Source of the DNA: Devosia sp. 1566
Lineage (GTDB): Bacteria > Pseudomonadota > Alphaproteobacteria > Rhizobiales > Devosiaceae
Assembly (NCBI RefSeq): GCF_004005995.1
Contig: NZ_CP034767.1
Span: 744,001-808,000, forward strand
DNA length: 64,000 nt
Direction: 5' to 3'
Shown here: piece after piece, positions 1 through 64,000 of the stretch
Numbering within the stretch: the first letter of the stretch is position 1
Layout of the letters: every line of letters starts with the position of its first letter
Translations under genes and position numbers: made by a program
The notes under the pieces: model-generated
The model's input: the letters and a program-made list of their open reading frames with translations, nothing else
What the model was told of the DNA's origin: nothing
The model's database searches: none

Positions 1-722
1 CAACGCTGCCGCCCGAGCAGATGGCGGAACTGTTTCGCCTGCTCAATCGGATCGAGATGGTGCCGCGCTTCAACATCGCGCCCACCCAGCCGGTGGTGGC
101 GATCTGGGAAGAAGCGGGGCGGCGCGAGGCGCATTTTGCCCGCTGGGGCCTCGTGCCGCGCTGGGTCAAGGATCCGCGCGAGTTTCCGCTGCTGGTCAAT
201 GCCCGGGTCGAGACCATGGCCGAAAAGCCGGCTTTTCGCGACGCCCTCAAGCATGGCCGCTGCATCATCCCGGCCAGCGGCTATTATGAATGGCACACCG
301 GGCCCGACAAGAAAAAGCAGCCCTATTACATCACCTATGCCGATGGCCGCCCGATGGCGCTGGCCGGGCTTTACGCCACCTGGGTAGGCCCCGAAGGCGA
401 GGAGATCGACAGCGTCGCGACCATTACCGTGCCCACCAACAACCAGCTCTCGGTAATCCATGATCGCATGCCCGCCATTCTCGAAGGCGAAGCGATGGAG
501 CACTGGCTGGATGTGCGCGATGTGCGGGCCGAGGAAGCCCGGCAGTTGGCGCTGCCGCTGCCCGACAATGTGCTGAGCTATCGGCCGGTCTCGACCCGGG
601 TGAACTCGGCTGCAGTTGATGACCCGAGCCTTATCGAGGAAGTAACGCCCGAACTGGCGGAACCCACCGCGCCAGTACGGCGCAAGGCCGCTGGTGCGGG
701 AGCGCAGCTCGATCTGTTCTAG
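1..722 (+). CDS. SRAP (SOS response-associated peptidase, YedK/HMCES-like), 5' truncated
   Basis: The gene enters from the left edge in frame 3; 239 codons are visible and the catalytic Cys2 lies outside. SRAP proteins crosslink to abasic sites in single-stranded DNA and shield them. Visible family marks in order are NIAPTQ, the VNAR Asn with ETMAEKPAFR, IIPASGYYEW (active-site Glu) and IHDRMP (active-site His). The tail from about codon 205 is Ala/Pro-rich and poorly conserved. A GFA-family gene follows 14 bp downstream on the same strand. Identification is firm; only the first residues are missing, because in-frame codons continue upstream of the first Met at 21. Confidence 0.93.
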   Translation, partial: TLPPEQMAELFRLLNRIEMVPRFNIAPTQPVVAIWEEAGRREAHFARWGLVPRWVKDPREFPLLVNARVETMAEKPAFRDALKHGRCIIPASGYYEWHTGPDKKKQPYYITYADGRPMALAGLYATWVGPEGEEIDSVATITVPTNNQLSVIHDRMPAILEGEAMEHWLDVRDVRAEEARQLALPLPDNVLSYRPVSTRVNSAAVDDPSLIEEVTPELAEPTAPVRRKAAGAGAQLDLF

Positions 723-736
723 GCGGGAGCAAGGGA

Positions 737-1141
737 ATGGAGCAGTTTACCGGCGGTTGCCTCTGCGGGAAGGTCCGGCTGGTGGCGTCCGGCCGACCCT
801 ATCGGGTCGGAATCTGCCATTGCCTTGATTGCCGCAAGCATCATGGCGCCCTGTTTTATGCGGCGGCAATGTTTCCGCAGGAGGCTGTGGCGGTCAGCGG
901 GGAGGTCGGAGAATTCGGGGGGCGGTGTTTTTGCCCCACTTGCGGGTCCTCGGTTTTTGCCCGATCGGGCGACGAGATCGAGGTGCATCTGGGCGCGCTC
1001 GATGCGCCCGATCAGCTGGTGCCGAGCTACGAATGCTGGACGATCCGGCGTGAAGCCTGGCTGCCACCCTTTCCGCTCAGCCACCATTATGAGCGCGGCC
1101 GCGACCATGCCAGCCGCTTCGAGGACGAGGGTCCCGCCTAA
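737..1141 (+). CDS. GFA/CENP-V family zinc protein
   Basis: This 134-residue protein has the zinc-binding Cys layout of the glutathione-dependent formaldehyde-activating (GFA) fold: GCLCGKV near residue 8, CHCLDCRKHHG near 28-38 and FCPTCGS near 65-71. Members bind structural zinc, and a few act on glutathione adducts, but most are uncharacterised, so the substrate is unknown here. It lies 14 bp after the SRAP gene and its last 4 bases overlap the end of the convergent hemerythrin gene. The family call is secure; the reaction is not inferred. Confidence 0.88.
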   Translation: MEQFTGGCLCGKVRLVASGRPYRVGICHCLDCRKHHGALFYAAAMFPQEAVAVSGEVGEFGGRCFCPTCGSSVFARSGDEIEVHLGALDAPDQLVPSYECWTIRREAWLPPFPLSHHYERGRDHASRFEDEGPA

Positions 1142-1698
1142 ACACCGATGCCGAAATAGCCCAACGCATCGCCCATCGCGTCTTCCTCGTAGCCGAGATG
1201 AGAGAGCAGGATGCGCTCAAGCGTGCGGTAGACTGTCTTGGCGTCTTCGAAGTGCTCGGGCGTGGGCTCGCTCGCCAGTGCGTTAAGTGCATCGACAAGC
1301 CGCAGCAGCAGTTCATGGACCACCACATGCTCGGCGCGCAGCCGCTCGGCAATCGCCTTGAACGCGGCGCCCTGTTCGGCCAGCGCGGGGAAGATCGCGT
1401 AGTCCTCGATCGAATGATGGGTGTCGACTAACTGGCAGTATTGCCCGCACAAATTGCCGAAGCGGCGGAAATTGCTGACCATCAGGAGGCCAGAAGTTTC
1501 GCTCTCCACCTCTTCGGGCGAGACGGCGCCGGTGGAGGCGCGCTCGATCAGGCGTCCGAGCACTTCCATGTTCTGGCGCAGATGATCGTGGATCATCTTA
1601 AGATGCTGGCCGGGCAGGCGCTGGTCTGGCGTCAGCCCCTCGAGCTTTTGCAGCGGCGGGCGAGTGGCATCGTCAAGAAAGGCAATGTCATCGAGCAT
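1138..1698 (-). CDS. Hemerythrin HHE-domain protein
   Basis: The product (186 residues from the chosen start) is a four-helix HHE cation-binding protein, expected to hold a di-iron centre that binds O2, NO or acts in iron or redox sensing. Candidate ligands appear in HLKMIHDHLRQ, HHSIEDYAIFP, RAEHVVVHELL and LLSHLGYEEDAM. The ATG at 1698 is preferred over one 36 bp upstream because GGGGAG sits about 6 bases before it. It converges with the GFA gene (4-bp overlap). The physiological ligand cannot be told from sequence. Confidence 0.87.
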   Translation of the reverse strand: MLDDIAFLDDATRPPLQKLEGLTPDQRLPGQHLKMIHDHLRQNMEVLGRLIERASTGAVSPEEVESETSGLLMVSNFRRFGNLCGQYCQLVDTHHSIEDYAIFPALAEQGAAFKAIAERLRAEHVVVHELLLRLVDALNALASEPTPEHFEDAKTVYRTLERILLSHLGYEEDAMGDALGYFGIGV

Positions 1699-1779
1699 GG
1701 GCAACTCCCCTGTGATTGCCCCGAAATGGGGCAAGGGGGAGATGCGATCAAGTAGGCACGCGCAGGTGACTGGGCCCGG

Positions 1780-3192
1780 TCAGCCCAGCATCTTGCCGGG
1801 ATTGAGAATGCCCTTGGGATCGAGCGCATCCTTGATCGCGCGCATCATCTGCAGGGCCACCGGGTCCTTGACCTGGCGCAGGAGGTCGACCTTGAGCTGG
1901 CCGATGCCATGCTCGGCCGAAACCGATCCGCCCAGCTTGAGCACGATCTCATAGATGGCGGCGTGGACCGGCTCGGCTCCCGCCATGAACTGCCCGTTGT
2001 CGGCGCCGGGCGGGGGGCTGAAATTGAAGTGGATATTGCCATCACCCATATGGCCGAACGGCACCGGGCGGATGCCGGGCACCACCTGCGCGGCGGCAGC
2101 CGAACCTTCTTCGATCAGCCGGGGCACGGCGGCGAGGGGCACTGAGACGTCGTGCTTGATCGAGGCGCCTTCGCGCGACTGGCACTCGCTCATTTGTTCG
2201 CGAAAGGCCCACATGCGGGTGCGGTCCTCAAGAGATTCGGCGACCACGGCATTGTCCACCAGCCCTTGGGAGAACGCAGCTTCCAATGCTTCCTGCAGGA
2301 GGCCGGGCCGGCCGCCTTTGGGCCGTAGCACCTCGATCAACGCATACCAGGGGGAGGAACCGGCCGTGGGATCGCGATCGAGCATGCCGTGCCGCAACTG
2401 GATCTGCAGGCCAATCAGCGGGATCAGCTCAAAGGCATTGAGCTGCGCCCCCGCGCGATCCCGCATCAGCTGGAAGAGGGTAAAGGCCGCGTCGGGCGAG
2501 GCGATATTGACGAGGGCGGTTTCATATTCCTCGGGCTGGGGGAAGATCTTGAGGGTGGCGGCCGTGATGATGCCGAGCGTGCCTTCGGCGCCCACCAGCA
2601 GATCCTTGAGATCATAGCCGGTATTGTCCTTTTTGAGCCCATTGAGACCCTGGTAGAGCCGGCCATCGGCCAGCACCGCCTCGACCCCCATGCACAATTC
2701 GCGCGCATTGCCATAGGCCAGCACATTGACCCCGCCGGCATTGGAGGAGAGGACGCCCCCGATCCGGGCCGAGCCTTGCGAGGCCAGCCAGAGCGGGAAC
2801 ATGGCCCCTTTGGCTTCGGCAGCGCGGTGGGCGTTTTCGAGCACGACGCCGGCTTCGGCAACCATGGTGCCCGCCCCGGCGTCGATTGTGCGCACCCGAT
2901 CAAGCCGCGCGAGGCTCACGATTACCTCGTCGCCGCGCAGGGGTACCTGTGCGCCAACGAGGCCGGTATTGCCGCCCTGCGGGATAATGCCCACGCCATG
3001 CTCATTGGCCCAGCGGGCTAAAGCCTGCACCTGCTCAACCGAACCGGGCAGGGCTACCGCTGTTGCCGGGGTGTGGAAGCGCTTGCGCGGCTCATGCAGA
3101 AACGACCCCATCCGCTCGGGGGAAGCGATCACCTGATCGGCACCCAGCAGGGATTGAAGCTGGGCGATGGTCTCGGCTGGGCTGAGTGGCAT
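1780..3192 (-). CDS. FAD-linked oxidoreductase, GlcD / D-2-hydroxyacid dehydrogenase type
   Basis: This 470-residue enzyme belongs to the PCMH-type FAD oxidases that oxidise D-2-hydroxy acids (D-lactate, glycolate, D-2-hydroxyglutarate). The N-terminal half has the FAD-binding stretch PQGGNTGLVGAQVP and later GVLSSNAGGVNVLAYGN and VGAEGTLGIIT. The C-terminal half has GHMGDGNIHFN and SAEHGIGQLKVDLL, typical of the FAD-oxidase C domain. An upstream extension to 3294 reads as unconserved sequence, so ATG 3192 is chosen. It is divergent from fabI with 104 bp between. The exact hydroxyacid is unknown. Confidence 0.9.
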   Translation of the reverse strand: MPLSPAETIAQLQSLLGADQVIASPERMGSFLHEPRKRFHTPATAVALPGSVEQVQALARWANEHGVGIIPQGGNTGLVGAQVPLRGDEVIVSLARLDRVRTIDAGAGTMVAEAGVVLENAHRAAEAKGAMFPLWLASQGSARIGGVLSSNAGGVNVLAYGNARELCMGVEAVLADGRLYQGLNGLKKDNTGYDLKDLLVGAEGTLGIITAATLKIFPQPEEYETALVNIASPDAAFTLFQLMRDRAGAQLNAFELIPLIGLQIQLRHGMLDRDPTAGSSPWYALIEVLRPKGGRPGLLQEALEAAFSQGLVDNAVVAESLEDRTRMWAFREQMSECQSREGASIKHDVSVPLAAVPRLIEEGSAAAAQVVPGIRPVPFGHMGDGNIHFNFSPPPGADNGQFMAGAEPVHAAIYEIVLKLGGSVSAEHGIGQLKVDLLRQVKDPVALQMMRAIKDALDPKGILNPGKMLG

Positions 3193-3296
3193 GGAAAACC
3201 CCGGCTGGTGCAGTGCAATTGCAGGGCAGCGAACTTGCCCCTTTGCCCCCCGATGTGCCACAACCCTGCTAACGACTCCAGCAAGGGATAACAATA

Positions 3297-4106
3297 ATGA
3301 GCACTGGATTGATGGCCGGCAAGCGTGGCCTGATCATGGGCTTGGCCAACAACCGCTCGATTGCCTGGGGCATCGCCAAGCAGCTGCATGCGCAGGGCGC
3401 CGAAATGGCGTTTTCCTACCAGGGCGAAGCGCTCAAGCGCCGCGTCGAGCCGCTGGCGGCCGAAGTGGGCTCCGACTTCCTCGTCGAGTGCGACGTCTCC
3501 GACGAGGCGGCGATGGACGAGACCTTCCGCCAGATCAAGGAAAAGTGGGGCAGCCTCGACTTCGTCGTGCATGCCATCGGCTTTTCCAACAAGGACGAGC
3601 TTGAGGGCCGCTACCTCGATACCAGCCGCGACAACTTCGCGCTGACGATGGATATCTCGGTGTATTCCTTCACCGCCGTCGCCAAACGCGCCGAGCCGCT
3701 GATGAACCCGGGCGGCTCGCTGCTGACGCTGACCTATTATGGTGCGGTCAAATACGTCCCCAACTACAACGTCATGGGTGTGGCCAAGGCCGCGCTCGAG
3801 GCGTCGGTGCGCTATCTCGCGGTTGACCTGGGCAAGAACGGCATCCGCGTCAACGCCATCTCGGCCGGGGCGATCAAGACGCTGGCGGCTTCCGGCATTT
3901 CGGGCCTGCGCGACATGCTGCACTGGCAGGAAGCCAATTCGGCGCTGCGCAAGAATGTCTCGATCGATGATGTGGGTGGCGCGGCCACCTATCTCCTGTC
4001 AGAGCTCGCGGGTGGCGTCACCGGTGAAATCCACTATGTGGATGCCGGCTTCAATGTTGTCGGCATGAAGCTGCTCGACAACGACACGCCAGCGTCCAGC
4101 GAATAA
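3297..4106 (+). CDS. fabI: Enoyl-[acyl-carrier-protein] reductase (NADH)
   Basis: FabI catalyses the last step of each fatty-acid elongation cycle, reducing trans-2-enoyl-ACP with NADH in the cytosol. The 269-residue SDR-fold protein begins with the cofactor loop GLANNRSIAWGIA (15-27) and carries the FabI-type catalytic Tyr157-x6-Lys164 in YNVMGVAK. HAIGFSNKDEL and the SAGAIKTLAASGI loop are also FabI-specific. It leads a co-oriented set with the histidine phosphatase gene (22 bp away) and aroC, an order that I recall as common in rhizobia. Confidence 0.97.
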   Translation: MSTGLMAGKRGLIMGLANNRSIAWGIAKQLHAQGAEMAFSYQGEALKRRVEPLAAEVGSDFLVECDVSDEAAMDETFRQIKEKWGSLDFVVHAIGFSNKDELEGRYLDTSRDNFALTMDISVYSFTAVAKRAEPLMNPGGSLLTLTYYGAVKYVPNYNVMGVAKAALEASVRYLAVDLGKNGIRVNAISAGAIKTLAASGISGLRDMLHWQEANSALRKNVSIDDVGGAATYLLSELAGGVTGEIHYVDAGFNVVGMKLLDNDTPASSE

Positions 4107-4128
4107 TCTTCAAGGTTTCGAGTTTCCC

Positions 4129-4770
4129 ATGAGTGATGCGTTTCAATGGCCTGACTTCTATTTCGCGCGCCATGGTGAAACCGACTGGAACCGCGAGCAG
4201 CGCTACCAGGGCACGCGTGACATTCCGCTCAACCGGGTTGGGCAGTTACAGGCCGACGCCAATGGGGTGCTGTTGCGCGAACTGCTGGAGCGGGACGGCA
4301 AGGACCCCGCTTCGCTCAACTGGTTCGCTTCGCCCCTGAGCCGCGCCGCCGAAACCATGGACCGGATGCGGGCGGCCTTTGACGTGCCGCTGCCGCCCGT
4401 GATCCACGACCGGCGGCTGGTGGAAATCTCCTTTGGAGCGCTGGAAGGGCGCCTCCACTCGGAGATCAACCGGGAACAGGCGCTGGCCCCCGGTATGCGG
4501 GATGCGAGCTATTGGAGCTTCCGGCCCGAGCGCGGCGAGAACTATGACGACGTGGCGGTCCGCCTGCTCGAATTTGCCCGCGACCTGACGCAGAACGCCG
4601 TGGTGGTGGCCCATGGCGGCGTGCTGCGGGTGTTGCGGCACCTGGTGGAAGGCACCGAGCGCGCCGAAGTGCTGAACTGGCCACCGCCGCAAGGGGTGAT
4701 CGCCCATTTCAGCGGAGGACGCATGACGCTGCATGCGGCGCTCGACACCTGGAACGCGCCGGCTGATTGA
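4129..4770 (+). CDS. Histidine phosphatase superfamily protein (phosphoglycerate-mutase-like)
   Basis: A 213-residue protein with the catalytic RHGET motif at residues 14-18 and the second conserved His in [24 protein letters not shown] is the usual substrate-pocket stretch. Members transfer or hydrolyse phosphate through a phosphohistidine; the substrate (sugar phosphate, nucleotide or other) cannot be assigned. It sits between fabI and aroC on the same strand with short gaps, probably one transcript. Confidence 0.9.
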
Positions 4771-4813
4771 CCGGCCTTCCTGTCCAGACAGGGGCAAGCA
4801 GGAGTTTTATTGC

Positions 4814-5929
4814 ATGTCGTTCAACACCTTCGGCCAGCTGTTCCGGTTCACCACCTGGGGCGAAAGCCATGGGCCCGCCCTGGGCGTGGTGGTGGATGGC
4901 TGCCCGCCCGGCCTGACCTTGACCCCCGAAATGATCCAGCGGGACCTGGACCGCCGCAAGCCCGGCCAATCCAAATATACGACGCAGCGCCGCGAGGCAG
5001 ACGAGGTGCGCATCCTCTCGGGCGTGTTCGAGGACGAGCGCACTGATGGGCCGCGCACTACCGGAACGCCCATTTCGCTGATGATCGAAAACACCGATCA
5101 GCGCTCCAAGGATTATGCCGAGATCCGCGACAAATACCGGCCGGGTCACGCCGACTATACCTATGACCAGAAATACGGCATCCGCGATTATCGGGGCGGC
5201 GGGCGCACCTCGGCGCGCGAAACGGCCGCCCGGGTGGCCGCAGGAGCCGTGGCGCGGCAGGTGCTGGGAGGCATTACCATTCGCGCGAGCCTCGTCCAGG
5301 TGGGGCCGCACAAGATCGACTATTCGCGCTTTGACTGGTCGCAGGTCGACCAGAATCCGTTCTTTTGCGCCGATGCCGAGGCGGCACTGCTGTGGGCCGA
5401 TTATCTCGATGGCATCCGCAAGGCCGGCAATTCGGTCGGGGCCGTGATTGAGGTGGTCGCGGAGAACGTACCGGCGGGCTGGGGCGCCCCGATCTATGGG
5501 AAGCTCAGTGCCGATCTCGCCTCGGCGATGATGAGCATCAATGCGGTCAAGGGCGTCGAAATCGGCGCCGGCTTTGATGCAGCGAGCCTGACCGGCGTCG
5601 ACAATGCCGACCAGATGCGGGCAGGGGCCGAGCGGCCCTATTTCTTGTCCAACCATGCCGGCGGCATCTTGGGCGGGATCTCCAATGGCGATCCGGTGGT
5701 GTGCCGCTTTGCGGTCAAGCCGACTTCATCCATCCTGCAACCGCGCCAAACCGTCACGACCGCTAATGCCGACACGGACATCATCACCAAGGGCCGCCAC
5801 GACCCCTGCGTCGGGATCCGCGCCGTCCCGGTGGGCGAAGCGATGATGGCCTGCGTGCTGGCCGACCACTTCCTGCGGCATCGCGGCCAGACCGGGCGCG
5901 ATGGTGCGCTGGGCTTCGGGCGAAACTAA
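4814..5929 (+). CDS. aroC: Chorismate synthase
   Basis: AroC converts 5-enolpyruvylshikimate-3-phosphate to chorismate, using reduced FMN, at the end of the shikimate pathway. The 371-residue product starts MSFNTFGQ at 4814, with AGGAG about 9 bases upstream; a longer frame upstream is unconserved. Family marks are [13 protein letters not shown], the [15 protein letters not shown] loop, [20 protein letters not shown], and GGISNGDPV with the VKPTSSI strand. Its last 4 bases overlap the convergent PhnA-domain gene. Confidence 0.97.
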
Positions 5930-6237
5930 GCGGAGCGCTTGCGCACGAATTCGGTGCGGAGCACGAGGCCCTTGATCGCGTCGTAGCGGCAATCGATCTC
6001 TTCGGGATTGTCGGTCAGCCGGATCGACTTGATCACCGTGCCCTGCTTGAGGGTTTGGCCCGCGCCCTTGACCTTGAGGTCCTTGATCAGCACCACCGCA
6101 TCGCCATCGGCGAGCGGGGTGCCGGCGCTATCGACGACGCTTAGCGTTGCCGCGGCACTGGCCGCAGCAACTTCGGAGGCTGGGCGCCATTCGCCGGTCT
6201 GCTCGTCATAGATATAGTCGTCGTCAGCTGCGGTCAT
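5926..6237 (-). CDS. PhnA-domain protein lacking the N-terminal zinc ribbon
   Basis: The last 60 residues of this 103-residue protein (from about [17 protein letters not shown] to LRTEFVRK) match the C-terminal domain of the PhnA/YjdM family. The Cys4 zinc ribbon that usually opens that family is absent: there is no Cys in the first 80 residues, although [10 protein letters not shown] still resembles the family's opening strand. Despite the name, members are not proven phosphonate enzymes. It overlaps the aroC end by 4 bp. Function unknown. Confidence 0.8.
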
Positions 6238-6275
6238 ACCGGGCTCCGGGTTGGGCCAGCTAGGGCCCTATAAAG

Positions 6276-7016
6276 TCAGGGGGTGCGGCGAAAGATCAGC
6301 ACCGTTTCCACATTGCCATCGCCGCCGGCGATGGGGGAGGTGACGGAATGGCGATGGGCAAAGCCCTGCGCCGCCATGAAGGCGATCACGTCCTCCAAGG
6401 CCGTAGCGATGGCGGGCTCATTGGTGACGATGCCGCCCTTGCCCACATTGGGGCGCCCGACCTCGAATTGCGGCTTGAACAACACTACGGCGTCGGCAGT
6501 GGGGGTGCAGAGCGCTAGCGGGCCGGCCAGGACCTTGATCACCGACACAAAGCTGACGTCGGACACCAGGACGTCGATGGGCTCGGGGATCAGCTCAGGC
6601 GTGAGGTCGCGCGCATTGACACCCTCCATGCTGACCACGCGATCGCTGCCCGTGAGGCGTTCATGCAACTGACCATGGCCGACATCCACGGCGTAAATGC
6701 GCCTGGCGCCACGCTCCATCAGCACCTGGGTAAAGCCGCCGGTGGAGGCGCCGACATCGATGCAGGTTTTTCCCGCAACCTCGATTTGCCCGGCATCGAG
6801 CCCGGCCACAAGCTTGAGGGCCGCACGCGAAACATAGTTGGCGGCGGGATCGCTCAGGGCGAGCTTGTCATCCCGGGCCACCATCTGGTTCTGCTTGTGG
6901 GCAGCGACACCATTGATGGTGACGGTCCCCCGCAGGATCGCGTCCCGCGCCCGGGCGCGGCTCGGCACGAGGCCGCGCTGCTCGAGCGCCAGGTCGAGCC
7001 GGATACGGTCGCTCAA
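6276..7016 (-). CDS. tlyA: TlyA family S4-domain / FtsJ-type rRNA methyltransferase
   Basis: This 246-residue protein joins an N-terminal S4 RNA-binding domain (IRLDLALEQRGLVPSRARAR) to a Rossmann methyltransferase. The SAM loop is CIDVGASTGGFTQVL (about 85-99), with the acidic strand VDVGHGQL and the LVSDVSFVS catalytic strand. Family members 2'-O-methylate 16S and 23S rRNA; some are annotated as hemolysins. Its start overlaps the SCO gene stop by 4 bp, so the two are translationally coupled. In many rhizobia dxs precedes tlyA; here it does not. Confidence 0.93.
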   Translation of the reverse strand: MSDRIRLDLALEQRGLVPSRARARDAILRGTVTINGVAAHKQNQMVARDDKLALSDPAANYVSRAALKLVAGLDAGQIEVAGKTCIDVGASTGGFTQVLMERGARRIYAVDVGHGQLHERLTGSDRVVSMEGVNARDLTPELIPEPIDVLVSDVSFVSVIKVLAGPLALCTPTADAVVLFKPQFEVGRPNVGKGGIVTNEPAIATALEDVIAFMAAQGFAHRHSVTSPIAGGDGNVETVLIFRRTP

Positions 7017-7615
7017 TCTTCGACCAGTCGCTTGACCTTGGCCACAGCCGTTTCGGCGGCTTCGCCATAGGCAACAGTGCCATCAAAGCTGCCATCGGCA
7101 TTGATCAGGAAGGTCGAAGCGGTGTGGTCCACCAGATAATAGGGATCGTTGGGCTCGCCACTTTTTTCGGAAAACACGCCAAAGGCGGCCTTAGCATCTT
7201 CCGTCGCCTCGGGGCTGCCGACGAGCCCGATAATGGACGGATCATAGCCTTCCACATAGCCCTTGACCGTTTCGAGCGTGTCGCGCTCGGGATCGACGGT
7301 CACAAAGATGATGCGCAGGTCTTCGGGAGAAAGGCCCAGCTGCTGGCGCCAGGCAGTCGTTTCGGCCAGGGTGGTGGGGCAGACATCGGGGCAGAAGGTA
7401 TAGCCAAAGAACACGAGGCTCGGCGTGCCGCGCAGATCGTTCTGCGTGAAGCTGCCGCCCTGGGTGGATTCCAGCGCAAATTCTCGGCCGGTCAGACCCA
7501 GCGGGCGCGCCGGGGGGCGGAACAGGTAGAGCATGGTGGCGGCAAAGGCGACCACAACCACAAGGCTCCACAAAGCGATCCGGAACCGGCGCAAGGATTT
7601 GGGCGATTGTGACAT
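7013..7615 (-). CDS. SCO1/SenC family copper chaperone
   Basis: A 200-residue membrane-anchored thioredoxin-fold protein. Residues 11-32 form the N-terminal membrane segment; the copper-binding Cys75-x3-Cys79 (FCPDVC) and the partner His164 (VDHTAS) are all present. SCO proteins deliver copper to the CuA centre of cytochrome c oxidase on the periplasmic side. No oxidase genes are nearby. It lies in a leftward set HDAC-like / xseB / SCO / tlyA, with 3 bp to xseB and a 4-bp overlap with tlyA. Confidence 0.93.
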   Translation of the reverse strand: MSQSPKSLRRFRIALWSLVVVVAFAATMLYLFRPPARPLGLTGREFALESTQGGSFTQNDLRGTPSLVFFGYTFCPDVCPTTLAETTAWRQQLGLSPEDLRIIFVTVDPERDTLETVKGYVEGYDPSIIGLVGSPEATEDAKAAFGVFSEKSGEPNDPYYLVDHTASTFLINADGSFDGTVAYGEAAETAVAKVKRLVED

Positions 7616-7618
7616 GGC

Positions 7619-7867
7619 TCAGGCGTCCAGCGGTTCGGTTCCGGTGGCGCGACCATCGCGCGACAGGGTGATCTTTTCGATGCGCGCTTCGGCCGTGCGC
7701 AGCAGGGTTTCGCAATGGGCTTTCAGCGCTTCGCCGCGCTCATAGATCGCTATGGATTCCGCCAGCGGCGCCTTGCCGCTTTCCAGCTTGCCGACGATTT
7801 CCTCCAGCTGGGCCAGCGCGGCCTCGAAGCTGAGGGACTTGACGTCTTCATGGGTTGGTTCGGCCAT
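7619..7867 (-). CDS. xseB: Exodeoxyribonuclease VII small subunit
   Basis: The 82-residue product matches XseB in length and pattern: [18 protein letters not shown] followed by [18 protein letters not shown] and [12 protein letters not shown]. XseB binds several copies per XseA large subunit to form the nuclease that cuts single-stranded DNA to oligonucleotides; xseA is not in this window. It sits 8 bp after the HDAC-like gene and 3 bp before SCO. Confidence 0.95.
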
Positions 7868-7875
7868 AGGAAATC

Positions 7876-8847
7876 CTATTCTTCGAGACGGCCCACAGCG
7901 CCGTCCATCAGCATGGCGACATGGTGCGAAACGCCCCCCGCCAGGCCCTTGAGGTCATACCCACCTTCCAGCAGCGATACAATCCGGTTGGCACAGTGGC
8001 GTTCCGCCACATCCATGAGCTTGCCGGTGAGCCAGCTGAAGTCTGAGGACTGCCAGTTGAGCTGGGCCAGAGGGTCGCGGGCGTCGGCGTCGAAGCCGGC
8101 TGACAGCAGCAGCAGATCGGGCGAAAAGTCGATCAGGGCGGGGATGATGCGCTCGAGATAGGCTTCGCGCATTGCCGCGCCGTCGCTTTGCGGATCGAGC
8201 GGCACATTGACGATATTGCCGACGCCGGTTTCGCTGGCAGCGCCGGTGCCGGGGTAGAGCGGCATCTGGTGGCTCGACGCATAGAAAACGGTCGGGTCGT
8301 CCTTGAAGATATCCTGAGTGCCGTTGCCGTGATGCACGTCGAAATCGATGATGGCGATGCGCTCGGCGCCGTATTTGCGCTGCGCTTCGCGGGCGGTGAT
8401 GGCGGCGGTGTTGATGAGGCAAAAGCCCATGGGCCGGGCGATTTCGGCGTGATGGCCCGGCGGGCGGATGGCGCAGAAGGCGTTGTCGACTTCGCCGAGG
8501 AGAACGGCGCGCAGGGCGGTGAGGGCGCCGCCGAGGCCGGTGGCGGCGGCGTCCATGGAGCCGGGGGAGATAAAAGTGTCGGCATCGATCCGCCCGATGC
8601 CTTCAAGGGGGCGGGCGTGGCGCAGGCCGGCGAGATAATCGGGGCTGTGCACCAGCTCGGCCAGGGTCAGATCGGCGAAATCAGCGTTGCGGCGCAAGAG
8701 CTTATCGAAACGCGGCCGCGCCAGCGCTTCTTCCACTGCAGCGATGCGGTCGGCCCGCTCGGCATGTTTGGGCGGGGTCTCGTGGTCGGCAAAATTGGGC
8801 TGGCTGACAAGAAGAGTGGTCACAGGGGAGGGGCTCCGCGAAGGCAT
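7876..8847 (-). CDS. Histone-deacetylase-family amidohydrolase (acetoin utilisation / acetylpolyamine type)
   Basis: A 323-residue zinc hydrolase of the arginase-deacetylase fold. [16 protein letters not shown] and [16 protein letters not shown] hold the charge-relay His pair and the zinc-binding Asp and His; [15 protein letters not shown] holds the later zinc Asp. Bacterial members remove acetyl groups from small amines or proteins; the substrate is unknown. ATG at 8847 is used, but an ATG 30 bp upstream and a GTG 24 bp downstream are possible. It heads the xseB-SCO-tlyA set and is divergent from the Sua5 gene. Confidence 0.9.
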
Positions 8848-8886
8848 CGTCTTGACGTGCTGGGGCTTGGTTGTCAAACCAGCGCC

Positions 8887-9837
8887 ATGAAGATGAACGA
8901 CGGATTAACGGTTTCCGATCCCACCGACCCACAAGAGGCGGCGGCCTTGCTGCGGGCCGGCCAACTCTGCGCTTTTCCAACCGAAACGGTCTATGGGTTG
9001 GGCGCTGATGCGACCAACCCCGATGCGGTGCTCGCGATCTATGAGACCAAGGGTCGGCCTCGGTTCAATCCGCTGATCATCCATTGCGCTGACATCGGCA
9101 TGGCCGAAGCACTGGCGCAGTTCTCGCCGCTGGCGCGGCGGCTCGCGGCGTTGTGGCCGGCGCCACTGACCTTGGTCCTGCCGGCGCGGGCGGGCAATGG
9201 GCTGGCCGATGTAGCGACGGCCGGGCTCGACACCGTGGCGATCCGCATTCCCGACCATCCGCTGGCGCTGGCAGTGATCCGTGCGGCGGGGCGGCCGCTG
9301 GCAGCGCCGTCGGCCAATCCATCAGGAAAGTTGTCGCCGACCACAGCCGAGCAGGTGCGGCGCGGTTTTGGGGGCAGGGTGCCGGTGCTCGATGGCGGGC
9401 CGTGCAAGGCTGGGGTGGAATCCACGATCATTGCTGTGGATGGTGAGCGGCTGGTGCAATTGCGCGCCGGGGCAATGGCGCGCAGCGAAATCGAGGAGCG
9501 CCTGGGCTTAGCGGTGGAACAGGCCAGCGCCGATGCGGCAGTGACGGCGCCAGGCATGCTGCGCAGCCATTATGCGCCGGGCGCGCTGATGCGGCTCAAC
9601 ACCACGCCGCAGCCGGGCGAGGCCTATCTGGCCTTTGGCGAAGCGCCCGATTTTGCGGGGCCGATGCGCAATCTGTCCCCCAGCGGGGATTTGCACGAGG
9701 CGGCGCGGAACCTCTTTTCCATGCTGCACGAGCTCGATGCCACGGGCGCCCCGACCATTGCGGTCGCGCCCATTCCCGCAACGGGGCTGGGGGAAGCGAT
9801 CAATGACCGGCTGGAGCGCGCGGCGGCCCCGCGCTAG
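8887..9837 (+). CDS. L-threonylcarbamoyladenylate synthase (Sua5/TsaC type)
   Basis: The enzyme makes threonylcarbamoyl-AMP from threonine, bicarbonate and ATP for the t6A37 modification of ANN-decoding tRNAs. The YrdC domain shows LCAFPTETVYGLGADA, KGRPRFNPLI and the SANPSGKLSPTT loop. About 110 further residues after APGMLRSHYAPG form the Sua5 domain, so this is the long Sua5 form (316 residues). ATG 8887 or 8893 are both possible starts. The upstream open frame toward 8188 is the antisense of the HDAC-like gene. Confidence 0.94.
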   Translation: MKMNDGLTVSDPTDPQEAAALLRAGQLCAFPTETVYGLGADATNPDAVLAIYETKGRPRFNPLIIHCADIGMAEALAQFSPLARRLAALWPAPLTLVLPARAGNGLADVATAGLDTVAIRIPDHPLALAVIRAAGRPLAAPSANPSGKLSPTTAEQVRRGFGGRVPVLDGGPCKAGVESTIIAVDGERLVQLRAGAMARSEIEERLGLAVEQASADAAVTAPGMLRSHYAPGALMRLNTTPQPGEAYLAFGEAPDFAGPMRNLSPSGDLHEAARNLFSMLHELDATGAPTIAVAPIPATGLGEAINDRLERAAAPR

Positions 9838-9855
9838 GGCGGCAGCCTCGCGGGC

Positions 9856-10797
9856 TTAGTCGCGGACCTTGTAGGGTTTCTGGTCGCGCCAGAAGCGCAT
9901 CAGGCTTTCAAGGTCCGGATCGCCGCCCGGGGGCAGCACGACCCGCAGGTTCACGTACAGGTCGCCATCGCCATAAAGACCCTTGCCCTTGAGACGCAGG
10001 GACTTGGAAGTATCGACGCCCGGCGGCAGGTTGAGCTCGACCGAGCCATCGAGCGTGGGGACGCGCACCTTGACCCCAAGCACGGCCTCGTAAAGCGTGA
10101 TGGGCAGATCGGTGCGCAGATCGCTGCCGTCGCGGCGGAAGGCCTTGGACTTCTCGAACTTGACGGTGACCAGCGCATCGCCGTTTTCCCCGCCGAAGGG
10201 GCTGGGCTGACCCTGGCCCTTGAGGCGGATCTGCTGGTTCTCCTCGACCTTTTCGGGGAGCTTGACCGACAGCACCTTGCCGCTGGGCATCCGCACCGGG
10301 ATGGAAGCCGCCTTGTGCGCGTCTTCGAGGGACACAGCAGCGGTGACGATGATGTCCTCGCCCTTGCTGCGCAGGCCCGCACTGGTGCTGGCGGTGCCGG
10401 TAAAGGGATCCCACTGGGCGCCGCCGGCACCCGCGCTGCGGCTGGCGCCACGCGGCTGGCCGCCAAAGCCGTTCATGAATTCCTTGAGGATGTCCTCGGC
10501 TGAAAAGCCGCCCTGCGCCGAGCGGGCGCCACCGGCGCTGCCATAAGCGCCCGGGTTGAAGCCGGGGTGACGCGGATTGCCATCGGCATCGATCTCGCCG
10601 CGGTCGAACTGCGCGCGTTTTTCGGCGTCGTTGAGCAGGTCATAGGCATTGGTCGCCTCAGCAAACTTGCTGTGCGCGCTGGGATCGTCTGGGTTCTGAT
10701 CGGGGTGGTACTTCTTGGCCAGCTTGCGATAAGCGGACTTGATGTCCTTTTCGCTCGCCGTGCGAGGCACCCCAAGTACGGTATAGGGATCGCGCAT
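9856..10797 (-). CDS. J-domain co-chaperone with DnaJ C-terminal domain (CbpA-like)
   Basis: A 313-residue DnaJ-class protein. The J domain starts at residue 3 (DPYTVLGV) and has the DnaK-activating HPD in KYHPDQNPDD (about residue 33). A Gly/Ala/Ser-rich linker (about 75-130) follows, then the two beta-barrel substrate-binding subdomains with RLKGQGQPSPFGGENGD and LRLKGKGLYGDGDLYV. There is no Cys-rich zinc finger, so it is CbpA-like rather than DnaJ proper. The ATG at 10797 fits the family better than a TTG three codons earlier. It is divergent from pdxH. Confidence 0.93.
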   Translation of the reverse strand: MRDPYTVLGVPRTASEKDIKSAYRKLAKKYHPDQNPDDPSAHSKFAEATNAYDLLNDAEKRAQFDRGEIDADGNPRHPGFNPGAYGSAGGARSAQGGFSAEDILKEFMNGFGGQPRGASRSAGAGGAQWDPFTGTASTSAGLRSKGEDIIVTAAVSLEDAHKAASIPVRMPSGKVLSVKLPEKVEENQQIRLKGQGQPSPFGGENGDALVTVKFEKSKAFRRDGSDLRTDLPITLYEAVLGVKVRVPTLDGSVELNLPPGVDTSKSLRLKGKGLYGDGDLYVNLRVVLPPGGDPDLESLMRFWRDQKPYKVRD

Positions 10798-10925
10798 GGG
10801 TTCCAATCAGTTGAGGGTTGCGAGGCGTTGCTTAGCCTCTGGTTCAAGCTCTATATGGCGAGCGCCCCTCCCAATGTCTAGTTTGGGTGGCCCGAAGGGT
10901 AGCGGAAAAGCAAAAGGACAGGTCG

Positions 10926-11555
10926 ATGTTGCAGACACTTACCGAACGGCTGTTCGATGACAGCGACCGCTCCGAGCTCGATCCCTTCGCCTTGTTCGAG
11001 GAATGGTTTGCCCTGGCTAAGGAGGGCGAGCTCAACGATCCCAATGCGATGGCTCTTGCGACCGCCGATGCCGATGGCATGCCCGATGTGCGCATGGTGC
11101 TGCTGAACGGGCGCGATGAACGGGGCTTTGTGTTCTTCACCAATTTCGAAAGTGCCAAGGGGCGCCAGCTGCTGGCCAACCCCAAGGCGGCCATGCTGAT
11201 GCATTGGAAATCGCTGCGGCGGCAGGTGCGCGTGCGTGGGCCGGTGGAAGTGGTGTCGGTCGAGGAAGCCAATGCCTATTTCGGCGCGCGACCCAAGGGC
11301 TCGCAACTGGCGTCATCGGCTTCCCTGCAGTCGCGCCCGCTCGATAGCCGCGAAACGCTCGTCGAGCGCGTGGCGGAGTTGACCGAAAAAGTGGGTGAGA
11401 ACACGGTGCCACGGCCCGCGCACTGGTCCGGCTTTCGCATCGTGCCCCTCGAGATCGAATTTTGGAAGGACGGGCAGTTCCGCCTGCATGACCGGGTGCG
11501 GTTTATGCGCCCGGAGCGCAATGCTGGCTGGACCAGCACGCGCCTTTACCCCTAG
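10926..11555 (+). CDS. pdxH: Pyridoxamine 5'-phosphate oxidase
   Basis: PdxH oxidises pyridoxamine- or pyridoxine-5'-phosphate to PLP with FMN and O2. The 209-residue product has the family marks [21 protein letters not shown], the [16 protein letters not shown] loop, [12 protein letters not shown] and the C-terminal [12 protein letters not shown] with RLHDRVRF and the W-x3-RLYP end. ATG 10926 is used because AGGA lies 7 bases before it; a frame extension back to 10887 is unconserved. Confidence 0.96.
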
Positions 11556-11627
11556 CATTGCCCACCAGTTGATCCTTTCGCAAGACATGCGCGCTCAGCT
11601 CGCACCATATTCAAGACCGGCGGCCAA

Positions 11628-12473
11628 GTGCGCATTCTGATCAGAACTTCAAAGACCGCTATCTGGGCGCGCTGGCTTGGGGGGCTGGCCGTGCCGGTGC
11701 TGGTGATCCCGGTGGTGATGCACCGGCTGCGCTGGCTGACGGGGGATCTGTTCCTCGTGGCCATGGTGCTCGCCTGCATCATCGCCGTGCTGGCGGTCGG
11801 CACGGCCATCGTGGCGCTGGCTCGCTTGTGGCAGAGCGGCGACCAAGGCTGGAACCGCGCCCTTGGGGGGCTGGTGATGGGGCTGCTGTGTCTGGCGCCC
11901 TTCGCCTGGTACGGCAATCTGGCGCTGACCTATCCGCCCGTGACCGATATCGCGACGATCGACCGGGGCGCCATGCCCCTGGTGTTCGAGCCCGGCACCG
12001 CCGCCATGCCGCCGCCGCGCACGCTGACGCGCGAGCAGATCGCGGCGCTGTTTCCCAATGTGGAAACGCGCGAATATCCGCTGACGCCCGAGCAGGCCTA
12101 TGAAGTGGTGCTGCGCCAGGTGACGAGCCTGGGCTGGGATTTGCGCCTGCAACGCCCGCCGCTGGGAAGCGAGCCCGGGCGCATCAATGCCCAGATCATG
12201 ACCTGGCCGGGCTGGCGCGAGGAAGCGGTGTTCCGCATCGAGGCCGGGCCCGAAGGCTCGCGCGTCGACATGCGGTCGGCCTCGCTGCATGCCTTTCATG
12301 ATTTTGGCAGCAATGGCACGCGCATCGAGACGTTTCTCAGCGCGCTAGACGACGAAGTGACGGTGCTGCTGCGCGACAATCCCAGCACCACCCAGCCGGT
12401 GGATGCGGAGGCCGAGGAGACCGGCGAGTCAGAGACTGACGCGGAGGCCGAGGAGGCCGGATCGGAGCCGTAA
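11628..12473 (+). CDS. DUF1499 membrane protein with acidic tail
   Basis: A 281-residue protein with two or three N-terminal membrane helices (about residues 13-33, 41-66 and 79-97) followed by a DUF1499 domain, recognisable by the end motif VDMRSASLHAFHDFG with NGTRIETFLSALD. The last 28 residues are a Glu/Ala/Asp-rich tail. DUF1499 has no established activity that I know. The 3' end overlaps the convergent metallo-beta-lactamase-fold gene by 45 bp, so the acidic tail is the antisense of that protein's C-terminus. Confidence 0.85.
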   Translation: MRILIRTSKTAIWARWLGGLAVPVLVIPVVMHRLRWLTGDLFLVAMVLACIIAVLAVGTAIVALARLWQSGDQGWNRALGGLVMGLLCLAPFAWYGNLALTYPPVTDIATIDRGAMPLVFEPGTAAMPPPRTLTREQIAALFPNVETREYPLTPEQAYEVVLRQVTSLGWDLRLQRPPLGSEPGRINAQIMTWPGWREEAVFRIEAGPEGSRVDMRSASLHAFHDFGSNGTRIETFLSALDDEVTVLLRDNPSTTQPVDAEAEETGESETDAEAEEAGSEP

Positions 12474-13340
12474 CCGGCCGAGATCGGCGAGATATTCCAG
12501 TTGCGCGCCCACAGTCATGGCCGCGGCCCGGCGCACGGGCAGGGACACATCGGGATAAAGCGCGCGCACAATGGCGGGGATGGAGCGGGCGCCTTGCTCC
12601 ACCGCGGCAATGATCTGTCGGTTGCGCTCCTGCCGGTGGGCGAGGAGCGCCCTGGCATAGCTCGGACCATCTTCGATGGGGCCGCCATGGGCGGGAACAT
12701 AGCGGCGATAGGGCAGGGCGATGAGCTTTTCCAGCGACTGGAGATAATCGGCCATCGAACCGTCCGGGCTCGCGACGAGAGTGGAATTCCAGCCCATGAC
12801 GTGATCGCCTGTCAGCACGGTGTCGGTGCCGGTAAGGCCAAAGGCGAGGTGGTTGGCGCAATGGCCCGGCGTCGTATGCACCAGGAGCTCGAGGTCGCCG
12901 GCCAGGATGGTTTCCCCGTCCCTCAATACCCTGTCAGGCTGTAGCTCCCAATCGGAGGAGCGGCGCAGGGCGTTGGTTTCTCCTGCGCGCAAGGGGCGGG
13001 ACAGGCGATGCGCCCCGCCAAACCAGAGCGGCGCGTTGAGTTCGGCTGCCAGTTGGGCGGCGCCAGCGCTATGGTCGCGATGGGTGTGGGTGAGGATGAT
13101 GGCGCTCACCGGGCGCCCGGCGATGGCCTGCTCGAGTGCGGTGCGGTGCGCCGAATCATCGGGACCCGGATCGATGAGGGCGAGCTGCTCGTGCCCGACG
13201 AGGAAACTATTGGTGCCGGTGAAGGTATAGGGGCTGGCATTGGGCGCGGTGACGCGCATCAGGCCCGGGGCCACGGCAACAGTCTTGCCGGTCTGGGAAT
13301 CGAAGCTGCGCTCGAACACGAGCTTGGGAGGTGTTGCCAT
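12429..13340 (-). CDS. Metallo-beta-lactamase-fold hydrolase (LACTB2-like)
   Basis: This 303-residue protein has the metal-binding signature HTHRDHSAGA (about 82-91), a third His in TPGHCANHLAF, the bridging Asp in VLTGDHVMGWN and the last His in YVPAHGGPI. A C-terminal winged-helix region follows, as in LACTB2 and related RNases or hydrolases. ATG 13340 (MATPPK) is preferred over one three codons earlier. Substrate unknown. It is divergent from bioY and its end overlaps the DUF1499 gene by 45 bp. Confidence 0.9.
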   Translation of the reverse strand: MATPPKLVFERSFDSQTGKTVAVAPGLMRVTAPNASPYTFTGTNSFLVGHEQLALIDPGPDDSAHRTALEQAIAGRPVSAIILTHTHRDHSAGAAQLAAELNAPLWFGGAHRLSRPLRAGETNALRRSSDWELQPDRVLRDGETILAGDLELLVHTTPGHCANHLAFGLTGTDTVLTGDHVMGWNSTLVASPDGSMADYLQSLEKLIALPYRRYVPAHGGPIEDGPSYARALLAHRQERNRQIIAAVEQGARSIPAIVRALYPDVSLPVRRAAAMTVGAQLEYLADLGRLRLRSGLLGLRVSL

Positions 13341-13424
13341 TGCACTCACTAGGGCGAAAGACTAAGACTGGACAACCATATGGCTCCCCGAGCGGAAGCC
13401 GCATCATCTGCAGAAAGGTATGAA

Positions 13425-14039
13425 ATGGCCGTGACCTTGACCACGCCCAATACGCTCCTCGGCGCGATCCAGCCACAGACAGGCACGGCCAAGCTGGCCG
13501 CCAATCTGGCGACCGTCGTGCTGGGCACGCTGCTGATCACGGCAGCGGCCAAGATCAATGTGCCGGTCTGGCCTGTGCCGGTGACCCTGCAGGGCATGGC
13601 CGTGGCCGCTCTGGCGGGTGCCTTTGGCCTGCGCATCGGCGTTGCCACCGTGGCGCTTTACCTGCTGCAGGGCGCGATGGGCCTGCCCGTGTTCGCTGCC
13701 GGCGGCGGCATGCTGTATCTCGCCGGCCCCACGGGTGGGTTCCTCCTTGGCTTCCTGCCCATGGCTGCCATCATCGGCTGGGCTGCCGATCGCGGTGCGT
13801 CGCGCAAGGTCATGCCAATGCTGGGCGCGATGCTGGCTGGCGAAGCGGTGCTGCTGGCGCTGGGCTTTGCCTGGCTGCTGGTTTTGTCCGGCCAGGCCGG
13901 CTGGATCGACCAGTCCAATGTGCTGGCTTCCGCCTGGAAGGGCGCTGTCGAGCCGTTCATCGTTTGGGACGGGCTCAAGATGGCCCTCGCCGCGCTGACC
14001 GTGACCGGCGCCTGGAAGCTGCTGCAGTCCAAGCGCTAA
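13425..14039 (+). CDS. bioY: BioY biotin transporter substrate-binding (S) component
   Basis: A 204-residue, six-helix membrane protein with BioY marks: INVPVWPVPVTLQGMAV near residue 45, LYLLQGAMGLPVFAAGGG and LAGPTGGFLLGF. BioY captures biotin and normally docks on an ECF energising module (BioMN). No bioM or bioN lies here, so it either uses a module encoded elsewhere or works alone, as reported for some solitary BioY proteins. ATG 13425 has an AAGG 7-8 bases upstream. A strong terminator follows. Confidence 0.94.
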   Translation: MAVTLTTPNTLLGAIQPQTGTAKLAANLATVVLGTLLITAAAKINVPVWPVPVTLQGMAVAALAGAFGLRIGVATVALYLLQGAMGLPVFAAGGGMLYLAGPTGGFLLGFLPMAAIIGWAADRGASRKVMPMLGAMLAGEAVLLALGFAWLLVLSGQAGWIDQSNVLASAWKGAVEPFIVWDGLKMALAALTVTGAWKLLQSKR

Positions 14040-14059
14040 GCGCTGCACAGAGAAATGCG

Positions 14060-14088
14060 AAAGCCGGTCCCGAGGGGCCGGCTTTTTT
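14060..14088 (+). terminator. Rho-independent terminator after bioY
   Basis: The arms AAGCCGGTCCC and GGGGCCGGCTT pair around a tight CGAG loop (with one T-G wobble), followed by six Ts. It ends the bioY transcript and lies just before the stop of the convergent RpiR gene. Confidence 0.9.
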
Positions 14089-14100
14089 GTTGGGCTTCGC

Positions 14101-15021
14101 TCAGTCGCCGATGGGCTGCATGGGCTCGCCTGCCTCGATCGTGGTGAGGCTTTGGCGCACGCGCCGCAGCAGCTCCAGCACTTTGGGGCCGATGGATTCG
14201 GCGGCAGCCATGGCAAGAATGTCGACCACGGCCAGCATGGCATAGCGCGAGGACGAGGGCTTGTAGAGCTGGGTCTGGTCTTCCTCAAACACAAAGGGGA
14301 CGAGGTGCTGCACGGCGCCCGCCAATGGCGTTCCGGGCTTGGTGATGGCAATGCAGGTGGCATCATATTGGCGCGCGACGGCCACCGCGTCGAGGATCGA
14401 GCGCACGCGGCCAGAGGTGGAAAACGCCACCACCACGGTGTGCTTGTCCGACACCGAAGCGCTCATGGATTGCAGCTGGGGATCGGCATAGGCGGTGCTG
14501 TTGAGCCCGAGGCGAAAGAGGCGATTCTGCAGCTCCACCGCGGCCATGGAGGAATTGCCGCCGGTGCCATAAACGATGATGCGCTTGGCGCCGGCGATTT
14601 GCTGGCCAAGGCCGGTGACATCGGTATTGGCGAGCGCAACGCTGATGAGATCGAGCGCCGAATGGGCGCGGCTGCAGATGGTCGAGACCACCTGCTGGGA
14701 ATTGTGGTTAGCCTCGGTGCTTTCGGCCGCGCGCAGATAGGCGCCACCCAGGGCGAGGGCCTGGGCCATATGCACTTTCATGTCGCGGGTGGAGGCAAAG
14801 CCGAGCGAGCGGGCGAGCCGGGTCACGGTGGGCTCGCTGACCCCGGCGCGGGCGGCGATCTCGGCAATGGGGGCGGTGGTGGCGAAGTGCATGTCACCAA
14901 GGATCACCTCGACGAGCCGCACTTCGGCCCGGTTGCCCTCCTCGAGCCGCGCCTTGAGCCGGGCAATGATGTCGATCCGCGGCTGGGGCGCAAGCGGTTT
15001 GGCCCCCGGCTTGCCAGCCAT
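14101..15021 (-). CDS. RpiR family transcriptional regulator with SIS domain
   Basis: The 306-residue product has an N-terminal helix-turn-helix of RpiR type (APIAEIAARAGVSEPTVTRL, about 50-69) and a C-terminal sugar-phosphate isomerase (SIS) domain starting near RIIVYGTGGNSSMAA and continuing through VVVAFSTSGRVRSILD. SIS domains bind phosphosugars or aminosugar phosphates. The ATG shares one base with the stop of the upstream ABC ATPase gene, so the two are translationally coupled. It most likely controls the adjoining sugar ABC locus, and the inverted repeat at 16150-16176 is a candidate operator. Confidence 0.93.
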   Translation of the reverse strand: MAGKPGAKPLAPQPRIDIIARLKARLEEGNRAEVRLVEVILGDMHFATTAPIAEIAARAGVSEPTVTRLARSLGFASTRDMKVHMAQALALGGAYLRAAESTEANHNSQQVVSTICSRAHSALDLISVALANTDVTGLGQQIAGAKRIIVYGTGGNSSMAAVELQNRLFRLGLNSTAYADPQLQSMSASVSDKHTVVVAFSTSGRVRSILDAVAVARQYDATCIAITKPGTPLAGAVQHLVPFVFEEDQTQLYKPSSSRYAMLAVVDILAMAAAESIGPKVLELLRRVRQSLTTIEAGEPMQPIGD

Positions 15022-16106
15022 CACTGCACCGTGGCGGTGGAGGGCAGGCGCAGGCCGGTCGTGGCGTCAAAGATGTGGATGTGGCCGGGCTCGGCCCCCA
15101 GGCGCAGCACTGTACCGGTGGCCGGATCGAGCCGGAGGCGGAACACGCAGCGCACTTCCGCGCCGGCGATGCGCCCGAACACATGGGTTTCGGGGCCGGT
15201 GGTTTCCACCACTTCGGTCTGGAACTGCAGGGGACCGTTGTCGAGGAGGACATAGTTTTCCGGGCGGATGCCGACATCCACCACGGTGCCATCGGGTGCG
15301 TCCACCGGGTTGACCGGCAGCAGGCCGCCATCGGCAAGCTCGATGGCCATGCCGAGAGAGTTGCGCCGATAGGTGCCGGAAATAAAGCTCATCGCGGGCG
15401 AGCCGATGAAGCTGGCGACAAATCGGTTGACGGGGCGGTCATAGAGCTCGAGCGGCGCGCCGATCTGCTCGATGCGCCCGCCATTCATGACGACGATCCG
15501 GTCGGCCATGGTCATGGCCTCGATCTGGTCGTGGGTGACGTAAACCATGGTGGTGCCGAGCTTTTGGTGCAGCGCCTTGATCTCGGTGCGCATCTGCACG
15601 CGCAGCTTGGCGTCGAGGTTGGAGAGCGGCTCGTCGAACAGGAACACCTTGGGGTCGCGCACGATGGAGCGGCCCATGGCAACGCGCTGGCGCTGCCCGC
15701 CCGAAAGCTGGCCAGGGGTGCGATCGAGATAATCACCGAGATTGAGGATCGAGGCGGCACGGCCCAGCGCCTGCTGGGTGGCCTCGGATTGTTCGCGGCG
15801 CATGCGCGGGCCAAAGGTGATGTTGTCGCGCACATTCATATGGGGGAAGAGGGCATAGGACTGGAACACCATGGAGATGTCGCGCTGTTGCGGCGGCACG
15901 TCATTGGTGCGCGCGCCGGCGATGAAGAGGTCGCCGCCGCTGATCTCCTCGAGGCCCGCGATCATGCGCAGCAAGGTGGATTTTCCACAGCCCGAGGGGC
16001 CGACGAGCACGATGAACTCGCCATCATTGATGTCGAGCGAGACCCCATGCAGAACCCGGGTCGGGCCGTAGCGCTTTTCAATGTTCTGCAAGCTGAGTTC
16101 AGCCAT
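15021..16106 (-). CDS. Carbohydrate ABC transporter ATPase (UgpC/MalK type)
   Basis: A 361-residue ATPase with Walker A GPSGCGKST (about 37-45), signature LSGGQRQR, Walker B VFLFDEPLSNLD and the switch His in VYVTHDQIEAMTMADR. The C-terminal third is the OB-fold (TOBE) domain typical of MalK-like subunits that can serve several sugar importers. ATG 16106 has GGGAGAGG just upstream. It faces away from the binding-protein/permease genes and is coupled to the RpiR gene downstream. Confidence 0.95.
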   Translation of the reverse strand: MAELSLQNIEKRYGPTRVLHGVSLDINDGEFIVLVGPSGCGKSTLLRMIAGLEEISGGDLFIAGARTNDVPPQQRDISMVFQSYALFPHMNVRDNITFGPRMRREQSEATQQALGRAASILNLGDYLDRTPGQLSGGQRQRVAMGRSIVRDPKVFLFDEPLSNLDAKLRVQMRTEIKALHQKLGTTMVYVTHDQIEAMTMADRIVVMNGGRIEQIGAPLELYDRPVNRFVASFIGSPAMSFISGTYRRNSLGMAIELADGGLLPVNPVDAPDGTVVDVGIRPENYVLLDNGPLQFQTEVVETTGPETHVFGRIAGAEVRCVFRLRLDPATGTVLRLGAEPGHIHIFDATTGLRLPSTATVQ

Positions 16107-16149
16107 CTCACCTCTCCCTTCACCTTGGGTTTGTCCCGTCAGGTTACCC

Positions 16150-16176
16150 CGGCAATGTAATAAAGCAACATTGCCG
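16150..16176. promoter_or_regulatory. Perfect 9-9-9 inverted repeat, candidate RpiR operator
   Basis: CGGCAATGT and ACATTGCCG are exact reverse complements separated by 9 bases (AATAAAGCA), within the 180-bp shared promoter region of the ATPase-rpiR and binding-protein operons. Arms centred about two helical turns apart suit a dimeric repressor. Assignment to the local RpiR protein is inference. Confidence 0.65.
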
Positions 16177-16286
16177 TCACAATTCACTTGAAACTTCCTC
16201 GAATATGAAAAAATCTATCACGAGGCGAAAGGGGAGGTCCGCTGAGGCAAACCTTCCAGGCCTGCCACAATGGGAAGGGAATGTTC

Positions 16287-17528
16287 ATGTCGTTGCACTG
16301 GTTGAAAGTCGCGACTGCGACCGGCGTCGCTGCCATCGCGCTCGCAAGCGCCTCGTATGCCCAGACGGTCCGGGTGACCGTCGCCGAGTACAGCTCCAAG
16401 ACCGGCCCCTATTTCGAAAAGGCCGCCAGCGAATTCGAAGCCGCCAATCCCGGCACCGACATCCAGATCGAAGTGGTGCCGTGGGATGTGCTGCAGCAAA
16501 AGCTGACTACCGATATTTCCGGTGGCGCCAATGCCGATCTCGCCATTATCGGCACCCGCTGGCTGATCGATTATGTCAGCCAAGGCATTGCCGCCCCGCT
16601 CGACGACTACATCACCGACGACTTCCGTGCCCGCTTCATCGATACCTTCCTCAGCCCCTCGGTGATGGAAGGCCAGACCTATGGCTTGCCGATCGCCGCC
16701 TCGGCGCGCGCCATGTATTATAACAAGTCGTTGTTCGAGGAAGCCGGCATTGCCGAGCCGCCCGCCACCTGGGACGAGCTCAAGGCCGCCGCCGAAAAGA
16801 TCAAGGCACTCGGCGGCGATGCCTATGGCTTTGGCCTGCAGGGCAAGGAAATCGAGACCGACGTCTACTTCTATTATGCGCTCTGGTCGCAGGGCGGCAC
16901 TCTCATAGAGGAAGACGGCACGTCGGGCCTCGACACCGAAGCGGCCTATGCTGCCGCGCAGATCTACAAGGACCTGATCGATGGCGGCTTGACCGAGCCG
17001 GGCGTCACTTCGCTCAACCGCGAAGACGTGCAGAACCTCTTCAAGCAGGGCCGCATCGGCATGATGATCACGGCGCCTTTCCTTGCCAACCAGATCAAGG
17101 AAGAAGCGCCCGACCTGCAATATGGCGTTGCCGCCATTCCCGCCGGCCCCAATGGCGACCGCGGCACCTATGGCGTTACCGACTCCATCATCATGTTCGA
17201 GAACAGCCAGAACAAGGACACGGCCTGGAAGTTCATGGACTTCCTCTTCACCACCGAAAAGCGGGCCGAATTCGACGAGAACGAAGGCTTCCTGCCGGTC
17301 AATGCCGAAGAAGCGGCCATGCCGCTCTTTGCTGACAACGCTGACTTGAAGGCCTTCACCGACCTGCTGCCCAGCGCCCAGTTTGCGCCGGTGATCGCCG
17401 GCTGGGAAGAAATGGCCGCCGCCACCTCCAATGCGCTGCAGCGCATCTATCTGGGCGAGGGCGAGATCAAGGCCGAACTCGACCAGGCCGCCGCCGAGAT
17501 CAACGGCATCATCGAAGCCAACAACTAG
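16287..17528 (+). CDS. Sugar ABC transporter substrate-binding protein
   Basis: A 413-residue periplasmic binding protein of the extracellular solute-binding family 1 (carbohydrate) type. Residues 1-26 are a Sec signal peptide ending in ASYAQ. Typical stretches are [32 protein letters not shown] and [15 protein letters not shown]. Two ATGs 6 bases apart are possible; GGGAAGGGA abuts the first and sits 6 bases before the second, so the second (16287) is used. Ligand unknown; the downstream amidohydrolase suggests an acylated or aminated sugar. Confidence 0.94.
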
Positions 17529-17540
17529 CATCTGCAGTGC

Positions 17541-17575
17541 GGGGCGGCGGACCGAACCGGCCGCCCCGTCTTTTT
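17541..17575 (+). terminator. Hairpin with T-tract between binding protein and permease genes
   Basis: GGGGCGGC pairs with GCCGCCCC, followed by GTCTTTTT. Placed between the binding-protein stop and the first permease, it probably causes partial termination and 3' protection, giving more binding protein than permease, as known for malE-malF type operons. Confidence 0.75.
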
Positions 17576-17604
17576 CGCTACCAACAACAAGGTCCAGCCA
17601 GCGC

Positions 17605-18480
17605 ATGAACCGGTCGATCTTCACCAACCCTTATGTGCTGATCGCTCCTGCATTCCTGCTGGCCGCCTTCATCATCCTGTGGCCGCTGTTCCAGATCGGG
17701 GAAATCTCGATCAGCAATGTCAATCGCTTCGGGCAGTTGCGCGGTTTTGCCGGCCCCGACAACTTCATGGCCGTGCTGGCCGATCCGCAGTTCCTCGCCT
17801 CGCTCTGGCGCACGGTGATCTGGACCGTCGGCATCGTCGCCGGCACCATCCTCGTTTCCATTCCCGTGGCGCTGATCCTCAACGAGGATTTTTATGGCCG
17901 CGGCCTCGCCCGCGTCATCATCATGCTGCCCTGGGCGGTGTCGCTGACCATGACCGCCATTGTTTGGCGCTGGGCGCTGAGCGGGGAAAGCGGCATGCTC
18001 AATTCCGCGCTGATGGGCCTGGGCCTCATCGACCAGAACATCCAGTGGCTGGCGCAGGCGGGTACCGCCTTTCCCATGCAGATCGCCATCGGCATTCTCG
18101 TCTCGATCCCCTTCACCACCACCATCTTTCTTGGCGGCCTGTCGGCGATCCCCGACGATCTTTATGAAGCCGCGCGGCTCGAAGGGGCCAGCGGCTGGCA
18201 GATTTTCCGCACCATCACGCTGCCCCTGCTGCGGCCCTTCATCAACATCGCGGTGGTGATGAACACGATCACCGTGTTCAACTCGTTCCCCATCATCTGG
18301 GCGACGACCCAGGGCGGGCCGGCCAATTCGACCGATATCCTCGTCACCTACCTCTACAAGTTGGGCTTTAATTTCGGCAAGCTCGGGGAGGCCTCGGCGC
18401 TGTCGCTGCTGATGTTTGCGCTGCTGCTGTTCTTCACCATCATCTATGTCCGGCTGGCCATGCAGGGAGAGCGGGAATGA
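17605..18480 (+). CDS. Sugar ABC transporter permease (MalF/UgpA type)
   Basis: A 291-residue inner-membrane protein with six predicted helices, starting at [19 protein letters not shown]. The EAA loop that contacts the ATPase is [23 protein letters not shown] (about residues 190-212). Its last 4 bases overlap the start of the next permease. A longer upstream frame to 17431 runs antisense-like through the terminator and is not used. Confidence 0.94.
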
Positions 18481-19307
18481 AGACTTCGCGCCTGCTGCGC
18501 CGCTCGATCATCTCCTGGCTGATCCTGTCGCCGCTGATCATTGCCGTGCTGTTTCCCTTTGCGGTGATGTTCATCACCGCCATCAAGCCGGCCAGCGAAG
18601 TGCTGCGCCCCACCTGGTGGCCCAGCAATCCGCAATGGAGCAATTTCGTGACCATGTGGAACGCCACCAATTTTGGGGCGGCCCTCTGGAACTCCATCTA
18701 TGTCGCGGTGCTCTCGACCGTGCTGTCGATTGCCGTTTCGATCCCGGCCGCCTATGCGCTCAGCCGCTTCCGCTTCACCGGCAAGGGCTTTGTGCAGCAG
18801 TTTCTGCTGATCAGCCAGATGCTCTCGCCCATCGTGCTGGTGATCGGGCTGTTCCGCCTCTTGGTCGCCCTCAAGCTGCTCGACAATCTCAATGCCGTGG
18901 TGTTCGTCTACGCGACCTTCAACATCGCCTTTTCGGTGTGGATGCTGCAGAGCTATTTTTCGACCATTCCCAAGGATCTCGAGGAGGCCGCCTGGATGGA
19001 AGGGGCCACCCCCTGGCAGGCGCTGCGCAAGGTGTTCCTGCCGCTGGCGCTGCCGGCCGTAACGGTGACCGCGATTTTCTCGTTCATCAATGCCTGGAAC
19101 GAGTTCGTCATTGCCCTGACCATGCTGCGCAATCAGGCGAGCTATACCCTGCCCATCCAGGTGTTCTCGCTGGTGGCGGGCCGCTACACGGTGGAATGGC
19201 ACCATGTGATGGCCGCAGCCTTCGTCGCCACCATTCCCATCGCCATCGTTTTTGCCTGGCTGCAGCGCTATCTCGTGCGCGGCCTGGCGCTGGGCGCGGT
19301 GAAATAA
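18477..19307 (+). CDS. Sugar ABC transporter permease (MalG/UgpE type)
   Basis: The partner permease, 276 residues and six helices. It begins in the ATGA overlap with the previous gene. The EAA loop is [23 protein letters not shown] (about 163-185), and [15 protein letters not shown] is a family mark. With the divergent ATPase and the binding protein it makes a full importer. Confidence 0.94.
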
Positions 19308-19341
19308 GGCGCCACCCCCACCAACCACTGTTCACCCGATC

Positions 19342-19371
19342 GCCGCTCGCCTGGGCCACCCCGCGAGCGGC
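19342..19371 (+). other. Intergenic hairpin without T-tract
   Basis: GCCGCTCGC and GCGAGCGGC form a perfect 9-bp stem with a 12-base loop between the second permease and the amidohydrolase. No T run follows. It may stabilise the permease mRNA end or weakly pause transcription. Confidence 0.5.
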
Positions 19372-19391
19372 ACACTTCAAGGAGCTTTCCG

Positions 19392-20591
19392 ATGGCTTTG
19401 CCCGGAACCAGTTATGACCTCGTGCTCAAGGGCGGGCGCGTCATCGACGAACGCAATGGCATCGATGGCCAGTTCGATCTTGCCATCAAGGCCGGCAAGG
19501 TTGCCGCCGTGGCGCCGGCCATCGAGGCCGGCACGGCCGCCGTGCGGGATGTGGCGGGGTGCGTCGTCGCGCCCGGGCTCATCGACATCCACACCCATGT
19601 TTATCATAAGGCCACGTCGCTCAGCGTCGATCCTGGCTTCATCGCCCGCCGCTCCGCCTGCACCACGCTGGTGGATGCCGGCAGCGCCGGCGCCGGCAAT
19701 TATGACGGGTTCCGCGATTATGTGATGAACCACTCGCCCTATCGCATCCTCGCCTTTCTCAACATTTCCTTCCCGGGCATTTTCGGCTTCGACAAGGATG
19801 TGTCGATCGGCGAAGCCACGGCACGGTCCATGCTGCCGGTGCACCGGTGCGTGGAAAAGATCGAGGCCAATCGCGACCGCATCATTGGGGTCAAAGTGCG
19901 CATTGGCGGCATCGTCACCGGCGATCTGGGCCTGGGGGCGCTGGAACTGGCCCTCGAAGCCGCCGAAGCGGTCGACCTGCCGCTGATGACCCATATCGGC
20001 ACCCCGCCACCCAGCTATTCCGACGTCGTCGATATGCTGCGCCCGGGCGATATCCTGACCCATTGCTATCGCCCCGATCCCAATTCGGCCATTGGCGAGG
20101 ATGGCAAGGTGCTCGATGCCGTTTGGCGCGCCCGCGAGCGCGGCGTGTTGTTCGACATCGCCCATGGCATGGGGGCCTTTGGCTATGACACGGCTGAAAC
20201 GGCACTGCGCGACGGCTTCAAGCCGGACCTGATCTCATCGGATGTCCATGTGATTGCTGTGGAAGGACCGGGCTATGACATGCTTCATACCATGAGCAAG
20301 TTGCTCAATTGCGGGCTGACCCTGGCTGAAGTCATCGGCATGTCCACCAGCCGCTCGGCGCTGGCGATCCGCCGGCCCGAACTGGGGCAATTGGGGGTCG
20401 GCGCGCCCGCCGACATCACCGTGCTGCGCGAGTACGACAGCAATTATGTGTTCGAGGATGTGGTCGGCACCCGCCGGCAAGGCTCGACCCTGCTGCAGCC
20501 CGAGGCGGTTTATCTGGCGGGCAAGGAAATGGAAGTCAGCCGCCGGCCGTTTGAAGAAGCCTTTTTGCGCGGGCATCACCACGCCCATTAG
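19392..20591 (+). CDS. Amidohydrolase/deacetylase family metallohydrolase
   Basis: A 399-residue amidohydrolase-superfamily enzyme. Metal ligands are visible: His67 and His69 (DIHTHVY), Lys168 as the likely carboxylated lysine (IIGVKVRIGG), His201 (LMTHIG), His224 (ILTHCYR) and Asp284 (LISSDVH). Proteins of this subgroup are annotated as dihydroorotase-like or deacetylases; some act on N-acetyl amino acids or related amides. Co-orientation with the sugar importer suggests that it acts on the imported compound. An AAGGAG lies about 9 bases before the ATG. Confidence 0.88.
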   Translation: MALPGTSYDLVLKGGRVIDERNGIDGQFDLAIKAGKVAAVAPAIEAGTAAVRDVAGCVVAPGLIDIHTHVYHKATSLSVDPGFIARRSACTTLVDAGSAGAGNYDGFRDYVMNHSPYRILAFLNISFPGIFGFDKDVSIGEATARSMLPVHRCVEKIEANRDRIIGVKVRIGGIVTGDLGLGALELALEAAEAVDLPLMTHIGTPPPSYSDVVDMLRPGDILTHCYRPDPNSAIGEDGKVLDAVWRARERGVLFDIAHGMGAFGYDTAETALRDGFKPDLISSDVHVIAVEGPGYDMLHTMSKLLNCGLTLAEVIGMSTSRSALAIRRPELGQLGVGAPADITVLREYDSNYVFEDVVGTRRQGSTLLQPEAVYLAGKEMEVSRRPFEEAFLRGHHHAH

Positions 20592-20676
20592 AGGGTAGGG
20601 CAGGGGCTTGCCCCTGGCTGCGGCGCCGGTTCCCGGGCGCTGCCTTGCCGGCAAGTTGAACAGGCCGAACCAAAAA

Positions 20677-20708
20677 GAAAGCAGCCCGCGATCCCCCGGG
20701 CTGCTTTC
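20677..20708. terminator. Bidirectional terminator
   Basis: GAAAGCAGCCCG and CGGGCTGCTTTC form a perfect 12-bp stem with an 8-base loop between two convergent genes. The A-rich left arm and T-containing right arm allow it to serve both strands. Confidence 0.8.
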
Positions 20709-20719
20709 CCTTGCCTGGA

Positions 20720-21046
20720 TTATTCGGTGAAATCGAATTCGGCGAGTTCGCAGACATTGTTGTTGGCCGAGACGAGCTGGTCGCCATCATCGAACACGGC
20801 CAGGAAATCATATTTGCAGTAACCGCTGCCGTCATCGATATTGATCATGGCGCTGGAGCCTGAAGCGAGCACATCGCTGCCCAGAATATCCTCTTCCCAG
20901 TTTTCGGTACCAGTGTTGGAGGCGTAAAATTCGGTGATCACATAGGACGTCTTGTTGTTGATCTTGACCTTGCGGTCGAGCGCCGACGCCGTCACCACGC
21001 TGGCACACAGCATCGCCAATGCGATGACTGCCGAACACTTCTTCAT
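20720..21046 (-). CDS. Small exported protein, unknown function
   Basis: A 108-residue protein with a clear signal peptide (MKKCSAVIALAMLCASVVTASA, cut near residue 22) and a short acidic mature domain. The mature part has two Cys (GYCKYDF and NNVCELAE) that could form one disulfide, and beta-strand-rich sequence such as VKINNKTSYVITEFYASN. GAGGG sits 6 bases before the ATG at 21046. I do not recognise a named family; the layout resembles small periplasmic proteins common in this order. Confidence 0.72.
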   Translation of the reverse strand: MKKCSAVIALAMLCASVVTASALDRKVKINNKTSYVITEFYASNTGTENWEEDILGSDVLASGSSAMINIDDGSGYCKYDFLAVFDDGDQLVSANNNVCELAEFDFTE

Positions 21047-21208
21047 GATATCCCTCAATGTTGCAGAACTGCGCCCCAGCCCTACTGGTCCGAGCATCTA
21101 CTTAGCAACAGGATTCTCGCGAGGCGTAAGGGCGGCAGGGATGGTGCCGCGAGGCGATAGGGAAGGGGGCGGCTGGCACAGGAACGGTCGATCCTTCGCG
21201 CGTGCTGC

Positions 21209-21346
21209 TTACGACTTGTTCCCGAGCAACGCTCCTAAAGCTGCGCCAACGCCTAAGCCGACGGCAACGCCGACCGCCAGATTGTCCAGCACTGTCAGGC
21301 CGACTGCGGCTCCAATAGCGAGCCCGATCGCTATTGCTGCGCCCAT
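21209..21346 (-). CDS. 45-residue Gly/Ala-rich membrane peptide
   Basis: The small product is almost wholly hydrophobic: two helices rich in Gly, Ala, Val and Leu (residues 2-19 and 24-41) separated by a DN pair and ended by GNKS. The repeated small-xxx-small spacing resembles glycine-zipper segments. The ATG at 21346 has a strong GGAGAAGG about 3-8 bases upstream, which makes real translation likely. Function unknown; it lies alone between the exported protein gene and tRNA-Pro. Confidence 0.6.
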   Translation of the reverse strand: MGAAIAIGLAIGAAVGLTVLDNLAVGVAVGLGVGAALGALLGNKS

Positions 21347-21422
21347 GCACCTTCTCCATCCGGCCGAACGCGAACACGGTAATACCGGCGCCAGGGAAGC
21401 CAAGTTCGCAGGGAACGGCGAG

Positions 21423-21453
21423 AAAAAACCGGACCTCCTGAGAGGCCCGGTTT
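21423..21453 (-). terminator. Terminator downstream of tRNA-Pro
   Basis: Read leftward, AAACCGGGCCTC pairs with GAGGTCCGGTTT (one wobble) around TCAG and runs into six Ts, directly after the tRNA CCA end. Confidence 0.85.
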
Positions 21454-21456
21454 GGT

Positions 21457-21533
21457 TGGTCGGAGTAGAGTGATTCGAACACTCGACCCCCTGCTCCCGA
21501 AGCAGGTGCGCTACCAGGCTGCGCTATACTCCG
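21457..21533 (-). tRNA. tRNA-Pro (anticodon CGG)
   Basis: Read leftward, the 77-nt gene folds into a cloverleaf with acceptor CGGAGTA/TACTCCG, an anticodon arm CCTGC-TTCGGGA-GCAGG, a T-arm with GTTCGAATC and an encoded CCA. The CGG anticodon reads CCG. Confidence 0.97.
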
Positions 21534-21704
21534 TCAGAACGTCCGGGGTTTGCTGGTGCGAGCCCCTGGCTGGGCCGTTATCCCTCGCGTTGGCGGCTTT
21601 ATAGCCGCGGCGGGCAAGGCATTCAAGCACTCTCGATCAAGCAAATTGAGTGGCGCCCGAGCGTGTTGCACAGTGCCGGCAAAGCGTGTAGGAACCGCCG
21701 CAGT

Positions 21705-21779
21705 TGGGGCGTCGCCAAGTGGTAAGGCACCGGTTTTTGGTACCGGCATTCCTAGGTTCGAATCCTAGCGCCCCAGCCA
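21705..21779 (+). tRNA. tRNA-Gln (anticodon TTG)
   Basis: The 75-nt gene has acceptor arms TGGGGCG/CGCCCCA, a D arm with AGTGGTAAGGC, anticodon arm CCGGT-TTTTGGT-ACCGG, T loop TTCGAAT and an encoded GCCA end. It faces away from tRNA-Pro, 171 bp off. Confidence 0.97.
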
Positions 21780-21862
21780 GGATTTTCTCACCTCCCGTTT
21801 ACGGCATTGGCCTCCGTTCCATTTTGCCGGTCAGCAGAAACCTGTGATTTCGCGGGTATGCC

Positions 21863-22843
21863 TTAAGTTGCGGCATCCATGGTGAGCTCCAGGCTGCGCA
21901 AGCGCTTTTGCGGATCGTACATATCGGACACGATCATCAGCTCATCGGCTTGCGTGCGCTCGATGATCTGCTGCAGGCCGCGACGGACGGTTTCCCTGCT
22001 GCCGATGACGCTGAAATCCAGCATCTGCCCGGCCTGGGCCTTTTCCATCGGTGTCCAATAGGTGTCGATATCATCGATCGGCGGCTGCATGAGCTGACGC
22101 TGTCCGCGGAAGATATCTGCGAACGACATCTGTTGCGACGTGGCAAGGAAACGCGCTTCCTCATCCGTTTCTGCGGCAATCACATTGACGCCGACCAGCG
22201 CATAGGGGGCGGCGGCCTGTTCGGATGGCTTGAAACGATCGCGATAGATCGCCAAGGCCTGATCCAGCGCCTGGGGCGCGAAATGCGAAGCGAAACCATA
22301 GGGCAGACCCAGTTCAGCCGCCAATTGCGCACCGAAAAGGCTCGATCCGAGAATCCAGAGCGGCACATTGCTGCCTGAGCCAGGAACGGCTTCAATCCGC
22401 TGGTTTGGCCCGGCTGGGGCGAGAAAGGCCTGCAACTCCAGGACGTCCTGCGGGAAATTCTCGGCATTGGCGGGATCGCGCCGCAAGGCGCGCAATGTCA
22501 ACTGGTCGGTGCCTGGAGCGCGTCCCAGGCCAAGGTCAATGCGCCCCGGAAACAGCGTCTCCAGGGTTCCGAACTGTTCAGCGATGACATAGGGAGCGTG
22601 ATTTGGCAGCATGATGCCTCCGGCACCGACGCGGATCGTGCTGGTTCCAGCTGCGATATGGGCGATCACCAGTGACGTGGCCGCTGTGGTCACACCGGCC
22701 ATGTTGTGGTGCTCGGCAACCCAGATCCGGCGATATCCCAGCTTTTCGGCGTGCTGGCCAAGCGCCCGCGCCTCATCAAGTGCCGTGCGCCGGTCAGAGC
22801 CTTCGCGCACACGACCCAGTTCGAGAATTGAAAGTGGGATCAC
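21863..22843 (-). CDS. LLM-class flavin-dependent oxidoreductase (MsnO8-like)
   Basis: A 326-residue TIM-barrel protein of the bacterial-luciferase-like family. [16 protein letters not shown] at the N-terminus, [38 protein letters not shown] and [13 protein letters not shown] are typical of the MsnO8/YhbW subgroup. Members use reduced FMN from a partner reductase to oxygenate small substrates, mostly unknown. It stands alone to the right of the tRNA pair. Confidence 0.9.
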
Positions 22844-23281
22844 CCTGAAATGCCTCGGCTAAAGTAAACAGTGTCCGATCCCCTCCAAGCCGAAGGAAAC
22901 CGTCGTATCCACCCCAGATAGGTGGGCTGCTGCACCAGTTCAATCGCGGAGGCGCTTGTGTCTGGCGAAGTCAACATAGCAGGCCTATGCCTATCCGAGA
23001 TACTGAGGAGGCAGTTTGAGCGGAACGGGCGCTTAACGACCCATGGCAGCCGTTCCGTGGCGCCGAACCAGCACGGAGGATTTTAGGATGGCAAATGACG
23101 GGTTCAACGACCGCAATGGTGCGCTTTGCAGAAGCCGTCTCAGTCAGTGGGCTACCGATACTGTTTTTGCATGTTGAGACCGCCCCCGGAAACTCAGTCG
23201 ACCTCCGCTCCAACTGCGTAGAACGGGTCGGGTTTGTCGACAATACCAGCCAAGGGAACAACGGGGCAGATCGGGGCGGCA
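22844..23281. other. Gene-poor gap, no supported gene
   Basis: About 440 bp between the LLM oxidoreductase and the Cys-rich gene. The frames on both strands that cross it have Ser/Pro/Arg-rich, low-complexity translations, no ribosome-binding site and no family mark. It may hold the promoter of the LLM gene and decayed sequence; no clear hairpin was seen. Confidence 0.5.
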
Positions 23282-23521
23282 TCAGGCTCCAGGTGTCGCA
23301 AATGACGCACATCGGCGCCTGCCGTTGATGAGGAGGTCGTGCTTCAAGCACAGCCCATCCTGTGCCCGGACCGATGCGGCCGCCGAGGACAGCGCTGTCA
23401 GCCCAGGCAATTCACGTTCAAGCCGCCCCGGATCACTGCAGAAGTGTGCGCAGGAGAAACAGGTCTCGTGCGGGGCCTTGCTGCCGTCCAACCCATTGCG
23501 GATGAGGGCAAGAAGGCTCAT
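23282..23521 (-). CDS. Small Cys-rich protein coupled to the YeiH-like exporter
   Basis: A 79-residue protein with a metal-site-like pattern: Cys21-x2-Cys24-x3-Cys28, then Cys58 and His61, then Cys71. This suits a zinc or Fe-S site; which one cannot be told. The ATG lies inside the TGA stop of the exporter gene (ATGA), so it is translationally coupled to it and probably works with it. I do not recognise a named domain. Confidence 0.7.
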   Translation of the reverse strand: MSLLALIRNGLDGSKAPHETCFSCAHFCSDPGRLERELPGLTALSSAAASVRAQDGLCLKHDLLINGRRRCASFATPGA

Positions 23522-24906
23522 TGGCCCAGCGCTTCCCAGTAAAAACCAAAGACATAAACCGAGAGGATAAAACCGAGGACCACATTGACGGCCACCCCGG
23601 CGGTGAAGGCGCCAAACGGTTTGGGACCTGCGGCGGCCAGGTCGCGAAAGCGGGTGGTCAGGCCGATGCTGAAGAAGCAGAAGATGAAGGTCCAGGTGAA
23701 CAGATTCCGGATCGGCCCGATCAGGTTGGGAATGACGATGCGGTTATAGTCCTCAAGGCTGAATTGGGTGGTCACCGTGGTGATCACAGCCGAGGCCAGA
23801 AAGAAGCCGATCACGAATTTGGGAAAGCGCCGCCAGATTTCGCCGACATCGGGAGCGCTCCCTCCCGGACGGGCATCCCAGCGCATGGTCGCGACGATGG
23901 CGAGCCCCACGGCCCAGATGCCGATCCAGGGATCGCGACCGACGACCTTCATCAAGGTAAATGCCTGTACCGCCTGTTCGGGGGTGCCAGCAATACCATC
24001 CACCCGCCCGGCATAGCCCCCATAGGCCTGGGCCGCGGCAATGCCCGCGGCATCGGCAAATTCGGAGGTGCCGATCCAGGCGCCGGCGATCCCGGTTGGC
24101 AACCCCAGCGCACGGGCAACGAGCGGGAGAACAAAGATCATCACGATCGCCCAAAGCACGACAATGGTGATCGTAACGGCAGTATCCTCCTTCTTGCCGC
24201 CTACGGCGCCCGCTACTGCAATGGCGCCCGACACGCCGCAGACAGCCCCCCCCACGCCGAGCGTCGCGGCAAAGCGCCGGTCAAGGCCAAGCCGCACGGC
24301 CACCAGATAGATCACGCCGAAGGTCGTCAGCGACACAAGGGAAGCCTGCAGGATCGCAATGGGCCCGGCCTTGGCGATCAGCGACAGCGGCACGGTGGCA
24401 CCGAGCAGCACGATCCCGGTCTTGACGTAGAACTCGCCCTTGAAGCCGGCATCGAGCCAGCGCGGCAGCCCTACGGTGTTGGCAATAACGAGCCCAAGCA
24501 GAAGCGCGACCAGGGGCGGCTCGAGATTGAAGTGCACCGCTTCCTCCCACTTGCCGATCACAGAGATGGCATAGGCCGCCAGGAAGAGCAGGGTGAATGC
24601 GGGTGCGAAGGCGCGAATACTTTGGCCAAGCGCTGCGAGCGCGAGCGAGAAGGCCACCAGCCAAAACAGATACAGCGCGCCGTAGCGCGGCCAGTTTGCC
24701 GCCAGGTCGTCGATTACCTGGGAGAAGTTGCTCCACTGCGGCGGCACCACCGCCAGCCAGCGCAAGCTGCCCCCGCTCCAGAACAAGAGGCACCCTATTG
24801 CGACCACCGTTAGGCCAATCCAGATGGCCCACCAGTCTTCCTTGCGCCATAGCTCGCGCCAGCCTGACGGGGGGGCATCTTTGGCCGGCGCGGTGGTGTC
24901 CGTCAT
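23518..24906 (-). CDS. Putative sulfate exporter family transporter (YeiH/UPF0324)
   Basis: A 462-residue membrane protein with roughly 12-13 helices. Family marks are GEFYVKTGIVLLGATVPLSL, LGVGGAVCGVSGAIAVAGAV and IVVLWAIVMIFVLPLVAR. E. coli YeiH is about 350 residues; the extra length is an N-terminal hydrophobic region and a loop near 300-330. Transport of sulfate is a family name only. ATG 24906 is used because GGGGGA lies about 8 bases before it. It overlaps the Cys-rich gene by 4 bp. Confidence 0.88.
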   Translation of the reverse strand: MTDTTAPAKDAPPSGWRELWRKEDWWAIWIGLTVVAIGCLLFWSGGSLRWLAVVPPQWSNFSQVIDDLAANWPRYGALYLFWLVAFSLALAALGQSIRAFAPAFTLLFLAAYAISVIGKWEEAVHFNLEPPLVALLLGLVIANTVGLPRWLDAGFKGEFYVKTGIVLLGATVPLSLIAKAGPIAILQASLVSLTTFGVIYLVAVRLGLDRRFAATLGVGGAVCGVSGAIAVAGAVGGKKEDTAVTITIVVLWAIVMIFVLPLVARALGLPTGIAGAWIGTSEFADAAGIAAAQAYGGYAGRVDGIAGTPEQAVQAFTLMKVVGRDPWIGIWAVGLAIVATMRWDARPGGSAPDVGEIWRRFPKFVIGFFLASAVITTVTTQFSLEDYNRIVIPNLIGPIRNLFTWTFIFCFFSIGLTTRFRDLAAAGPKPFGAFTAGVAVNVVLGFILSVYVFGFYWEALGQ

Positions 24907-25483
24907 GATCATGATCCCCCAAAGAGTTGTAGCGCGGCGGCATGCGCGGTCGAGGGCGAATGCAGGGCGCGGGTTCCACAGCACGTTGCGAGCTTGCGGT
25001 CTGCTGGAGGCGCTGCCCGTCCGAAGTCGGGCGCGAGCCTAGGTCTTGGGAATTAAGACGGACGAAGCCACAAGCACGCAAATTATACCTAAAGCGGCTT
25101 GCAGCGGAGGAAACCTGGGGGGCCAAGTACGCCGCTGCTATTCTCTAGGGCTGTTCAGAACCGATCGACAAAGTCCAAAGTGGCTGCCGGCTTCCGGGTA
25201 GGAGCCGTCGACACTAAGTTTGTCGATATCCCGGTAGCGCTTGTCGCTAAAGGTTTTCGCCTTTGGAGCTTTGCCCAGAAGTTATCGGTCTGCGATCCAC
25301 CCGTTCAAAGCTGTTCCCCGACCGCAAACCGCGCGGGCAGCCTTCAGGATCTCGATCGCATGGGTTGAATGGAGAAGAGCTCGACCTTGAGATCGGGATA
25401 GTCACGCAGGATCGGCTTGTGCGCAAACCATGAACGGGCCCAATTGCGTGGTGATCGCCCTTGGCGCTGGCGCGACGGGTTGA
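24907..25483. other. Gap with a possible decayed coding remnant
   Basis: This 577-bp stretch holds no intact gene. Read leftward between about 25450 and 25340, one frame gives WFAHKPILRDYPDLKVELF, which resembles the start of a LysR-type effector domain, and after a frame change EILKAARAVCGRG follows until a stop near 25278. Both pieces lack starts and a partner helix-turn-helix. It may be a relic of a lost regulator; chance is not excluded. Confidence 0.25.
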
Positions 25484-26953
25484 TCAGTTCGGCGGTTCTC
25501 GCCGAGTTGATCGGAGCGGGGGCTCACTGGTGTCCAAGCGGTCGGTCCCCTCACGCGGACCACCCACCTTCCTCGCTGCCCCACTAGCCGAGGCCGCTTC
25601 GTTGCCCTTGCTGAACCGCACGAGGAACTTGGCGCCGCCGTTATCGCTCCTGCCCACAGAGATGCTGCCGTTGTGCCGCCTGATAATCTCCTTGACCAGG
25701 CTCAGGCCAAGACCGGACCCTTCGTTCATGGGCTTGATGCGATGGAATGGCTCAAAAATCCAATCCCGGCGATCTGCGGGAATACCCGGCCCACTGTCGC
25801 TGATGGCGATCGACCGGTCCGCATGGACCGTCAGCAGGATTTCACCCTCGCCGCCCGCATGGATAATCGCATTCTGGACGAGGTTGATCAGGCCACGCTC
25901 AAGGGAGCTGGCATCGCCCAGCACCACCAAACTTTCCACCTCCGTGTCAAAGACCGGATCATACCCCGCCGCAATCGCCAGCGGCGCCAGGTTGGCCATG
26001 ACATTGCGGCTCAACGCCACCATTTCCACCGGCTGAGGCGCCGTCTCCTGATGCTCGATCCTTTGCAGATCCAGGAGCTGTTCGGCCAAATTGGCCAGCC
26101 GGTGTACGTCCATGAGGACGCGATGGTCGAATTCCCCTTTGCGGGACAGCTCCAGTCGGTTCAACAGGATGGCGATCGGCGTCCTCAACTCATGGGCGGC
26201 ATCGGAGAGGAAACGCTGCTTTTCGGCATAGCCATCGTCCAGGCGGCTCAGAGCGGCATTGATCGCATTAACGAGCGCCGCGACCTCCGAGGGCACCTCA
26301 TCGCTCGGCAGCCGCACGCCACGTTGTTCGATGTCGATCCGGGAAGCCACGCGTTCGACGGCCCGCAGACTCGATAAACTGGCGCGCACGACCTGCGGAA
26401 CCACGAGCATCGTCAAACCACCGAGCACCGCAACGAGAAGCACGAACAGGGGGCCGACTTCGCGTCCGGCAAAGGACAGCATGCCCGCGATCCAGCTCGG
26501 CCTCGCTCCGCCGCCGAACATGACCTTGACGTCCCCAACCCGGGAATCCTCCTCAAACAGCATGGCTCCATCGAAGTCGCTGGTTGAACCGAGCACCTCC
26601 AGGCTTTCGATGTCAGCGAGCCCATCCAGCAGCGAGTTCATTTGTGGCGGAACCTCGCCCCCGACGACCCGCCGCCCGAACTCGTCCACAACAACGTACC
26701 AGAGCCTGGGCGATGACCGGCGCACTTCCGCAAGGTCTTGGGTATCCTCGATCCGGAGCGCCCCGCCCTCGGCCACCAGGCTATCCGCGAGGATCTCGGA
26801 GATGTCGAGGTCGAACTTGGCTCCGGTATAGTCCTCGATATAGTAGAAAAAGAACACGCTGCTCAAAGCTATGGTAAGCAGAGCCGCCAGTTGCCAGAGC
26901 AGCAGCCTGGTGGTCAGCGTCCTGCGCAGAGAGCGTCCTGCAGCCACCGTCAA
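25484..26953 (-). CDS. Membrane sensor histidine kinase
   Basis: A 489-residue kinase: helix 1 at about 15-38, a periplasmic domain to about 165, helix 2 at 166-187, HAMP to about 240, then the HisKA domain with phospho-acceptor His254 (SDAAHELRTP) and the HATPase domain with Asn361 (NLVQNAIIHA), DSGPGIP and SGLGLSLVKEI. The last 40 residues are a charged tail. Its start overlaps the response regulator stop by 4 bp, so the two form a classical pair. The signal is unknown. Confidence 0.94.
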   Translation of the reverse strand: MTVAAGRSLRRTLTTRLLLWQLAALLTIALSSVFFFYYIEDYTGAKFDLDISEILADSLVAEGGALRIEDTQDLAEVRRSSPRLWYVVVDEFGRRVVGGEVPPQMNSLLDGLADIESLEVLGSTSDFDGAMLFEEDSRVGDVKVMFGGGARPSWIAGMLSFAGREVGPLFVLLVAVLGGLTMLVVPQVVRASLSSLRAVERVASRIDIEQRGVRLPSDEVPSEVAALVNAINAALSRLDDGYAEKQRFLSDAAHELRTPIAILLNRLELSRKGEFDHRVLMDVHRLANLAEQLLDLQRIEHQETAPQPVEMVALSRNVMANLAPLAIAAGYDPVFDTEVESLVVLGDASSLERGLINLVQNAIIHAGGEGEILLTVHADRSIAISDSGPGIPADRRDWIFEPFHRIKPMNEGSGLGLSLVKEIIRRHNGSISVGRSDNGGAKFLVRFSKGNEAASASGAARKVGGPREGTDRLDTSEPPLRSTRREPPN

Positions 26954-27663
26954 AGCGCTTTCAGAAGGTGGCCGACACCCCGCAGGGTTCGGATCTCAAC
27001 AGAAGCCCCCGTCTGGGTCAGACGCTTACGCAGCCGAGAAATGTGGGCGTCCAGCGTATTTGACGCAATCTCATCGTCGAAGTTGAACACTGCATCCTCC
27101 AGCCCTTCCCGGGTCACGGCCCGGCCAGCCCGACGGATCAGTGTTTCAAGGATCAACATCTCCCGCCTGGGCAAGGGCAGGAGAACGTCGTTCACTGCCG
27201 CCTGGCGCGACTGGGTGTCAAATGTGACGTTTCCCACCCGAATGACATCGGGCGACAGAACAGCGCTGCGCCGCAACACCGCCCTAAGCCGTGCGAGCAT
27301 CTCGTCGAAGGTGAAGGGCTTGCTGAGATAGTCGTCAGCGCCCAGTTCCAGACCGGCAACGCGGTCCGGGCTCGTTTTCAAAGCCGAAAGCACGATCACG
27401 GGAACGCCTTTCAGATGTTTCCGGATCACCGGCAGCAGGTCGAGACCTTCTCCGTCCGGAAGGCGCCGGTCGAGCAGGACCGCGTCGTGAACCCCTGCCA
27501 GAATGGCTTCAGTTGCGAGCTCGATCGTGGGCGCGTGATCGATGATCATGTCCTGGCGGCCAAGAGCCTGAGCGATATTGGCCGCCATATCGGGTTCGTC
27601 CTCAACCAGCAAAATCCGCACGGCCCGCCTCCTGTGTTCCTGTATGGCTTGCGACGCGGACAT
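26950..27663 (-). CDS. OmpR/PhoB-type response regulator
   Basis: A 237-residue two-domain regulator. The receiver has acidic EDE near 21-23, phospho-acceptor Asp65 (LLDRRLPDG) and Lys115 (DDYLSKPF). The C-terminal winged helix shows LPRREMLILETLI and LDAHISRLRKRL. It precedes and overlaps the kinase gene. The first 14 residues are unconserved; a GTG just before RILLVEDEP is an alternative start. Confidence 0.94.
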   Translation of the reverse strand: MSASQAIQEHRRRAVRILLVEDEPDMAANIAQALGRQDMIIDHAPTIELATEAILAGVHDAVLLDRRLPDGEGLDLLPVIRKHLKGVPVIVLSALKTSPDRVAGLELGADDYLSKPFTFDEMLARLRAVLRRSAVLSPDVIRVGNVTFDTQSRQAAVNDVLLPLPRREMLILETLIRRAGRAVTREGLEDAVFNFDDEIASNTLDAHISRLRKRLTQTGASVEIRTLRGVGHLLKAL

Positions 27664-27768
27664 TGCCGTAATGTTGCGGATTCTGCGGGTAGAGCGCTGT
27701 CTTTGTAAGGTTCCTGCAAAGTGATCGGACCGGCATCTGGATCACGCAAGCCCGCCTTCAAAGCGGCC

Positions 27769-28818
27769 CTAACCGCCGGTTCGCGGCAACTGCCCGGACC
27801 CTGGCTCCATGCACAAGCTCGCGACTGGCGCCACGATCTCGTAGATCACGCCGCTTGGACGGAAGTCGATCCTCGTTGTCGCTCGTAACTCTAGCTGGAC
27901 AAGCTCTCCGAGTATACGTGAGCCAAATCCACTTCGGACCGGAAAGACCACCTCCGGGCCACCGGCTTCGATCCAGCGGAAGCGCAGCATCAGAGTCTCC
28001 TGCTGTTCAATAGTCCAGAACACCTCGACCGATCCGCCCGAGGCCGAAAGAGCGCCGTATTTGGTGGAATTGGTCGCAAGCTCATGGAGGGCCAGCGACA
28101 GAGTTGAAACAACTTTGGGGCCGAGTAGAACGTGCGGGCCGGCCGTATGGATGTTGTCCGCCTGGAACGGCAAGACGCTTTTCTCGACGACGTCAGCCAG
28201 ATCCGCGCAACCCCAACCGAGGTCGGGAATAAGATCCTGAGCGCTGGCCAAGGCTTGCAGTCTACCCATGGAGCGAGCCTGGGCATCCTGCAGGGAAACG
28301 GCTGTCCTTATCGACTGAGCGACAACTGCTTGTGCAAGCGCGAAAAAGTTTTTAGCCCGGTGTCTGGCTTCGTTTGATAGCAGCTTTCGATGCTCGTCGG
28401 CTTCGCGACGGGTGGTGATATCGAGCAAAACCCCGGTGATGATGGGCGCGGTCTTGATCAAGGCGCCACTGACCTTTCCCCTGAGCTCGATCCAGCGAAC
28501 CTGGTGCAAAGGGGTTTGCAGTTTTACCTCTACAACCAATTCCTCGCCGGTCTCGATGGCCTTGTCGAGGGCTTCGCGCCAGGTTCTGCGATGTTGACCA
28601 TCAAGCGCATAGAGCATGTCGTCATAACTGAACGGGCTTTCCGGCCGGTGCCCGAACATGAGCTTGCATTGTTCTGAGGCAATGAGAGTTTCGGTGGCGA
28701 CATCGAGCGCCCAGACTCCCACTCCAGCATCTTGCAAGACGGACTGGAGTACCGATCCCGCCGCAGCGGCGGTCCAGCCGCCAGTGTTCGGACTGGCGAA
28801 GTCGTAGTTATCGTTCAT
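27769..28818 (-). CDS. PAS-domain HWE-family sensor histidine kinase
   Basis: A 349-residue soluble kinase: an N-terminal PAS domain (about 25-140, with LFGH-like CKLMFGHRPESPF and a PAC-type end VLLDITTRREADEHR), then an HWE dimerisation domain with His153 in ARHRAKNFFALAQAVV and an HATPase domain with ALHELATNSTKYGALS, RWIEAGGP and GFGSRILGELVQ. HWE kinases are common in this order and often sense light, redox or general stress. No response regulator is adjacent in an operon, so the partner is unknown. Confidence 0.92.
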   Translation of the reverse strand: MNDNYDFASPNTGGWTAAAAGSVLQSVLQDAGVGVWALDVATETLIASEQCKLMFGHRPESPFSYDDMLYALDGQHRRTWREALDKAIETGEELVVEVKLQTPLHQVRWIELRGKVSGALIKTAPIITGVLLDITTRREADEHRKLLSNEARHRAKNFFALAQAVVAQSIRTAVSLQDAQARSMGRLQALASAQDLIPDLGWGCADLADVVEKSVLPFQADNIHTAGPHVLLGPKVVSTLSLALHELATNSTKYGALSASGGSVEVFWTIEQQETLMLRFRWIEAGGPEVVFPVRSGFGSRILGELVQLELRATTRIDFRPSGVIYEIVAPVASLCMEPGSGQLPRTGG

Positions 28819-29188
28819 GTTCGCTCCATATGGGGCCGTAATGTGGAGGCATCTGACAGCTGCGGATCACTGTAATCGTGTGTCGAACAGCAGATCACCG
28901 GAGACGACTCCCCAGTTGAAAGAAGTGTGGCGGAGGCATCACGCCTTATCGCGCTGCACTGGACAAGCTAGTCCTGGACCGGGGGGGATGCCGTTTGTCG
29001 GCACCTCCTGGCGCCCGATGGGGCGGCTGCTGCATCAACGCTCTTTATTCGGACAGTCAGCTTGCCAGTGGCACCCCTGATCGCGGGGGACATCGTTCCT
29101 GAGCCTTTCCACGGGACGCGATTGCCAAGAGGTGGGAAGGCGCTCAGGTGGGCTGCAGCAGGGCAGGGCACTTGAGCGCTGGAACCCA
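28819..29188. other. Gap, no supported gene
   Basis: About 370 bp between the HWE kinase start and the end of the PepSY-like gene. Short frames cross it, but none has a ribosome-binding site with family-like sequence. No EcfG-type GGAAC/CGTT promoter was found by eye. Confidence 0.45.
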
Positions 29189-29557
29189 TTAATTCTCTTG
29201 TTCCTGGCCGACCAAGGATTCAGCGGTCGCGGCCGGTAGTGGGGACCATTTGAAACCGGCGACCGGGCTCGTATGTTCTACGGCTGAGCGCTTGGGCGAG
29301 TTGCTGACCGGGCGAAGGGTGTCCTTCTCGAGCATGACGACGTAGCGCTCGCCATTGTCCTTGATCGCGTCGACACGAATGGAGTCGCCCCAGGCTTCGA
29401 CGTGCTCGGCATCGATCCCACGGCTGTGCAATGTCGAAGTAAGATCAAGGACAGTCCTTCCATGAACCTCGCGGTCGGAGAGAAGGGATTCTGCTGCATT
29501 CGCGGAAGCCGTGGCCAGGAAGATTGCTGCAGCGGCAGTGATGAACTTGTTGTGCAT
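29189..29557 (-). CDS. Small exported PepSY-like protein
   Basis: A 122-residue protein with a signal peptide (cut near ANA-AE, residue 22). The mature part contains one PepSY-like unit: VLDLTSTLHSRGIDAEHVEAW followed by strands IRVDAIKDNGERYVVMLEKD. Such proteins are often linked to two-component systems and metal or envelope stress, and kinase genes do lie nearby, but no direct link is shown. A frame extension upstream to 30013 overlaps the HxlR gene in antisense and is rejected. AGGA lies about 9 bases before the ATG. Confidence 0.7.
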   Translation of the reverse strand: MHNKFITAAAAIFLATASANAAESLLSDREVHGRTVLDLTSTLHSRGIDAEHVEAWGDSIRVDAIKDNGERYVVMLEKDTLRPVSNSPKRSAVEHTSPVAGFKWSPLPAATAESLVGQEQEN

Positions 29558-29624
29558 AGGATGTTCCTTTCTGTTTTGAACATCCCCATCATCTCGCTCG
29601 AGCATTGCGTCCAGATTGCGTGAT

Positions 29625-29649
29625 TTCCACTTTCGCATTATCAGTGGAA
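29625..29649. promoter_or_regulatory. Inverted repeat upstream of the PepSY-like gene
   Basis: TTCCACT and AGTGGAA are exact reverse complements with an 11-base spacer, 68-92 bp upstream of the exported protein start and between it and the end of the HxlR gene. It could be an activator site for the exported protein gene; the protein that binds is unknown. Confidence 0.35.
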
Positions 29650-29718
29650 TTCTTTCCGGCGGGCGTCTCGGCCCCAACGCTGCACCGACGTGAGCCTTAC
29701 TTCCCGTTTGGAACCGAT

Positions 29719-30141
29719 CTATTCGTTTCGTTGGTCGAAGTCGGCCTGGGCCTGCTCGAGCTCGGGACCACGCTCGAGCGCCCATGCGTAAAGCGCCTGG
29801 AACGGCTCCCGCAGTGAACGACCAAGCGGGGTGATCGTGTATTCGACGCCGACGGGCGTCGTTGGCAGAACTGTGCGCTTGACGAGGCCGTTTCGCTCCA
29901 ATCGCTTCAGCGCATCCGCCAGCGCCTTGTGGGTGATGCCCTCGAGACGTCGCATGATCTCGTTGAAGCGCGACGGTCGCGTGCATAGGACTGTCAGGAT
30001 CAGCACCGACCACTTGTTGGCGATCTGCTCCAGGATCGGCCGCGTCGTGCGCGCGTCGATCAGAGCTTCGTCGGGCGCCTGCCGAGCAGGCGCACGGGGG
30101 TATCGTTGGGAGGTGCGCATCTCCGTCGTGGCTTTGGACAA
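29719..30141 (-). CDS. HxlR family transcriptional regulator
   Basis: A 140-residue winged-helix protein with the HxlR core: ILEQIANKWSVLILTVL (about 36-52), RFNEIMRRLEGITHKALADAL and the wing GLVKRTVLPTTPVGVEYTITP with LGRSL. HxlR proteins sense aldehydes or redox and electrophilic stress. It is divergent from the adjacent SDR gene, 97 bp apart, with paired inverted repeats in between, so it probably represses that gene and itself. Confidence 0.93.
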   Translation of the reverse strand: MSKATTEMRTSQRYPRAPARQAPDEALIDARTTRPILEQIANKWSVLILTVLCTRPSRFNEIMRRLEGITHKALADALKRLERNGLVKRTVLPTTPVGVEYTITPLGRSLREPFQALYAWALERGPELEQAQADFDQRNE

Positions 30142-30155
30142 AGGTATACTCCGCG

Positions 30156-30206
30156 ATATCTACGCTAAAGGCAGTGCGTAATTGACCGTAGATATAGGAT
30201 CTATAT
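30156..30206. promoter_or_regulatory. Paired inverted repeats in the HxlR/SDR divergent promoter
   Basis: Two nested signals are visible. ATATCTACG (30156-30164) and CGTAGATAT (30187-30195) are exact reverse complements. ATATAG-GAT-CTATAT (30192-30206) is a perfect 6-3-6 palindrome sharing its left part with the second arm. Both lie between the two divergent starts and are good candidates for HxlR binding sites. Confidence 0.65.
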
Positions 30207-30238
30207 TGCTCCGTCCATCAACATCAGATGGATGAGAT

Positions 30239-30970
30239 ATGACCAAACTCCAAGATAAGACAGTCCTCATCATTGGTGGCTCGGGAGGTATCGGAGGCGC
30301 GATCGCCCATCGCTTCGCGCAGGAGGGGGCGAACGTTTATGCCACCAGCCGATCCGCCAAAACTGAAGGGACCACCACGTCGGTGGGGACAGGCTCGATT
30401 CGCTCCGTATCGGCCGACGCCTCCCAGCCGGCCGATCTCGAAGCGGCGATCGCCCGGATCTACGGGGACGCCGGGCGTATCGACATCCTTGTGTTCAACG
30501 CGGGCCTTTCGGAGTTCGCCACCCTCGACGGCTTCACCGAGGAACACTTCGACCGCACCTTCGGGCTCAATGTCCGCTCACTTGTCTTCGCCGCCAAGGG
30601 CGCTGCAGGTCACATGGGCGCTGGGGGCTCAATCGTTCTGGTGGGCTCCATCGCCGGCGACATTGGCACCAAAGGCTACGGGGCTTACGGAGCGACGAAG
30701 GCCGCGGTCCGCTCGTTCGCCCGAACCTGGGCCAACGAGCTCGCACCGCGAGGCATCCGCGTGAACGTCGTCAGTCCCGGTCCCACCGACACGGCGATGT
30801 TTGCGTCCGCCTCCGACGAGATGCGGGCGATCCTGACGGGCATGATCCCGCTGGGACGCATGGGACGTGCGGACGAGGTCGCCGCCGCCGCTCTCTTCCT
30901 CGCCAGCGCTGAGGCGAGTTTCGTCACGGGAGCCGAGCTGCCAGTCGACGGCGGCATGGCACAGGTTTGA
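30239..30970 (+). CDS. SDR family oxidoreductase
   Basis: A 243-residue classical short-chain dehydrogenase. Cofactor loop GGSGGIGGAIA (about 13-23), NAG in LVFNAGLS, catalytic Ser in VLVGSIAGD and Tyr-x3-Lys in YGATKAA (about 148-152). An Arg at the end of strand 2 (TSRSAK) suggests NADP. Divergent from HxlR. The substrate is likely an aldehyde, ketone or quinone; this is inference from the regulator type. Confidence 0.93.
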   Translation: MTKLQDKTVLIIGGSGGIGGAIAHRFAQEGANVYATSRSAKTEGTTTSVGTGSIRSVSADASQPADLEAAIARIYGDAGRIDILVFNAGLSEFATLDGFTEEHFDRTFGLNVRSLVFAAKGAAGHMGAGGSIVLVGSIAGDIGTKGYGAYGATKAAVRSFARTWANELAPRGIRVNVVSPGPTDTAMFASASDEMRAILTGMIPLGRMGRADEVAAAALFLASAEASFVTGAELPVDGGMAQV

Positions 30971-31009
30971 GGTTTATCACGATGTGCGGTTCTACGTTTC
31001 GCTGCCTCA

Positions 31010-31918
31010 TCATAACCCTTGCGCGAGGCAGCGCAGTACGGATGCGCGGTTCGGCGAGCCGAGGCGGCCGCCGAAGACTGTGCATTTAAGCGCCGCGGCG
31101 GCATTGGCGAAGGCAACAGCCTCTGGAATGCTGCGGCTTTCGGCGAGGGCCAGCGTAAAGGCGCCGTGAAAAACGTCGCCCGCCGCCAGCGTATCGACAA
31201 CATCCACCGCAGGGGGCAGCAGGTTGTGCAGGCTGCCGTTCTCCAGCCAAAAGCAACCTTGGGCACCGTCCGTAACTCCGACAAAGCCGGCAAAGCGGCC
31301 GGTCAACTCGCGTGTGGCCGCTGCAACGGAGTCGGTGCCAGAAACCAGCATTGCCGCTGGAGCCGAGAAAACCGTGTGGCTCGCCAAGGCAGCCAGAGCA
31401 AGGATCACCTCGGGCGGCCCGGTATCGGCGTCCAGCACGGCGATCTTGCCGGCTCCCCGCGCAAGGGAAAGCACTTTCGTGGCGGCTTCTGGCCAGCGGA
31501 TGTCGACCTGGACGGCATCTGCCGACTGAATGAGAGTCTCGGGGATCCAATCCGGATCAACCCTGAGACCCTTGTCATAGTAGGGCAGGATCAATCGCTC
31601 GCCGCTGCGGTCGACAATGACCGCGCTGAGGGGCGTGGGAACGCCCTCAAAGCGCCGGATGTGTTCACAATCGACGCCCTCTGCTGTGACTTGGGCAACG
31701 AACTGGTCGCCCATGCTGTCATCGCCGATCCGGGTAATGAGCGAAGTTCTTGCCCCAAGGCGAGTCGCAGCAATCGCGGCGCTCGTTGCCATGCCGTGTG
31801 CCGCCTGGATCATCGCCTTGGGCAGCACCTTGCCCGGCGCGGTGGGCAGGGCGTCGACAGCAAAGATCATGTCCATGGTTGCCGCGCCGGCGAAAACAAT
31901 GTGGGGAACCTGGGACAT
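31010..31918 (-). CDS. PfkB-family sugar kinase
   Basis: A 302-residue ribokinase-fold protein. It starts with IVFAGAATMDMIF and ends with the PfkB signature DVVDTLAAGDVFHGAFTLAL (about 244-263; catalytic Asp in AGD). It is last in a leftward set with two aldolase-type genes and a tripartite transporter, 99 bp after the HpcH/HpaI gene. It may phosphorylate a sugar or keto-sugar acid from that pathway; identity of the substrate is open. Confidence 0.9.
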   Translation of the reverse strand: MSQVPHIVFAGAATMDMIFAVDALPTAPGKVLPKAMIQAAHGMATSAAIAATRLGARTSLITRIGDDSMGDQFVAQVTAEGVDCEHIRRFEGVPTPLSAVIVDRSGERLILPYYDKGLRVDPDWIPETLIQSADAVQVDIRWPEAATKVLSLARGAGKIAVLDADTGPPEVILALAALASHTVFSAPAAMLVSGTDSVAAATRELTGRFAGFVGVTDGAQGCFWLENGSLHNLLPPAVDVVDTLAAGDVFHGAFTLALAESRSIPEAVAFANAAAALKCTVFGGRLGSPNRASVLRCLAQGL

Positions 31919-32017
31919 TGGCGGCTACTCAATACGGTCCGGCGGAAGCACAGGCGCAGGTGGTGCACGGGCCCGAGGGTCGGTGCTCGGTTCGGCGATG
32001 GTCGTCCACCGGCACGG

Positions 32018-32767
32018 TTAGGCCCGGTTCGACTTGGCCATAGCACTGGCAGCCTGGGCGATGAGGTCCGAATCGTTGGCCGAAATAACAAAGCTCACGC
32101 CCTGGTCACGCCAGTAATGCGCCTGTTCCGGGCCGCCGCAGTCGATCCCGACGATCTTGCCGGCGGCGCGGCCGCGGGCAATCACATGCAGGATAGTTTC
32201 GCGCAATTTGTCCGACTCGAGATAGCCTTTGCGCTCGAGACCGATGCTGAGCGAGAGGTCGTTGGGGCCGATATAGATGCCGTCGACCCCGTCGACCGCG
32301 AGGATCGCATCGACATTGGCGAGGCCCTCGGCCGTCTCGATCATAACGAGGCAAGTGGCGGCGGCATCGCCTTCGGGTGCCTGGGGTATGCTCGCGCGCA
32401 CATTGCGCCAGATCGGTCCCCAGCTGCGGTTGCCTGCGGGGGCATAGCGGCAGGCGTTCGCGGCTGAACGAGCCTCCTCGGCATTGTTGACCAAGGGCAC
32501 AATGATTGCCTCGGCCCCCAGATCAAGCGAGCGCATGATGAGGTCCGGCGTGTTCCATGGCACGCGCACTACAGCGGGCGAGTCAGCCTTGTGCAAGGCA
32601 TCGAGCAAAGGGCTGAGCTGGGCCATGGTGACAAAGCTGTGCTGCAGATCGACACAAATGAAGTCGAACCCGGCGCGCCCCATGATCTGCGCGACCTGCG
32701 GGTCGGCAAATCCCGTCCAGGCCCCATAGCTCATCTCGCCGCTGGTGAAGCGTTGCTTGAGGCTCAT
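32018..32767 (-). CDS. HpcH/HpaI class II aldolase
   Basis: A 249-residue metal-dependent TIM-barrel aldolase. DFICVDLQHSF, the catalytic Arg region LVNNAEEARSAANACRY, metal-binding Glu in LVMIETAEGL and Asp in GIYIGPNDLSLS are visible. Relatives cleave 2-keto-3-deoxy acids (GarL, HpaI, RhmA) to pyruvate and an aldehyde. Its ATG overlaps the stop of the DapA-like gene, so the two are coupled. Substrate not assignable. Confidence 0.92.
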   Translation of the reverse strand: MSLKQRFTSGEMSYGAWTGFADPQVAQIMGRAGFDFICVDLQHSFVTMAQLSPLLDALHKADSPAVVRVPWNTPDLIMRSLDLGAEAIIVPLVNNAEEARSAANACRYAPAGNRSWGPIWRNVRASIPQAPEGDAAATCLVMIETAEGLANVDAILAVDGVDGIYIGPNDLSLSIGLERKGYLESDKLRETILHVIARGRAAGKIVGIDCGGPEQAHYWRDQGVSFVISANDSDLIAQAASAMAKSNRA

Positions 32768-33642
32768 TGTGCGGGTGTCCCGAACCTGGTGTGGAGGGCC
32801 TCGATGGTGGCGAGGGCCTCGGCATCGGGCAGGCCGACAGCCATGCGCGCCCGGCCGGCCGGAATGCCTTGCAGGCGCAAGCCAGTCTTGAGCCGTTCGA
32901 TGTCGCCGAGCAAACCATCCACAGCTGCCTCAACATCGGCCTGCAATTCCGCCCGGTCCGTTTCGCCGCGGGCAACCGCGCCCGCCATGGCGACGAAAGG
33001 TTCGGGATAGACCGAGGCAATGCCCGAGATCACGCCATCGGCCCCGACTTGGTCGAGATTGCCGATCTCGCGATCCGACCCGGTCAGCACCAGAAACTCG
33101 GGTGGCAAGAGCTGCCGATAGGTGCCGACCGTTTCGAGGGATTCGCCGCTGATCTTGACACCGATGATGTTGGGAAGCTTCGCAAGCTCGGCCATGAGCT
33201 GGGGTGACACGGTGATGCCAGTGCGGGCCTTGAAGATGTAGACAAAGACGCCGAGGCCGTCCGAGATGTCCGAGATATGCGCATAGAATTGGCGCAGGGC
33301 TTCCTCTGTAGACGGCAGGAAATAGGGTGTGATGGCGGCGACATACTTTGCGCCTTCGGCGCGCGCTTGCTGGATCAGCCGCTCGACCTGGTAAAGACTG
33401 GCGGCACCGACATGGACCACCACCTGCTTGTCGCCCAGAATGTCGAGGCTGAGGCGGGTGAGCGCCTGGCGCTCGTCTTCGCTGAGCGAGGGAAACTCTC
33501 CAGTGGTGCCAAGTACAAAGGCGCCGTCCACGCCAGAGGCTGCGCATTTACGCATGATGGCGGTGTTGCCTTCAGGCGATACCGAGCCGTCGTCGGCAAA
33601 AGCGACAGGGAGCGCCGTCAGGATAATGGGCTTTTTGGGCAT
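32764..33642 (-). CDS. DapA-family aldolase/dehydratase
   Basis: A 292-residue class I pyruvate-type lyase with GTTGE (45-49), Tyr135 (FVYIFKAR) and Schiff-base Lys163 (IIGVKISG). In DapA itself an Arg138 contact is expected, but here RTGITVS follows Tyr differently, and the context of a TctCBA transporter and a second aldolase points to a keto-acid aldolase or dehydratase (2-keto-3-deoxy-sugar type), not lysine synthesis. It is 20 bp after tctA and overlaps the HpcH gene. Confidence 0.88.
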   Translation of the reverse strand: MPKKPIILTALPVAFADDGSVSPEGNTAIMRKCAASGVDGAFVLGTTGEFPSLSEDERQALTRLSLDILGDKQVVVHVGAASLYQVERLIQQARAEGAKYVAAITPYFLPSTEEALRQFYAHISDISDGLGVFVYIFKARTGITVSPQLMAELAKLPNIIGVKISGESLETVGTYRQLLPPEFLVLTGSDREIGNLDQVGADGVISGIASVYPEPFVAMAGAVARGETDRAELQADVEAAVDGLLGDIERLKTGLRLQGIPAGRARMAVGLPDAEALATIEALHTRFGTPAQ

Positions 33643-33662
33643 GGAAATACTTTCAGGTAAAA

Positions 33663-35162
33663 TCAGGACGGATTGGCTTTGGCCCGCTTGGCCTTGCGGC
33701 GGGCCAGGAGTGGGGAGCCGAGAGCGGCGATAACGGCAATGATGGCGAGACCGATCAGCGTGGCCGAAATAGGCTTGTCGATGAGGCCCGTCGGGCCGTC
33801 GATCAGCAGCGAGCGCCGCAGATTGGATTCTGCAAGGGGGCCGAGGATAAGGCCGAGCACAATGGGGCCCGCGGGAATACCACAGCGCTTGAGGATCAGC
33901 CCGACTACACCGAAGAACAGCATCACCCAGACGGTGAACAGGTTATTGGTCGTAGCGTAGGTGCCGACGATGCAAAAGACCAAGACCGTCGCCCAGATAT
34001 AGGGTTTGGGCATGTCGAGCAGCTTCACCATCATGGGCATGCGCACCAGATTGATGGCGAGCGTGATGAAGGTGGCGAGAACCATGATGGCCGTGATGGT
34101 TGCGACCAGGGCCGGTTCATTGACGAAAAGGCTGGGACCCGGCTGGATGCCCCAGACGATCATCGAGCCGATCATCACTGCCATGACCGAGTCGCCCGGA
34201 ATGCCGAGGGCCATCGTGGTGGTGAGCGAGCCGCCCAGCGTCGCGCTGGAGGCGGTATCGGCAGCCGCAACGCCCTCGATATTCCCCTTGCCGAAGGTTG
34301 CCTTGGTGCTGGAGGCAGCCTTGGCCCGATCCCAGCCGAGCAAGCCGGCAATATCACCGCCTGCTCCCGGAATGATGCCGACCACGAGGCCAACCAGACC
34401 CGATATGGCGGTAGGCTTGGCGATGCGCTTGTATTCGGCTTTGGTTGGCCACCATCGGCCCAGCGCCGAGATCGGCTTTACTTCATGATTGCGATGGGTA
34501 AGCAACTGATCGAGCAGTTCGGCAATACCGAACAGGCCGATGATGACCGCAATGAAATCGAGCCCACCATTGAGCTCGCGGATACCGAAGGTGAAGCGGG
34601 CGTCGCCAGTGATCGGGTCGCGCCCGATCGTGGCGATAAACAGGCCGATAATGCCCGCGAGCAAGCCCTTGGTGATCGACTTGGACGAGATCGAGATCAT
34701 GATGGTCATGGCCAGCACCACGACGGCGAACATCTCGCTCGGGCCGAACCGGAGTGCCAGCTGGGCCAGCGGCACTGCAGCGCCGGCGAAGAGCACCATG
34801 CTGGCCACAATGCCGACGGCGGAAACCAGCGCTGAAACGATCAGCGCCAAACCGGCCTGACCGTTCTTGGCCATGGGATAGCCATCGAAGGTGGTCGCGA
34901 TGGAGGCGGGCGTGCCGGGCGTGTTGATGAGGATGGAGGGGATGCGATCGCCGAAATTGGCCGCCACATAGATAGTGAGCAGGACGGCCAGTCCCTGCAC
35001 GGGCTCCAGCGTCATGGTGAAACCGCTGGCCAAGGCCACGGCCATCGTGGCCGTGATGCCGGGGAACATACCCACCAGCATGCCAACCACCACGCCGATG
35101 CTCAGGCACAGCATGACGCTTGGCTCAAAGACGGCAAGCACGCCGTCAAGAAGGGCGCTCAT
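33663..35162 (-). CDS. Tripartite tricarboxylate transporter large permease (TctA)
   Basis: A 499-residue membrane protein with about 11-12 helices. Family marks: GMLVGMFPGITATMAVAL, NTPGTPASIATTFDGYPM and IPGAGGDIAGLLGWDRAK, and GIPGDSVMAVMIG. With TctB and TctC it imports carboxylates by a secondary, binding-protein-dependent route. Its start overlaps the tctB stop by 4 bp. Confidence 0.95.
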   Translation of the reverse strand: MSALLDGVLAVFEPSVMLCLSIGVVVGMLVGMFPGITATMAVALASGFTMTLEPVQGLAVLLTIYVAANFGDRIPSILINTPGTPASIATTFDGYPMAKNGQAGLALIVSALVSAVGIVASMVLFAGAAVPLAQLALRFGPSEMFAVVVLAMTIMISISSKSITKGLLAGIIGLFIATIGRDPITGDARFTFGIRELNGGLDFIAVIIGLFGIAELLDQLLTHRNHEVKPISALGRWWPTKAEYKRIAKPTAISGLVGLVVGIIPGAGGDIAGLLGWDRAKAASSTKATFGKGNIEGVAAADTASSATLGGSLTTTMALGIPGDSVMAVMIGSMIVWGIQPGPSLFVNEPALVATITAIMVLATFITLAINLVRMPMMVKLLDMPKPYIWATVLVFCIVGTYATTNNLFTVWVMLFFGVVGLILKRCGIPAGPIVLGLILGPLAESNLRRSLLIDGPTGLIDKPISATLIGLAIIAVIAALGSPLLARRKAKRAKANPS

Positions 35163-35689
35163 AGGGGAACTTTCAGCAGATAATGGAACAGGCCGTAAAT
35201 GAACGCGGTTGTTGCCAGGGAAAAGATCACCAGCCCCTTCCAGCTGCGCAGCCCGAACAGGAACAGCAGGGCGGCGGTGAACACGAGGGTCGGAATGACA
35301 TAGCCGATGGTTGACCAGGCAAAGACGTAGATGGCGCTCAGGGTCAGAGCGACCAGCATCCGGATCCAGCCGTCTTTTTCGGTCGCTTCAACCTCGCCCC
35401 GGCTCATCGGGGGAGCCAAAAAGGACATGCCGACCAGGATCGCTGCAAGACCGGCGGCGAGCACGGACAACAGTGTCGGCCACCATTTGGGGTCGACCCC
35501 GCCGCCGCCCATTCGCAGGATTATATTGCGCGATAGCCACAGCGCCAGCAGCGACAACATCAGCGCCGTTACGGCGATGGCGATCTCAAGGCGCCGGGAA
35601 GGAGCGGCAGAGTAATCTGGCTCGGCAATTGTTTCGTCCAGCGGCGGGGTGCCGCCGGACGAAGTTGCGAGCTGTTCAAGCTCGGCCAC
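35159..35689 (-). CDS. Tripartite tricarboxylate transporter small subunit (TctB)
   Basis: A 176-residue protein with a hydrophilic 30-residue lead and four helices (about 32-53, 67-88, 108-135 and 138-170). TctB subunits are weakly conserved; length, four-helix layout and place between tctC and tctA carry the call. It is 2 bp after tctC. Confidence 0.9.
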   Translation of the reverse strand: MAELEQLATSSGGTPPLDETIAEPDYSAAPSRRLEIAIAVTALMLSLLALWLSRNIILRMGGGGVDPKWWPTLLSVLAAGLAAILVGMSFLAPPMSRGEVEATEKDGWIRMLVALTLSAIYVFAWSTIGYVIPTLVFTAALLFLFGLRSWKGLVIFSLATTAFIYGLFHYLLKVPL

Positions 35690-35691
35690 GA

Positions 35692-36639
35692 TCAGGGCGC
35701 CAGAACTTCGGCATAGCGAGCAGCTTCGGCGTCAACGAACGCCTTCCACTCCTCACCAGTCTTGTAAACAGGCAGGATGCCGGCAGGCGTGATCGCATCA
35801 AGGAAAGTCTGCGAGGAGGCCGCTTTCTTGATGGATTCCTCGAGGATTGCCTTCACGTCGTCCGGAATTCCCGCTGGTCCATATACGCCGCCCCAAGCGC
35901 CGAACGTAAGGTCGTAACCCTGCTCCTTGGCGGTGGGCACTCCTGGAAAGGCGGGATGCGCTTCCTCGGCAAAGATCGCGAGGACCTTGAGCGAGCCATC
36001 GGCAAAGGCGCTTGCGGTTTCGCCGGCACCGGCGGTTACGGCGTTGACATGGCCGCCTAGAGCGGCGGCCACGGCTGGTGCGCCGCCGTCAAAGGGTACG
36101 CCTACCAGCTTGGCTTCGGTCAGCTTGGCCAATGTGAAGGTCGTCGCAGCGAAGGAGGACGCGGCGCCGGAGTTGGATACCGACATTTCCGTGGTCTTGG
36201 CCGCTTCGATGAACTCGCTCAGCGTGTTGTAAGGGCTGTTAGCGGGCACCGCGAGAACTACCGGGCTGTTCATGACCTGAGCAAGGTAGGTGTAGTCGGC
36301 GCGGTCGAAGTCATAGCCGAGGTGCTCGGCGATGGCGAATTCCACCGGACCGAAGCCAATCGTGTATCCGTCAGCCGGCTGCTCGGCCACATGGGCGAAG
36401 GCCACTGTGCCGGTCGCGCCGGGGCGGTTCTCGACGATGACGCTAACGCCAAGGTCCTTCTCAAGCTCCGCGGCGATAGCGCGCGAGGTCCGGTCAGAGG
36501 CGCCGCCGGCGGCAGCCTGAACGACAAACGTGATGTCTTTGGACGGAAAGCTGTCCTGCGCCCAGGCCGGAGCCGAAAAGGCGACGCCCGTAAGCGCGGT
36601 GGCTGCAAGGGCCTTGATGATCAAACGACGGGTATTCAT
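35692..36639 (-). CDS. Tripartite tricarboxylate transporter binding protein (TctC/Bug)
   Basis: A 315-residue periplasmic binding protein. Signal peptide to about residue 27 (APAWAQ). Bug-family marks: FPSKDITFVVQAAAGGASD near the N-terminus, VIVENRPGATGTVAF, and YDLTFGAWGGVYGPAGIP later. Bug proteins usually hold carboxylate ligands through two water bridges; the ligand is unknown. It is first of the transporter genes, 51 bp after the GntR gene. Confidence 0.95.
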   Translation of the reverse strand: MNTRRLIIKALAATALTGVAFSAPAWAQDSFPSKDITFVVQAAAGGASDRTSRAIAAELEKDLGVSVIVENRPGATGTVAFAHVAEQPADGYTIGFGPVEFAIAEHLGYDFDRADYTYLAQVMNSPVVLAVPANSPYNTLSEFIEAAKTTEMSVSNSGAASSFAATTFTLAKLTEAKLVGVPFDGGAPAVAAALGGHVNAVTAGAGETASAFADGSLKVLAIFAEEAHPAFPGVPTAKEQGYDLTFGAWGGVYGPAGIPDDVKAILEESIKKAASSQTFLDAITPAGILPVYKTGEEWKAFVDAEAARYAEVLAP

Positions 36640-36690
36640 GGTTCTCTCCCTAGATGAATTTTTGGATTTGTTGCCCTGACGGGTTCTCGC

Positions 36691-37383
36691 TTACGCTGGG
36701 GTGCCCCGATGCCTTTGCAGGGCGCGCTCCCATACCTTGACCATCCGCTCGCGTGAGCCGTCGAGATGAATGGCGAGTTCGGCTTCTGCCGGGTCTGGAT
36801 CACCGGCTTCAATAAGATTGAGCAGCTTGCGGTGCTTGTCCGTGCTGGCGTGAAGATTTTGGTCGAGGGATATCGTGAGGCGCAGAAGCGTCATCATGAC
36901 TGCCTCGTATTGCTGCCAGACATCCGTTAGGCGCTTGTGTCCCGATAGCAGGCAGATGGCGTTGTGAAAGGCAATATCGGCTTGCGCGAAGGCCGCCGCA
37001 TCATTGACGTCCGCAGCGGCCTGCATACCGTCCACATATCTGCGCAATTCGCTAAATCCCTCCTGCGGGCCACGACGAACAGCCAGGCGCACGGCAAGCC
37101 CTTCGAGGGCTCCTCGAAGGGAATAGAGTTCGCTGATTGCATCCTGATCGATGCCGATCACGGTCACACCGCGCTGCTGGCTTTCAACCAAGCCTTCGAG
37201 TTGAAGAATGCGAAAGGCATCGCGAATGGGACCCCGGCTAACGCCGTAAGCTTCGGCCAGCTCGGCCTCGATCAACCGCTCGCCACGGGCATATTGCCCA
37301 GCCGCAATGGCTTCGCGGAGCGCGGCAGCGACCTGCGATCCAAGCGCATCACGATTGATAACGAAGGCTGGCGCGTTGGCCAT
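36691..37383 (-). CDS. GntR family regulator (FadR/FCD type)
   Basis: A 230-residue regulator. The winged helix includes ARGERLIEAELAEAYGVSRGPIRDAFRIL (about 33-61), and the all-helical FCD domain follows with FAQADIAFHNAICLLSG, whose Asp and His match metal or carboxylate ligands. FCD regulators commonly sense carboxylates. It leads the operon GntR-TctCBA-DapA-HpcH-PfkB, so probably controls uptake and breakdown of one acid. A near-palindrome upstream is a candidate operator. Confidence 0.93.
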   Translation of the reverse strand: MANAPAFVINRDALGSQVAAALREAIAAGQYARGERLIEAELAEAYGVSRGPIRDAFRILQLEGLVESQQRGVTVIGIDQDAISELYSLRGALEGLAVRLAVRRGPQEGFSELRRYVDGMQAAADVNDAAAFAQADIAFHNAICLLSGHKRLTDVWQQYEAVMMTLLRLTISLDQNLHASTDKHRKLLNLIEAGDPDPAEAELAIHLDGSRERMVKVWERALQRHRGTPA

Positions 37384-37408
37384 TATCCCGATCTCCCCCT
37401 CAGGTCTG

Positions 37409-37426
37409 TTAACGGTAAGCCGTCAA
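37409..37426. promoter_or_regulatory. Candidate GntR operator
   Basis: TTAACGG-TAAG-CCGTCAA is a 7-4-7 inverted repeat with one mismatch, 26-43 bp upstream of the GntR start. Size and position suit autoregulation by an FCD-type GntR. Confidence 0.45.
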
Positions 37427-37747
37427 CGGAAAACAAGTCAAAGACTTTATTGCCTCTGGACTCCGGCTGAGGACGTCCCGACCGACTGAGGGTGAATCCC
37501 TAAGCAACGCGAATGATGTGCGGCGGCAGAGGGCGGCGCTTAGGGGAATGGGAGGTGGTGCTGCAACAAGCCTGTTGCGTTTGGAAGTAACTGCCAGGGG
37601 ACCTTTGATAGGGCACCCAGTCCAGCATTGGCCGGGTTTACCTCAAGCCCCCCGGGACGTTGAGTCGGAGGGGCGATGCCGGCTTCGTTCGGTCCGACCA
37701 CGCTGCCCTCCATCGAGGGGAGGGGCAGCGTGGCCGGGCAGAGGGTC
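37427..37747. other. Intergenic stretch with a hairpin next to the GAF gene end
   Basis: No gene is seen. A perfect 11-bp inverted repeat, CCACGCTGCCC (37698-37708) and GGGCAGCGTGG (37723-37733), with further pairing in the loop, lies just after the GAF gene stop when read leftward. It probably ends that transcript, though no T run follows. Confidence 0.55.
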
Positions 37748-38239
37748 TTAGCTGCGCGCCGCGAGCACGGCTGTTTTGGCGGGGATGGAGAGCACTTCGC
37801 GGATGGTCTGGAGGCGCTCGGGGGTGTAGTGGCCCGCGACGTCGAGCAGGTTCATGCAGCCGACCAGTTCGTCCTTGATGATGATCGGGACGTTGACGAC
37901 GGACTGGCAGCCCAGCTGGTTGATCAGCTCATGGTCGAACAGGACCTTGGCGATGTCCTCGATGGTGTTGGCCACGAAATATTCGCGCTTGCCATGAACG
38001 ATGTCGAACCAGGGGCCGTAGTTGAGGGGCTTGGTGGCCGAGGTGGGGTAGCTGACGGGATCGCTGGTAAAGGCGCGGCGCGACAGTTCGGCTTCCATAT
38101 CCACCAGCATGATGGTGAAGAGCTTGGCGCCCACGGTGGCGCGGGCGAGGTCCTGCAGGGCGGTGAAGGCCGCTTCGGCGGTAGTCGCCTTGGCAATGGC
38201 GGCGTCAAAGGCGAGCAGGGCCTGGGTGTGGTCAGTCAT
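37748..38239 (-). CDS. GAF-domain protein
   Basis: The 163-residue product is a single GAF domain: AFTALQDLARATVGAKLFTI, the middle GPWFDIVHGKREYFVAN and the core GCQSVVNVPIIIKDELVGCMN. Cys at the GCQ position resembles redox-type or ligand-type GAFs, but this is weak. It lies 36 bp downstream of the DppF-like ATPase as the last gene of a peptide-type ABC operon, an unusual partner. It may sense or bind the imported compound. Confidence 0.87.
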   Translation of the reverse strand: MTDHTQALLAFDAAIAKATTAEAAFTALQDLARATVGAKLFTIMLVDMEAELSRRAFTSDPVSYPTSATKPLNYGPWFDIVHGKREYFVANTIEDIAKVLFDHELINQLGCQSVVNVPIIIKDELVGCMNLLDVAGHYTPERLQTIREVLSIPAKTAVLAARS

Positions 38240-38275
38240 GGTTTAGTCCTTGGGGTCTTGGAAGAGGCGCGGCGG

Positions 38276-39007
38276 CTAGCCTTCGGTTGCCGCCAAAAGT
38301 TCGCGCGAATAGGGCTCGCTGAGGTGGCGGGCCTTGAGGTTGGCGACGTCAGCGATTTCCACGATGCGGCCGCGCTGCATGACGGCGAGGCGATCGCAAA
38401 GGAAACTCACCACGGGCAGGTTGTGGGTGACGAGGAGATAGGTCAGCCCCTGTTCGCGGCGCAGGCGCTTCAAAAGGTTGAGGATCTCGGCCTGCACCGA
38501 CACGTCGAGCGCCGAGGTCGGCTCATCAAGCAGCATGACCTTGGGCTTGAGCATCAGGGCGCGGGCAATGGCGACGCGCTGGCGCTGGCCGCCCGAAAGC
38601 TGGTGGGGAAAGCGGAAGCGGAAGCGCTGGTCGAGCCCGACATCGCGCAGCACCGCTTCCACCCGCTCGCCGCGATTGCCGAGGCCGTGGATGGCGAGGG
38701 GTTCGCTCAGGGCCGCATCGATGGTCTTGCGCGGATGGAGCGAGCCATAGGGGTCCTGGAACACCATCTGGACCTGGCTCGAGACGGCGCGATCGACGCC
38801 ATGGCTGCGCGGCTTGCCCATGACGGAAATGGCGCCGGTCCAATCGGGGGCGAGCCCGGCAATGGCGCGCAGGATGGTTGACTTGCCCGAGCCCGATTCA
38901 CCCACGAGGGCAAAGCTTTCGCCCTCCGCGATGGCGAGATTGACGGCATGGACGACCTTGGTGTCGCCATAGGAAATATCGAGGTTTTGCAGGTCGATGG
39001 CGTTCAT
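38276..39007 (-). CDS. Peptide/nickel-type ABC transporter ATPase (DppF-like)
   Basis: A 243-residue ATPase with Walker A GESGSGKST (about 33-41), signature LSGGQRQR, Walker B VMLLDEPTSALD and switch His LLVTHNLPVVS. It lacks the long C-terminal oligopeptide-family extension seen in many DppF proteins, so it is slightly short. ATG 39007 forms an ATGA overlap with the DppD stop. Confidence 0.94.
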   Translation of the reverse strand: MNAIDLQNLDISYGDTKVVHAVNLAIAEGESFALVGESGSGKSTILRAIAGLAPDWTGAISVMGKPRSHGVDRAVSSQVQMVFQDPYGSLHPRKTIDAALSEPLAIHGLGNRGERVEAVLRDVGLDQRFRFRFPHQLSGGQRQRVAIARALMLKPKVMLLDEPTSALDVSVQAEILNLLKRLRREQGLTYLLVTHNLPVVSFLCDRLAVMQRGRIVEIADVANLKARHLSEPYSRELLAATEG

Positions 39008-39840
39008 GTGCCGGCCCATTGCGTGCGGTCGAGCACCGGGAGTTCGTCGCGGTTCTCATCGATTGTCGGCATGGCTGCAAGCAGGCCACGGGTATAGGGG
39101 TGGGTGGCGTTTTCGAGTTGCCCGGCGGCGCATTCCTCGACGACGCGCCCGGCATTCATGACGAGGATGCGGTCGCAGTAGCGACTGACGAGCGCCAGGT
39201 CGTGGCTGATCAGGATGAGCCCCATGCCCTTGTCGCGCACGAGATTATCGATGATGTCGAGCACCTGGGCTTGCACGGATACGTCGAGGGCGGAGGTGGG
39301 CTCGTCGGCAATCAACAGTTCGGGTTCGGGGATCAGCATCATGGCGATCATAATGCGCTGACCCATGCCACCCGACACTTCATGGGGATAGAGTTTGACC
39401 ACCCGTTCGGGCTCGTTGATGCGCACGGCATGCAGCATCTCGATGATGCGGGCCTGGACGGCGCTGCGCGGCAGTTTCTGGTGGGTGACGAGGGCTTCGG
39501 CGATCTGGTCGCCGATGGTCATCACCGGGTTGAGCGAGAATTTGGGATCCTGCATCACCATGGAAATGCGGGCGCCGCGGAGGTCGCGCATCTGCCGCTC
39601 GCTTTGCGCTGTGATGTCGATGCCGGCAAAATGCAGCTTGTCGGCGGTGACTTCGCCCGGCTTGCGGATGAGTTTGAGGATCGAGCGGCCGGTCATGGAC
39701 TTGCCCGAGCCGCTTTCGCCCACAATGCCGAGGCGCTCGCGCCCGAGGGTGAAGGAGAGGCCTTTAACGACTTCGACCCGGCCCGAATTGGTGGGGAAGG
39801 ACACGCGCAGGTTTTCGACTTCGAGCAGGGGCTTGGTCAT
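39004..39840 (-). CDS. Peptide/nickel-type ABC transporter ATPase (DppD-like)
   Basis: A 278-residue ATPase with Walker A GESGSGKSM, signature VSGGMGQR (Leu of LSGG replaced by Val), Walker B LLIADEPTSALD and switch His LISHDLALVS. The Walker A ends in Ser-Met rather than Ser-Thr. It is separated from the DppC gene by a 360-bp repeat block and is coupled to the DppF gene. Confidence 0.94.
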   Translation of the reverse strand: MTKPLLEVENLRVSFPTNSGRVEVVKGLSFTLGRERLGIVGESGSGKSMTGRSILKLIRKPGEVTADKLHFAGIDITAQSERQMRDLRGARISMVMQDPKFSLNPVMTIGDQIAEALVTHQKLPRSAVQARIIEMLHAVRINEPERVVKLYPHEVSGGMGQRIMIAMMLIPEPELLIADEPTSALDVSVQAQVLDIIDNLVRDKGMGLILISHDLALVSRYCDRILVMNAGRVVEECAAGQLENATHPYTRGLLAAMPTIDENRDELPVLDRTQWAGT

Positions 39841-39880
39841 TGTGGGCCTCCGAGACCGCCGGGCGTGTGGAGGGACACCC

Positions 39881-40255
39881 CCCTCCTGGCCTCCCCCACA
39901 AGGGGGGAGGTGAGGGATGTGCGGAGGAGGGGATGTGCCAGTGAAGTCGCAGCCACCCTCCCCGTTGTGGGGAGGGGAGCAAAGCTTGGCCAGAGGCCTA
40001 GCGGAGCTGGAGTGGGGGTGGTGCGGTGGGGCGCTGATGGACCCCCTCCATCGATCCCTCCCCTCAAGGGGGAGGGAGGCAATGGAGCCGAGGCATTCCA
40101 GTTGGCGGCGGCAAATGCTGCTCGGTCTAGGGCTTTGCTACGGCCGATAAGTTGGGCCTCCCTCCCCCCTTGAGGGGGAGGGTTGGGGAGGGGGGTGGTG
40201 CAGTTGGCCACTGATGGACCCCCTCCCTCGATCCCTCCCCTCAAGGGGGAGGGAA
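39881..40255. repeat. Block of GC-rich palindromic repeats between DppC and DppD genes
   Basis: The block holds several CCCTCCCC-type palindromes. The clearest unit (40160-40254) has left palindrome CCCTCCCCCCTTGAGGGGGA, a linker GGTTGGGGAGGGGGGTGGTG, then CCACTGATGGACCCCCTCCC and a right palindrome CCCTCCCCTCAAGGGGGAGG. A second, degenerate copy spans about 39881-40078 and shares the GTGGTGC, GATGGACCCCCTCC and right-palindrome parts. A third lies at 41239-41417. No coding sequence is evident here. Confidence 0.85.
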
Positions 40256-40297
40256 GGGACGGAGCCGAAAACTCCGCGTCAGAAACAAAAGGGGTCA

Positions 40298-41200
40298 TCA
40301 GTTCTTGCCCTCGCTCTTTGGATCGAGGACGTCGCGGAGGCCGTCGCCGAGGAAGCAGAAGCCGAGGGAGACGATGATGATGGCAAAGCCGGGCATGGTG
40401 GCGACCCACCATTGATCGACGATGAAGGTGCGGCCGCGCGAGATCATGGCGCCCCATTCGGGCAAAGGCGGCTGAGCGCCGAGGCCGATAAAGCCAAGGC
40501 CGGCGGCGGTCAGGATCACGCCGGCCATGTCGAGAGTGACGCGGATGATCATGGAGGAGGTGCAGAGCGGCAGGATGTGCTGGACGATGATGCGGATCGG
40601 CCCGCCGCCGGCCAGCTGCACGGCCGAGATATATTCGGCGTTCCGCACGGTCAGGGTTTCGGCACGGGCGATGCGGGCATAGGCGGGCCAGGAGGTGATG
40701 GCGATGGCGATGATGGCATTGTTGATGCCGGGGCCGAGGGCCGCAACGAAGGCCAGTGCCAGGATCAGCTTGGGCAGGGACAGGAAGATATCGGTAAAGC
40801 CCATGAGGATGCGATCGACCCAGCCACCGAAATAGCCGGCAATGGCGCCGACCAAGAGGCCCAGCGGCGCCGAAATCAGCGCGACGAGCCCGACAATGGT
40901 GAGGGTGATCTGCGAGCCCCAGACCACGCGCGAAAAGATATCGCGCCCGAGCTCGTCGGTGCCCATCCAGTATTGGCTGGATGGGGGGAGCAGGCGCGCC
41001 GAGAGGTTCTGCCCGGTGGGGGAATAAGGGGCGATCCAGGGCGCGAAGATGGCGGTGAGGATCAGGGTCAGGATGATGATGCCGCCCAGGGCCGATAGCG
41101 GATTGCGCAGGAGCGCGGTCAGTACGCGATAAGCGCGGCCGGCATTGGCCTGCAGGCGCGAAGTGGGGCTATCGGCAAGGAGCCAGGCGCGGGTGGTCAT
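40298..41200 (-). CDS. Peptide/nickel-type ABC transporter permease (DppC-like)
   Basis: A 300-residue permease with six helices. YWMGTDELGRDIFSRVVWGS is the family N-terminal mark and YISAVQLAGGGPIRIIVQHI is the EAA loop that meets the ATPase. ATG 41200 is preferred because GGAG lies 9 bases before it; an in-frame ATG is 18 bp upstream. Repeat blocks lie on both sides of the gene. Confidence 0.94.
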   Translation of the reverse strand: MTTRAWLLADSPTSRLQANAGRAYRVLTALLRNPLSALGGIIILTLILTAIFAPWIAPYSPTGQNLSARLLPPSSQYWMGTDELGRDIFSRVVWGSQITLTIVGLVALISAPLGLLVGAIAGYFGGWVDRILMGFTDIFLSLPKLILALAFVAALGPGINNAIIAIAITSWPAYARIARAETLTVRNAEYISAVQLAGGGPIRIIVQHILPLCTSSMIIRVTLDMAGVILTAAGLGFIGLGAQPPLPEWGAMISRGRTFIVDQWWVATMPGFAIIIVSLGFCFLGDGLRDVLDPKSEGKN

Positions 41201-41238
41201 TGTGCTTGCTCCAGACATGCCGGGGATTGAAGGCTTTG

Positions 41239-41417
41239 GCCCTCCCTCCCCCCTTGAGGGGGAGGGTTGGGGAGGGGGGTGGTGCAGTGGGTCACTGAGG
41301 AACCCCCTCCCTCGGTCAAGCCATTCGGCATAGCCTCATGGCCTTGTTCGCTCAAATCGCTCCACCGGAGCGATTTGTCCCCTTGGGCCGCTCGCAAGCC
41401 CCTCAAGGGGGAGGGAA
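41239..41417. repeat. Palindromic repeat with an inserted second palindrome
   Basis: The flanks match the 40160-40254 repeat: left palindrome with TTGGGGAGGGGGGTGGTGCA (41241-41285), CACTGAGGAACCCCCTCCCTCG, and a right part CCCCTCAAGGGGGAGGGA at about 41399-41416. In the middle lies an unrelated segment (about 41315-41398) that contains CAAATCGCTCC-ACC-GGAGCGATTTG (41353-41377), a perfect 11-3-11 inverted repeat. Confidence 0.85.
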
Positions 41418-41456
41418 GGGCAAGAGCCGAGAGTCTTGGAGATTGCGGGGTCATCA

Positions 41457-42602
41457 TCAGCGGGCCCTCGGGTCGAGGACGCGGTAGAGGACGTCGGAGA
41501 CTTTGTTGATAACGATGAAGACGGCGCCGATCACGAGGGTGGCGCCGAGGACGGCGTTCATGTCGGCGTTGAGGAGGGCGGTGGTGAGGTAGTTGCCGAG
41601 GCCCGGCCAGGAGAAGACGGTTTCGATCATCACCGAGCCTTCGAGGAGGCCGGCATAGGAGAGGCCGATGACGGTGATCAGCGGCACGCGGATGGGCTTG
41701 AAGGCGTGGCGCCAGACGACGACGCGCTCGGGCACGCCCTTGACGCGGGCGGTGGTGACGAATTCCTGGCTCAGCTGATCGAGCATGAAGGAGCGCGTCA
41801 TGCGCGCAATATAGGCGAGGCTGAAAAAGCCGAGCACCGAGGCGGGCAGGATGATGTGGGAGACGGCGTTCCAGAAGATCTCGGTTTCCCCGCGCAGGAG
41901 GCTGTCGATCAGGATCATGCCGGTGACGGGCTGGACAAGGCCATCATAGAAAATGTCGAGCCGGCCCGGGCCGCCCACCCAGCGCAGCCGGGCGTAAAAC
42001 AGGGCGAGGCCCACAAGCCCGAGCCAAAAGGCGGGCACGGAATAGCCCAAGAGCCCCACGACGCGGATGGCCTGATCGAGCCAGCTGCCCTGGCGGGCTG
42101 CGGCAATGACGCCGAGCGGCACGCCCAGCGCGACACCGATCAGGATGCCCAAGGTCGCCATTTCGAAGGTCGCCGGGAAAAAGCGGCTGAGATCTTCGGC
42201 CACGGGCCGGCCGGTGGAAATGGAGCGCCCGAGATCGCCCTGCAGCACATTGCCGACATAGGCGATGAATTGCTGCCAGAGGGGCTGGTCGAGCCCCATG
42301 GCGGCGCGAGCGGCGTCATATTGGGCCTGGGTCGCGCGATCGCCCACCACGGAAAGCACCGGATCGATCGGGATCACCCGGCCGATAAAGAAGGTGATGG
42401 CCAGAAGGCCCAGAAAGGTGAGGGAAAGCGCCAGCAGGAAGCCGCCAATGGTCAGCAGGTTGCGGCCGATGCGCTTGTTGCGCATGCCTGGAGCGAGGGC
42501 GGGAGAGGCCAATTGCTGATCGAGCGCCACGCAGAATTCCTGTTTCAGAACAAACCAATAGCGCCGATGAAGCCATTCACCGCCGTGTTGCAGAAGCTGC
42601 AT
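41457..42602 (-). CDS. Peptide/nickel-type ABC transporter permease (DppB-like)
   Basis: A 381-residue permease. After a 40-residue lead come six helices, with LGLDQPL-type AMGLDQPLWQQFIAYVGN, LQGDLGRSISTGRPV and the EAA loop FVTTARVKGVPERVVVWRHA (about 275-294). The ATG at 42602 has GGTGGAAG 6-7 bases before it; if the Met at codon 40 is used the protein is of usual size. It is the first leftward gene of the locus, divergent from the XRE-cupin gene. Confidence 0.92.
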   Translation of the reverse strand: MQLLQHGGEWLHRRYWFVLKQEFCVALDQQLASPALAPGMRNKRIGRNLLTIGGFLLALSLTFLGLLAITFFIGRVIPIDPVLSVVGDRATQAQYDAARAAMGLDQPLWQQFIAYVGNVLQGDLGRSISTGRPVAEDLSRFFPATFEMATLGILIGVALGVPLGVIAAARQGSWLDQAIRVVGLLGYSVPAFWLGLVGLALFYARLRWVGGPGRLDIFYDGLVQPVTGMILIDSLLRGETEIFWNAVSHIILPASVLGFFSLAYIARMTRSFMLDQLSQEFVTTARVKGVPERVVVWRHAFKPIRVPLITVIGLSYAGLLEGSVMIETVFSWPGLGNYLTTALLNADMNAVLGATLVIGAVFIVINKVSDVLYRVLDPRAR

Positions 42603-42627
42603 ATTTCGCTTCCACCATATAGAATTG

Positions 42628-42642
42628 TTTGCTTATATCAAA
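42628..42642. promoter_or_regulatory. Candidate XRE-cupin operator
   Basis: TTTGCTTATATCAAA is a partial palindrome (TTTG and CAAA ends around TTATA) in the short AT-rich gap between the divergent DppB-like and XRE-cupin genes. Shape and place suit a XRE-cupin site; evidence is by eye only. Confidence 0.35.
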
Positions 42643-42663
42643 AAAATTTTGGTGGAGACGGGT

Positions 42664-43332
42664 TTGGCCGAGGCGCTGGCAACACGGGAAACGGGGCACC
42701 CCAAAGTGGGTGCGTTGATCCGTGCGCGGCGCCGGCAACAGCAGCTGACCCTGGTGGCGCTGGGGGAAGCGGCCCAGCTTTCAGTGGGTTATCTCAGCCA
42801 AGTCGAGCGTGACCATGCCACGCCATCGCTGGGGACCCTCGCGCAGATCGCCCGGGCGCTCGGGGTTTCCATGGATTATTTCGTGGCAGCGCCCGCCGCG
42901 CAGAATGCGCTGACGCGGGCAGGCGAGCGCAACCGGTTTTCGCTCGATGGCTCCTCGATCCTTTACGAGCGGCTGGGCGCCGACTTTCCGGGCAACCAGC
43001 TGTCGAGCTTTTTGATGATCGTGCCGCCGGGCTATCGCTCCGAAACGGTGGCGCATGAGGGCGAAGAGATCCTTTATGTGCTTGAAGGCTCGATCACCCA
43101 GCGGCTCGATGGCGAGGAGATGGTGATGGAAGCGGGGGATAGCCTCCATTTCCGCGGCAATCGCCCCCATTCCTGGAGCAATCACACTGCGCTACCAGCG
43201 CGCCTCTTATGGACGGGAACGCTCGCGCTGTTCCGGTCCACGGCCCGGCCGCGTCCGGCCATCACCAAAGCCAAAGCCGGCGCCAACAAGCCGGTCCGCA
43301 AAAAACCCATCCCCAAGGAGAAACGCCCATGA
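42664..43332 (+). CDS. XRE family regulator with C-terminal cupin domain
   Basis: A 222-residue protein from a TTG start with GGTGGAGA upstream; a GTG at 42652 or a TTG at 42625 are alternatives. The helix-turn-helix is IRARRRQQQLTLVALGEAAQ with SVGYLSQVERDHATPSL; the cupin follows with HEGEEILYVLEGSITQRLDG. The last 30 residues are a Lys/Pro/Arg-rich tail, unusual for the family. Its stop overlaps the DppA-like start (ATGA), so regulator and binding protein are coupled; it probably controls the locus. Confidence 0.9.
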   Translation: MAEALATRETGHPKVGALIRARRRQQQLTLVALGEAAQLSVGYLSQVERDHATPSLGTLAQIARALGVSMDYFVAAPAAQNALTRAGERNRFSLDGSSILYERLGADFPGNQLSSFLMIVPPGYRSETVAHEGEEILYVLEGSITQRLDGEEMVMEAGDSLHFRGNRPHSWSNHTALPARLLWTGTLALFRSTARPRPAITKAKAGANKPVRKKPIPKEKRP

Positions 43333-44915
43333 AGCTCTTCCGCGCTGCCCTTTTGGCATCCGCGCTGGCCTTGCCGCTCGCGGCCGGCGCCGCCACTGCG
43401 GCCACCCCGGCCAATGCGCTGGTGATCGCCCAGAATATCGACGATATCGTCGCGCTCGACCCCGCGCAGGCCTATGAATTCTCGGCGGGCGAGATCAACG
43501 CCAATCTCTACGACAAGCTCGTGCAGTATGATGCGGTTGACACTACGGTGCTGGCGCCGGGGCTTGCGAGCGAATGGGTGGCGGATGAAGCGGCGAAATC
43601 GCTGACCTTCACCATGCGCGAGGGCGCGACTTTTGCGTCGGGCAATCCGGTGCGGCCCGAGGACGTCAAGTTCTCGTTCAAGCGCGTCGTGACGCTCGAC
43701 CTCACCCCCGCCTTTATCCTGACCCAGCTGGGCTGGACGCCGGAAAACATCGACGAGATGGTCACGGTCGAGGGCAACACCGTCACCGTCAAGTGGACGG
43801 GGGATTTCGCCTCGGCCTTCGTGCTCAACGTGTTGGCGGCGCGCCCCGGCGCGATCGTTGATGAAGTGCTGGTGATGGAAAACGAAGTGGATGGGGACTG
43901 GGGCAATGCCTGGCTCAACACCCATTCGGCCGGCTCGGGCCCGTTCGTTCTGACCGACTATCGCCCGGCGGAGCTGGTGCGCCTCACGGCCAACGAAAAC
44001 TACTGGAATGGCGCGCCGGCGATGAGCCAGGTGCTGATCCGGCATGTGGCGGAAGCCGCAACCCAGCAGCTGCTGCTGACCTCGGGCGATGTCGATATCG
44101 CCAAGAATTTGACGCCCGACCAGATCGGGGGCCTGGGCGAAAACGTCAAGGTCGAGGCCTATCCGCAGGCGGCGGTGCATTTCCTGTCGTTCAACCAGAA
44201 GACCGATGAGCTCACCGATCCCGCGATCTGGGAAGCGGCGCGGTACCTCGTTGACTATGACGGCATGACGCAGAGCTTCCTCAAGGGGCAGATGGAAAAG
44301 CACCAGGCCTTCTGGCCCAAGGGTTTTCCGGGCTCCTATGACGAGACGCCCTTCACCTATGACGTGGAAAAGGCCAAGGCGATCCTTGAGGAAGCCGGGA
44401 TCGAAACGCCGATCAATGTGACGCTCGACGTGATCAATTCGGCCCCGTTCACCGATATCGCCCAGTCGCTGCAGGCCGGGTTCTCGGAAGCCGGGATCAA
44501 TTTCGAGATCCTGCCGGGCACCGGCGCGCAGGTGATCACCAAATATCGCGAGCGCACGCACCAGGCCATGCTGCTGTATTGGGGTCCGGACTTCATGGAT
44601 CCGCACTCCAATGCCAAGGCGTTCGCGTACAACTCCAACAATGCGGACGACAACTACACGGCCACGACGACCTGGCGCAATGCCTGGGAAGTGCCGGCCG
44701 AGATGAATGAAGCGGTCAATGCGGCGCTGGCCGAGCCCGACCAAGCCAAGCGCAACGAGATGTACACGGAGCTGCAAAAGCAGGTGCAGGCCGAAAGCCC
44801 CATCGTCATCATGTTCCAGGCGGCGCTGCAGATCGCCATGGCCAACAATGTCGAGGGCTATGTGAACGGCTCGAACTCGGACTTCGTCTACTACCGCCTC
44901 GTGACCAAGAACTAA
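43329..44915 (+). CDS. Peptide/nickel-type ABC substrate-binding protein (DppA-like)
   Basis: A 528-residue periplasmic binding protein (family 5). Signal peptide to about residue 25 (AAGAATAA). Marks: VIAQNIDDIVALDPAQAYE, TMREGATFASGNPVRPEDVK, and GSGPFVLTDYRPAELVRLTA. These proteins hold peptides, nickel chelates, opines or glycosides; FYWGPDFMDPHS-like LLYWGPDFMDPHSNA near 410 is typical of peptide binders. It has its own permeases and ATPases on the opposite strand. Ligand unknown. Confidence 0.94.
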   Translation: MKLFRAALLASALALPLAAGAATAATPANALVIAQNIDDIVALDPAQAYEFSAGEINANLYDKLVQYDAVDTTVLAPGLASEWVADEAAKSLTFTMREGATFASGNPVRPEDVKFSFKRVVTLDLTPAFILTQLGWTPENIDEMVTVEGNTVTVKWTGDFASAFVLNVLAARPGAIVDEVLVMENEVDGDWGNAWLNTHSAGSGPFVLTDYRPAELVRLTANENYWNGAPAMSQVLIRHVAEAATQQLLLTSGDVDIAKNLTPDQIGGLGENVKVEAYPQAAVHFLSFNQKTDELTDPAIWEAARYLVDYDGMTQSFLKGQMEKHQAFWPKGFPGSYDETPFTYDVEKAKAILEEAGIETPINVTLDVINSAPFTDIAQSLQAGFSEAGINFEILPGTGAQVITKYRERTHQAMLLYWGPDFMDPHSNAKAFAYNSNNADDNYTATTTWRNAWEVPAEMNEAVNAALAEPDQAKRNEMYTELQKQVQAESPIVIMFQAALQIAMANNVEGYVNGSNSDFVYYRLVTKN

Positions 44916-44929
44916 CACCGCTCATGCCT

Positions 44930-44954
44930 GCGACGGCCCTTCCGGGGCCGTCGC
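44930..44954. terminator. Hairpin between convergent DppA and LysR genes
   Basis: GCGACGGCCC pairs perfectly with GGGCCGTCGC around TTCCG. No T run follows, so it may act as a weak bidirectional stop for both genes. Confidence 0.55.
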
Positions 44955-44980
44955 TCCACGCCCCATCGGCTTGCCGGCTC

Positions 44981-45871
44981 TCAGCGCACGCGTAGTGCTT
45001 CGATCAGCGCCCGCAAGGCCGGAGGGCTTTGCCGCCGGCTGGAGTGATAGAGGTAGCAGCCCGGAAAGGTCGGGCACCACTCGTCCAGCACCTGCACCAG
45101 ACGGCCGGAAGCCAGGTCTTCGGCAACATCCTGCTCCATCATGTAGCCTAGCCCCGCGCCGGCCCGGACAGCTGCCGCCACCAGGGCGCCTTCATTGACG
45201 ATCAGGGGCCCGGAGGGCTTGATCTTGATGTCTTTACCCTCATGCCGAAACTCCCAAGGCAGCAGCCCGCCAGACGTGCTCAGGCGGTAATTGATGCAGG
45301 CGTGACGCTCGAGATCATAAGGGGAAACAGGCGGTGGATTGCGGCTGAAATAGTCTGGCGTAGCCACAACAATGGTGCGCAAGTCCGGCCCCACCCGCAC
45401 CGCGACCATGTCCTTTTCAACCGTTTCGCCAAAGCGAATGCCGGCATCGAACCCGCCCGCAACGATATCGACCAGCGAGTTCTCGATATTGACCTCGACC
45501 CGTATATCGGGATTGGCCAGCAGGAAAGCGGGGAGCTTGGGCTCAAGCACTGTCTGCGCCACCCAGGCGAAAGTGGTGATCCGCACCAGCCCCGATGGAT
45601 GATCGCGCCATTCGCTGAGCCCGGCCAAGCCATTCTCGATGGCTGAAAGGGCAGGGCCAAGGGACGCCAAGAGCTGCTCGCCTGCGGGAGTGGGCGACAC
45701 GCTGCGGGTGGTGCGTGACAGGAGCCGGACGCCAAGCCGCGTTTCAAGCCCGCGCATGGCGTGGCTCAAAGCCGAGGTCGAGAGGCCCAGCACAGATGCA
45801 GCACGGGTGAAGCTGCCCTCGCGGGCAATGGCAGCAAACATGGCAAGATCGTTGAGCGGCGTTCGTTCCAT
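44981..45871 (-). CDS. LysR family transcriptional regulator
   Basis: A 296-residue LysR protein. The helix-turn-helix is FAAIAREGSFTRAASVLGLSTSALSHAM (about 12-39), and the effector domain starts near SGLVRITTFAWVAQ. PYDLERHACINYRLST is typical of the subgroup near aldo/keto reductase genes. It is divergent from the AKR at 45976 with 104 bp between. A short palindrome TCAAG-C-CTTGA (45953-45963) sits next to the AKR start. Confidence 0.93.
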   Translation of the reverse strand: MERTPLNDLAMFAAIAREGSFTRAASVLGLSTSALSHAMRGLETRLGVRLLSRTTRSVSPTPAGEQLLASLGPALSAIENGLAGLSEWRDHPSGLVRITTFAWVAQTVLEPKLPAFLLANPDIRVEVNIENSLVDIVAGGFDAGIRFGETVEKDMVAVRVGPDLRTIVVATPDYFSRNPPPVSPYDLERHACINYRLSTSGGLLPWEFRHEGKDIKIKPSGPLIVNEGALVAAAVRAGAGLGYMMEQDVAEDLASGRLVQVLDEWCPTFPGCYLYHSSRRQSPPALRALIEALRVR

Positions 45872-45975
45872 TGTTGCAGGGTGCTCACAAGCTCATCCCA
45901 CGGGCAAGGGCTAATCGGGTGCCACTCTTGGCTCTACTTGTCAGGTGCAGCCTCAAGCCTTGAAGGATAAGCCTC

Positions 45976-47085
45976 ATGAGTCTCACTCAATACCGCACCC
46001 TTGGTGCATCCGGCCTTGTCGTCAGCCCACTCGCGCTCGGTACCATGACCTTCGGCACCGGACGCTGGGGCACCGACGAAACAAGCTCCCGCGCCATCTT
46101 TGACACCTATGTCGCCGCGGGCGGCAACTTCGTTGACACAGCTGACATCTATTCAGGCGGGCAGAGCGAAGAAATGCTCGGCCGTTTCATTGCCCAGAGC
46201 GGCTTACGCGACAAACTTGTTGTCGCCACCAAGTTCGGCTTTTCGCGCCAGCAGGGCACTGCGCTTGCCGGTGGCAATGGCAAGAAGAACATCCGGGCCG
46301 GCATCGAGGGATCGCTCAAGCGCCTGCAAACAGATGTTATCGACATGTACTGGATGCATGTCTGGGACCGCACCACGCCGGCAGAAGAGGTTCTGGGCAC
46401 CTTGAGCGACGCCGTTCGCGCGGGCAAAATCCTGCACTATGGCTTCTCCAATACGCCAGGCTGGTATGTCGCCAAAATCGCCACCCTGGCTGCCGCGCAT
46501 GGGCTGCCCAAGCCGATTGGGCTGCAATATTCCTATTCGCTGATCGATCGTGGCGTCGAACTTGAACTTGCCCCAGCCGGAGCGGAATTCGGGTTGGGCC
46601 TCGTACCCTGGAGCCCTCTCGGCGGCGGGTTGCTAACCGGCAAATATGGTCGCGACATGCTTTCGCGTGCCGAGCAGGCGCCCGCTATGCCCGACAGCGC
46701 CGGCGATGGCGGCGAGCAGGGGAGCGATGGTCGGCTTAACGGTGACAATCCTTTCGGCGGCATGCTGTTCACGGAGCGGAACTTCGGGGTGGTGGACGCT
46801 GTGCGCGAAATTGCTCAGGAAGCGGGCAAGTCCATGGCCCAGGTCAGCCTGGCCTGGGTGGCGGCACGGCCGGGCGTTTCCTCCGTGCTGATCGGCGCCA
46901 GCCGCCCCGATCAGTTGGTGCAGAACATCGCCTCGCTTGAGGTGAGGCTGTCCGCTGATCAGTTGCAGCGCCTTGAAGCGGCTACCGCCCTGCCGCTCCC
47001 AAGCCCGTACTTCATCTTCCAGTTGCCGCGCGGCGCGTTCTTTGGCGGCAATGAGGTTGCGCCCTGGAACGCTTCGGCACACTGA
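45976..47085 (+). CDS. Aldo/keto reductase
   Basis: A 369-residue AKR barrel. Catalytic residues are visible as Asp in FVDTADIYSGG with Tyr, Lys in LVVATKFGF and His in YWMHVWD. LVPWSPLGGGLLTGKY and the C-terminal IGASRPDQLVQNIASL are the NADPH-site marks. Likely reduces aldehydes or ketones with NADPH. Divergent from LysR, convergent with an SDR gene. Confidence 0.93.
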   Translation: MSLTQYRTLGASGLVVSPLALGTMTFGTGRWGTDETSSRAIFDTYVAAGGNFVDTADIYSGGQSEEMLGRFIAQSGLRDKLVVATKFGFSRQQGTALAGGNGKKNIRAGIEGSLKRLQTDVIDMYWMHVWDRTTPAEEVLGTLSDAVRAGKILHYGFSNTPGWYVAKIATLAAAHGLPKPIGLQYSYSLIDRGVELELAPAGAEFGLGLVPWSPLGGGLLTGKYGRDMLSRAEQAPAMPDSAGDGGEQGSDGRLNGDNPFGGMLFTERNFGVVDAVREIAQEAGKSMAQVSLAWVAARPGVSSVLIGASRPDQLVQNIASLEVRLSADQLQRLEAATALPLPSPYFIFQLPRGAFFGGNEVAPWNASAH

Positions 47086-47091
47086 ACAGCA

Positions 47092-47115
47092 CGAGGGGAG
47101 CCATGGCTCCCCTCG
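47092..47115. terminator. Perfect palindrome between convergent AKR and SDR genes
   Basis: CGAGGGGAGCCATGGCTCCCCTCG-type sequence: 12-base arms meet at ATGG without a spacer. As RNA it forms a strong hairpin from either strand. A T run is absent, so termination strength is uncertain. Confidence 0.55.
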
Positions 47116-47132
47116 GCGTATCTCGGTTCGAT

Positions 47133-47891
47133 TTACCAGGGATAGGCCTCGTTGACCGATCCGGTGAAGGTGCCGGTTGGGCCGTCGCTGCCGAGGAGAG
47201 CGACGCGTACGGCTTCGGCCGCACCCTGCTCGACGGTTTCGTTGCCTTCGTAGTTGTTAAGCGCAGTGCTGGTATAGCCGGGGGTCACCGCATTGACCTT
47301 GATCCCTTCCGCTTCAAGATCGATGGCAAAGGCTAGCGTAATGGCATTGAGCGCGGTCTTGGACGCGCCATAGCCGGGGTTGAACGTTGCCCTATAGGGA
47401 CCGGGTTTGGAGTTGATGGTGAGCGAGCCAAGGCTGCTCGACACATTGACGATGCTGGCATCTTTCGATTTGCGCAGCAGGGGCACAAATGCCTGGGTGA
47501 CGGCGAGCACGCCGAAAACATTGGTTTCCCAGATGGTGCGCACTTCATCGACCGAGATCAGGGTGGCCCGTGAGCGCTTGATATAGTCCTGCATGGTCTC
47601 GGTTTCCTGGCCGTTGGCCCGGGAAATCGCGGCATTGTTGACGAGAACATCGAGGCGGCCGAACTGCTGTTCGACTTGCGCCGCGGCGGCGCGGATCGAA
47701 GCCTCGTCGGTGACGTCGAGCTGGATAGGATGCACATCGCCGGCAATAGTTTGCGCGGCTGCCTTGCCCCGTTCGAGATTGCGCGAGGCGAGCAGCACCG
47801 TCACGCCATTGGCGGCGAGATCGGTTGCGATCTGGAGGCCGATGCCCTGATTGGCGCCGGTGACGAGTGCGATGCGGGTATTTTCGGTCAT
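47133..47891 (-). CDS. SDR family oxidoreductase
   Basis: A 252-residue short-chain dehydrogenase. Cofactor loop TGANQGIGLQIA (about 11-22), LVNNAAIS, catalytic Ser in NVSSSLGSL and Tyr-x3-Lys in YGASKTA. ASRNLERG at strand 2 suggests NADP. ATG 47891 has AGGA 8 bases upstream. Divergent from the AraC gene, with an inverted repeat between. Substrate unknown. Confidence 0.93.
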   Translation of the reverse strand: MTENTRIALVTGANQGIGLQIATDLAANGVTVLLASRNLERGKAAAQTIAGDVHPIQLDVTDEASIRAAAAQVEQQFGRLDVLVNNAAISRANGQETETMQDYIKRSRATLISVDEVRTIWETNVFGVLAVTQAFVPLLRKSKDASIVNVSSSLGSLTINSKPGPYRATFNPGYGASKTALNAITLAFAIDLEAEGIKVNAVTPGYTSTALNNYEGNETVEQGAAEAVRVALLGSDGPTGTFTGSVNEAYPW

Positions 47892-47940
47892 GGCTTGATC
47901 CTGTTCTTGATTGGCCGAACAGGAGGTGGTCATCGGCTGG

Positions 47941-47965
47941 TGGACGTTCTATCTTCAAACGTCCA
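47941..47965. promoter_or_regulatory. Perfect 8-9-8 inverted repeat in the SDR/AraC promoter region
   Basis: TGGACGTT and AACGTCCA are exact reverse complements, 9 bases apart, midway between the divergent SDR and AraC starts. A further half-like AGTCCA lies just downstream at about 47981. Candidate operator for the AraC protein. Confidence 0.6.
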
Positions 47966-47988
47966 AGATTATTTTGAATGAGTCCAGA

Positions 47989-48936
47989 ATGGCTGATCCC
48001 CTCGCGCAGATCGTCGGCTTGCTGCAGCCGGGCGCGCCCTTTTCCAAATGCGTCACCGGATCAGGACCATGGCGGGTGAGACGGACCCAATCGCCCAATC
48101 CCTATTATGTCGCGGTCCTTAAGGGGAGCCTGCGCTACCGGGATCACCAAAGCGGGGAGATCCTCGTTAATGCGGGGGACTTCATCCTGATCCCCTTTGC
48201 GCACGACTTCAGCATGTGGAGCGAAGCGCCAAGCAGCGACAAAAATCTGGTGATCGATCCCGTTATCCTGCCCGGCGGTGGCTACCGCCTCGGCAGCATT
48301 GATGGCCCGACCGATATGCGGGCACTGGTGGGCTACTGCATATTCCAGTCGGACGATGCGAGCTTGCTGTCCTCGCTGCTGCCCGAAGTGGTTGTGGTGC
48401 GCAGCGAATATCGGTTGGCGATGCTGATGCAGTTGCTCGGCGATGAGGCTGTGGGCACCAAGCCGGGACGAGAAGTGGTGTTGCAGCATCTGCTCGAAGT
48501 GCTGCTGATCGAAGCGCTCCGCTCCACTGCCGATCTGGGAGATTCACCGGGATTGCTGCGCGGCTTGGCGGACGAGCGGCTCGCGGTGGCGCTCAGGGGC
48601 ATGCATGCAAGACCGGAGCGCGGCTGGACCGTGGCCGAGCTGGCGCGAGAAGCCGCTTTGTCCCGGTCAGGTTTCCATGATCGGTTTCAAGGCGCTGTGG
48701 GCATGGCGCCGATGGAATATCTCAAGTCCTGGCGACTGGCTCTGGCCAAGGACCTGCTGCGCAAGCGGGAAGCGAGCGTGAGCGAGATTGCCCGCCAGGT
48801 TGGATATCGCTCGGCCAGCGCCTTCAGCGTGGCCTTTATGCGCGAAGTCGGCGTATCGCCGGTGCGTTATGCGCGCCAGGTCGCTGCTGCGTCATCCGGC
48901 ATGGCGGCAGAAGAATTCGAAGGCGCTATCGCCTGA
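47989..48936 (+). CDS. AraC family regulator with cupin-type sensor domain
   Basis: A 315-residue protein. The N-terminal cupin_6-like sensor region runs to about 190, with YYVAVLKGSLRYRDHQSGE and GDFILIPFAHDFSMWS. The C-terminal AraC helix-turn-helix pair includes GWTVAELAREAALSRSGFHD and SVSEIARQVGYRSASAFSVAF. Cupin-AraC regulators of this type often sit beside SDR or AKR genes and respond to reactive carbonyls. Start ATG 47989 (MADPLAQ) is at the expected family start. Confidence 0.92.
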   Translation: MADPLAQIVGLLQPGAPFSKCVTGSGPWRVRRTQSPNPYYVAVLKGSLRYRDHQSGEILVNAGDFILIPFAHDFSMWSEAPSSDKNLVIDPVILPGGGYRLGSIDGPTDMRALVGYCIFQSDDASLLSSLLPEVVVVRSEYRLAMLMQLLGDEAVGTKPGREVVLQHLLEVLLIEALRSTADLGDSPGLLRGLADERLAVALRGMHARPERGWTVAELAREAALSRSGFHDRFQGAVGMAPMEYLKSWRLALAKDLLRKREASVSEIARQVGYRSASAFSVAFMREVGVSPVRYARQVAAASSGMAAEEFEGAIA

Positions 48937-48939
48937 CGG

Positions 48940-49063
48940 AGAAGCTCAGGGAAACCTGGTCCGCGCTCAAAGGCGGCGTTGTGGAAGTGCCCTTCGTGCC
49001 GAAGTATGATGATGTCACCAGCAGCTATCGGCGGTATTTCCCGAGGCCATTGCTGGCGAACTC
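48940..49063 (+). pseudogene. Possible coding remnant, unidentified
   Basis: A frame read from just inside the AraC gene end gives EKLRETWSALKGGVVEVPF followed by VPKYDDVTSSYRRYFPRPLL, which looks protein-like, but it has no start or ribosome-binding site and runs on antisense-poor sequence into the deacetylase gene. I do not recognise the family. It could be the end of a gene lost by deletion, or chance. Confidence 0.25.
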
Positions 49064-49080
49064 AAGCGGAAAGAACACTC

Positions 49081-49812
49081 ATGCGCCGCTGGATAATCCT
49101 TCTTGCTACCATGGCGGGGTTGGTCGCGGGCTTCCTGGGCGTGCTGGAGTTGAGCAATGCCAGAGGTTTCCAGCTCTTTGGCGATATCGTCGCGCGCCTC
49201 GACACTGATGCGCCCGTCGTGGCGCTCACTTTGGATGACGGCCCGACGCCAGCCTATACGCAGACCGTGCTCGACATTCTCAACGAACGCGATGTCAAGG
49301 CGACCTTCTTCCTCACTGGCCGGGAAAGCGCTGAGCATCCGCAGCAGGTTCAAGCCATAGCCGCGGCCGGTCACGAGATCGGCAATCATTCCTGGTCGCA
49401 CAAGCGCATGGCCTTCATGTCGCCCGCAAGTATTGCCGAGGAAATCGAAAGCACCGATGTCGCCATCCGAAAGACCGGCTATGCGGGCCCGCTGCACTTC
49501 CGCCCGCCCTATGGCAAGAAACTCGTCGCCCTGCCTTGGTACCTCGCCCAACACGGTCGCACCACGATCATGTGGGACGTAGAACCTGAAGCTGATGCGG
49601 CTGATGCGGCCAGCCCCCGGAGCCTAGCCGAATATGCGATTGCCAATGCGACAAACGGCTCCATCATTATCATGCACGTCATGTATGAGAGCCGAGCATC
49701 AAGTAGACTAGCATTGCCTGCTATCATCGATGGCCTCAAGGCCCGTGGTTTCAAATTCGTCACGGTTTCCCAATTGCTGGCCGGCAGACAACAAAGCTCT
49801 GCAGCCGATTGA
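49081..49812 (+). CDS. Polysaccharide deacetylase (NodB homology), membrane-anchored or exported
   Basis: A 243-residue protein: N-terminal hydrophobic segment (about 4-23), then a NodB domain with catalytic Asp52 and metal Asp53 (LTLDDGPTP), metal His103 and His107 (GNHSWSHKRM), RPPYGKK and a later IIIMHVMYESRAS with the second catalytic His. These enzymes remove acetyl groups from chitooligomers, peptidoglycan or other N-acetyl glycans. ATG 49081 begins the hydrophobic segment. An upstream extension is unconserved. Confidence 0.88.
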   Translation: MRRWIILLATMAGLVAGFLGVLELSNARGFQLFGDIVARLDTDAPVVALTLDDGPTPAYTQTVLDILNERDVKATFFLTGRESAEHPQQVQAIAAAGHEIGNHSWSHKRMAFMSPASIAEEIESTDVAIRKTGYAGPLHFRPPYGKKLVALPWYLAQHGRTTIMWDVEPEADAADAASPRSLAEYAIANATNGSIIIMHVMYESRASSRLALPAIIDGLKARGFKFVTVSQLLAGRQQSSAAD

Positions 49813-49830
49813 TGGGCGTCTGGTCGCCGC

Positions 49831-50019
49831 ATGGACCGGGAAAGCCCGGCGGTGTTTCGCGACGCCATCAAGGGCAGCGAGCTGAATTGGCAGCGTGGCG
49901 CCGCTTGGGCCTTCCGGCAGGCCACGGGCCTCGTATGGTATTATCGGCAGTCCAATCCCACGATGAGCGCTCTCGGGCGGAGCACCATTTCGCGTCTCGT
50001 CGAATACTTAGCCCCGTAG
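49831..50019 (+). pseudogene. C-terminal fragment of an aminoglycoside/macrolide-type phosphotransferase
   Basis: The 62-codon frame ends with RGAAWAFRQATGLVWYYRQS and NPTMSALGRSTISRL, which is the usual last segment (Trp-Ala, Tyr-Tyr, Asn-Pro) of APH-fold kinases. The kinase core with the catalytic HGD loop is missing; upstream lies the deacetylase stop at 49812. Just upstream, another frame reads IDGRLVAAW, like the APH strand IDGxLxAVID, so a frameshift and deletion are likely. Its end overlaps the GNAT gene by 12 bp. Confidence 0.6.
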
Positions 50020-50544
50020 TCCGGCGATTGACGACGCTGCAGCAGGGTGGATCACGGCCATGATGTGGATGTCGATCTCCTGGTTGTCGATCATGGCCCC
50101 CAACCGCCGCGTGCCCTCCAGGGCAAAGCCGTGCTTCCGATAAAGGGCGATGGCCCCGCTGTTGTTGGCGAACACCTCGAGTTCCACCCGGCGAAAGCGC
50201 CTTGATCGCGCGGTTTCGAGCGTGGCAGCGAGCAGCCGGGACCCAATGCCTTGGCCGCGGAACTGCGTTACGAGGCCCATCCCCAGCACGCCGGAATGCT
50301 CAAATACGGGTTTGCTCTGCCGGCAAATGTCACACCAGCCAATGATTTGAGAACCCGCCAAGGCGACGAACTGTGGATTGCCGTTTTTGATGTTGCCGGC
50401 AACAAAGCTCGCTGTGCTCTCGATCGGCGGTGCCTGATGCGAGGACAAAAAGCGACGCTCCCGGGCCACGCTGTCAAGAGCAGCGTAGAAGCCGTCGAAA
50501 TCACTCATTGCGATAGGCCTGATCTCGACCTTCCTGCTGCCCAT
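50008..50544 (-). CDS. GNAT family N-acetyltransferase
   Basis: A 178-residue acetyltransferase with the acetyl-CoA loop QFRGQGIGSRLLAAT (about 94-108) and the following YRKHGFALEGTRR strand-helix. VEIRPIAMSDFDGFY opens the fold. Substrate (protein N-terminus, amine or antibiotic) is not predictable. It begins 88 bp after the MFS gene end and overlaps the phosphotransferase fragment. Confidence 0.9.
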   Translation of the reverse strand: MGSRKVEIRPIAMSDFDGFYAALDSVARERRFLSSHQAPPIESTASFVAGNIKNGNPQFVALAGSQIIGWCDICRQSKPVFEHSGVLGMGLVTQFRGQGIGSRLLAATLETARSRRFRRVELEVFANNSGAIALYRKHGFALEGTRRLGAMIDNQEIDIHIMAVIHPAAASSIAGLRG

Positions 50545-50631
50545 CAGTCGCTCTTGTTGTTCTTAATTTCCGTTCAGCTGGGGTAGAACGCAAGCAAGCG
50601 TACCCAAGGCGTATCCCCCGGCCTTGCCAGG

Positions 50632-51774
50632 CTAAGCCGGCACGACTGCACTTCGTTTTTCCAGCCGGATCATGCACAGGGCAGCCACCAGCCCGAAGGC
50701 GCAAAGAGCGCTGGCAAACAGGAAAACGCTGCCGCTGCCGGAGGCGTAGAGCTGCCCGCCCACAAGGATAAAGACGCTGCCGAGGAGCCCCCCTGCCGCC
50801 GCATAGGAGCCGGTAGCGCTGGCAAGAAAGTGCGGGGCAACATGTCGGCGCATATAGGCGGCGACGCCAACTTGGGTAAGGCCCAGTGTCGCGCCTTGCA
50901 GTAACTGCATCAACAGGGTGGGCAAGATGTCGGTCGAGTAGCCGAAGGTACCCCAGCGCAACACGCCGGCAAGACACCCGATGCTGATGATCATGCCGGG
51001 CGTCAGCCGCGTCGTGATGCGGCTGGCAAACGCGAAGGCAATGATTTCGGCGGCGACGCCGATGGTCCAGAACATGCCGATTTCGAAGGTCGAATACCCA
51101 GCGCCCAGCCAGCGAAACGTGCTGTAAGCATAAAACAGGCCATGGCAGGCCTGGGAAATGGCTGCACTGCCGATAAGGAGCAGGAAGCTGCGGTTGCGCA
51201 AGGCCTTGGCAATCGCCGCAGTCGAGATCGGGCCGATCGCTGCACCATCCCCGCGGCCGGGGAGGGCGCTTGAAAGCCCGGCCTGCAGTGCAAGAACCAG
51301 GATCAGCACGAGGAGAATGACGGTGGGGCCCGACCAGTCGACCAGATAGCCGCAAAGCAGGGTCGTGACCACGACCGACGCCGAGCCCCAGGCTCGCACC
51401 CGGCCAAATTCCAGCCGGTATGTGGCAAGGTTGGCGATGAGGATCGACTCGCTGAGCGGAATGAGTGGCGCGCTGACGAACCGGAGGATGAGGTAAACGC
51501 CGGCCACGATGAGAGGGCCATTGGCGGCCAGCAAAGCGGCGGAAGCAAGCGTGGCGAGCACGACGAGGCCGAACAGGATCGCCTTGTTGCTGCGGGTGCG
51601 ATCGGCCGCACCGCCAACCACGGGATTGACCACGACCGCCAGCGCCGAGGCAAGCGCGAGGCAGACCCCGATCTCTTGAACCGTAAGGCCGCCTGATTTC
51701 AGCCACAGCGGCATGAAGGTGATGCCGATCGCCACCTGCGCGTAAAGCGCAAAATAATACGCGTAGAACGCCAT
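50632..51774 (-). CDS. MFS transporter (phenylpropionate-permease-like MFS_1)
   Basis: A 380-residue transporter with about 12 helices, starting MAFYAYYFALYAQVAIGITF. The inter-helix loop ALAVVVNPVVGGAADRTRSN is the MFS signature region. Layout and first helix resemble the HcaT / 3-phenylpropionate group, but the substrate is unassigned. A frame extension to 51939 is Gly/Arg-rich and unlike a membrane protein; GTG 51801 is a possible alternative. Confidence 0.85.
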   Translation of the reverse strand: MAFYAYYFALYAQVAIGITFMPLWLKSGGLTVQEIGVCLALASALAVVVNPVVGGAADRTRSNKAILFGLVVLATLASAALLAANGPLIVAGVYLILRFVSAPLIPLSESILIANLATYRLEFGRVRAWGSASVVVTTLLCGYLVDWSGPTVILLVLILVLALQAGLSSALPGRGDGAAIGPISTAAIAKALRNRSFLLLIGSAAISQACHGLFYAYSTFRWLGAGYSTFEIGMFWTIGVAAEIIAFAFASRITTRLTPGMIISIGCLAGVLRWGTFGYSTDILPTLLMQLLQGATLGLTQVGVAAYMRRHVAPHFLASATGSYAAAGGLLGSVFILVGGQLYASGSGSVFLFASALCAFGLVAALCMIRLEKRSAVVPA

Positions 51775-52024
51775 GCCCGAAACTGCCCACTCCGCTGCCA
51801 CGTCAACGCGCTTGCGAGAGGCAACACCTTGTTGTCCCCCAACGGAGCGCGTCCTCCCCCCGGGCAGTCCGCCACTAGCCTTAGGCTGAGCGCCGCGGGA
51901 TTTCCAGAAGCATCCAGCGGTTGGCACGCGCAAACGCATTACCTCCGTCGGGTGTTACCGGATGGCCAGAGAGCGAGGCCACTCTGGAGCCCCTAGGTGA
52001 CGACAGTTTGCTGGCGGCGCGCAG

Positions 52025-53020
52025 TCAGGCGCCTTCAGTTTGCGCATGCAGCAGCTTCTGGATCTCCGCCATGGTGGCGGCCGGCAGCGGTCCTTTTTCA
52101 AGCGCCCCCAGGTTGTCGCGCACCTGCTCTTCCGTCTTGAAGCCGGGAATAGGGAAGGTGTTAGCTGACCTCGCCAGGTTCCACCCCAACGCGCCCTGGG
52201 CCAAGGTCCGGCCGCCCTGGGTGAGCAGGTCCCGCAGCGCTTCGATGCGGCTCAACACTTGTGGGGTCGGTACCCCGTTTTCAAAGTGCCGCACCCAGGG
52301 ATGGCCCGCGCCGCGGACATCGGTAGCGGCCATCCGGCTGGCAGAGGTGAACTTGCCCGACAGCAGGCCCATGGCCAAGGGCGACCTGTTCATGCTGGCC
52401 AATCCGGCTTCCGCGCAGAGCGACAGCATGGCAGGCCCGTCGTGCAGGATGTTGAGTTCCTGTTGCACACCGGCAAAGTTGGGGAACTTCAGCATGCGGC
52501 GGGCCGCCGCGGCATCATCCGTGCTCCAGCCCCAGGCTCGGATCTGCCCTTTTTCAACCAGGCGCTCCAGAGCCTCGCCGGCCTGCTCCGCTTCATGATC
52601 GCCAAGTGTACCGGGATGAATCTGGTAGAAATCGATCACATCGGTCTTCAGTCGCTTGAGCGATTGCGCCACGGCCCAATGGATATAGCGCGAACTTACA
52701 TCTACGGCGCCTAAAGCGCGGCGCTCGGCGTCATAGGTGAAGCCGAACTTGGTCGCGATCACGGCTTGGTCGCGGCGACCTTGCAGTGCGGCGCCCAGCA
52801 CTTCCTCGCTATGGCCGGTGCCATAGGCATCGGCGCTGTCAAAGAGATTGGCGCCAAGCTCGAGTGCGAGGTGGATAGCGCGAACGGACTGGCTGTCGTC
52901 AACGGCGCCCCAGCCGTCGCTACGGCCATCAAGCGTGAACTCGCCCCCGATAGCCCAGCAGCCCAGGCCGACCGCGCCGACCTTCCAGCCCGTGCGCCCA
53001 AAAATACGTGTGGTTGTCAT
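52025..53020 (-). CDS. Aldo/keto reductase
   Basis: A 331-residue AKR barrel with Asp-Tyr in LFDSADAYGTGHSEEVLG, catalytic Lys in AVIATKFGF, His in FYQIHPGTL and the NADPH tail IPGFKTEEQVRDNLGAL. AIGGEFTLDGRSDGWGAVDD is typical of the group that includes pyridoxal- and sugar-type reductases. It lies 9 bp after a DUF1127 gene, in one leftward unit divergent from a LysR gene. Confidence 0.92.
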   Translation of the reverse strand: MTTTRIFGRTGWKVGAVGLGCWAIGGEFTLDGRSDGWGAVDDSQSVRAIHLALELGANLFDSADAYGTGHSEEVLGAALQGRRDQAVIATKFGFTYDAERRALGAVDVSSRYIHWAVAQSLKRLKTDVIDFYQIHPGTLGDHEAEQAGEALERLVEKGQIRAWGWSTDDAAAARRMLKFPNFAGVQQELNILHDGPAMLSLCAEAGLASMNRSPLAMGLLSGKFTSASRMAATDVRGAGHPWVRHFENGVPTPQVLSRIEALRDLLTQGGRTLAQGALGWNLARSANTFPIPGFKTEEQVRDNLGALEKGPLPAATMAEIQKLLHAQTEGA

Positions 53021-53029
53021 GCCGACCCC

Positions 53030-53179
53030 CTAGTGAGTGTGGTGAGCAACAAATTGGTTGAGCGACCCTCGCTCGGCACCAAGATCGGCGAGCAGCCAAT
53101 CGTCAAGGAGCGCCAGCTTGCGCCGGGCAATCTGTTGCTTTCTCCAGTTTTTGATCTTGCAAAGAAGTCGTCCAAACAT
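53030..53179 (-). CDS. DUF1127 family small protein
   Basis: A 49-residue basic protein, MFGRLLCKIKNWRKQQIARR then KLALLDDWLLADLGAERGSL, matching the DUF1127 core (W-x3-R-x4-LA-LDD-x-LLADLG). A perfect GGAGG lies 6 bases before the ATG. In alphaproteobacteria DUF1127 proteins take part in RNA and phosphate/stress control in a few studied cases. Its stop is 9 bp before the aldo/keto reductase start, so they are cotranscribed. Confidence 0.85.
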   Translation of the reverse strand: MFGRLLCKIKNWRKQQIARRKLALLDDWLLADLGAERGSLNQFVAHHTH

Positions 53180-53310
53180 CCAAGCCTCCGATCATGTTGC
53201 GAAGCGGTTGATGTTGCAGTTTTGCGGTGATGCGCACCCTGACGCGCTCTGTAGCGCCGGCTACGGCTGTGTTTATTGCGCGTCTTCCCCAGGATCGGCT
53301 ACGATCGACG

Positions 53311-53328
53311 CTGCAAAGGGCTTTGCAG
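53311..53328. promoter_or_regulatory. Perfect palindrome before the LysR gene
   Basis: CTGCAAAG-GG-CTTTGCAG is an exact 8-2-8 inverted repeat that ends 9 bases upstream of the LysR ATG and 132 bp from the divergent DUF1127 start. Candidate autoregulatory site of the LysR protein. Confidence 0.55.
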
Positions 53329-53337
53329 GATTGAAAA

Positions 53338-54210
53338 ATGGACCTGTCCTGGGACGGATTACGACTGTTCCTCGATGTTGCCCGCTTGGGCGGGCTGACG
53401 GCGGCCACGAGCAAGACTGGCGTATCTGCGGCAACCCTGGGACGCCGGATCACGGCGCTGGAGCGGCAGGTCGGCGAGCGGCTTTTCGTGCGCTCCCAGA
53501 CCGGCTATCGCCTGACGCCAGTTGGGGAAGAGCTGCTGGTGCGGGCCGAAGAGGTTGAAGCATCCATGCTCGCGCTCAAGCGCTGGAAGGATGGGGCCAT
53601 CGGGGAACGGGTGGTGCAGGTTTCGGCGGGACCATGGACCTCCGCTTTTCTTGGTCGGCAGATCGGCCGGGTATGGACAGCCACGGATCGCTTCGGGCTT
53701 GAACTGGTGACCGCCAACCAGAAGGTCGATATTGGTCGGCGCCATGCCGATCTGGGCATCCGCAACCAGCGCCCCACCGAGCAATGGTTGGTGGGGCGAC
53801 TGATCGGCAAGGTGGCATATGGGCTTTATGCCAGGCCAGAACTCGTCAGCGGGGTTGCGGCCGGTTACTTTGTCGGCGTGGCCGGGGAAGCCAGCCAGAC
53901 CCATTCTGCCCGATGGCTGCATGCCCGTCACGGCGACCGCATTGCCGTGCGGGGCAATGATGCCTTGAGCGTGCTCGAACTCGTGGCCGCAGGCGCCGGC
54001 ATTTCCGTGTTCCCCTGCTTCGTCGGTGACAGCGATCCGCCGCTTGCGCGCCTGGCGGAGGCTATCCCCGAACTCGAAACCGAACAGTGGCTCGTGGCCC
54101 ATCACGAGGAGCGCCACAGCTTTGCCGTGCGTACCGTCAGCGAGCGCATTGCGGCGCTGATGCGCGAGCACGGCGCCTTGTTCCGTGGCCAGCAGAGCCG
54201 GACCAATTGA
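53338..54210 (+). CDS. LysR family transcriptional regulator
   Basis: A 290-residue regulator of the smaller, sugar-transport-like LysR subgroup. The helix-turn-helix is LRLFLDVARLGGLTAATSKT with GVSAATLGRRITALERQVG. The effector part has GERVVQVSAGPWTSAFLGR and VDIGRRHADLGIRNQRP. Divergent from DUF1127-AKR and likely their regulator. It ends 12 bp before the convergent glycosyltransferase stop. Confidence 0.93.
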   Translation: MDLSWDGLRLFLDVARLGGLTAATSKTGVSAATLGRRITALERQVGERLFVRSQTGYRLTPVGEELLVRAEEVEASMLALKRWKDGAIGERVVQVSAGPWTSAFLGRQIGRVWTATDRFGLELVTANQKVDIGRRHADLGIRNQRPTEQWLVGRLIGKVAYGLYARPELVSGVAAGYFVGVAGEASQTHSARWLHARHGDRIAVRGNDALSVLELVAAGAGISVFPCFVGDSDPPLARLAEAIPELETEQWLVAHHEERHSFAVRTVSERIAALMREHGALFRGQQSRTN

Positions 54211-54222
54211 ATGGCATAAAGG

Positions 54223-55989
54223 TCAAGTCGACGACTGCCGCCCAAGATAGGCGGCGTACCAGTGCTTGAAATCCTCTTGCTCGGCGTATTGTGGGTAGGT
54301 CTGGGCGATCTCCGCGACAATCCTGCTAGGGACGGTGGCGCGCAGCGCGATGATCTCGGGGCTGCGGGGCAGCCGGAAGCAGGAGTGATCGTGGTGACTG
54401 CCGACGGCGAGGGAGCCGATTGGCTTGCCGTCGGCACCGCTGATGATCGACCACATCCAGCGTTGCTGATGGGTTTCGTCCGCATTGCCCCATTCCCGGC
54501 TGCGCGGGAAGCTTCCCGGCAATCGGGGTGTTGCCTTGAGGCCAGCTTCGCGCAGGGCGGCGTGCACAGGACGGAACAGCTCGGCATTAAGCGTGCCATA
54601 GGCAAGATCGCCGACTTCTTCGAATTGCTGCTGGAACTCCTGCAGCCGCACGGGCAAGATGCGGGCAAGTTCAAGGTCGATCATCGCCTGGGCGCGCCTG
54701 GCCAAGGCATGAATGTCAGTGCCCGCCCCGTCCGTCAGCAAATGAGCCTGCGCCGGAACTTGGGTCGAGCTTTGCTGCGTAACGGTTTCCACCAACAATC
54801 TTGCCGCTCGAGCAGCGCCATTGCTATGCATGGTACTGGCGAGTGCCCGGGCCCGGGTGGCGGTTTCGGGTTGGAGCCCTGTGTTGAGGGCCACGCAAAG
54901 GGACTCCATTGTTGGTGCGGCACCAGGATGCGCTACGCCAATCCCGAGCCGCTCGATCTGTCGTGCCCAAAACGGTTGGTCAGCGCCTTGGGGCACGATC
55001 ACCTGCGGGGCACCCGCCCGTGCAGCGGTGGTCGTGGTGCCGGCGCCGCCATGATGGACCACGACGGCAACCCGTCTGAAAAGTGCCTGTTGGTTGACCT
55101 CACCGACAAGAAAACAGTCGCTTTGTTGGTCGGGCAGCGTGAGGCCAGCCCAGCCCCGCGCCAGAACTGCGCGGCGCCCATGGGCGCGGATGGCGGTTGC
55201 CGCGGTTTGGACCAACCGGTCGGCATTAGGCGCCGCTATGCTGCCAAAGCCAAAGTAAACGGGCGGAGTGCCAGCGTCCAAAAAGGCCTCCAGTTCGGGT
55301 GGCAGCGGGCGCGTGTCGGGCAGGATCCAAGCCCCGGTCTGCTCCGGTGCACAAAGATCGGTTGGCTCCCAGGGGCAGAGCGCCGCCTCCGAAGCCAGGA
55401 GCGGGCGCGTCGTAAAGACATGCTGGCGAATATCGGTCACTGCCGGCAGGCCCGTGGCGATCCGTTGTTGGTTGATCGTGCCGCCGAAAAGGGCGTTCAT
55501 CACCTCGAGGTTGTGGTTCCACAGTGCGCGGTGGTCGGTCTCTCCCGTTGGGCGGGAATGACCGGGATAGGAAAGTGGCGGGTGGTGCTCGGATGGCAGG
55601 TACATCGGGCAGAACGATGCGTGGATAAAGGGCAGACCGCGCTTTTCGGCCACGCACTGAGCCGCGCCTACCGAAGGCATGAGACCGGTCGCGAGGATTG
55701 CATCGCAGCCGGCGGCTGCCGCGTCGATGGCCCGGCACTGGGCGGCGATCATCCTCATCCCGTAACCCGGGACATCGCTGGGAAATCGTTGAGCGAGCGC
55801 AATCCACTTTCGCACGCGCATGAAGGCGGGGACTAACTCAACGCCGGCACGTTCGGCAAGCACCACAAACTCCTGGTCGCCCGGAGCGGACAGCACCGCT
55901 TCCACACCGACCGCCTCGAGCGCGACTGCAAGCGCCACAATAGGTTCGACGTCACCCCGCGACCCATAGGTCGACAAAAGTACCCGCAT
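54223..55989 (-). CDS. UDP-glycosyltransferase (GT1/YjiC-like) with a C-terminal extension
   Basis: A 588-residue protein. Residues 1-406 form the GT-B fold: MRVLLSTYGSRGDVEPIVAL at the N-terminus and the sugar-nucleotide site VVVHHGGAGTTTTAARAGAP with QVIVPQGADQPFWA. Such enzymes glycosylate sterols, macrolides or flavonoids. Residues 407-588 have no match that I know: an acidic/Gln-rich helix, then RWMWSIISGADGKPIGSLAV and FRLPRSPEIIALRATVPSR, and an Ala/Tyr-rich end. ATG 55989 has GGGAG 8 bases upstream. Acceptor and the tail's role unknown. Confidence 0.85.
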   Translation of the reverse strand: MRVLLSTYGSRGDVEPIVALAVALEAVGVEAVLSAPGDQEFVVLAERAGVELVPAFMRVRKWIALAQRFPSDVPGYGMRMIAAQCRAIDAAAAGCDAILATGLMPSVGAAQCVAEKRGLPFIHASFCPMYLPSEHHPPLSYPGHSRPTGETDHRALWNHNLEVMNALFGGTINQQRIATGLPAVTDIRQHVFTTRPLLASEAALCPWEPTDLCAPEQTGAWILPDTRPLPPELEAFLDAGTPPVYFGFGSIAAPNADRLVQTAATAIRAHGRRAVLARGWAGLTLPDQQSDCFLVGEVNQQALFRRVAVVVHHGGAGTTTTAARAGAPQVIVPQGADQPFWARQIERLGIGVAHPGAAPTMESLCVALNTGLQPETATRARALASTMHSNGAARAARLLVETVTQQSSTQVPAQAHLLTDGAGTDIHALARRAQAMIDLELARILPVRLQEFQQQFEEVGDLAYGTLNAELFRPVHAALREAGLKATPRLPGSFPRSREWGNADETHQQRWMWSIISGADGKPIGSLAVGSHHDHSCFRLPRSPEIIALRATVPSRIVAEIAQTYPQYAEQEDFKHWYAAYLGRQSST

Positions 55990-56134
55990 CGATGCACTCC
56001 CTTTGCTTGGATACGGCAAGGGTTTTACGGCGGGGGCTTGAAGCAAGCCGCTTGTGATCTACATATCGAAGTTGGCGAGGGGTTGAGACCGATGTGTGTA
56101 CCGAGGCCCAACTTAGCACGCCGAGGATCGACGT

Positions 56135-56908
56135 TCAGGCGGCCGCGGCAAACCCCAGTCGCCAAATGGCCGGCGCCGCCAGGGAAACACCTGATAGCAG
56201 CAGGAGCGAGAACGCCACGCGGCGCAGCGTGAGGACCGCAAATGGCGGCGGCCAGCGTTTTGCGGCATAGGTGGTGGCGGTAACCACGGGCGCCGCCAAC
56301 AGCGCCCACCAACTTGCCTCATAGGGGAAGCTGCCGGTCAAGCCGACCAAGGACAGCCGGAACAAGGCGTTGACGCCAAAGATCAGCACTAAGGTGTCCC
56401 TGATGGCGGCCGCTGGCAGGGGTTGGCGATAGAAGTGATAGATCAAGGGCGGTCCGGCCGTGGAGAACATCCCGCCCAGAAAGCCGCCCAATGCACCCAC
56501 CAGGACGAACGAACCCGAAGAAGACCGGTTGGGCAGCGGATGCGGCTGCAGGATCAACTGGATGCTGGCACCAACGATGACGGCGCCCAGCAGCAGGCGT
56601 AGTCCGTCCAGATTGGCGTCCGCAAGCCATTCGAGCATGAAATAACCCAGCACCACCAAAAGGAGGCTGGCGCCAATGGCGAGGCGAAACTCGCTCCAGG
56701 CCACGTTACGCCAGCCTCGGGCCAACACCTGAGTTGCATTGACCACCGTGAGGATGCTCACGATCACCGCGGCTTCGGGCAGGGGCAGCAGCCCGAGAAT
56801 GCCGATACCGCCCATCATCAACAGGCCAAAGGCAAAGCCCGTCAGCGTCTGCACATAAGCGGCAGCGCCGGCAAGGACCAAGAGCATGGCGACATTCAAC
56901 GGGTCCAT
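56135..56908 (-). CDS. TauE/SafE family sulfite exporter-like permease
   Basis: A 257-residue membrane protein of about 8 helices in two repeats. YVQTLTGFAFGLLMMGGIG and FVLVGALGGFLGGMFSTAGPPLIYHFY are the family marks. Proteins of this family move sulfite, sulfoacetate or organosulfur anions or are of unknown substrate. ATG 56908 (MDPLNVAM) is chosen; a longer frame overlaps the NmrA gene end. Confidence 0.88.
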   Translation of the reverse strand: MDPLNVAMLLVLAGAAAYVQTLTGFAFGLLMMGGIGILGLLPLPEAAVIVSILTVVNATQVLARGWRNVAWSEFRLAIGASLLLVVLGYFMLEWLADANLDGLRLLLGAVIVGASIQLILQPHPLPNRSSSGSFVLVGALGGFLGGMFSTAGPPLIYHFYRQPLPAAAIRDTLVLIFGVNALFRLSLVGLTGSFPYEASWWALLAAPVVTATTYAAKRWPPPFAVLTLRRVAFSLLLLSGVSLAAPAIWRLGFAAAA

Positions 56909-56982
56909 TACCAGCCTGTAAACAGAATCAACGCCCGGGATAATAGCTGCATTCCCCGGGCTTGGCGCCGTGAGGCGGCAAA

Positions 56983-57855
56983 TCAACGACTGACCGCTGC
57001 TCTCTGGACTTCGTTCTGCGCAACTGGGACGGCGAAGCGCCAGGCATTGTCAGCCAGATAATCGACGAGCCGCCGGCCCGGTCGCCCGGTGAGTTGGCTG
57101 AAATCGTCAGTGACCTGGCTGAAATGACCCGCGCGAGTAGCAGTAAAGATCGGCAGCATCTGTTCAACCAGAGCTGGCGCCAGTTTCATGCGCCCCGACT
57201 CGCGCTTGAACTGCGCCTCGTCGACACCCTCGTAGGTGACGGTGCGGCCGCTGATCGCCGCAAGCGCCGCTACGGCCTCGGCATAGCCCAGGCTGTCGGG
57301 GCCGGTCAGGTTGAAAGCCCGACCATCCGCAACTGCCTGGGTCAAAGCGATAGCGGCAGCTTCGGCGATGTCGCGCGCATCAATCAAGCTGGTCGTGGCA
57401 TCGCCCGCGGGAAGCGCAAGCCGGCCAAGCTCCATGATGCCGGCGTGCCAGCGCCCGTGGAAATTGTCGAGGAACCAGTTTGGACGCAGGATCGCGTAGG
57501 GCGCGCCTGAGCTTTCGATCTGCCGCTCCAGTTGCCGCAGCGGAATGGCGTCATTGGCATCCACCCCCAGAGCTGATTGCAACACCAACTTAATGCCGCG
57601 CCGCGCTGCGGCCTCGACGAAGGGGCCAAGCAGTAAATGTGGTTCGGCCGAGGTCGGAACGACGAGGTAAGCCGCATCGGTGCCGGCAAGCGCCGCTTCA
57701 AAAGTCCGGGCCTGACTATAGTCCAGCAGCACTGTGTTGGCGTCACCTCCTCGCCTTGTGCCAATTTTGACGCTGTGCCCGGCGATCAGCAGCCGATTGG
57801 CCAGGTGCTGCCCAACTGTGCCGGTTCCGGCCGCAACAAGTATGGTCTTGAACAT
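56983..57855 (-). CDS. NmrA-like NAD(P)-binding protein
   Basis: A 290-residue atypical SDR. It begins MFKTILVAAGTGTVGQHLAN (Gly-rich nucleotide loop) and has LRPNWFLDNFHGRWHAGI and SLIDARDIAEAAAIAL. These proteins bind NADP(H) and act as quinone reductases or redox sensors. ATG 57855 has AGGAGAA upstream, within a hairpin. A longer upstream frame to 58134 is the antisense of the AraC gene. Confidence 0.92.
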   Translation of the reverse strand: MFKTILVAAGTGTVGQHLANRLLIAGHSVKIGTRRGGDANTVLLDYSQARTFEAALAGTDAAYLVVPTSAEPHLLLGPFVEAAARRGIKLVLQSALGVDANDAIPLRQLERQIESSGAPYAILRPNWFLDNFHGRWHAGIMELGRLALPAGDATTSLIDARDIAEAAAIALTQAVADGRAFNLTGPDSLGYAEAVAALAAISGRTVTYEGVDEAQFKRESGRMKLAPALVEQMLPIFTATRAGHFSQVTDDFSQLTGRPGRRLVDYLADNAWRFAVPVAQNEVQRAAVSR

Positions 57856-57859
57856 CGCG

Positions 57860-57881
57860 TTCTCCTTTCTAACCAGGAGAA
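57860..57881 (-). promoter_or_regulatory. Hairpin covering the NmrA-gene ribosome-binding site
   Basis: Read leftward, TTCTCCT (57881-57875) pairs perfectly with AGGAGAA (57866-57860), 8 bases apart. The second arm is the ribosome-binding site, 4 bases before the start codon. When paired, it would hide translation initiation. Confidence 0.5.
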
Positions 57882-57965
57882 AGATGGCGCGCCCTGAGAG
57901 GACAAGCCATGTGAGCCGATCTCCCCTTTCTTGCAGATCGTCTTGAAAAGGTGCAGGAGAGCGGC

Positions 57966-58922
57966 ATGAATGTGCTTGATCAATGGATCCGCATGTACGC
58001 CCGCAGCCGGATGACCCTCGTCCGCAGCCGGATGGTTGAGCCTTGGGGCTTCCGGCTCGATCCGGGGGCAATGATCGCCTTTCACCTCGTCTGGCAGGGG
58101 ACCGCTTGGCTTCGCCGGGCTGGCGAAGCGCCACTCCGGCTGGAAGAGGGTGATCTGGTGGTCCTGAGTGATGGAAAGGCCCACGATCTCGTGGCCAGCC
58201 CCAAGGGCGAGGCGCCCCCCGTCAGCCAGTTCGTGCAACAAGGATTTGATGTCACCAGCCAGTCTCCTGACGCGGTGATCTTTTGCGGGCGCTTCCAGGT
58301 GGATGGCACGCGCCGGCTGGGACAATCGGCGCTACCGCCCTGCATTCACCTGCCCGCCGCCGAGCTGCGCAAGGACAATGGCATTTTGCCGATCGTGCTG
58401 TTGCTGGCCGAGGAATTGGAGCACCAGGGCTTGGGCAATGAAAGCCTGGTGGAAAGTCTTGCCGACAGCCTGCTGGTTTACGTGCTGCGCCGTGCAGCCG
58501 AGCGCGCCGGGCATTCCGCCGGATGGTTGCCGGCAATGAAGGATCCCAACCTTGCCAAGGTGTTCCGGGCGATCCATGCCGATCCCGCCGCCAAATGGAC
58601 TGTCGAGGGCATGGCGAAGGTGGCGGGGCTGTCGCGCGCTGCCTTTGCCAGACGATTCCATAACCGGGCGGGAGAGCCGCCATTGACCTATCTTAAAGGC
58701 TGGAGGCTGACTCTGGCCGCCAGAAAGCTTGCCAGTGGCCCTACTTCGGTAGGGTCACTGGCAAGCGAAGCCGGCTACGCCTCGGAGGCGGCTTTCACGC
58801 GGGCGTTCAAGGACTATCACGGCCTCGCGCCTCGAGCTTATCTGCAGACGCTCCAAAGTGGCGCGCGCTTGCCTGATGGACAAGCAATCCAGGAACTGCG
58901 TCAAGCATCGCAAAGCGCCTGA
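57966..58922 (+). CDS. AraC family regulator with cupin sensor
   Basis: A 318-residue protein. The cupin-like N-terminal part has FRLDPGAMIAFHLVWQGTAW and LRLEEGDLVVLSDGKAHDL. The AraC domain follows with KWTVEGMAKVAGLSRAAFAR and GSLASEAGYASEAAFTRAFK. AGGAGA lies 6 bases before ATG 57966. Divergent from the NmrA gene, 110 bp apart, so a likely regulator of it. It is followed by the TPP riboswitch of the next operon. Confidence 0.92.
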   Translation: MNVLDQWIRMYARSRMTLVRSRMVEPWGFRLDPGAMIAFHLVWQGTAWLRRAGEAPLRLEEGDLVVLSDGKAHDLVASPKGEAPPVSQFVQQGFDVTSQSPDAVIFCGRFQVDGTRRLGQSALPPCIHLPAAELRKDNGILPIVLLLAEELEHQGLGNESLVESLADSLLVYVLRRAAERAGHSAGWLPAMKDPNLAKVFRAIHADPAAKWTVEGMAKVAGLSRAAFARRFHNRAGEPPLTYLKGWRLTLAARKLASGPTSVGSLASEAGYASEAAFTRAFKDYHGLAPRAYLQTLQSGARLPDGQAIQELRQASQSA

Positions 58923-58992
58923 TCCAAGATCAACTCCGCCAATACAGACATGTGCTTGCATTTGCCGGCGATGCTGCCCTATGCTGGCCCTA

Positions 58993-59080
58993 TCCACAGG
59001 GGTGCTCCGTATGGTCGGGGCTGAGATGAGGGCGGCAAGCCTTCGGACCCTATAGCTGATCTGGGTAATACCAGCGGAGC
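58993..59080 (+). promoter_or_regulatory. TPP riboswitch (THI element)
   Basis: The conserved TPP-aptamer parts appear in order: ACAGGGGTGC (58996-59005), GGGGCTGAGATGA (59017-59029, containing the CTGAGA pyrimidine-binding bulge), GGACCC at about 59045 and AGCTGATCTGGGTAATACCAGCG (59054-59076, near the consensus ACCTGATCTGGATAATGCCAGCG). It lies in the leader of the YkoF gene, 11-15 bases before its ATG, so TPP would repress translation or elongation of the whole operon. Confidence 0.93.
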
Positions 59081-59090
59081 GAGGCGGGCC

Positions 59091-59699
59091 ATGTTCTCAG
59101 GCGCACAGATTTCCCTTTATCCAATGACCGGCGACTTTGTCGGCGTGATCATGAACGCGCTGGGTGCGCTCGATCCCTATCGTGAACGCTTGCGCATCGA
59201 GACCGATGACGTCTCGACCCTGTTGGTCGGCCCGCCCGAAGTGCTGTTTCCGGCCATGCGCGATCTGTTCAGTGCCGCCGCGCGCGACGGCACCCATTGC
59301 GTGCTTTCGGCGACAATCTCGCGCGGCTGCCCGGGTGAGCCCGATGATGCCATCTGCCAGTCCAATTTGTTCGAGGGGCAGGCTGCGCCTCTTGAGGAGC
59401 GGCGCGCCAGTGCGCTTACGGCAGTGCAGGATGCGCCCGACATCGGCGTCTTCGGGGTGGCCCAATTGTCTCTCTATGTGATGGGACAGGGCCATCACAT
59501 GGACGAAATCTATGGCTGCATCGACTTTCTCAAACAGTCGGGCACCTTCGAAAAGTCCAAGCATTTCGCCACCAAGCTCAATGGCGACACCGGCGCGCTA
59601 TTCGCCACCATCGAGCAGGCCTTCTGCCGGTTTGGACCGGCTGAGGGACATGTCACCATCGACCTGACCGTGTCGGCCAACAGCCCCAGCGCGCGCTGA
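59091..59699 (+). CDS. YkoF-family thiamine/HMP-binding protein
   Basis: A 202-residue protein with two YkoF-like ferredoxin-fold halves, recognisable as ISLYPMTGDFVGVIMNAL (about 7-24) and, again, LSLYVMGQGHHMDEIYGCID (about 125-144). YkoF binds thiamine or its pyrimidine moiety in Bacillus. It is the first gene after the TPP riboswitch and precedes the ABC transporter, the known ykoF-thiXYZ setting. Likely soluble. Confidence 0.9.
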   Translation: MFSGAQISLYPMTGDFVGVIMNALGALDPYRERLRIETDDVSTLLVGPPEVLFPAMRDLFSAAARDGTHCVLSATISRGCPGEPDDAICQSNLFEGQAAPLEERRASALTAVQDAPDIGVFGVAQLSLYVMGQGHHMDEIYGCIDFLKQSGTFEKSKHFATKLNGDTGALFATIEQAFCRFGPAEGHVTIDLTVSANSPSAR

Positions 59700-59713
59700 G
59701 CGGAAGGTCCGGC

Positions 59714-60511
59714 ATGGCGCAGTTGTTCTCCTTCGGGCGCCTTGTCGCCCGGTTTCTCAGTCAAGCAGGGCCCGCCGTGTTTTCGGTGGTGACCCTGATC
59801 CTGGCCTGGGAAGCTTATGTGCAGCTTTCGGGCATCTCGCCAACGGCGTTGCCGGCGCCATCCCGCATTGTGGTTCAGGGCTACCAGAACCGGGACGCGC
59901 TGGCCGGGCACACATTAGCGACCTTGCAGGCCACCATTTTGGGTTTCGGCTGCTCGCTCTGCGCCGCATTGCTGTTTTCGGTCGTGGTGGACTTCTTTCG
60001 CCCGGTACGGCGGGCGTTGTTTCCGGTGTTCATCATCACCCAGACCCTGCCGCTGGTCGCCATCGCGCCGCTCATCGTGCTCTGGTTCGGCTTCGGGCTG
60101 ACGCCCAAGATCGTGCTGGTCGCGCTGGTCACTTTTTTCCCAATGCTGGTGGCGCTGGTGCAGGGCTATGACTCCACCGATCGCGATATCGAGGCGCTGC
60201 TGGCGTCCATGGGAGCCTCGCGCTGGCGCCGGTTCAGGATGTCGCGGCTGCCTTCGGCCTTGCCTTATTTCTTTGCCGGGCTGCGCATTTCCATCACCTA
60301 TGCCGTAGTCGGCGCGATCTTTGCCGAATATGCCGGGGCGGTCCGCGGCTTGGGCATCTATATTCTCAATGCCAAGAACAATTTTCGCCCCGACCTGGTG
60401 CTGGCCGCCGTCGTCGTCAGCGCGACGCTGACCCTGCTCCTGTTTGGCGCTACCGTCTTGGTGCAGCGGCTGACGATGCCCTGGACCCGCTTGGCGCAGA
60501 GGCGCCCATGA
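59714..60511 (+). CDS. thiX: ThiX-type ABC transporter permease for thiamine precursor
   Basis: A 265-residue permease with six helices. The ATPase-contact loop is IEALLASMGASRWRRFRMSR (about 157-176), and PLVALAPLIVLWFGFGL-like PLVAIAPLIVLWFGFG is typical of the NitT/TauT/ThiX group. Position after the TPP riboswitch and YkoF supports thiamine-precursor (HMP or formylaminopyrimidine) transport. Its stop overlaps the ThiZ start. Confidence 0.92.
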   Translation: MAQLFSFGRLVARFLSQAGPAVFSVVTLILAWEAYVQLSGISPTALPAPSRIVVQGYQNRDALAGHTLATLQATILGFGCSLCAALLFSVVVDFFRPVRRALFPVFIITQTLPLVAIAPLIVLWFGFGLTPKIVLVALVTFFPMLVALVQGYDSTDRDIEALLASMGASRWRRFRMSRLPSALPYFFAGLRISITYAVVGAIFAEYAGAVRGLGIYILNAKNNFRPDLVLAAVVVSATLTLLLFGATVLVQRLTMPWTRLAQRRP

Positions 60512-61257
60512 CCACGCCCAGGCTTGAACTGCGCAACTTGGGCAAGAGCTTTGGCGATTCCGAAGTTCTGGCCGACATCAACTTGAGCGTTGGAGCAGGA
60601 GAGTTCGTTTCGATCCTCGGCCCTTCCGGCGCTGGTAAATCCACCATCCTACAGCTGCTGACCGGAGCGGTGTCCACTGATGGTGGGGAAATGCTGTTTG
60701 ATGGCACGCCACTCGCCCCAAAGAGCCACCCCTTTGCCTTCATGCCGCAACGCGATGCGCTGATGCCGTGGCGGCGGATCATCGACAATGCCACTCTGGG
60801 CCTTGAGGTGGCGGGCATGACGCGCAAGGCGGCCCGGGCGGCAGTCCAGCCGCTCTTTGCTGAGTTTGGTTTGGCCGGATTTGAAAACTATTACCCCGCG
60901 CAGCTTTCCGGCGGCATGCGGCAGCGTGCAGCGCTGCTGCGCACAGTGGTGCAGCATAAATCCATGCTGCTGCTTGACGAGCCTTTCGGGGCCCTGGATG
61001 CCCTGACCCGCACGCGAATGCAGCGCTGGCTGGCTGGGATGTGGACGCGCCATCGCTGGACCGTGTTGCTGATCACCCACGATGTCCGCGAAGCGGTGCT
61101 GTTGTCCGACCGGATCTACCTGTTGTCGCCGCGCCCAGCGCGGATCGTGCGCCGCGTCGACGTGCCGCTCGAGCATCCGCGACCCCCAGCAGGGTCGGCG
61201 GTCATCGCTCAAATCGAAGCCGATATCCTGCAGACCTTGTTTGAACCGGAGGAATAA
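60508..61257 (+). CDS. thiZ: ThiZ-type ABC transporter ATPase
   Basis: A 249-residue ATPase with Walker A GPSGAGKST (about 37-45), signature LSGGMRQR, Walker B MLLLDEPFGALD and switch His LLITHDVREAVLL. It is coupled to the permease by a 4-bp overlap and to the binding protein 2 bp downstream. The operon context gives the name. Confidence 0.93.
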   Translation: MTTPRLELRNLGKSFGDSEVLADINLSVGAGEFVSILGPSGAGKSTILQLLTGAVSTDGGEMLFDGTPLAPKSHPFAFMPQRDALMPWRRIIDNATLGLEVAGMTRKAARAAVQPLFAEFGLAGFENYYPAQLSGGMRQRAALLRTVVQHKSMLLLDEPFGALDALTRTRMQRWLAGMWTRHRWTVLLITHDVREAVLLSDRIYLLSPRPARIVRRVDVPLEHPRPPAGSAVIAQIEADILQTLFEPEE

Positions 61258-61259
61258 TC

Positions 61260-62267
61260 ATGCCGCTTTCGCGCCTGCTGCTGATCCTTGGCCTTGCCGC
61301 CGCCCTCGCCAGCCCACCCGCACTGGCCCAGCCGGTGCCGGTGACCATGGCGCTGGACTGGACGCCCAACACCAACCATGTCGGCCTCTTTGTTGCCCAG
61401 GCCAAGGGCTTTTATGAGGAGGCGGGGGTCGCAGTTGAGATCCTGCCTTATTCCGACACTTCCGCTGGCACGCTCGTGGCCAATGGGGTGGTAGATTTCG
61501 GTATTCTTGGCTCCATCGGTCTGTTCACCCAGCGCACGGCCGGGGTTGATCTGGTCGCGACTTATGCACTGGTGCAGACCGAAACGGGGCGCCTTGTGTT
61601 CAACGGCGACCGGCAGGATATTCAAAGCCCCAAGGACCTCGACGGCAAGACCTATGCCGGCTTTGGCAGTGACTGGGAGAATGCCCTGATTGGCACGATC
61701 ATCCGCGCCGATGGCGGCCGGGGGGAATTCGAGACGGTCACCTTGGGCACTTCGGCCTATGAAGCGCTGGCTAACGGCGCGGTGGATTTCACCCTCGAAG
61801 TTTATACCTGGGAGGGGGTCAAGGCCGAACGCGATGGGCGATCACAGCGCGCCTTCCGCTATGCCGATTGGGGCGTGCCCGACCAGCACACCAACTTCAT
61901 CGGCACCACTGGCGCCTTTTTGGCTGAGCACCCGGACACTGCCAAGGCGTTCCTTGGCGCGAGCCAGCGCGGTTACGCCTATGCCGTCGCCCATCCCGGC
62001 GAGGCGACCGATATTCTGGTCGCAGCCAATAGCGACGCGCTGCTGGACCGGGACTTTGTGCGCGCATCGCTGCAGGCGCTGATCGATGGGCACTACCTGC
62101 GGGCCGAGAATGGGGCCGTGGGCGTCATCAATCCCGCCAAGATGGAGGCGATGGGCACGTTCCTGTTTGAAGCCGGCATCCTCAAGGACGGCGACGGCAA
62201 TCCTCTGGCCGCCAAGCCTGACTTCTCCGGCTACTATACCAGCGCCTATGTGGAAGCCGCGCCGTGA
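61260..62267 (+). CDS. thiY: ThiY-type pyrimidine-precursor-binding protein (NMT1/THI5-like)
   Basis: A 335-residue periplasmic protein. Signal peptide to about residue 22 (PPALAQ). The NMT1/THI5-like fold shows VTMALDWTPNTNHVGLFVAQ (about 26-45) and FEEAGVAVEI-type YEEAGVAVEILPY. ThiY binds formylaminomethyl- or hydroxymethylpyrimidine. Completes the ThiXYZ importer. Its stop overlaps the GTG start of the next gene by 4 bp (GTGA). Confidence 0.93.
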   Translation: MPLSRLLLILGLAAALASPPALAQPVPVTMALDWTPNTNHVGLFVAQAKGFYEEAGVAVEILPYSDTSAGTLVANGVVDFGILGSIGLFTQRTAGVDLVATYALVQTETGRLVFNGDRQDIQSPKDLDGKTYAGFGSDWENALIGTIIRADGGRGEFETVTLGTSAYEALANGAVDFTLEVYTWEGVKAERDGRSQRAFRYADWGVPDQHTNFIGTTGAFLAEHPDTAKAFLGASQRGYAYAVAHPGEATDILVAANSDALLDRDFVRASLQALIDGHYLRAENGAVGVINPAKMEAMGTFLFEAGILKDGDGNPLAAKPDFSGYYTSAYVEAAP

Positions 62268-63568
62268 CACCAAGGCGGCGCATGGGGCTCAACGCGGTGA
62301 TCTATGGGCTGGGGAGTCATGAAGCAGGCTGGCGCATGCCTGAAAGCAATGCGTTGGCCTCGACCGATCTGGGCTATTGGACCGACATCGCTCGTCGGGC
62401 TGAAGCGGGTGGGTTCGATGCTTTGTTTCTGGGCGATGTGCTGGCGCTGCAGCAAGGCGCTGACCGGCACCTCTCGGACGCGATGGACCCCTTCGTCATC
62501 CTTTCGGCGCTGGCGGCAGTGACCGAGCGGATCGGGCTAATCGGCACGGCCTCGACCAGCTTTGATCATCCCTTTCATCTCGCCCGCCGCTTTGCTTCCC
62601 TCGATCACCTCAGCGGTGGCCGGGCGGGCTGGAACATCGTCACCTCCTCCAACGCCCTCGAGGCCCACAATTTCGGGCTCGACGCCATGCCTGACCATGG
62701 CGAGCGCTATGCGCGGGCCGCAGATGTCACCGCGGCTGTGCTGGCACTTTGGAGTTCCTGGCAGGCCGATGCCCGGATCGCGGACAAGCAGGCGGGCCGC
62801 TATCTTGATCTCGCAAAGGTTCGGACGGTAGATCATCACGGTCAGTTCGTGCGAACCCGCGGGCCGCTGAACGTGCCCCGCTCGCCGCAGGGCCGCCCTT
62901 TGCTGGCGCAGGCCGGCGCCTCCGAGGCCGGGCGTGATTTCGCGGTGCGCTATGCCGATCTGGTGTTCACGGTTCAGGCCGATCTTGCCGAGGCGCAACT
63001 GTTTTATCGCGACATGAAGGCAAGGGCTTCCCGCCACGGCCGGCCACCGGAAAGCCTGCTGATTTACCCTGGCATCGTGCCTATTGCTGCCCCGACGCGG
63101 GCGCAGGCGGAAGACCGCTTGGTGCAGTTGAATGGGTTCATGGTGCCTGAGCACGCGCTGGCCAAGCTCTCCGCGTTCCTGGGCACCGACTTGTCTGCGG
63201 CACAGCTGGATGACCCGCTGCCTCCTTTTGTCGGTGCAGGGGCCCCCAGCCAGTCGAGTCAAAGCCGCGTGGCTGTTTTGGTGGGCATCGCCAAACGAGA
63301 GGGGCTCAGCCTGCGGCAGTTGCTGATGCGCCTTGCCAGCGGTCGAGGGCACCTGCTGGCGGTCGGAACGGGCGCCGAGATCGCGGCGACCATGCAAGAC
63401 TGGTTCGACCAAGGGGCCGCGGACGGCTTTAACGTGATGGCACCGTTGATGCCGGCCGATCTGCAGAGCTTTGTGGATCTGGTGATACCAGAGCTCACGG
63501 CATCGGGCCTGTTTACCGCAAGCGGGGAAACGCTGCTGCGGCAGCGCGTCCAACTCGGTCCGGCATAG
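62264..63568 (+). CDS. LLM flavin monooxygenase of the NtaA/SnaA/DszA family in the TPP operon
   Basis: A 434-residue flavin-dependent monooxygenase of the group that acts on nitrilotriacetate, pristinamycin and dibenzothiophene sulfone. Marks: SFDHPFHLARRFASLDHLSG, GRAGWNIVTSSNALEAHNFG, RPLLAQAGASEAGRDFA and the late GAPSQSSQSRVAVLVG. Start GTG 62264 overlaps the ThiY stop, ATG 62282 is an alternative. It is the last gene of the ykoF-thiXZY transcript, so controlled by TPP. A substrate related to thiamine or its pyrimidine or thiazole part is the simplest inference; not shown. Confidence 0.9.
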   Translation: MTPRRRMGLNAVIYGLGSHEAGWRMPESNALASTDLGYWTDIARRAEAGGFDALFLGDVLALQQGADRHLSDAMDPFVILSALAAVTERIGLIGTASTSFDHPFHLARRFASLDHLSGGRAGWNIVTSSNALEAHNFGLDAMPDHGERYARAADVTAAVLALWSSWQADARIADKQAGRYLDLAKVRTVDHHGQFVRTRGPLNVPRSPQGRPLLAQAGASEAGRDFAVRYADLVFTVQADLAEAQLFYRDMKARASRHGRPPESLLIYPGIVPIAAPTRAQAEDRLVQLNGFMVPEHALAKLSAFLGTDLSAAQLDDPLPPFVGAGAPSQSSQSRVAVLVGIAKREGLSLRQLLMRLASGRGHLLAVGTGAEIAATMQDWFDQGAADGFNVMAPLMPADLQSFVDLVIPELTASGLFTASGETLLRQRVQLGPA

Positions 63569-63569
63569 G

Positions 63570-63809
63570 TCAGTCCACCCCCTGCCGGTGCAGGCTCTTG
63601 GTGTAGAGCCGGTACATCGACAACGTTCCGGCGGCTTCAAGGTAAACCTTGGCCCGCAGGTCCCGCAATTGCCCGCCGCGTTGCAGCACCAGTCCCAGCG
63701 CCAGCCGCGCTGCTTCCTCGGGAGTCGCGGCGACCTGAATAAACTCTTCCGGTGCGCCTTCTGTCGGGGCGCAATCTACGACGCGATATTTCTTACTCAA
63801 ACCCAGCAC
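63570..63809 (-). CDS. Small conserved-looking protein, unknown function
   Basis: A 79-residue protein with two parts: SKKYRVVDCAPTEGAPEEFI then a helix AATPEEAARLALGLVLQRGG, ending in AKVYLEAAGTLSMYRLYTKS. It looks compact and soluble. It converges with the monooxygenase gene, 1 bp between stops. A GTG start is used; a nearby TTG is also possible. I do not recognise a family. Confidence 0.6.
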   Translation of the reverse strand: MLGLSKKYRVVDCAPTEGAPEEFIQVAATPEEAARLALGLVLQRGGQLRDLRAKVYLEAAGTLSMYRLYTKSLHRQGVD

Positions 63810-63860
63810 TCAGACGCATATCGGCGGCTCCCTTCGAATTGACCATTGCTGTTGGGACTG

Positions 63861-64000
63861 TCACCGAGGACCTGCTGACGAGCGCAAGGAAGCAACTTCC
63901 TGTTTGAGCCGTTCGATCTCCTGCTGGGCAGCTTCAAGCTGCCGCTCCAGGTCAGCGATCCTTATATCTGCCAGCTGGAGTTCGCTTTGCTCGGGCACCA
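63861..64000 (-). CDS. C-terminal part of a coiled-coil protein, cut by the window edge
   Basis: The last 45 residues are visible: ELQLADIRIADLERQLEAAQ then QEIERLKQEVASLRS, a heptad-like Leu/Ile coiled coil, ending SAGPR. The start lies beyond the right edge unless the GTG at 63998 is used. Function unknown. Confidence 0.6.
   Translation of the reverse strand, partial: VPEQSELQLADIRIADLERQLEAAQQEIERLKQEVASLRSSAGPR

Follow-up and report, generated by a model that had tools for sequence, protein, structure and literature searches.

A TPP riboswitch operon in Devosia with a luciferase-like monooxygenase and a possible role in the recovery of altered thiamine

Related systems and the Devosia operon

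The known thiXYZ operons have enzymes of the TenA or YlmB type as partners. In the available text of two papers, ThiXYZ with its ThiY protein is said to transport HMP, base-degraded thiamin, and/or B1 (PMC10881298, PMC5627462). The operon analysed here, from the soil bacterium Devosia sp. 1566, has the same gene content, riboswitch, and NMT1-type ThiY as the known YkoF-associated transporter. The layout of ThiXYZ pyrimidine salvage is present: an NMT1-like binding protein, a permease, and an ATPase under a TPP riboswitch. However, the Devosia operon has a luciferase-like monooxygenase (LLM) where known ThiXYZ operons have TenA- or YlmB-type enzymes. It also occurs in genomes without ThiD over the cut-off, where import of HMP or FAMP cannot feed thiamine synthesis by known routes. 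In the literature searched (titles and abstract starts, by co-occurring terms), no TPP riboswitch operon with an LLM was described.

DmoA, DszA (BdsA), and NtaA share family and fold with the LLM; they serve organosulfur or chelator catabolism and are not known to be vitamin-regulated. The riboflavin lyase RcaE, which has only 30-31% identity to the LLM, degrades its vitamin, whereas a TPP-repressed LLM would be expected to help in obtaining one. CmoJ and YxeK are the same kind of LLM enzyme. The accessible parts of the reports present CmoJ as a C-S bond-cleaving monooxygenase (alkylcysteine sulfoxide) (PMC10863075), and YxeK as splitting N-acetyl-S-(2-succino)cysteine, from a locus that likewise has ABC transporter genes (PMC9706529). 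In the Devosia LLM, 38% identical to CmoJ, C-S cleavage of S-alkyl cysteine derivatives would be a putative activity. In the S-conjugate salvage operons of CmoJ and YxeK, the monooxygenase is accompanied by an N-acetyltransferase and a deacetylase, and in that of CmoJ by a sulfoxidase as well. In contrast, the Devosia operon consists only of riboswitch, YkoF, ThiX, ThiZ, ThiY, and LLM, with no N-acetyltransferase, deacetylase, or CmoO-like gene; it adds the TPP riboswitch and the ThiY-type binding protein.

The genome (G000) is one contig of 4.17 Mb. The window, that is the whole stretch of DNA analysed, covers 64,000 nucleotides (C1:744001-808000). The features in it are as follows:

58988-59100, + strand: TPP riboswitch aptamer (THI element), RF00059, 59.1 bits against a gathering score of 54.3, E 4.8e-9
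59091-59699, + strand: YkoF-family thiamine/HMP-binding protein, PF07615 114.4 bits; PDB 1s99 96.8 bits
59714-60511, + strand: ThiX-type ABC permease, PF00528
60508-61257, + strand: ThiZ-type ABC ATPase, PF00005; ATGA overlap with ThiX
61260-62267, + strand: ThiY-type (NMT1/THI5-like) substrate-binding protein, PF09084 194 bits
62264-63568, + strand: NtaA/DmoA-family (CmoJ-like) FMNH2-dependent LLM monooxygenase, PF00296 168 bits; TIGR03860 493.5 bits

The sequence-only reading had described a riboswitch-YkoF-ThiX-ThiZ-ThiY-LLM operon joined at its end by a GTGA overlap. Its coordinates and gene names hold against RF00059, the Pfam and TIGR profiles, and the sequence. The covariance-model score of the riboswitch is above gathering, and the full model (1-105) was matched. 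The YkoF structure 1s99 is identical in sequence to 1sbr. The genes form one tightly packed operon, with intergenic spacings of 14, -4, 2, and -4 bases from YkoF to LLM; the overlaps read from the sequence are ATGA (ThiX/ThiZ) and GTGA (ThiY/LLM). The aptamer match and YkoF have 10 bases in common, including the start codon, so the riboswitch is likely to control translation initiation of YkoF. The plain minimum-energy fold of the leader gave an uninformative z of 0.29. Between 58700 and 64000, no promoter-like site (0.8 expected) and three terminator-like sites (4.9 expected) were found.

The LLM belongs to the NtaA/DmoA family of FMN-dependent monooxygenases, with 493.5 bits against the curated TIGR03860 cut-off of 279.7. 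Its top sequence match in the PDB is YtnJ/CmoJ at 318.9 bits, and a structural alignment of the two proteins shows 38% identity.

Distribution, loss, and selection in Devosiaceae

There are 19 copies of the LLM in 18 of the 136 Devosiaceae genomes (best piece at least 61% identical), and one genome, G016, has two of them (L007, L017). The remaining LLM-type matches in the 136 genomes, down to E 1e-100, are at most 46% identical. The close group forms a distinct clade apart from the 42-46% relatives (support 100/100), in a tree that omitted the broken, partial, or duplicate rows L011, L021, L034, L035, L036, and L083. The LLM directly follows ThiY in 17 of the 19 copies; this count includes G036, whose contig opens 288 bases ahead of the LLM and carries no more of ThiY than an end piece. 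A TPP riboswitch heads the operon in 15 of the 19 copies. The loci of G036 and G070 end at a contig edge, and no riboswitch was found at the LLM loci of G018 and G122. ThiX counterparts occupy the same position in the LLM-bearing loci at 73-90% identity (65% in L093). YkoF is present in 17/18 LLM genomes vs. 31/118 others, a comparison that ignores kinship.

In an order-level sample of 397 genomes, matches reaching E 1e-130 came from three genomes, each of them in Devosiaceae. The 77 plasmid records matching the LLM were all below 60% identity. Among the best 120 of 7908 proteins, some named as Mesorhizobium, Tianweitania, and Cypionkella were 61-72% identical. One locus outside Devosiaceae (L014) has the order TPP-X-Z-Y-LLM, with no YkoF found in it; mis-binning is possible, since its contig comes from a MAG labelled Mesorhizobium.

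The LLM is under purifying selection as judged from sequence comparison, with a median dN/dS of 0.094 (74 of 78 pairs usable), a rough estimate because dS is near saturation (median 1.59). In 13 full loci, the LLM distances correlate with the ThiX and ThiY distances (r 0.95 and 0.93, respectively) and less with the ThiZ distances (r 0.78). The sequence-only reading had tied the LLM to TPP, and had pointed to the neighbours of close homologues, ThiXYZ or a TPP riboswitch, as the check. The conserved linkage across the family, in 17/19 copies after ThiY and in 15/19 under a riboswitch, supports this tie and a place of the LLM in the thiamine regulon.

The presence or absence of the LLM changes state eight times on the ThiY tree, from which two partial rows (L065, L077) were omitted. 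Three copies are broken: the one in G036, which has synthesis genes and in which no YkoF was found when sought, lies in pieces, and those in G038 and G073 lie in two frames. The G021 match has one stop inside, with an open frame of still 415 residues. A short LLM remnant follows ThiY in G065 (77% complete, with ThiC and ThiD). A search for LLM remnants covered 27 loci, namely L082, L087, and 25 loci of genomes without the LLM, and gave one match, in L067. Of the 31 LLM-less YkoF genomes, 28 were retrieved (all but G119, G126, and G127), and three of these (L080, L081, L085), which have no close ThiXZY, were excluded from the remnant search. The decay does not follow prototrophy cleanly, because an intact LLM operon is found together with the synthesis genes in G010, and G038 and G073 have a broken LLM and no synthesis genes.

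D. naphthalenivorans shows the reverse loss, of the transporter. At its locus L009, a 49-codon stub (9846-9995) comes after the riboswitch (9743-9855) and before the LLM, which begins at 9992, and the stub stop and LLM start overlap as ATGA. The stub has a YkoF-like start, and its end resembles, in the same frame, the ThiY end of the sister locus L017. Therefore, an in-frame deletion removed most of YkoF through ThiY and, by this sequence comparison, left the LLM under the TPP riboswitch. Elsewhere the genome has a TPP-headed YkoF-X-Z-Y operon without LLM (L087). In the trees, the D. naphthalenivorans LLM clusters with L008 and L017, and its ThiY with L008, L017, and the LLM-less L068; these groupings fit two operon copies losing complementary parts. 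L009 and G030 are apparently one assembly and thus count as one observation.

The LLM could be a generic gene that hitchhikes in the operon. Other LLM genes exist in these genomes, and the LLM is missing from 31 of the 48 YkoF genomes. However, the distinct clade, the position directly after ThiY, the low dN/dS, and the complementary loss in G030 speak against an accidental neighbour, which is highly improbable and was rejected. The association of the LLM with thiamine genes is real and looks selected, and the LLM very probably belongs to thiamine acquisition.

Thiamine genes and the transported molecule

Profile searches of the Devosia sp. 1566 genome gave no match to ThiC, ThiM, ThiG, or TenA. 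The best ThiD match scored 26.2 bits, with the cut-off at 204.95. There was no canonical ThiE: the sole TMP-TENI protein scored 42.6 vs. 145.1 (TIGR00693) and 133.5 vs. 218, and TMP-TENI Pfam matches occur in 132 of the 136 family genomes. TPK (81.7 bits, cut-off 76.4) and ThiB (321.8 bits, cut-off 317.15) are present; ThiP- and ThiQ-like genes adjoin ThiB, with a second TPP riboswitch. Since synthesis and salvage genes are missing and TPK and ThiB are present, the bacterium is predicted from its genes to be a thiamine auxotroph that takes up intact thiamine. The other LLM genomes are similar. ThiD, ThiC, and ThiG over cut-off are missing in 16/18, with all three in G010 and G036; ThiM is found in 0/18 and TenA in 1/18. 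TPK over cut-off is found in 17/18, the exception being G070 (62% complete).

These gene sets bear on the candidates named by the sequence-only reading: salvage of a thiazole, of a pyrimidine derivative, or of oxidised thiamine. The LLM could be a new step for the bases, for instance by replacing TenA with an oxidative reaction on FAMP or aminomethyl-pyrimidine. TenA occurs in 1/17 YkoF genomes with the LLM vs. 13/31 without (Fisher p 0.009, kinship ignored), a contrast confounded by kinship. An SDR gene overlaps the LLM in G122, and its enzyme could act on an aldehyde product by reduction. The LLM there also precedes a GST-like gene; a TPP-headed YkoF-XZY lies elsewhere in that genome. However, the use of pyrimidine requires ThiD, canonical ThiE, and a thiazole source, and G000 has no ThiD over cut-off, no canonical ThiE, and no match to ThiM or ThiG. 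A freed base cannot become thiamine there by any known route, so base salvage was rejected for this genome. With ThiD over cut-off in 2/18, ThiM in 0/18, and ThiG in 2/18 LLM genomes, the rest have no known route from base to thiamine. Base salvage is therefore improbable as the role of the LLM, and the two base candidates fall; the third, an altered form of the intact vitamin, survives. The role of TenA itself is unexplained here, because 19 of the 22 TenA genomes are also without a strong ThiD match.

The sequence of the binding protein also leans away from a free base. By sequence, the nearest solved relative of ThiY is 4nmy (122.9 bits), a protein described as thiamin-bound, with which it has the stretch LDWTPNTNH in common; the FAMP-binding protein 3ix1 gave 76.6 bits. 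The predicted ThiY model (pLDDT 52.9) was too poor for pocket comparison, and its Z scores for 4nmy and 3ix1 were tied (17.7 vs. 17.4).

HMP analogues such as bacimethrin require ThiD for toxicity. This bears on a role in detoxification, in which ThiXYZ would admit toxic thiamine analogues and the co-expressed LLM would oxidise them to harmless products. The LLM shares the regulation of the transporter, its presence is patchy, and in G030 it overlaps the next gene, a Bcr/CflA-type efflux transporter. However, because ThiD over cut-off is missing in 16/18 LLM genomes, only intact thiamine analogues remain as targets. Detoxification is considered unlikely.

Proposed conversion of altered thiamine

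Of the readings that remain, the best is that the LLM repairs or converts a thiamine derivative. The operon would be a second, TPP-repressed thiamine route beside ThiBPQ uptake and TPK in a predicted auxotroph. At low TPP, the riboswitch would free YkoF translation, and the coupled genes would follow. ThiY would capture a thiamine-like molecule, ThiX and ThiZ would import it, and YkoF would hold it in the cytoplasm. The LLM, with FMNH2 and O2, would oxidatively strip a modification, and thiamine would be regenerated for TPK. The operon, the riboswitch, the conserved linkage, the missing base-salvage genes, TPK, and the homology are read from sequence; substrate, product, and step order are inferred. 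We put the probability that the LLM converts altered thiamine into usable thiamine at about 45%.

A narrower form is put forward tentatively, in which the LLM is a vitamin-repair enzyme under a riboswitch. It would act on damaged thiamine taken up by the cell and strip off a covalent modification, for instance by S-dealkylation of ring-opened S-alkyl thiamine, with S-succinyl adducts included. By analogy, S-alkylation of thiamine in its ring-opened thiol form would be most consistent, because the LLM relatives CmoJ, YxeK, and DmoA cleave C-S bonds. S-dealkylation would give a thiol able to re-close to thiamine. That the modification is in fact S-alkyl is doubtful.

No description of an LLM step restoring B1 from an altered vitamin was found in the literature searched, and such a step may be new. 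If the LLM does convert a derivative into thiamine, a currently unmeasured part of the environmental B1 pool would be usable, through a new flavin reaction on the vitamin. There would then be a way to vitamin B1 that is neither synthesis nor base salvage nor direct uptake, and altered soil thiamine would sustain a bacterium without known synthesis genes. ThiY has been counted as a pyrimidine-vitamer transporter in environmental surveys, as far as their available text goes (PMC10881298, PMC12637900). In Devosiaceae, 45 of the 48 YkoF genomes are without ThiD over the cut-off, and in these the pyrimidine label cannot lead to thiamine by known routes. Some of the organisms classed as "pyrimidine salvagers" may instead use thiamine or its derivatives.

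The LLM might instead scavenge sulfur (or carbon or nitrogen) by cleaving a C-S bond of an imported thiazole or thioether compound, with the riboswitch reflecting only the ancestry of the transporter. None of the 12 retrieved homologues at 42-46% identity (L037-L048) lies beside a close YkoF-ThiXZY, and two adjoin distant ABC genes. However, 15/19 copies are under a TPP riboswitch, G030 kept riboswitch and LLM after the transporter was lost, and a sulfur role would not be expected to be shut off by TPP. Scavenging as the general role is thus distinctly unlikely. In its favour is the locus of G018, without a riboswitch as noted above. There, a divergent LLM copy (61%) ends a packed array of rhodanese, DmoA-like LLM2 (463 bits to DmoA), YkoF, ThiX, ThiZ, ThiY, and LLM. 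Next to the array, on the other strand, lie a third LLM and an SfnB-like gene that scores 256 bits where the cut-off is 431. This setting suggests that the LLM substrate may contain sulfur, and that one branch may use it for sulfur.

LLM monooxygenase loci and the neighbourhood of the operon

Variant arrangements of the LLM flavin monooxygenase gene were found at the following loci of Devosiaceae genomes:
L009:9743-12483 (D. naphthalenivorans), in the order TPP riboswitch, YkoF stub, LLM, Bcr/CflA-type MFS transporter
L093 (G018 C8:355500-368500), in the order rhodanese, DmoA-like LLM, YkoF, ThiX, ThiZ, ThiY, LLM, with the genes tightly packed
L034, L035 and L036 (genomes G073, G038 and G036), fragmented LLM copies with pieces in different frames

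In the D. naphthalenivorans locus, the efflux-type Bcr/CflA MFS gene overlaps the LLM monooxygenase gene of the thiamine switch. A TPP riboswitch was looked for at the G018 array and was not found; SfnB-like and LLM genes adjoin this array.

In Devosia sp. 1566, an AraC-type regulator gene with a Cupin_6 domain (window 57951-58922) lies directly upstream of the YkoF-ThiXZY-LLM operon, on the same strand. The YkoF homologues of three LLM-less genomes (G118, G120, and G129; loci L080, L081, and L085) stand without adjoining close ThiXZY genes.

TenA, ThiD, and a ThiE-like protein across the family

The family-wide search identified TenA in 22 of the 136 Devosiaceae genomes, including G044, G075, and G087. 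In 19 of these 22, the ThiD search gave no match that was over the cut-off or otherwise strong; some of the 19 have weak kinase-family matches. By known routes, TenA-bearing genomes of this kind could not use HMP.

Devosia sp. 1566 encodes one protein of the ThiE kind:
L106:4424-5113 (C1, about 2752423-2753112), divergent ThiE-like protein, scoring below the thiamine phosphate synthase cut-offs

The family of this protein has matches in 132 of the 136 genomes, which extend to genomes without other thiamine-synthesis genes.
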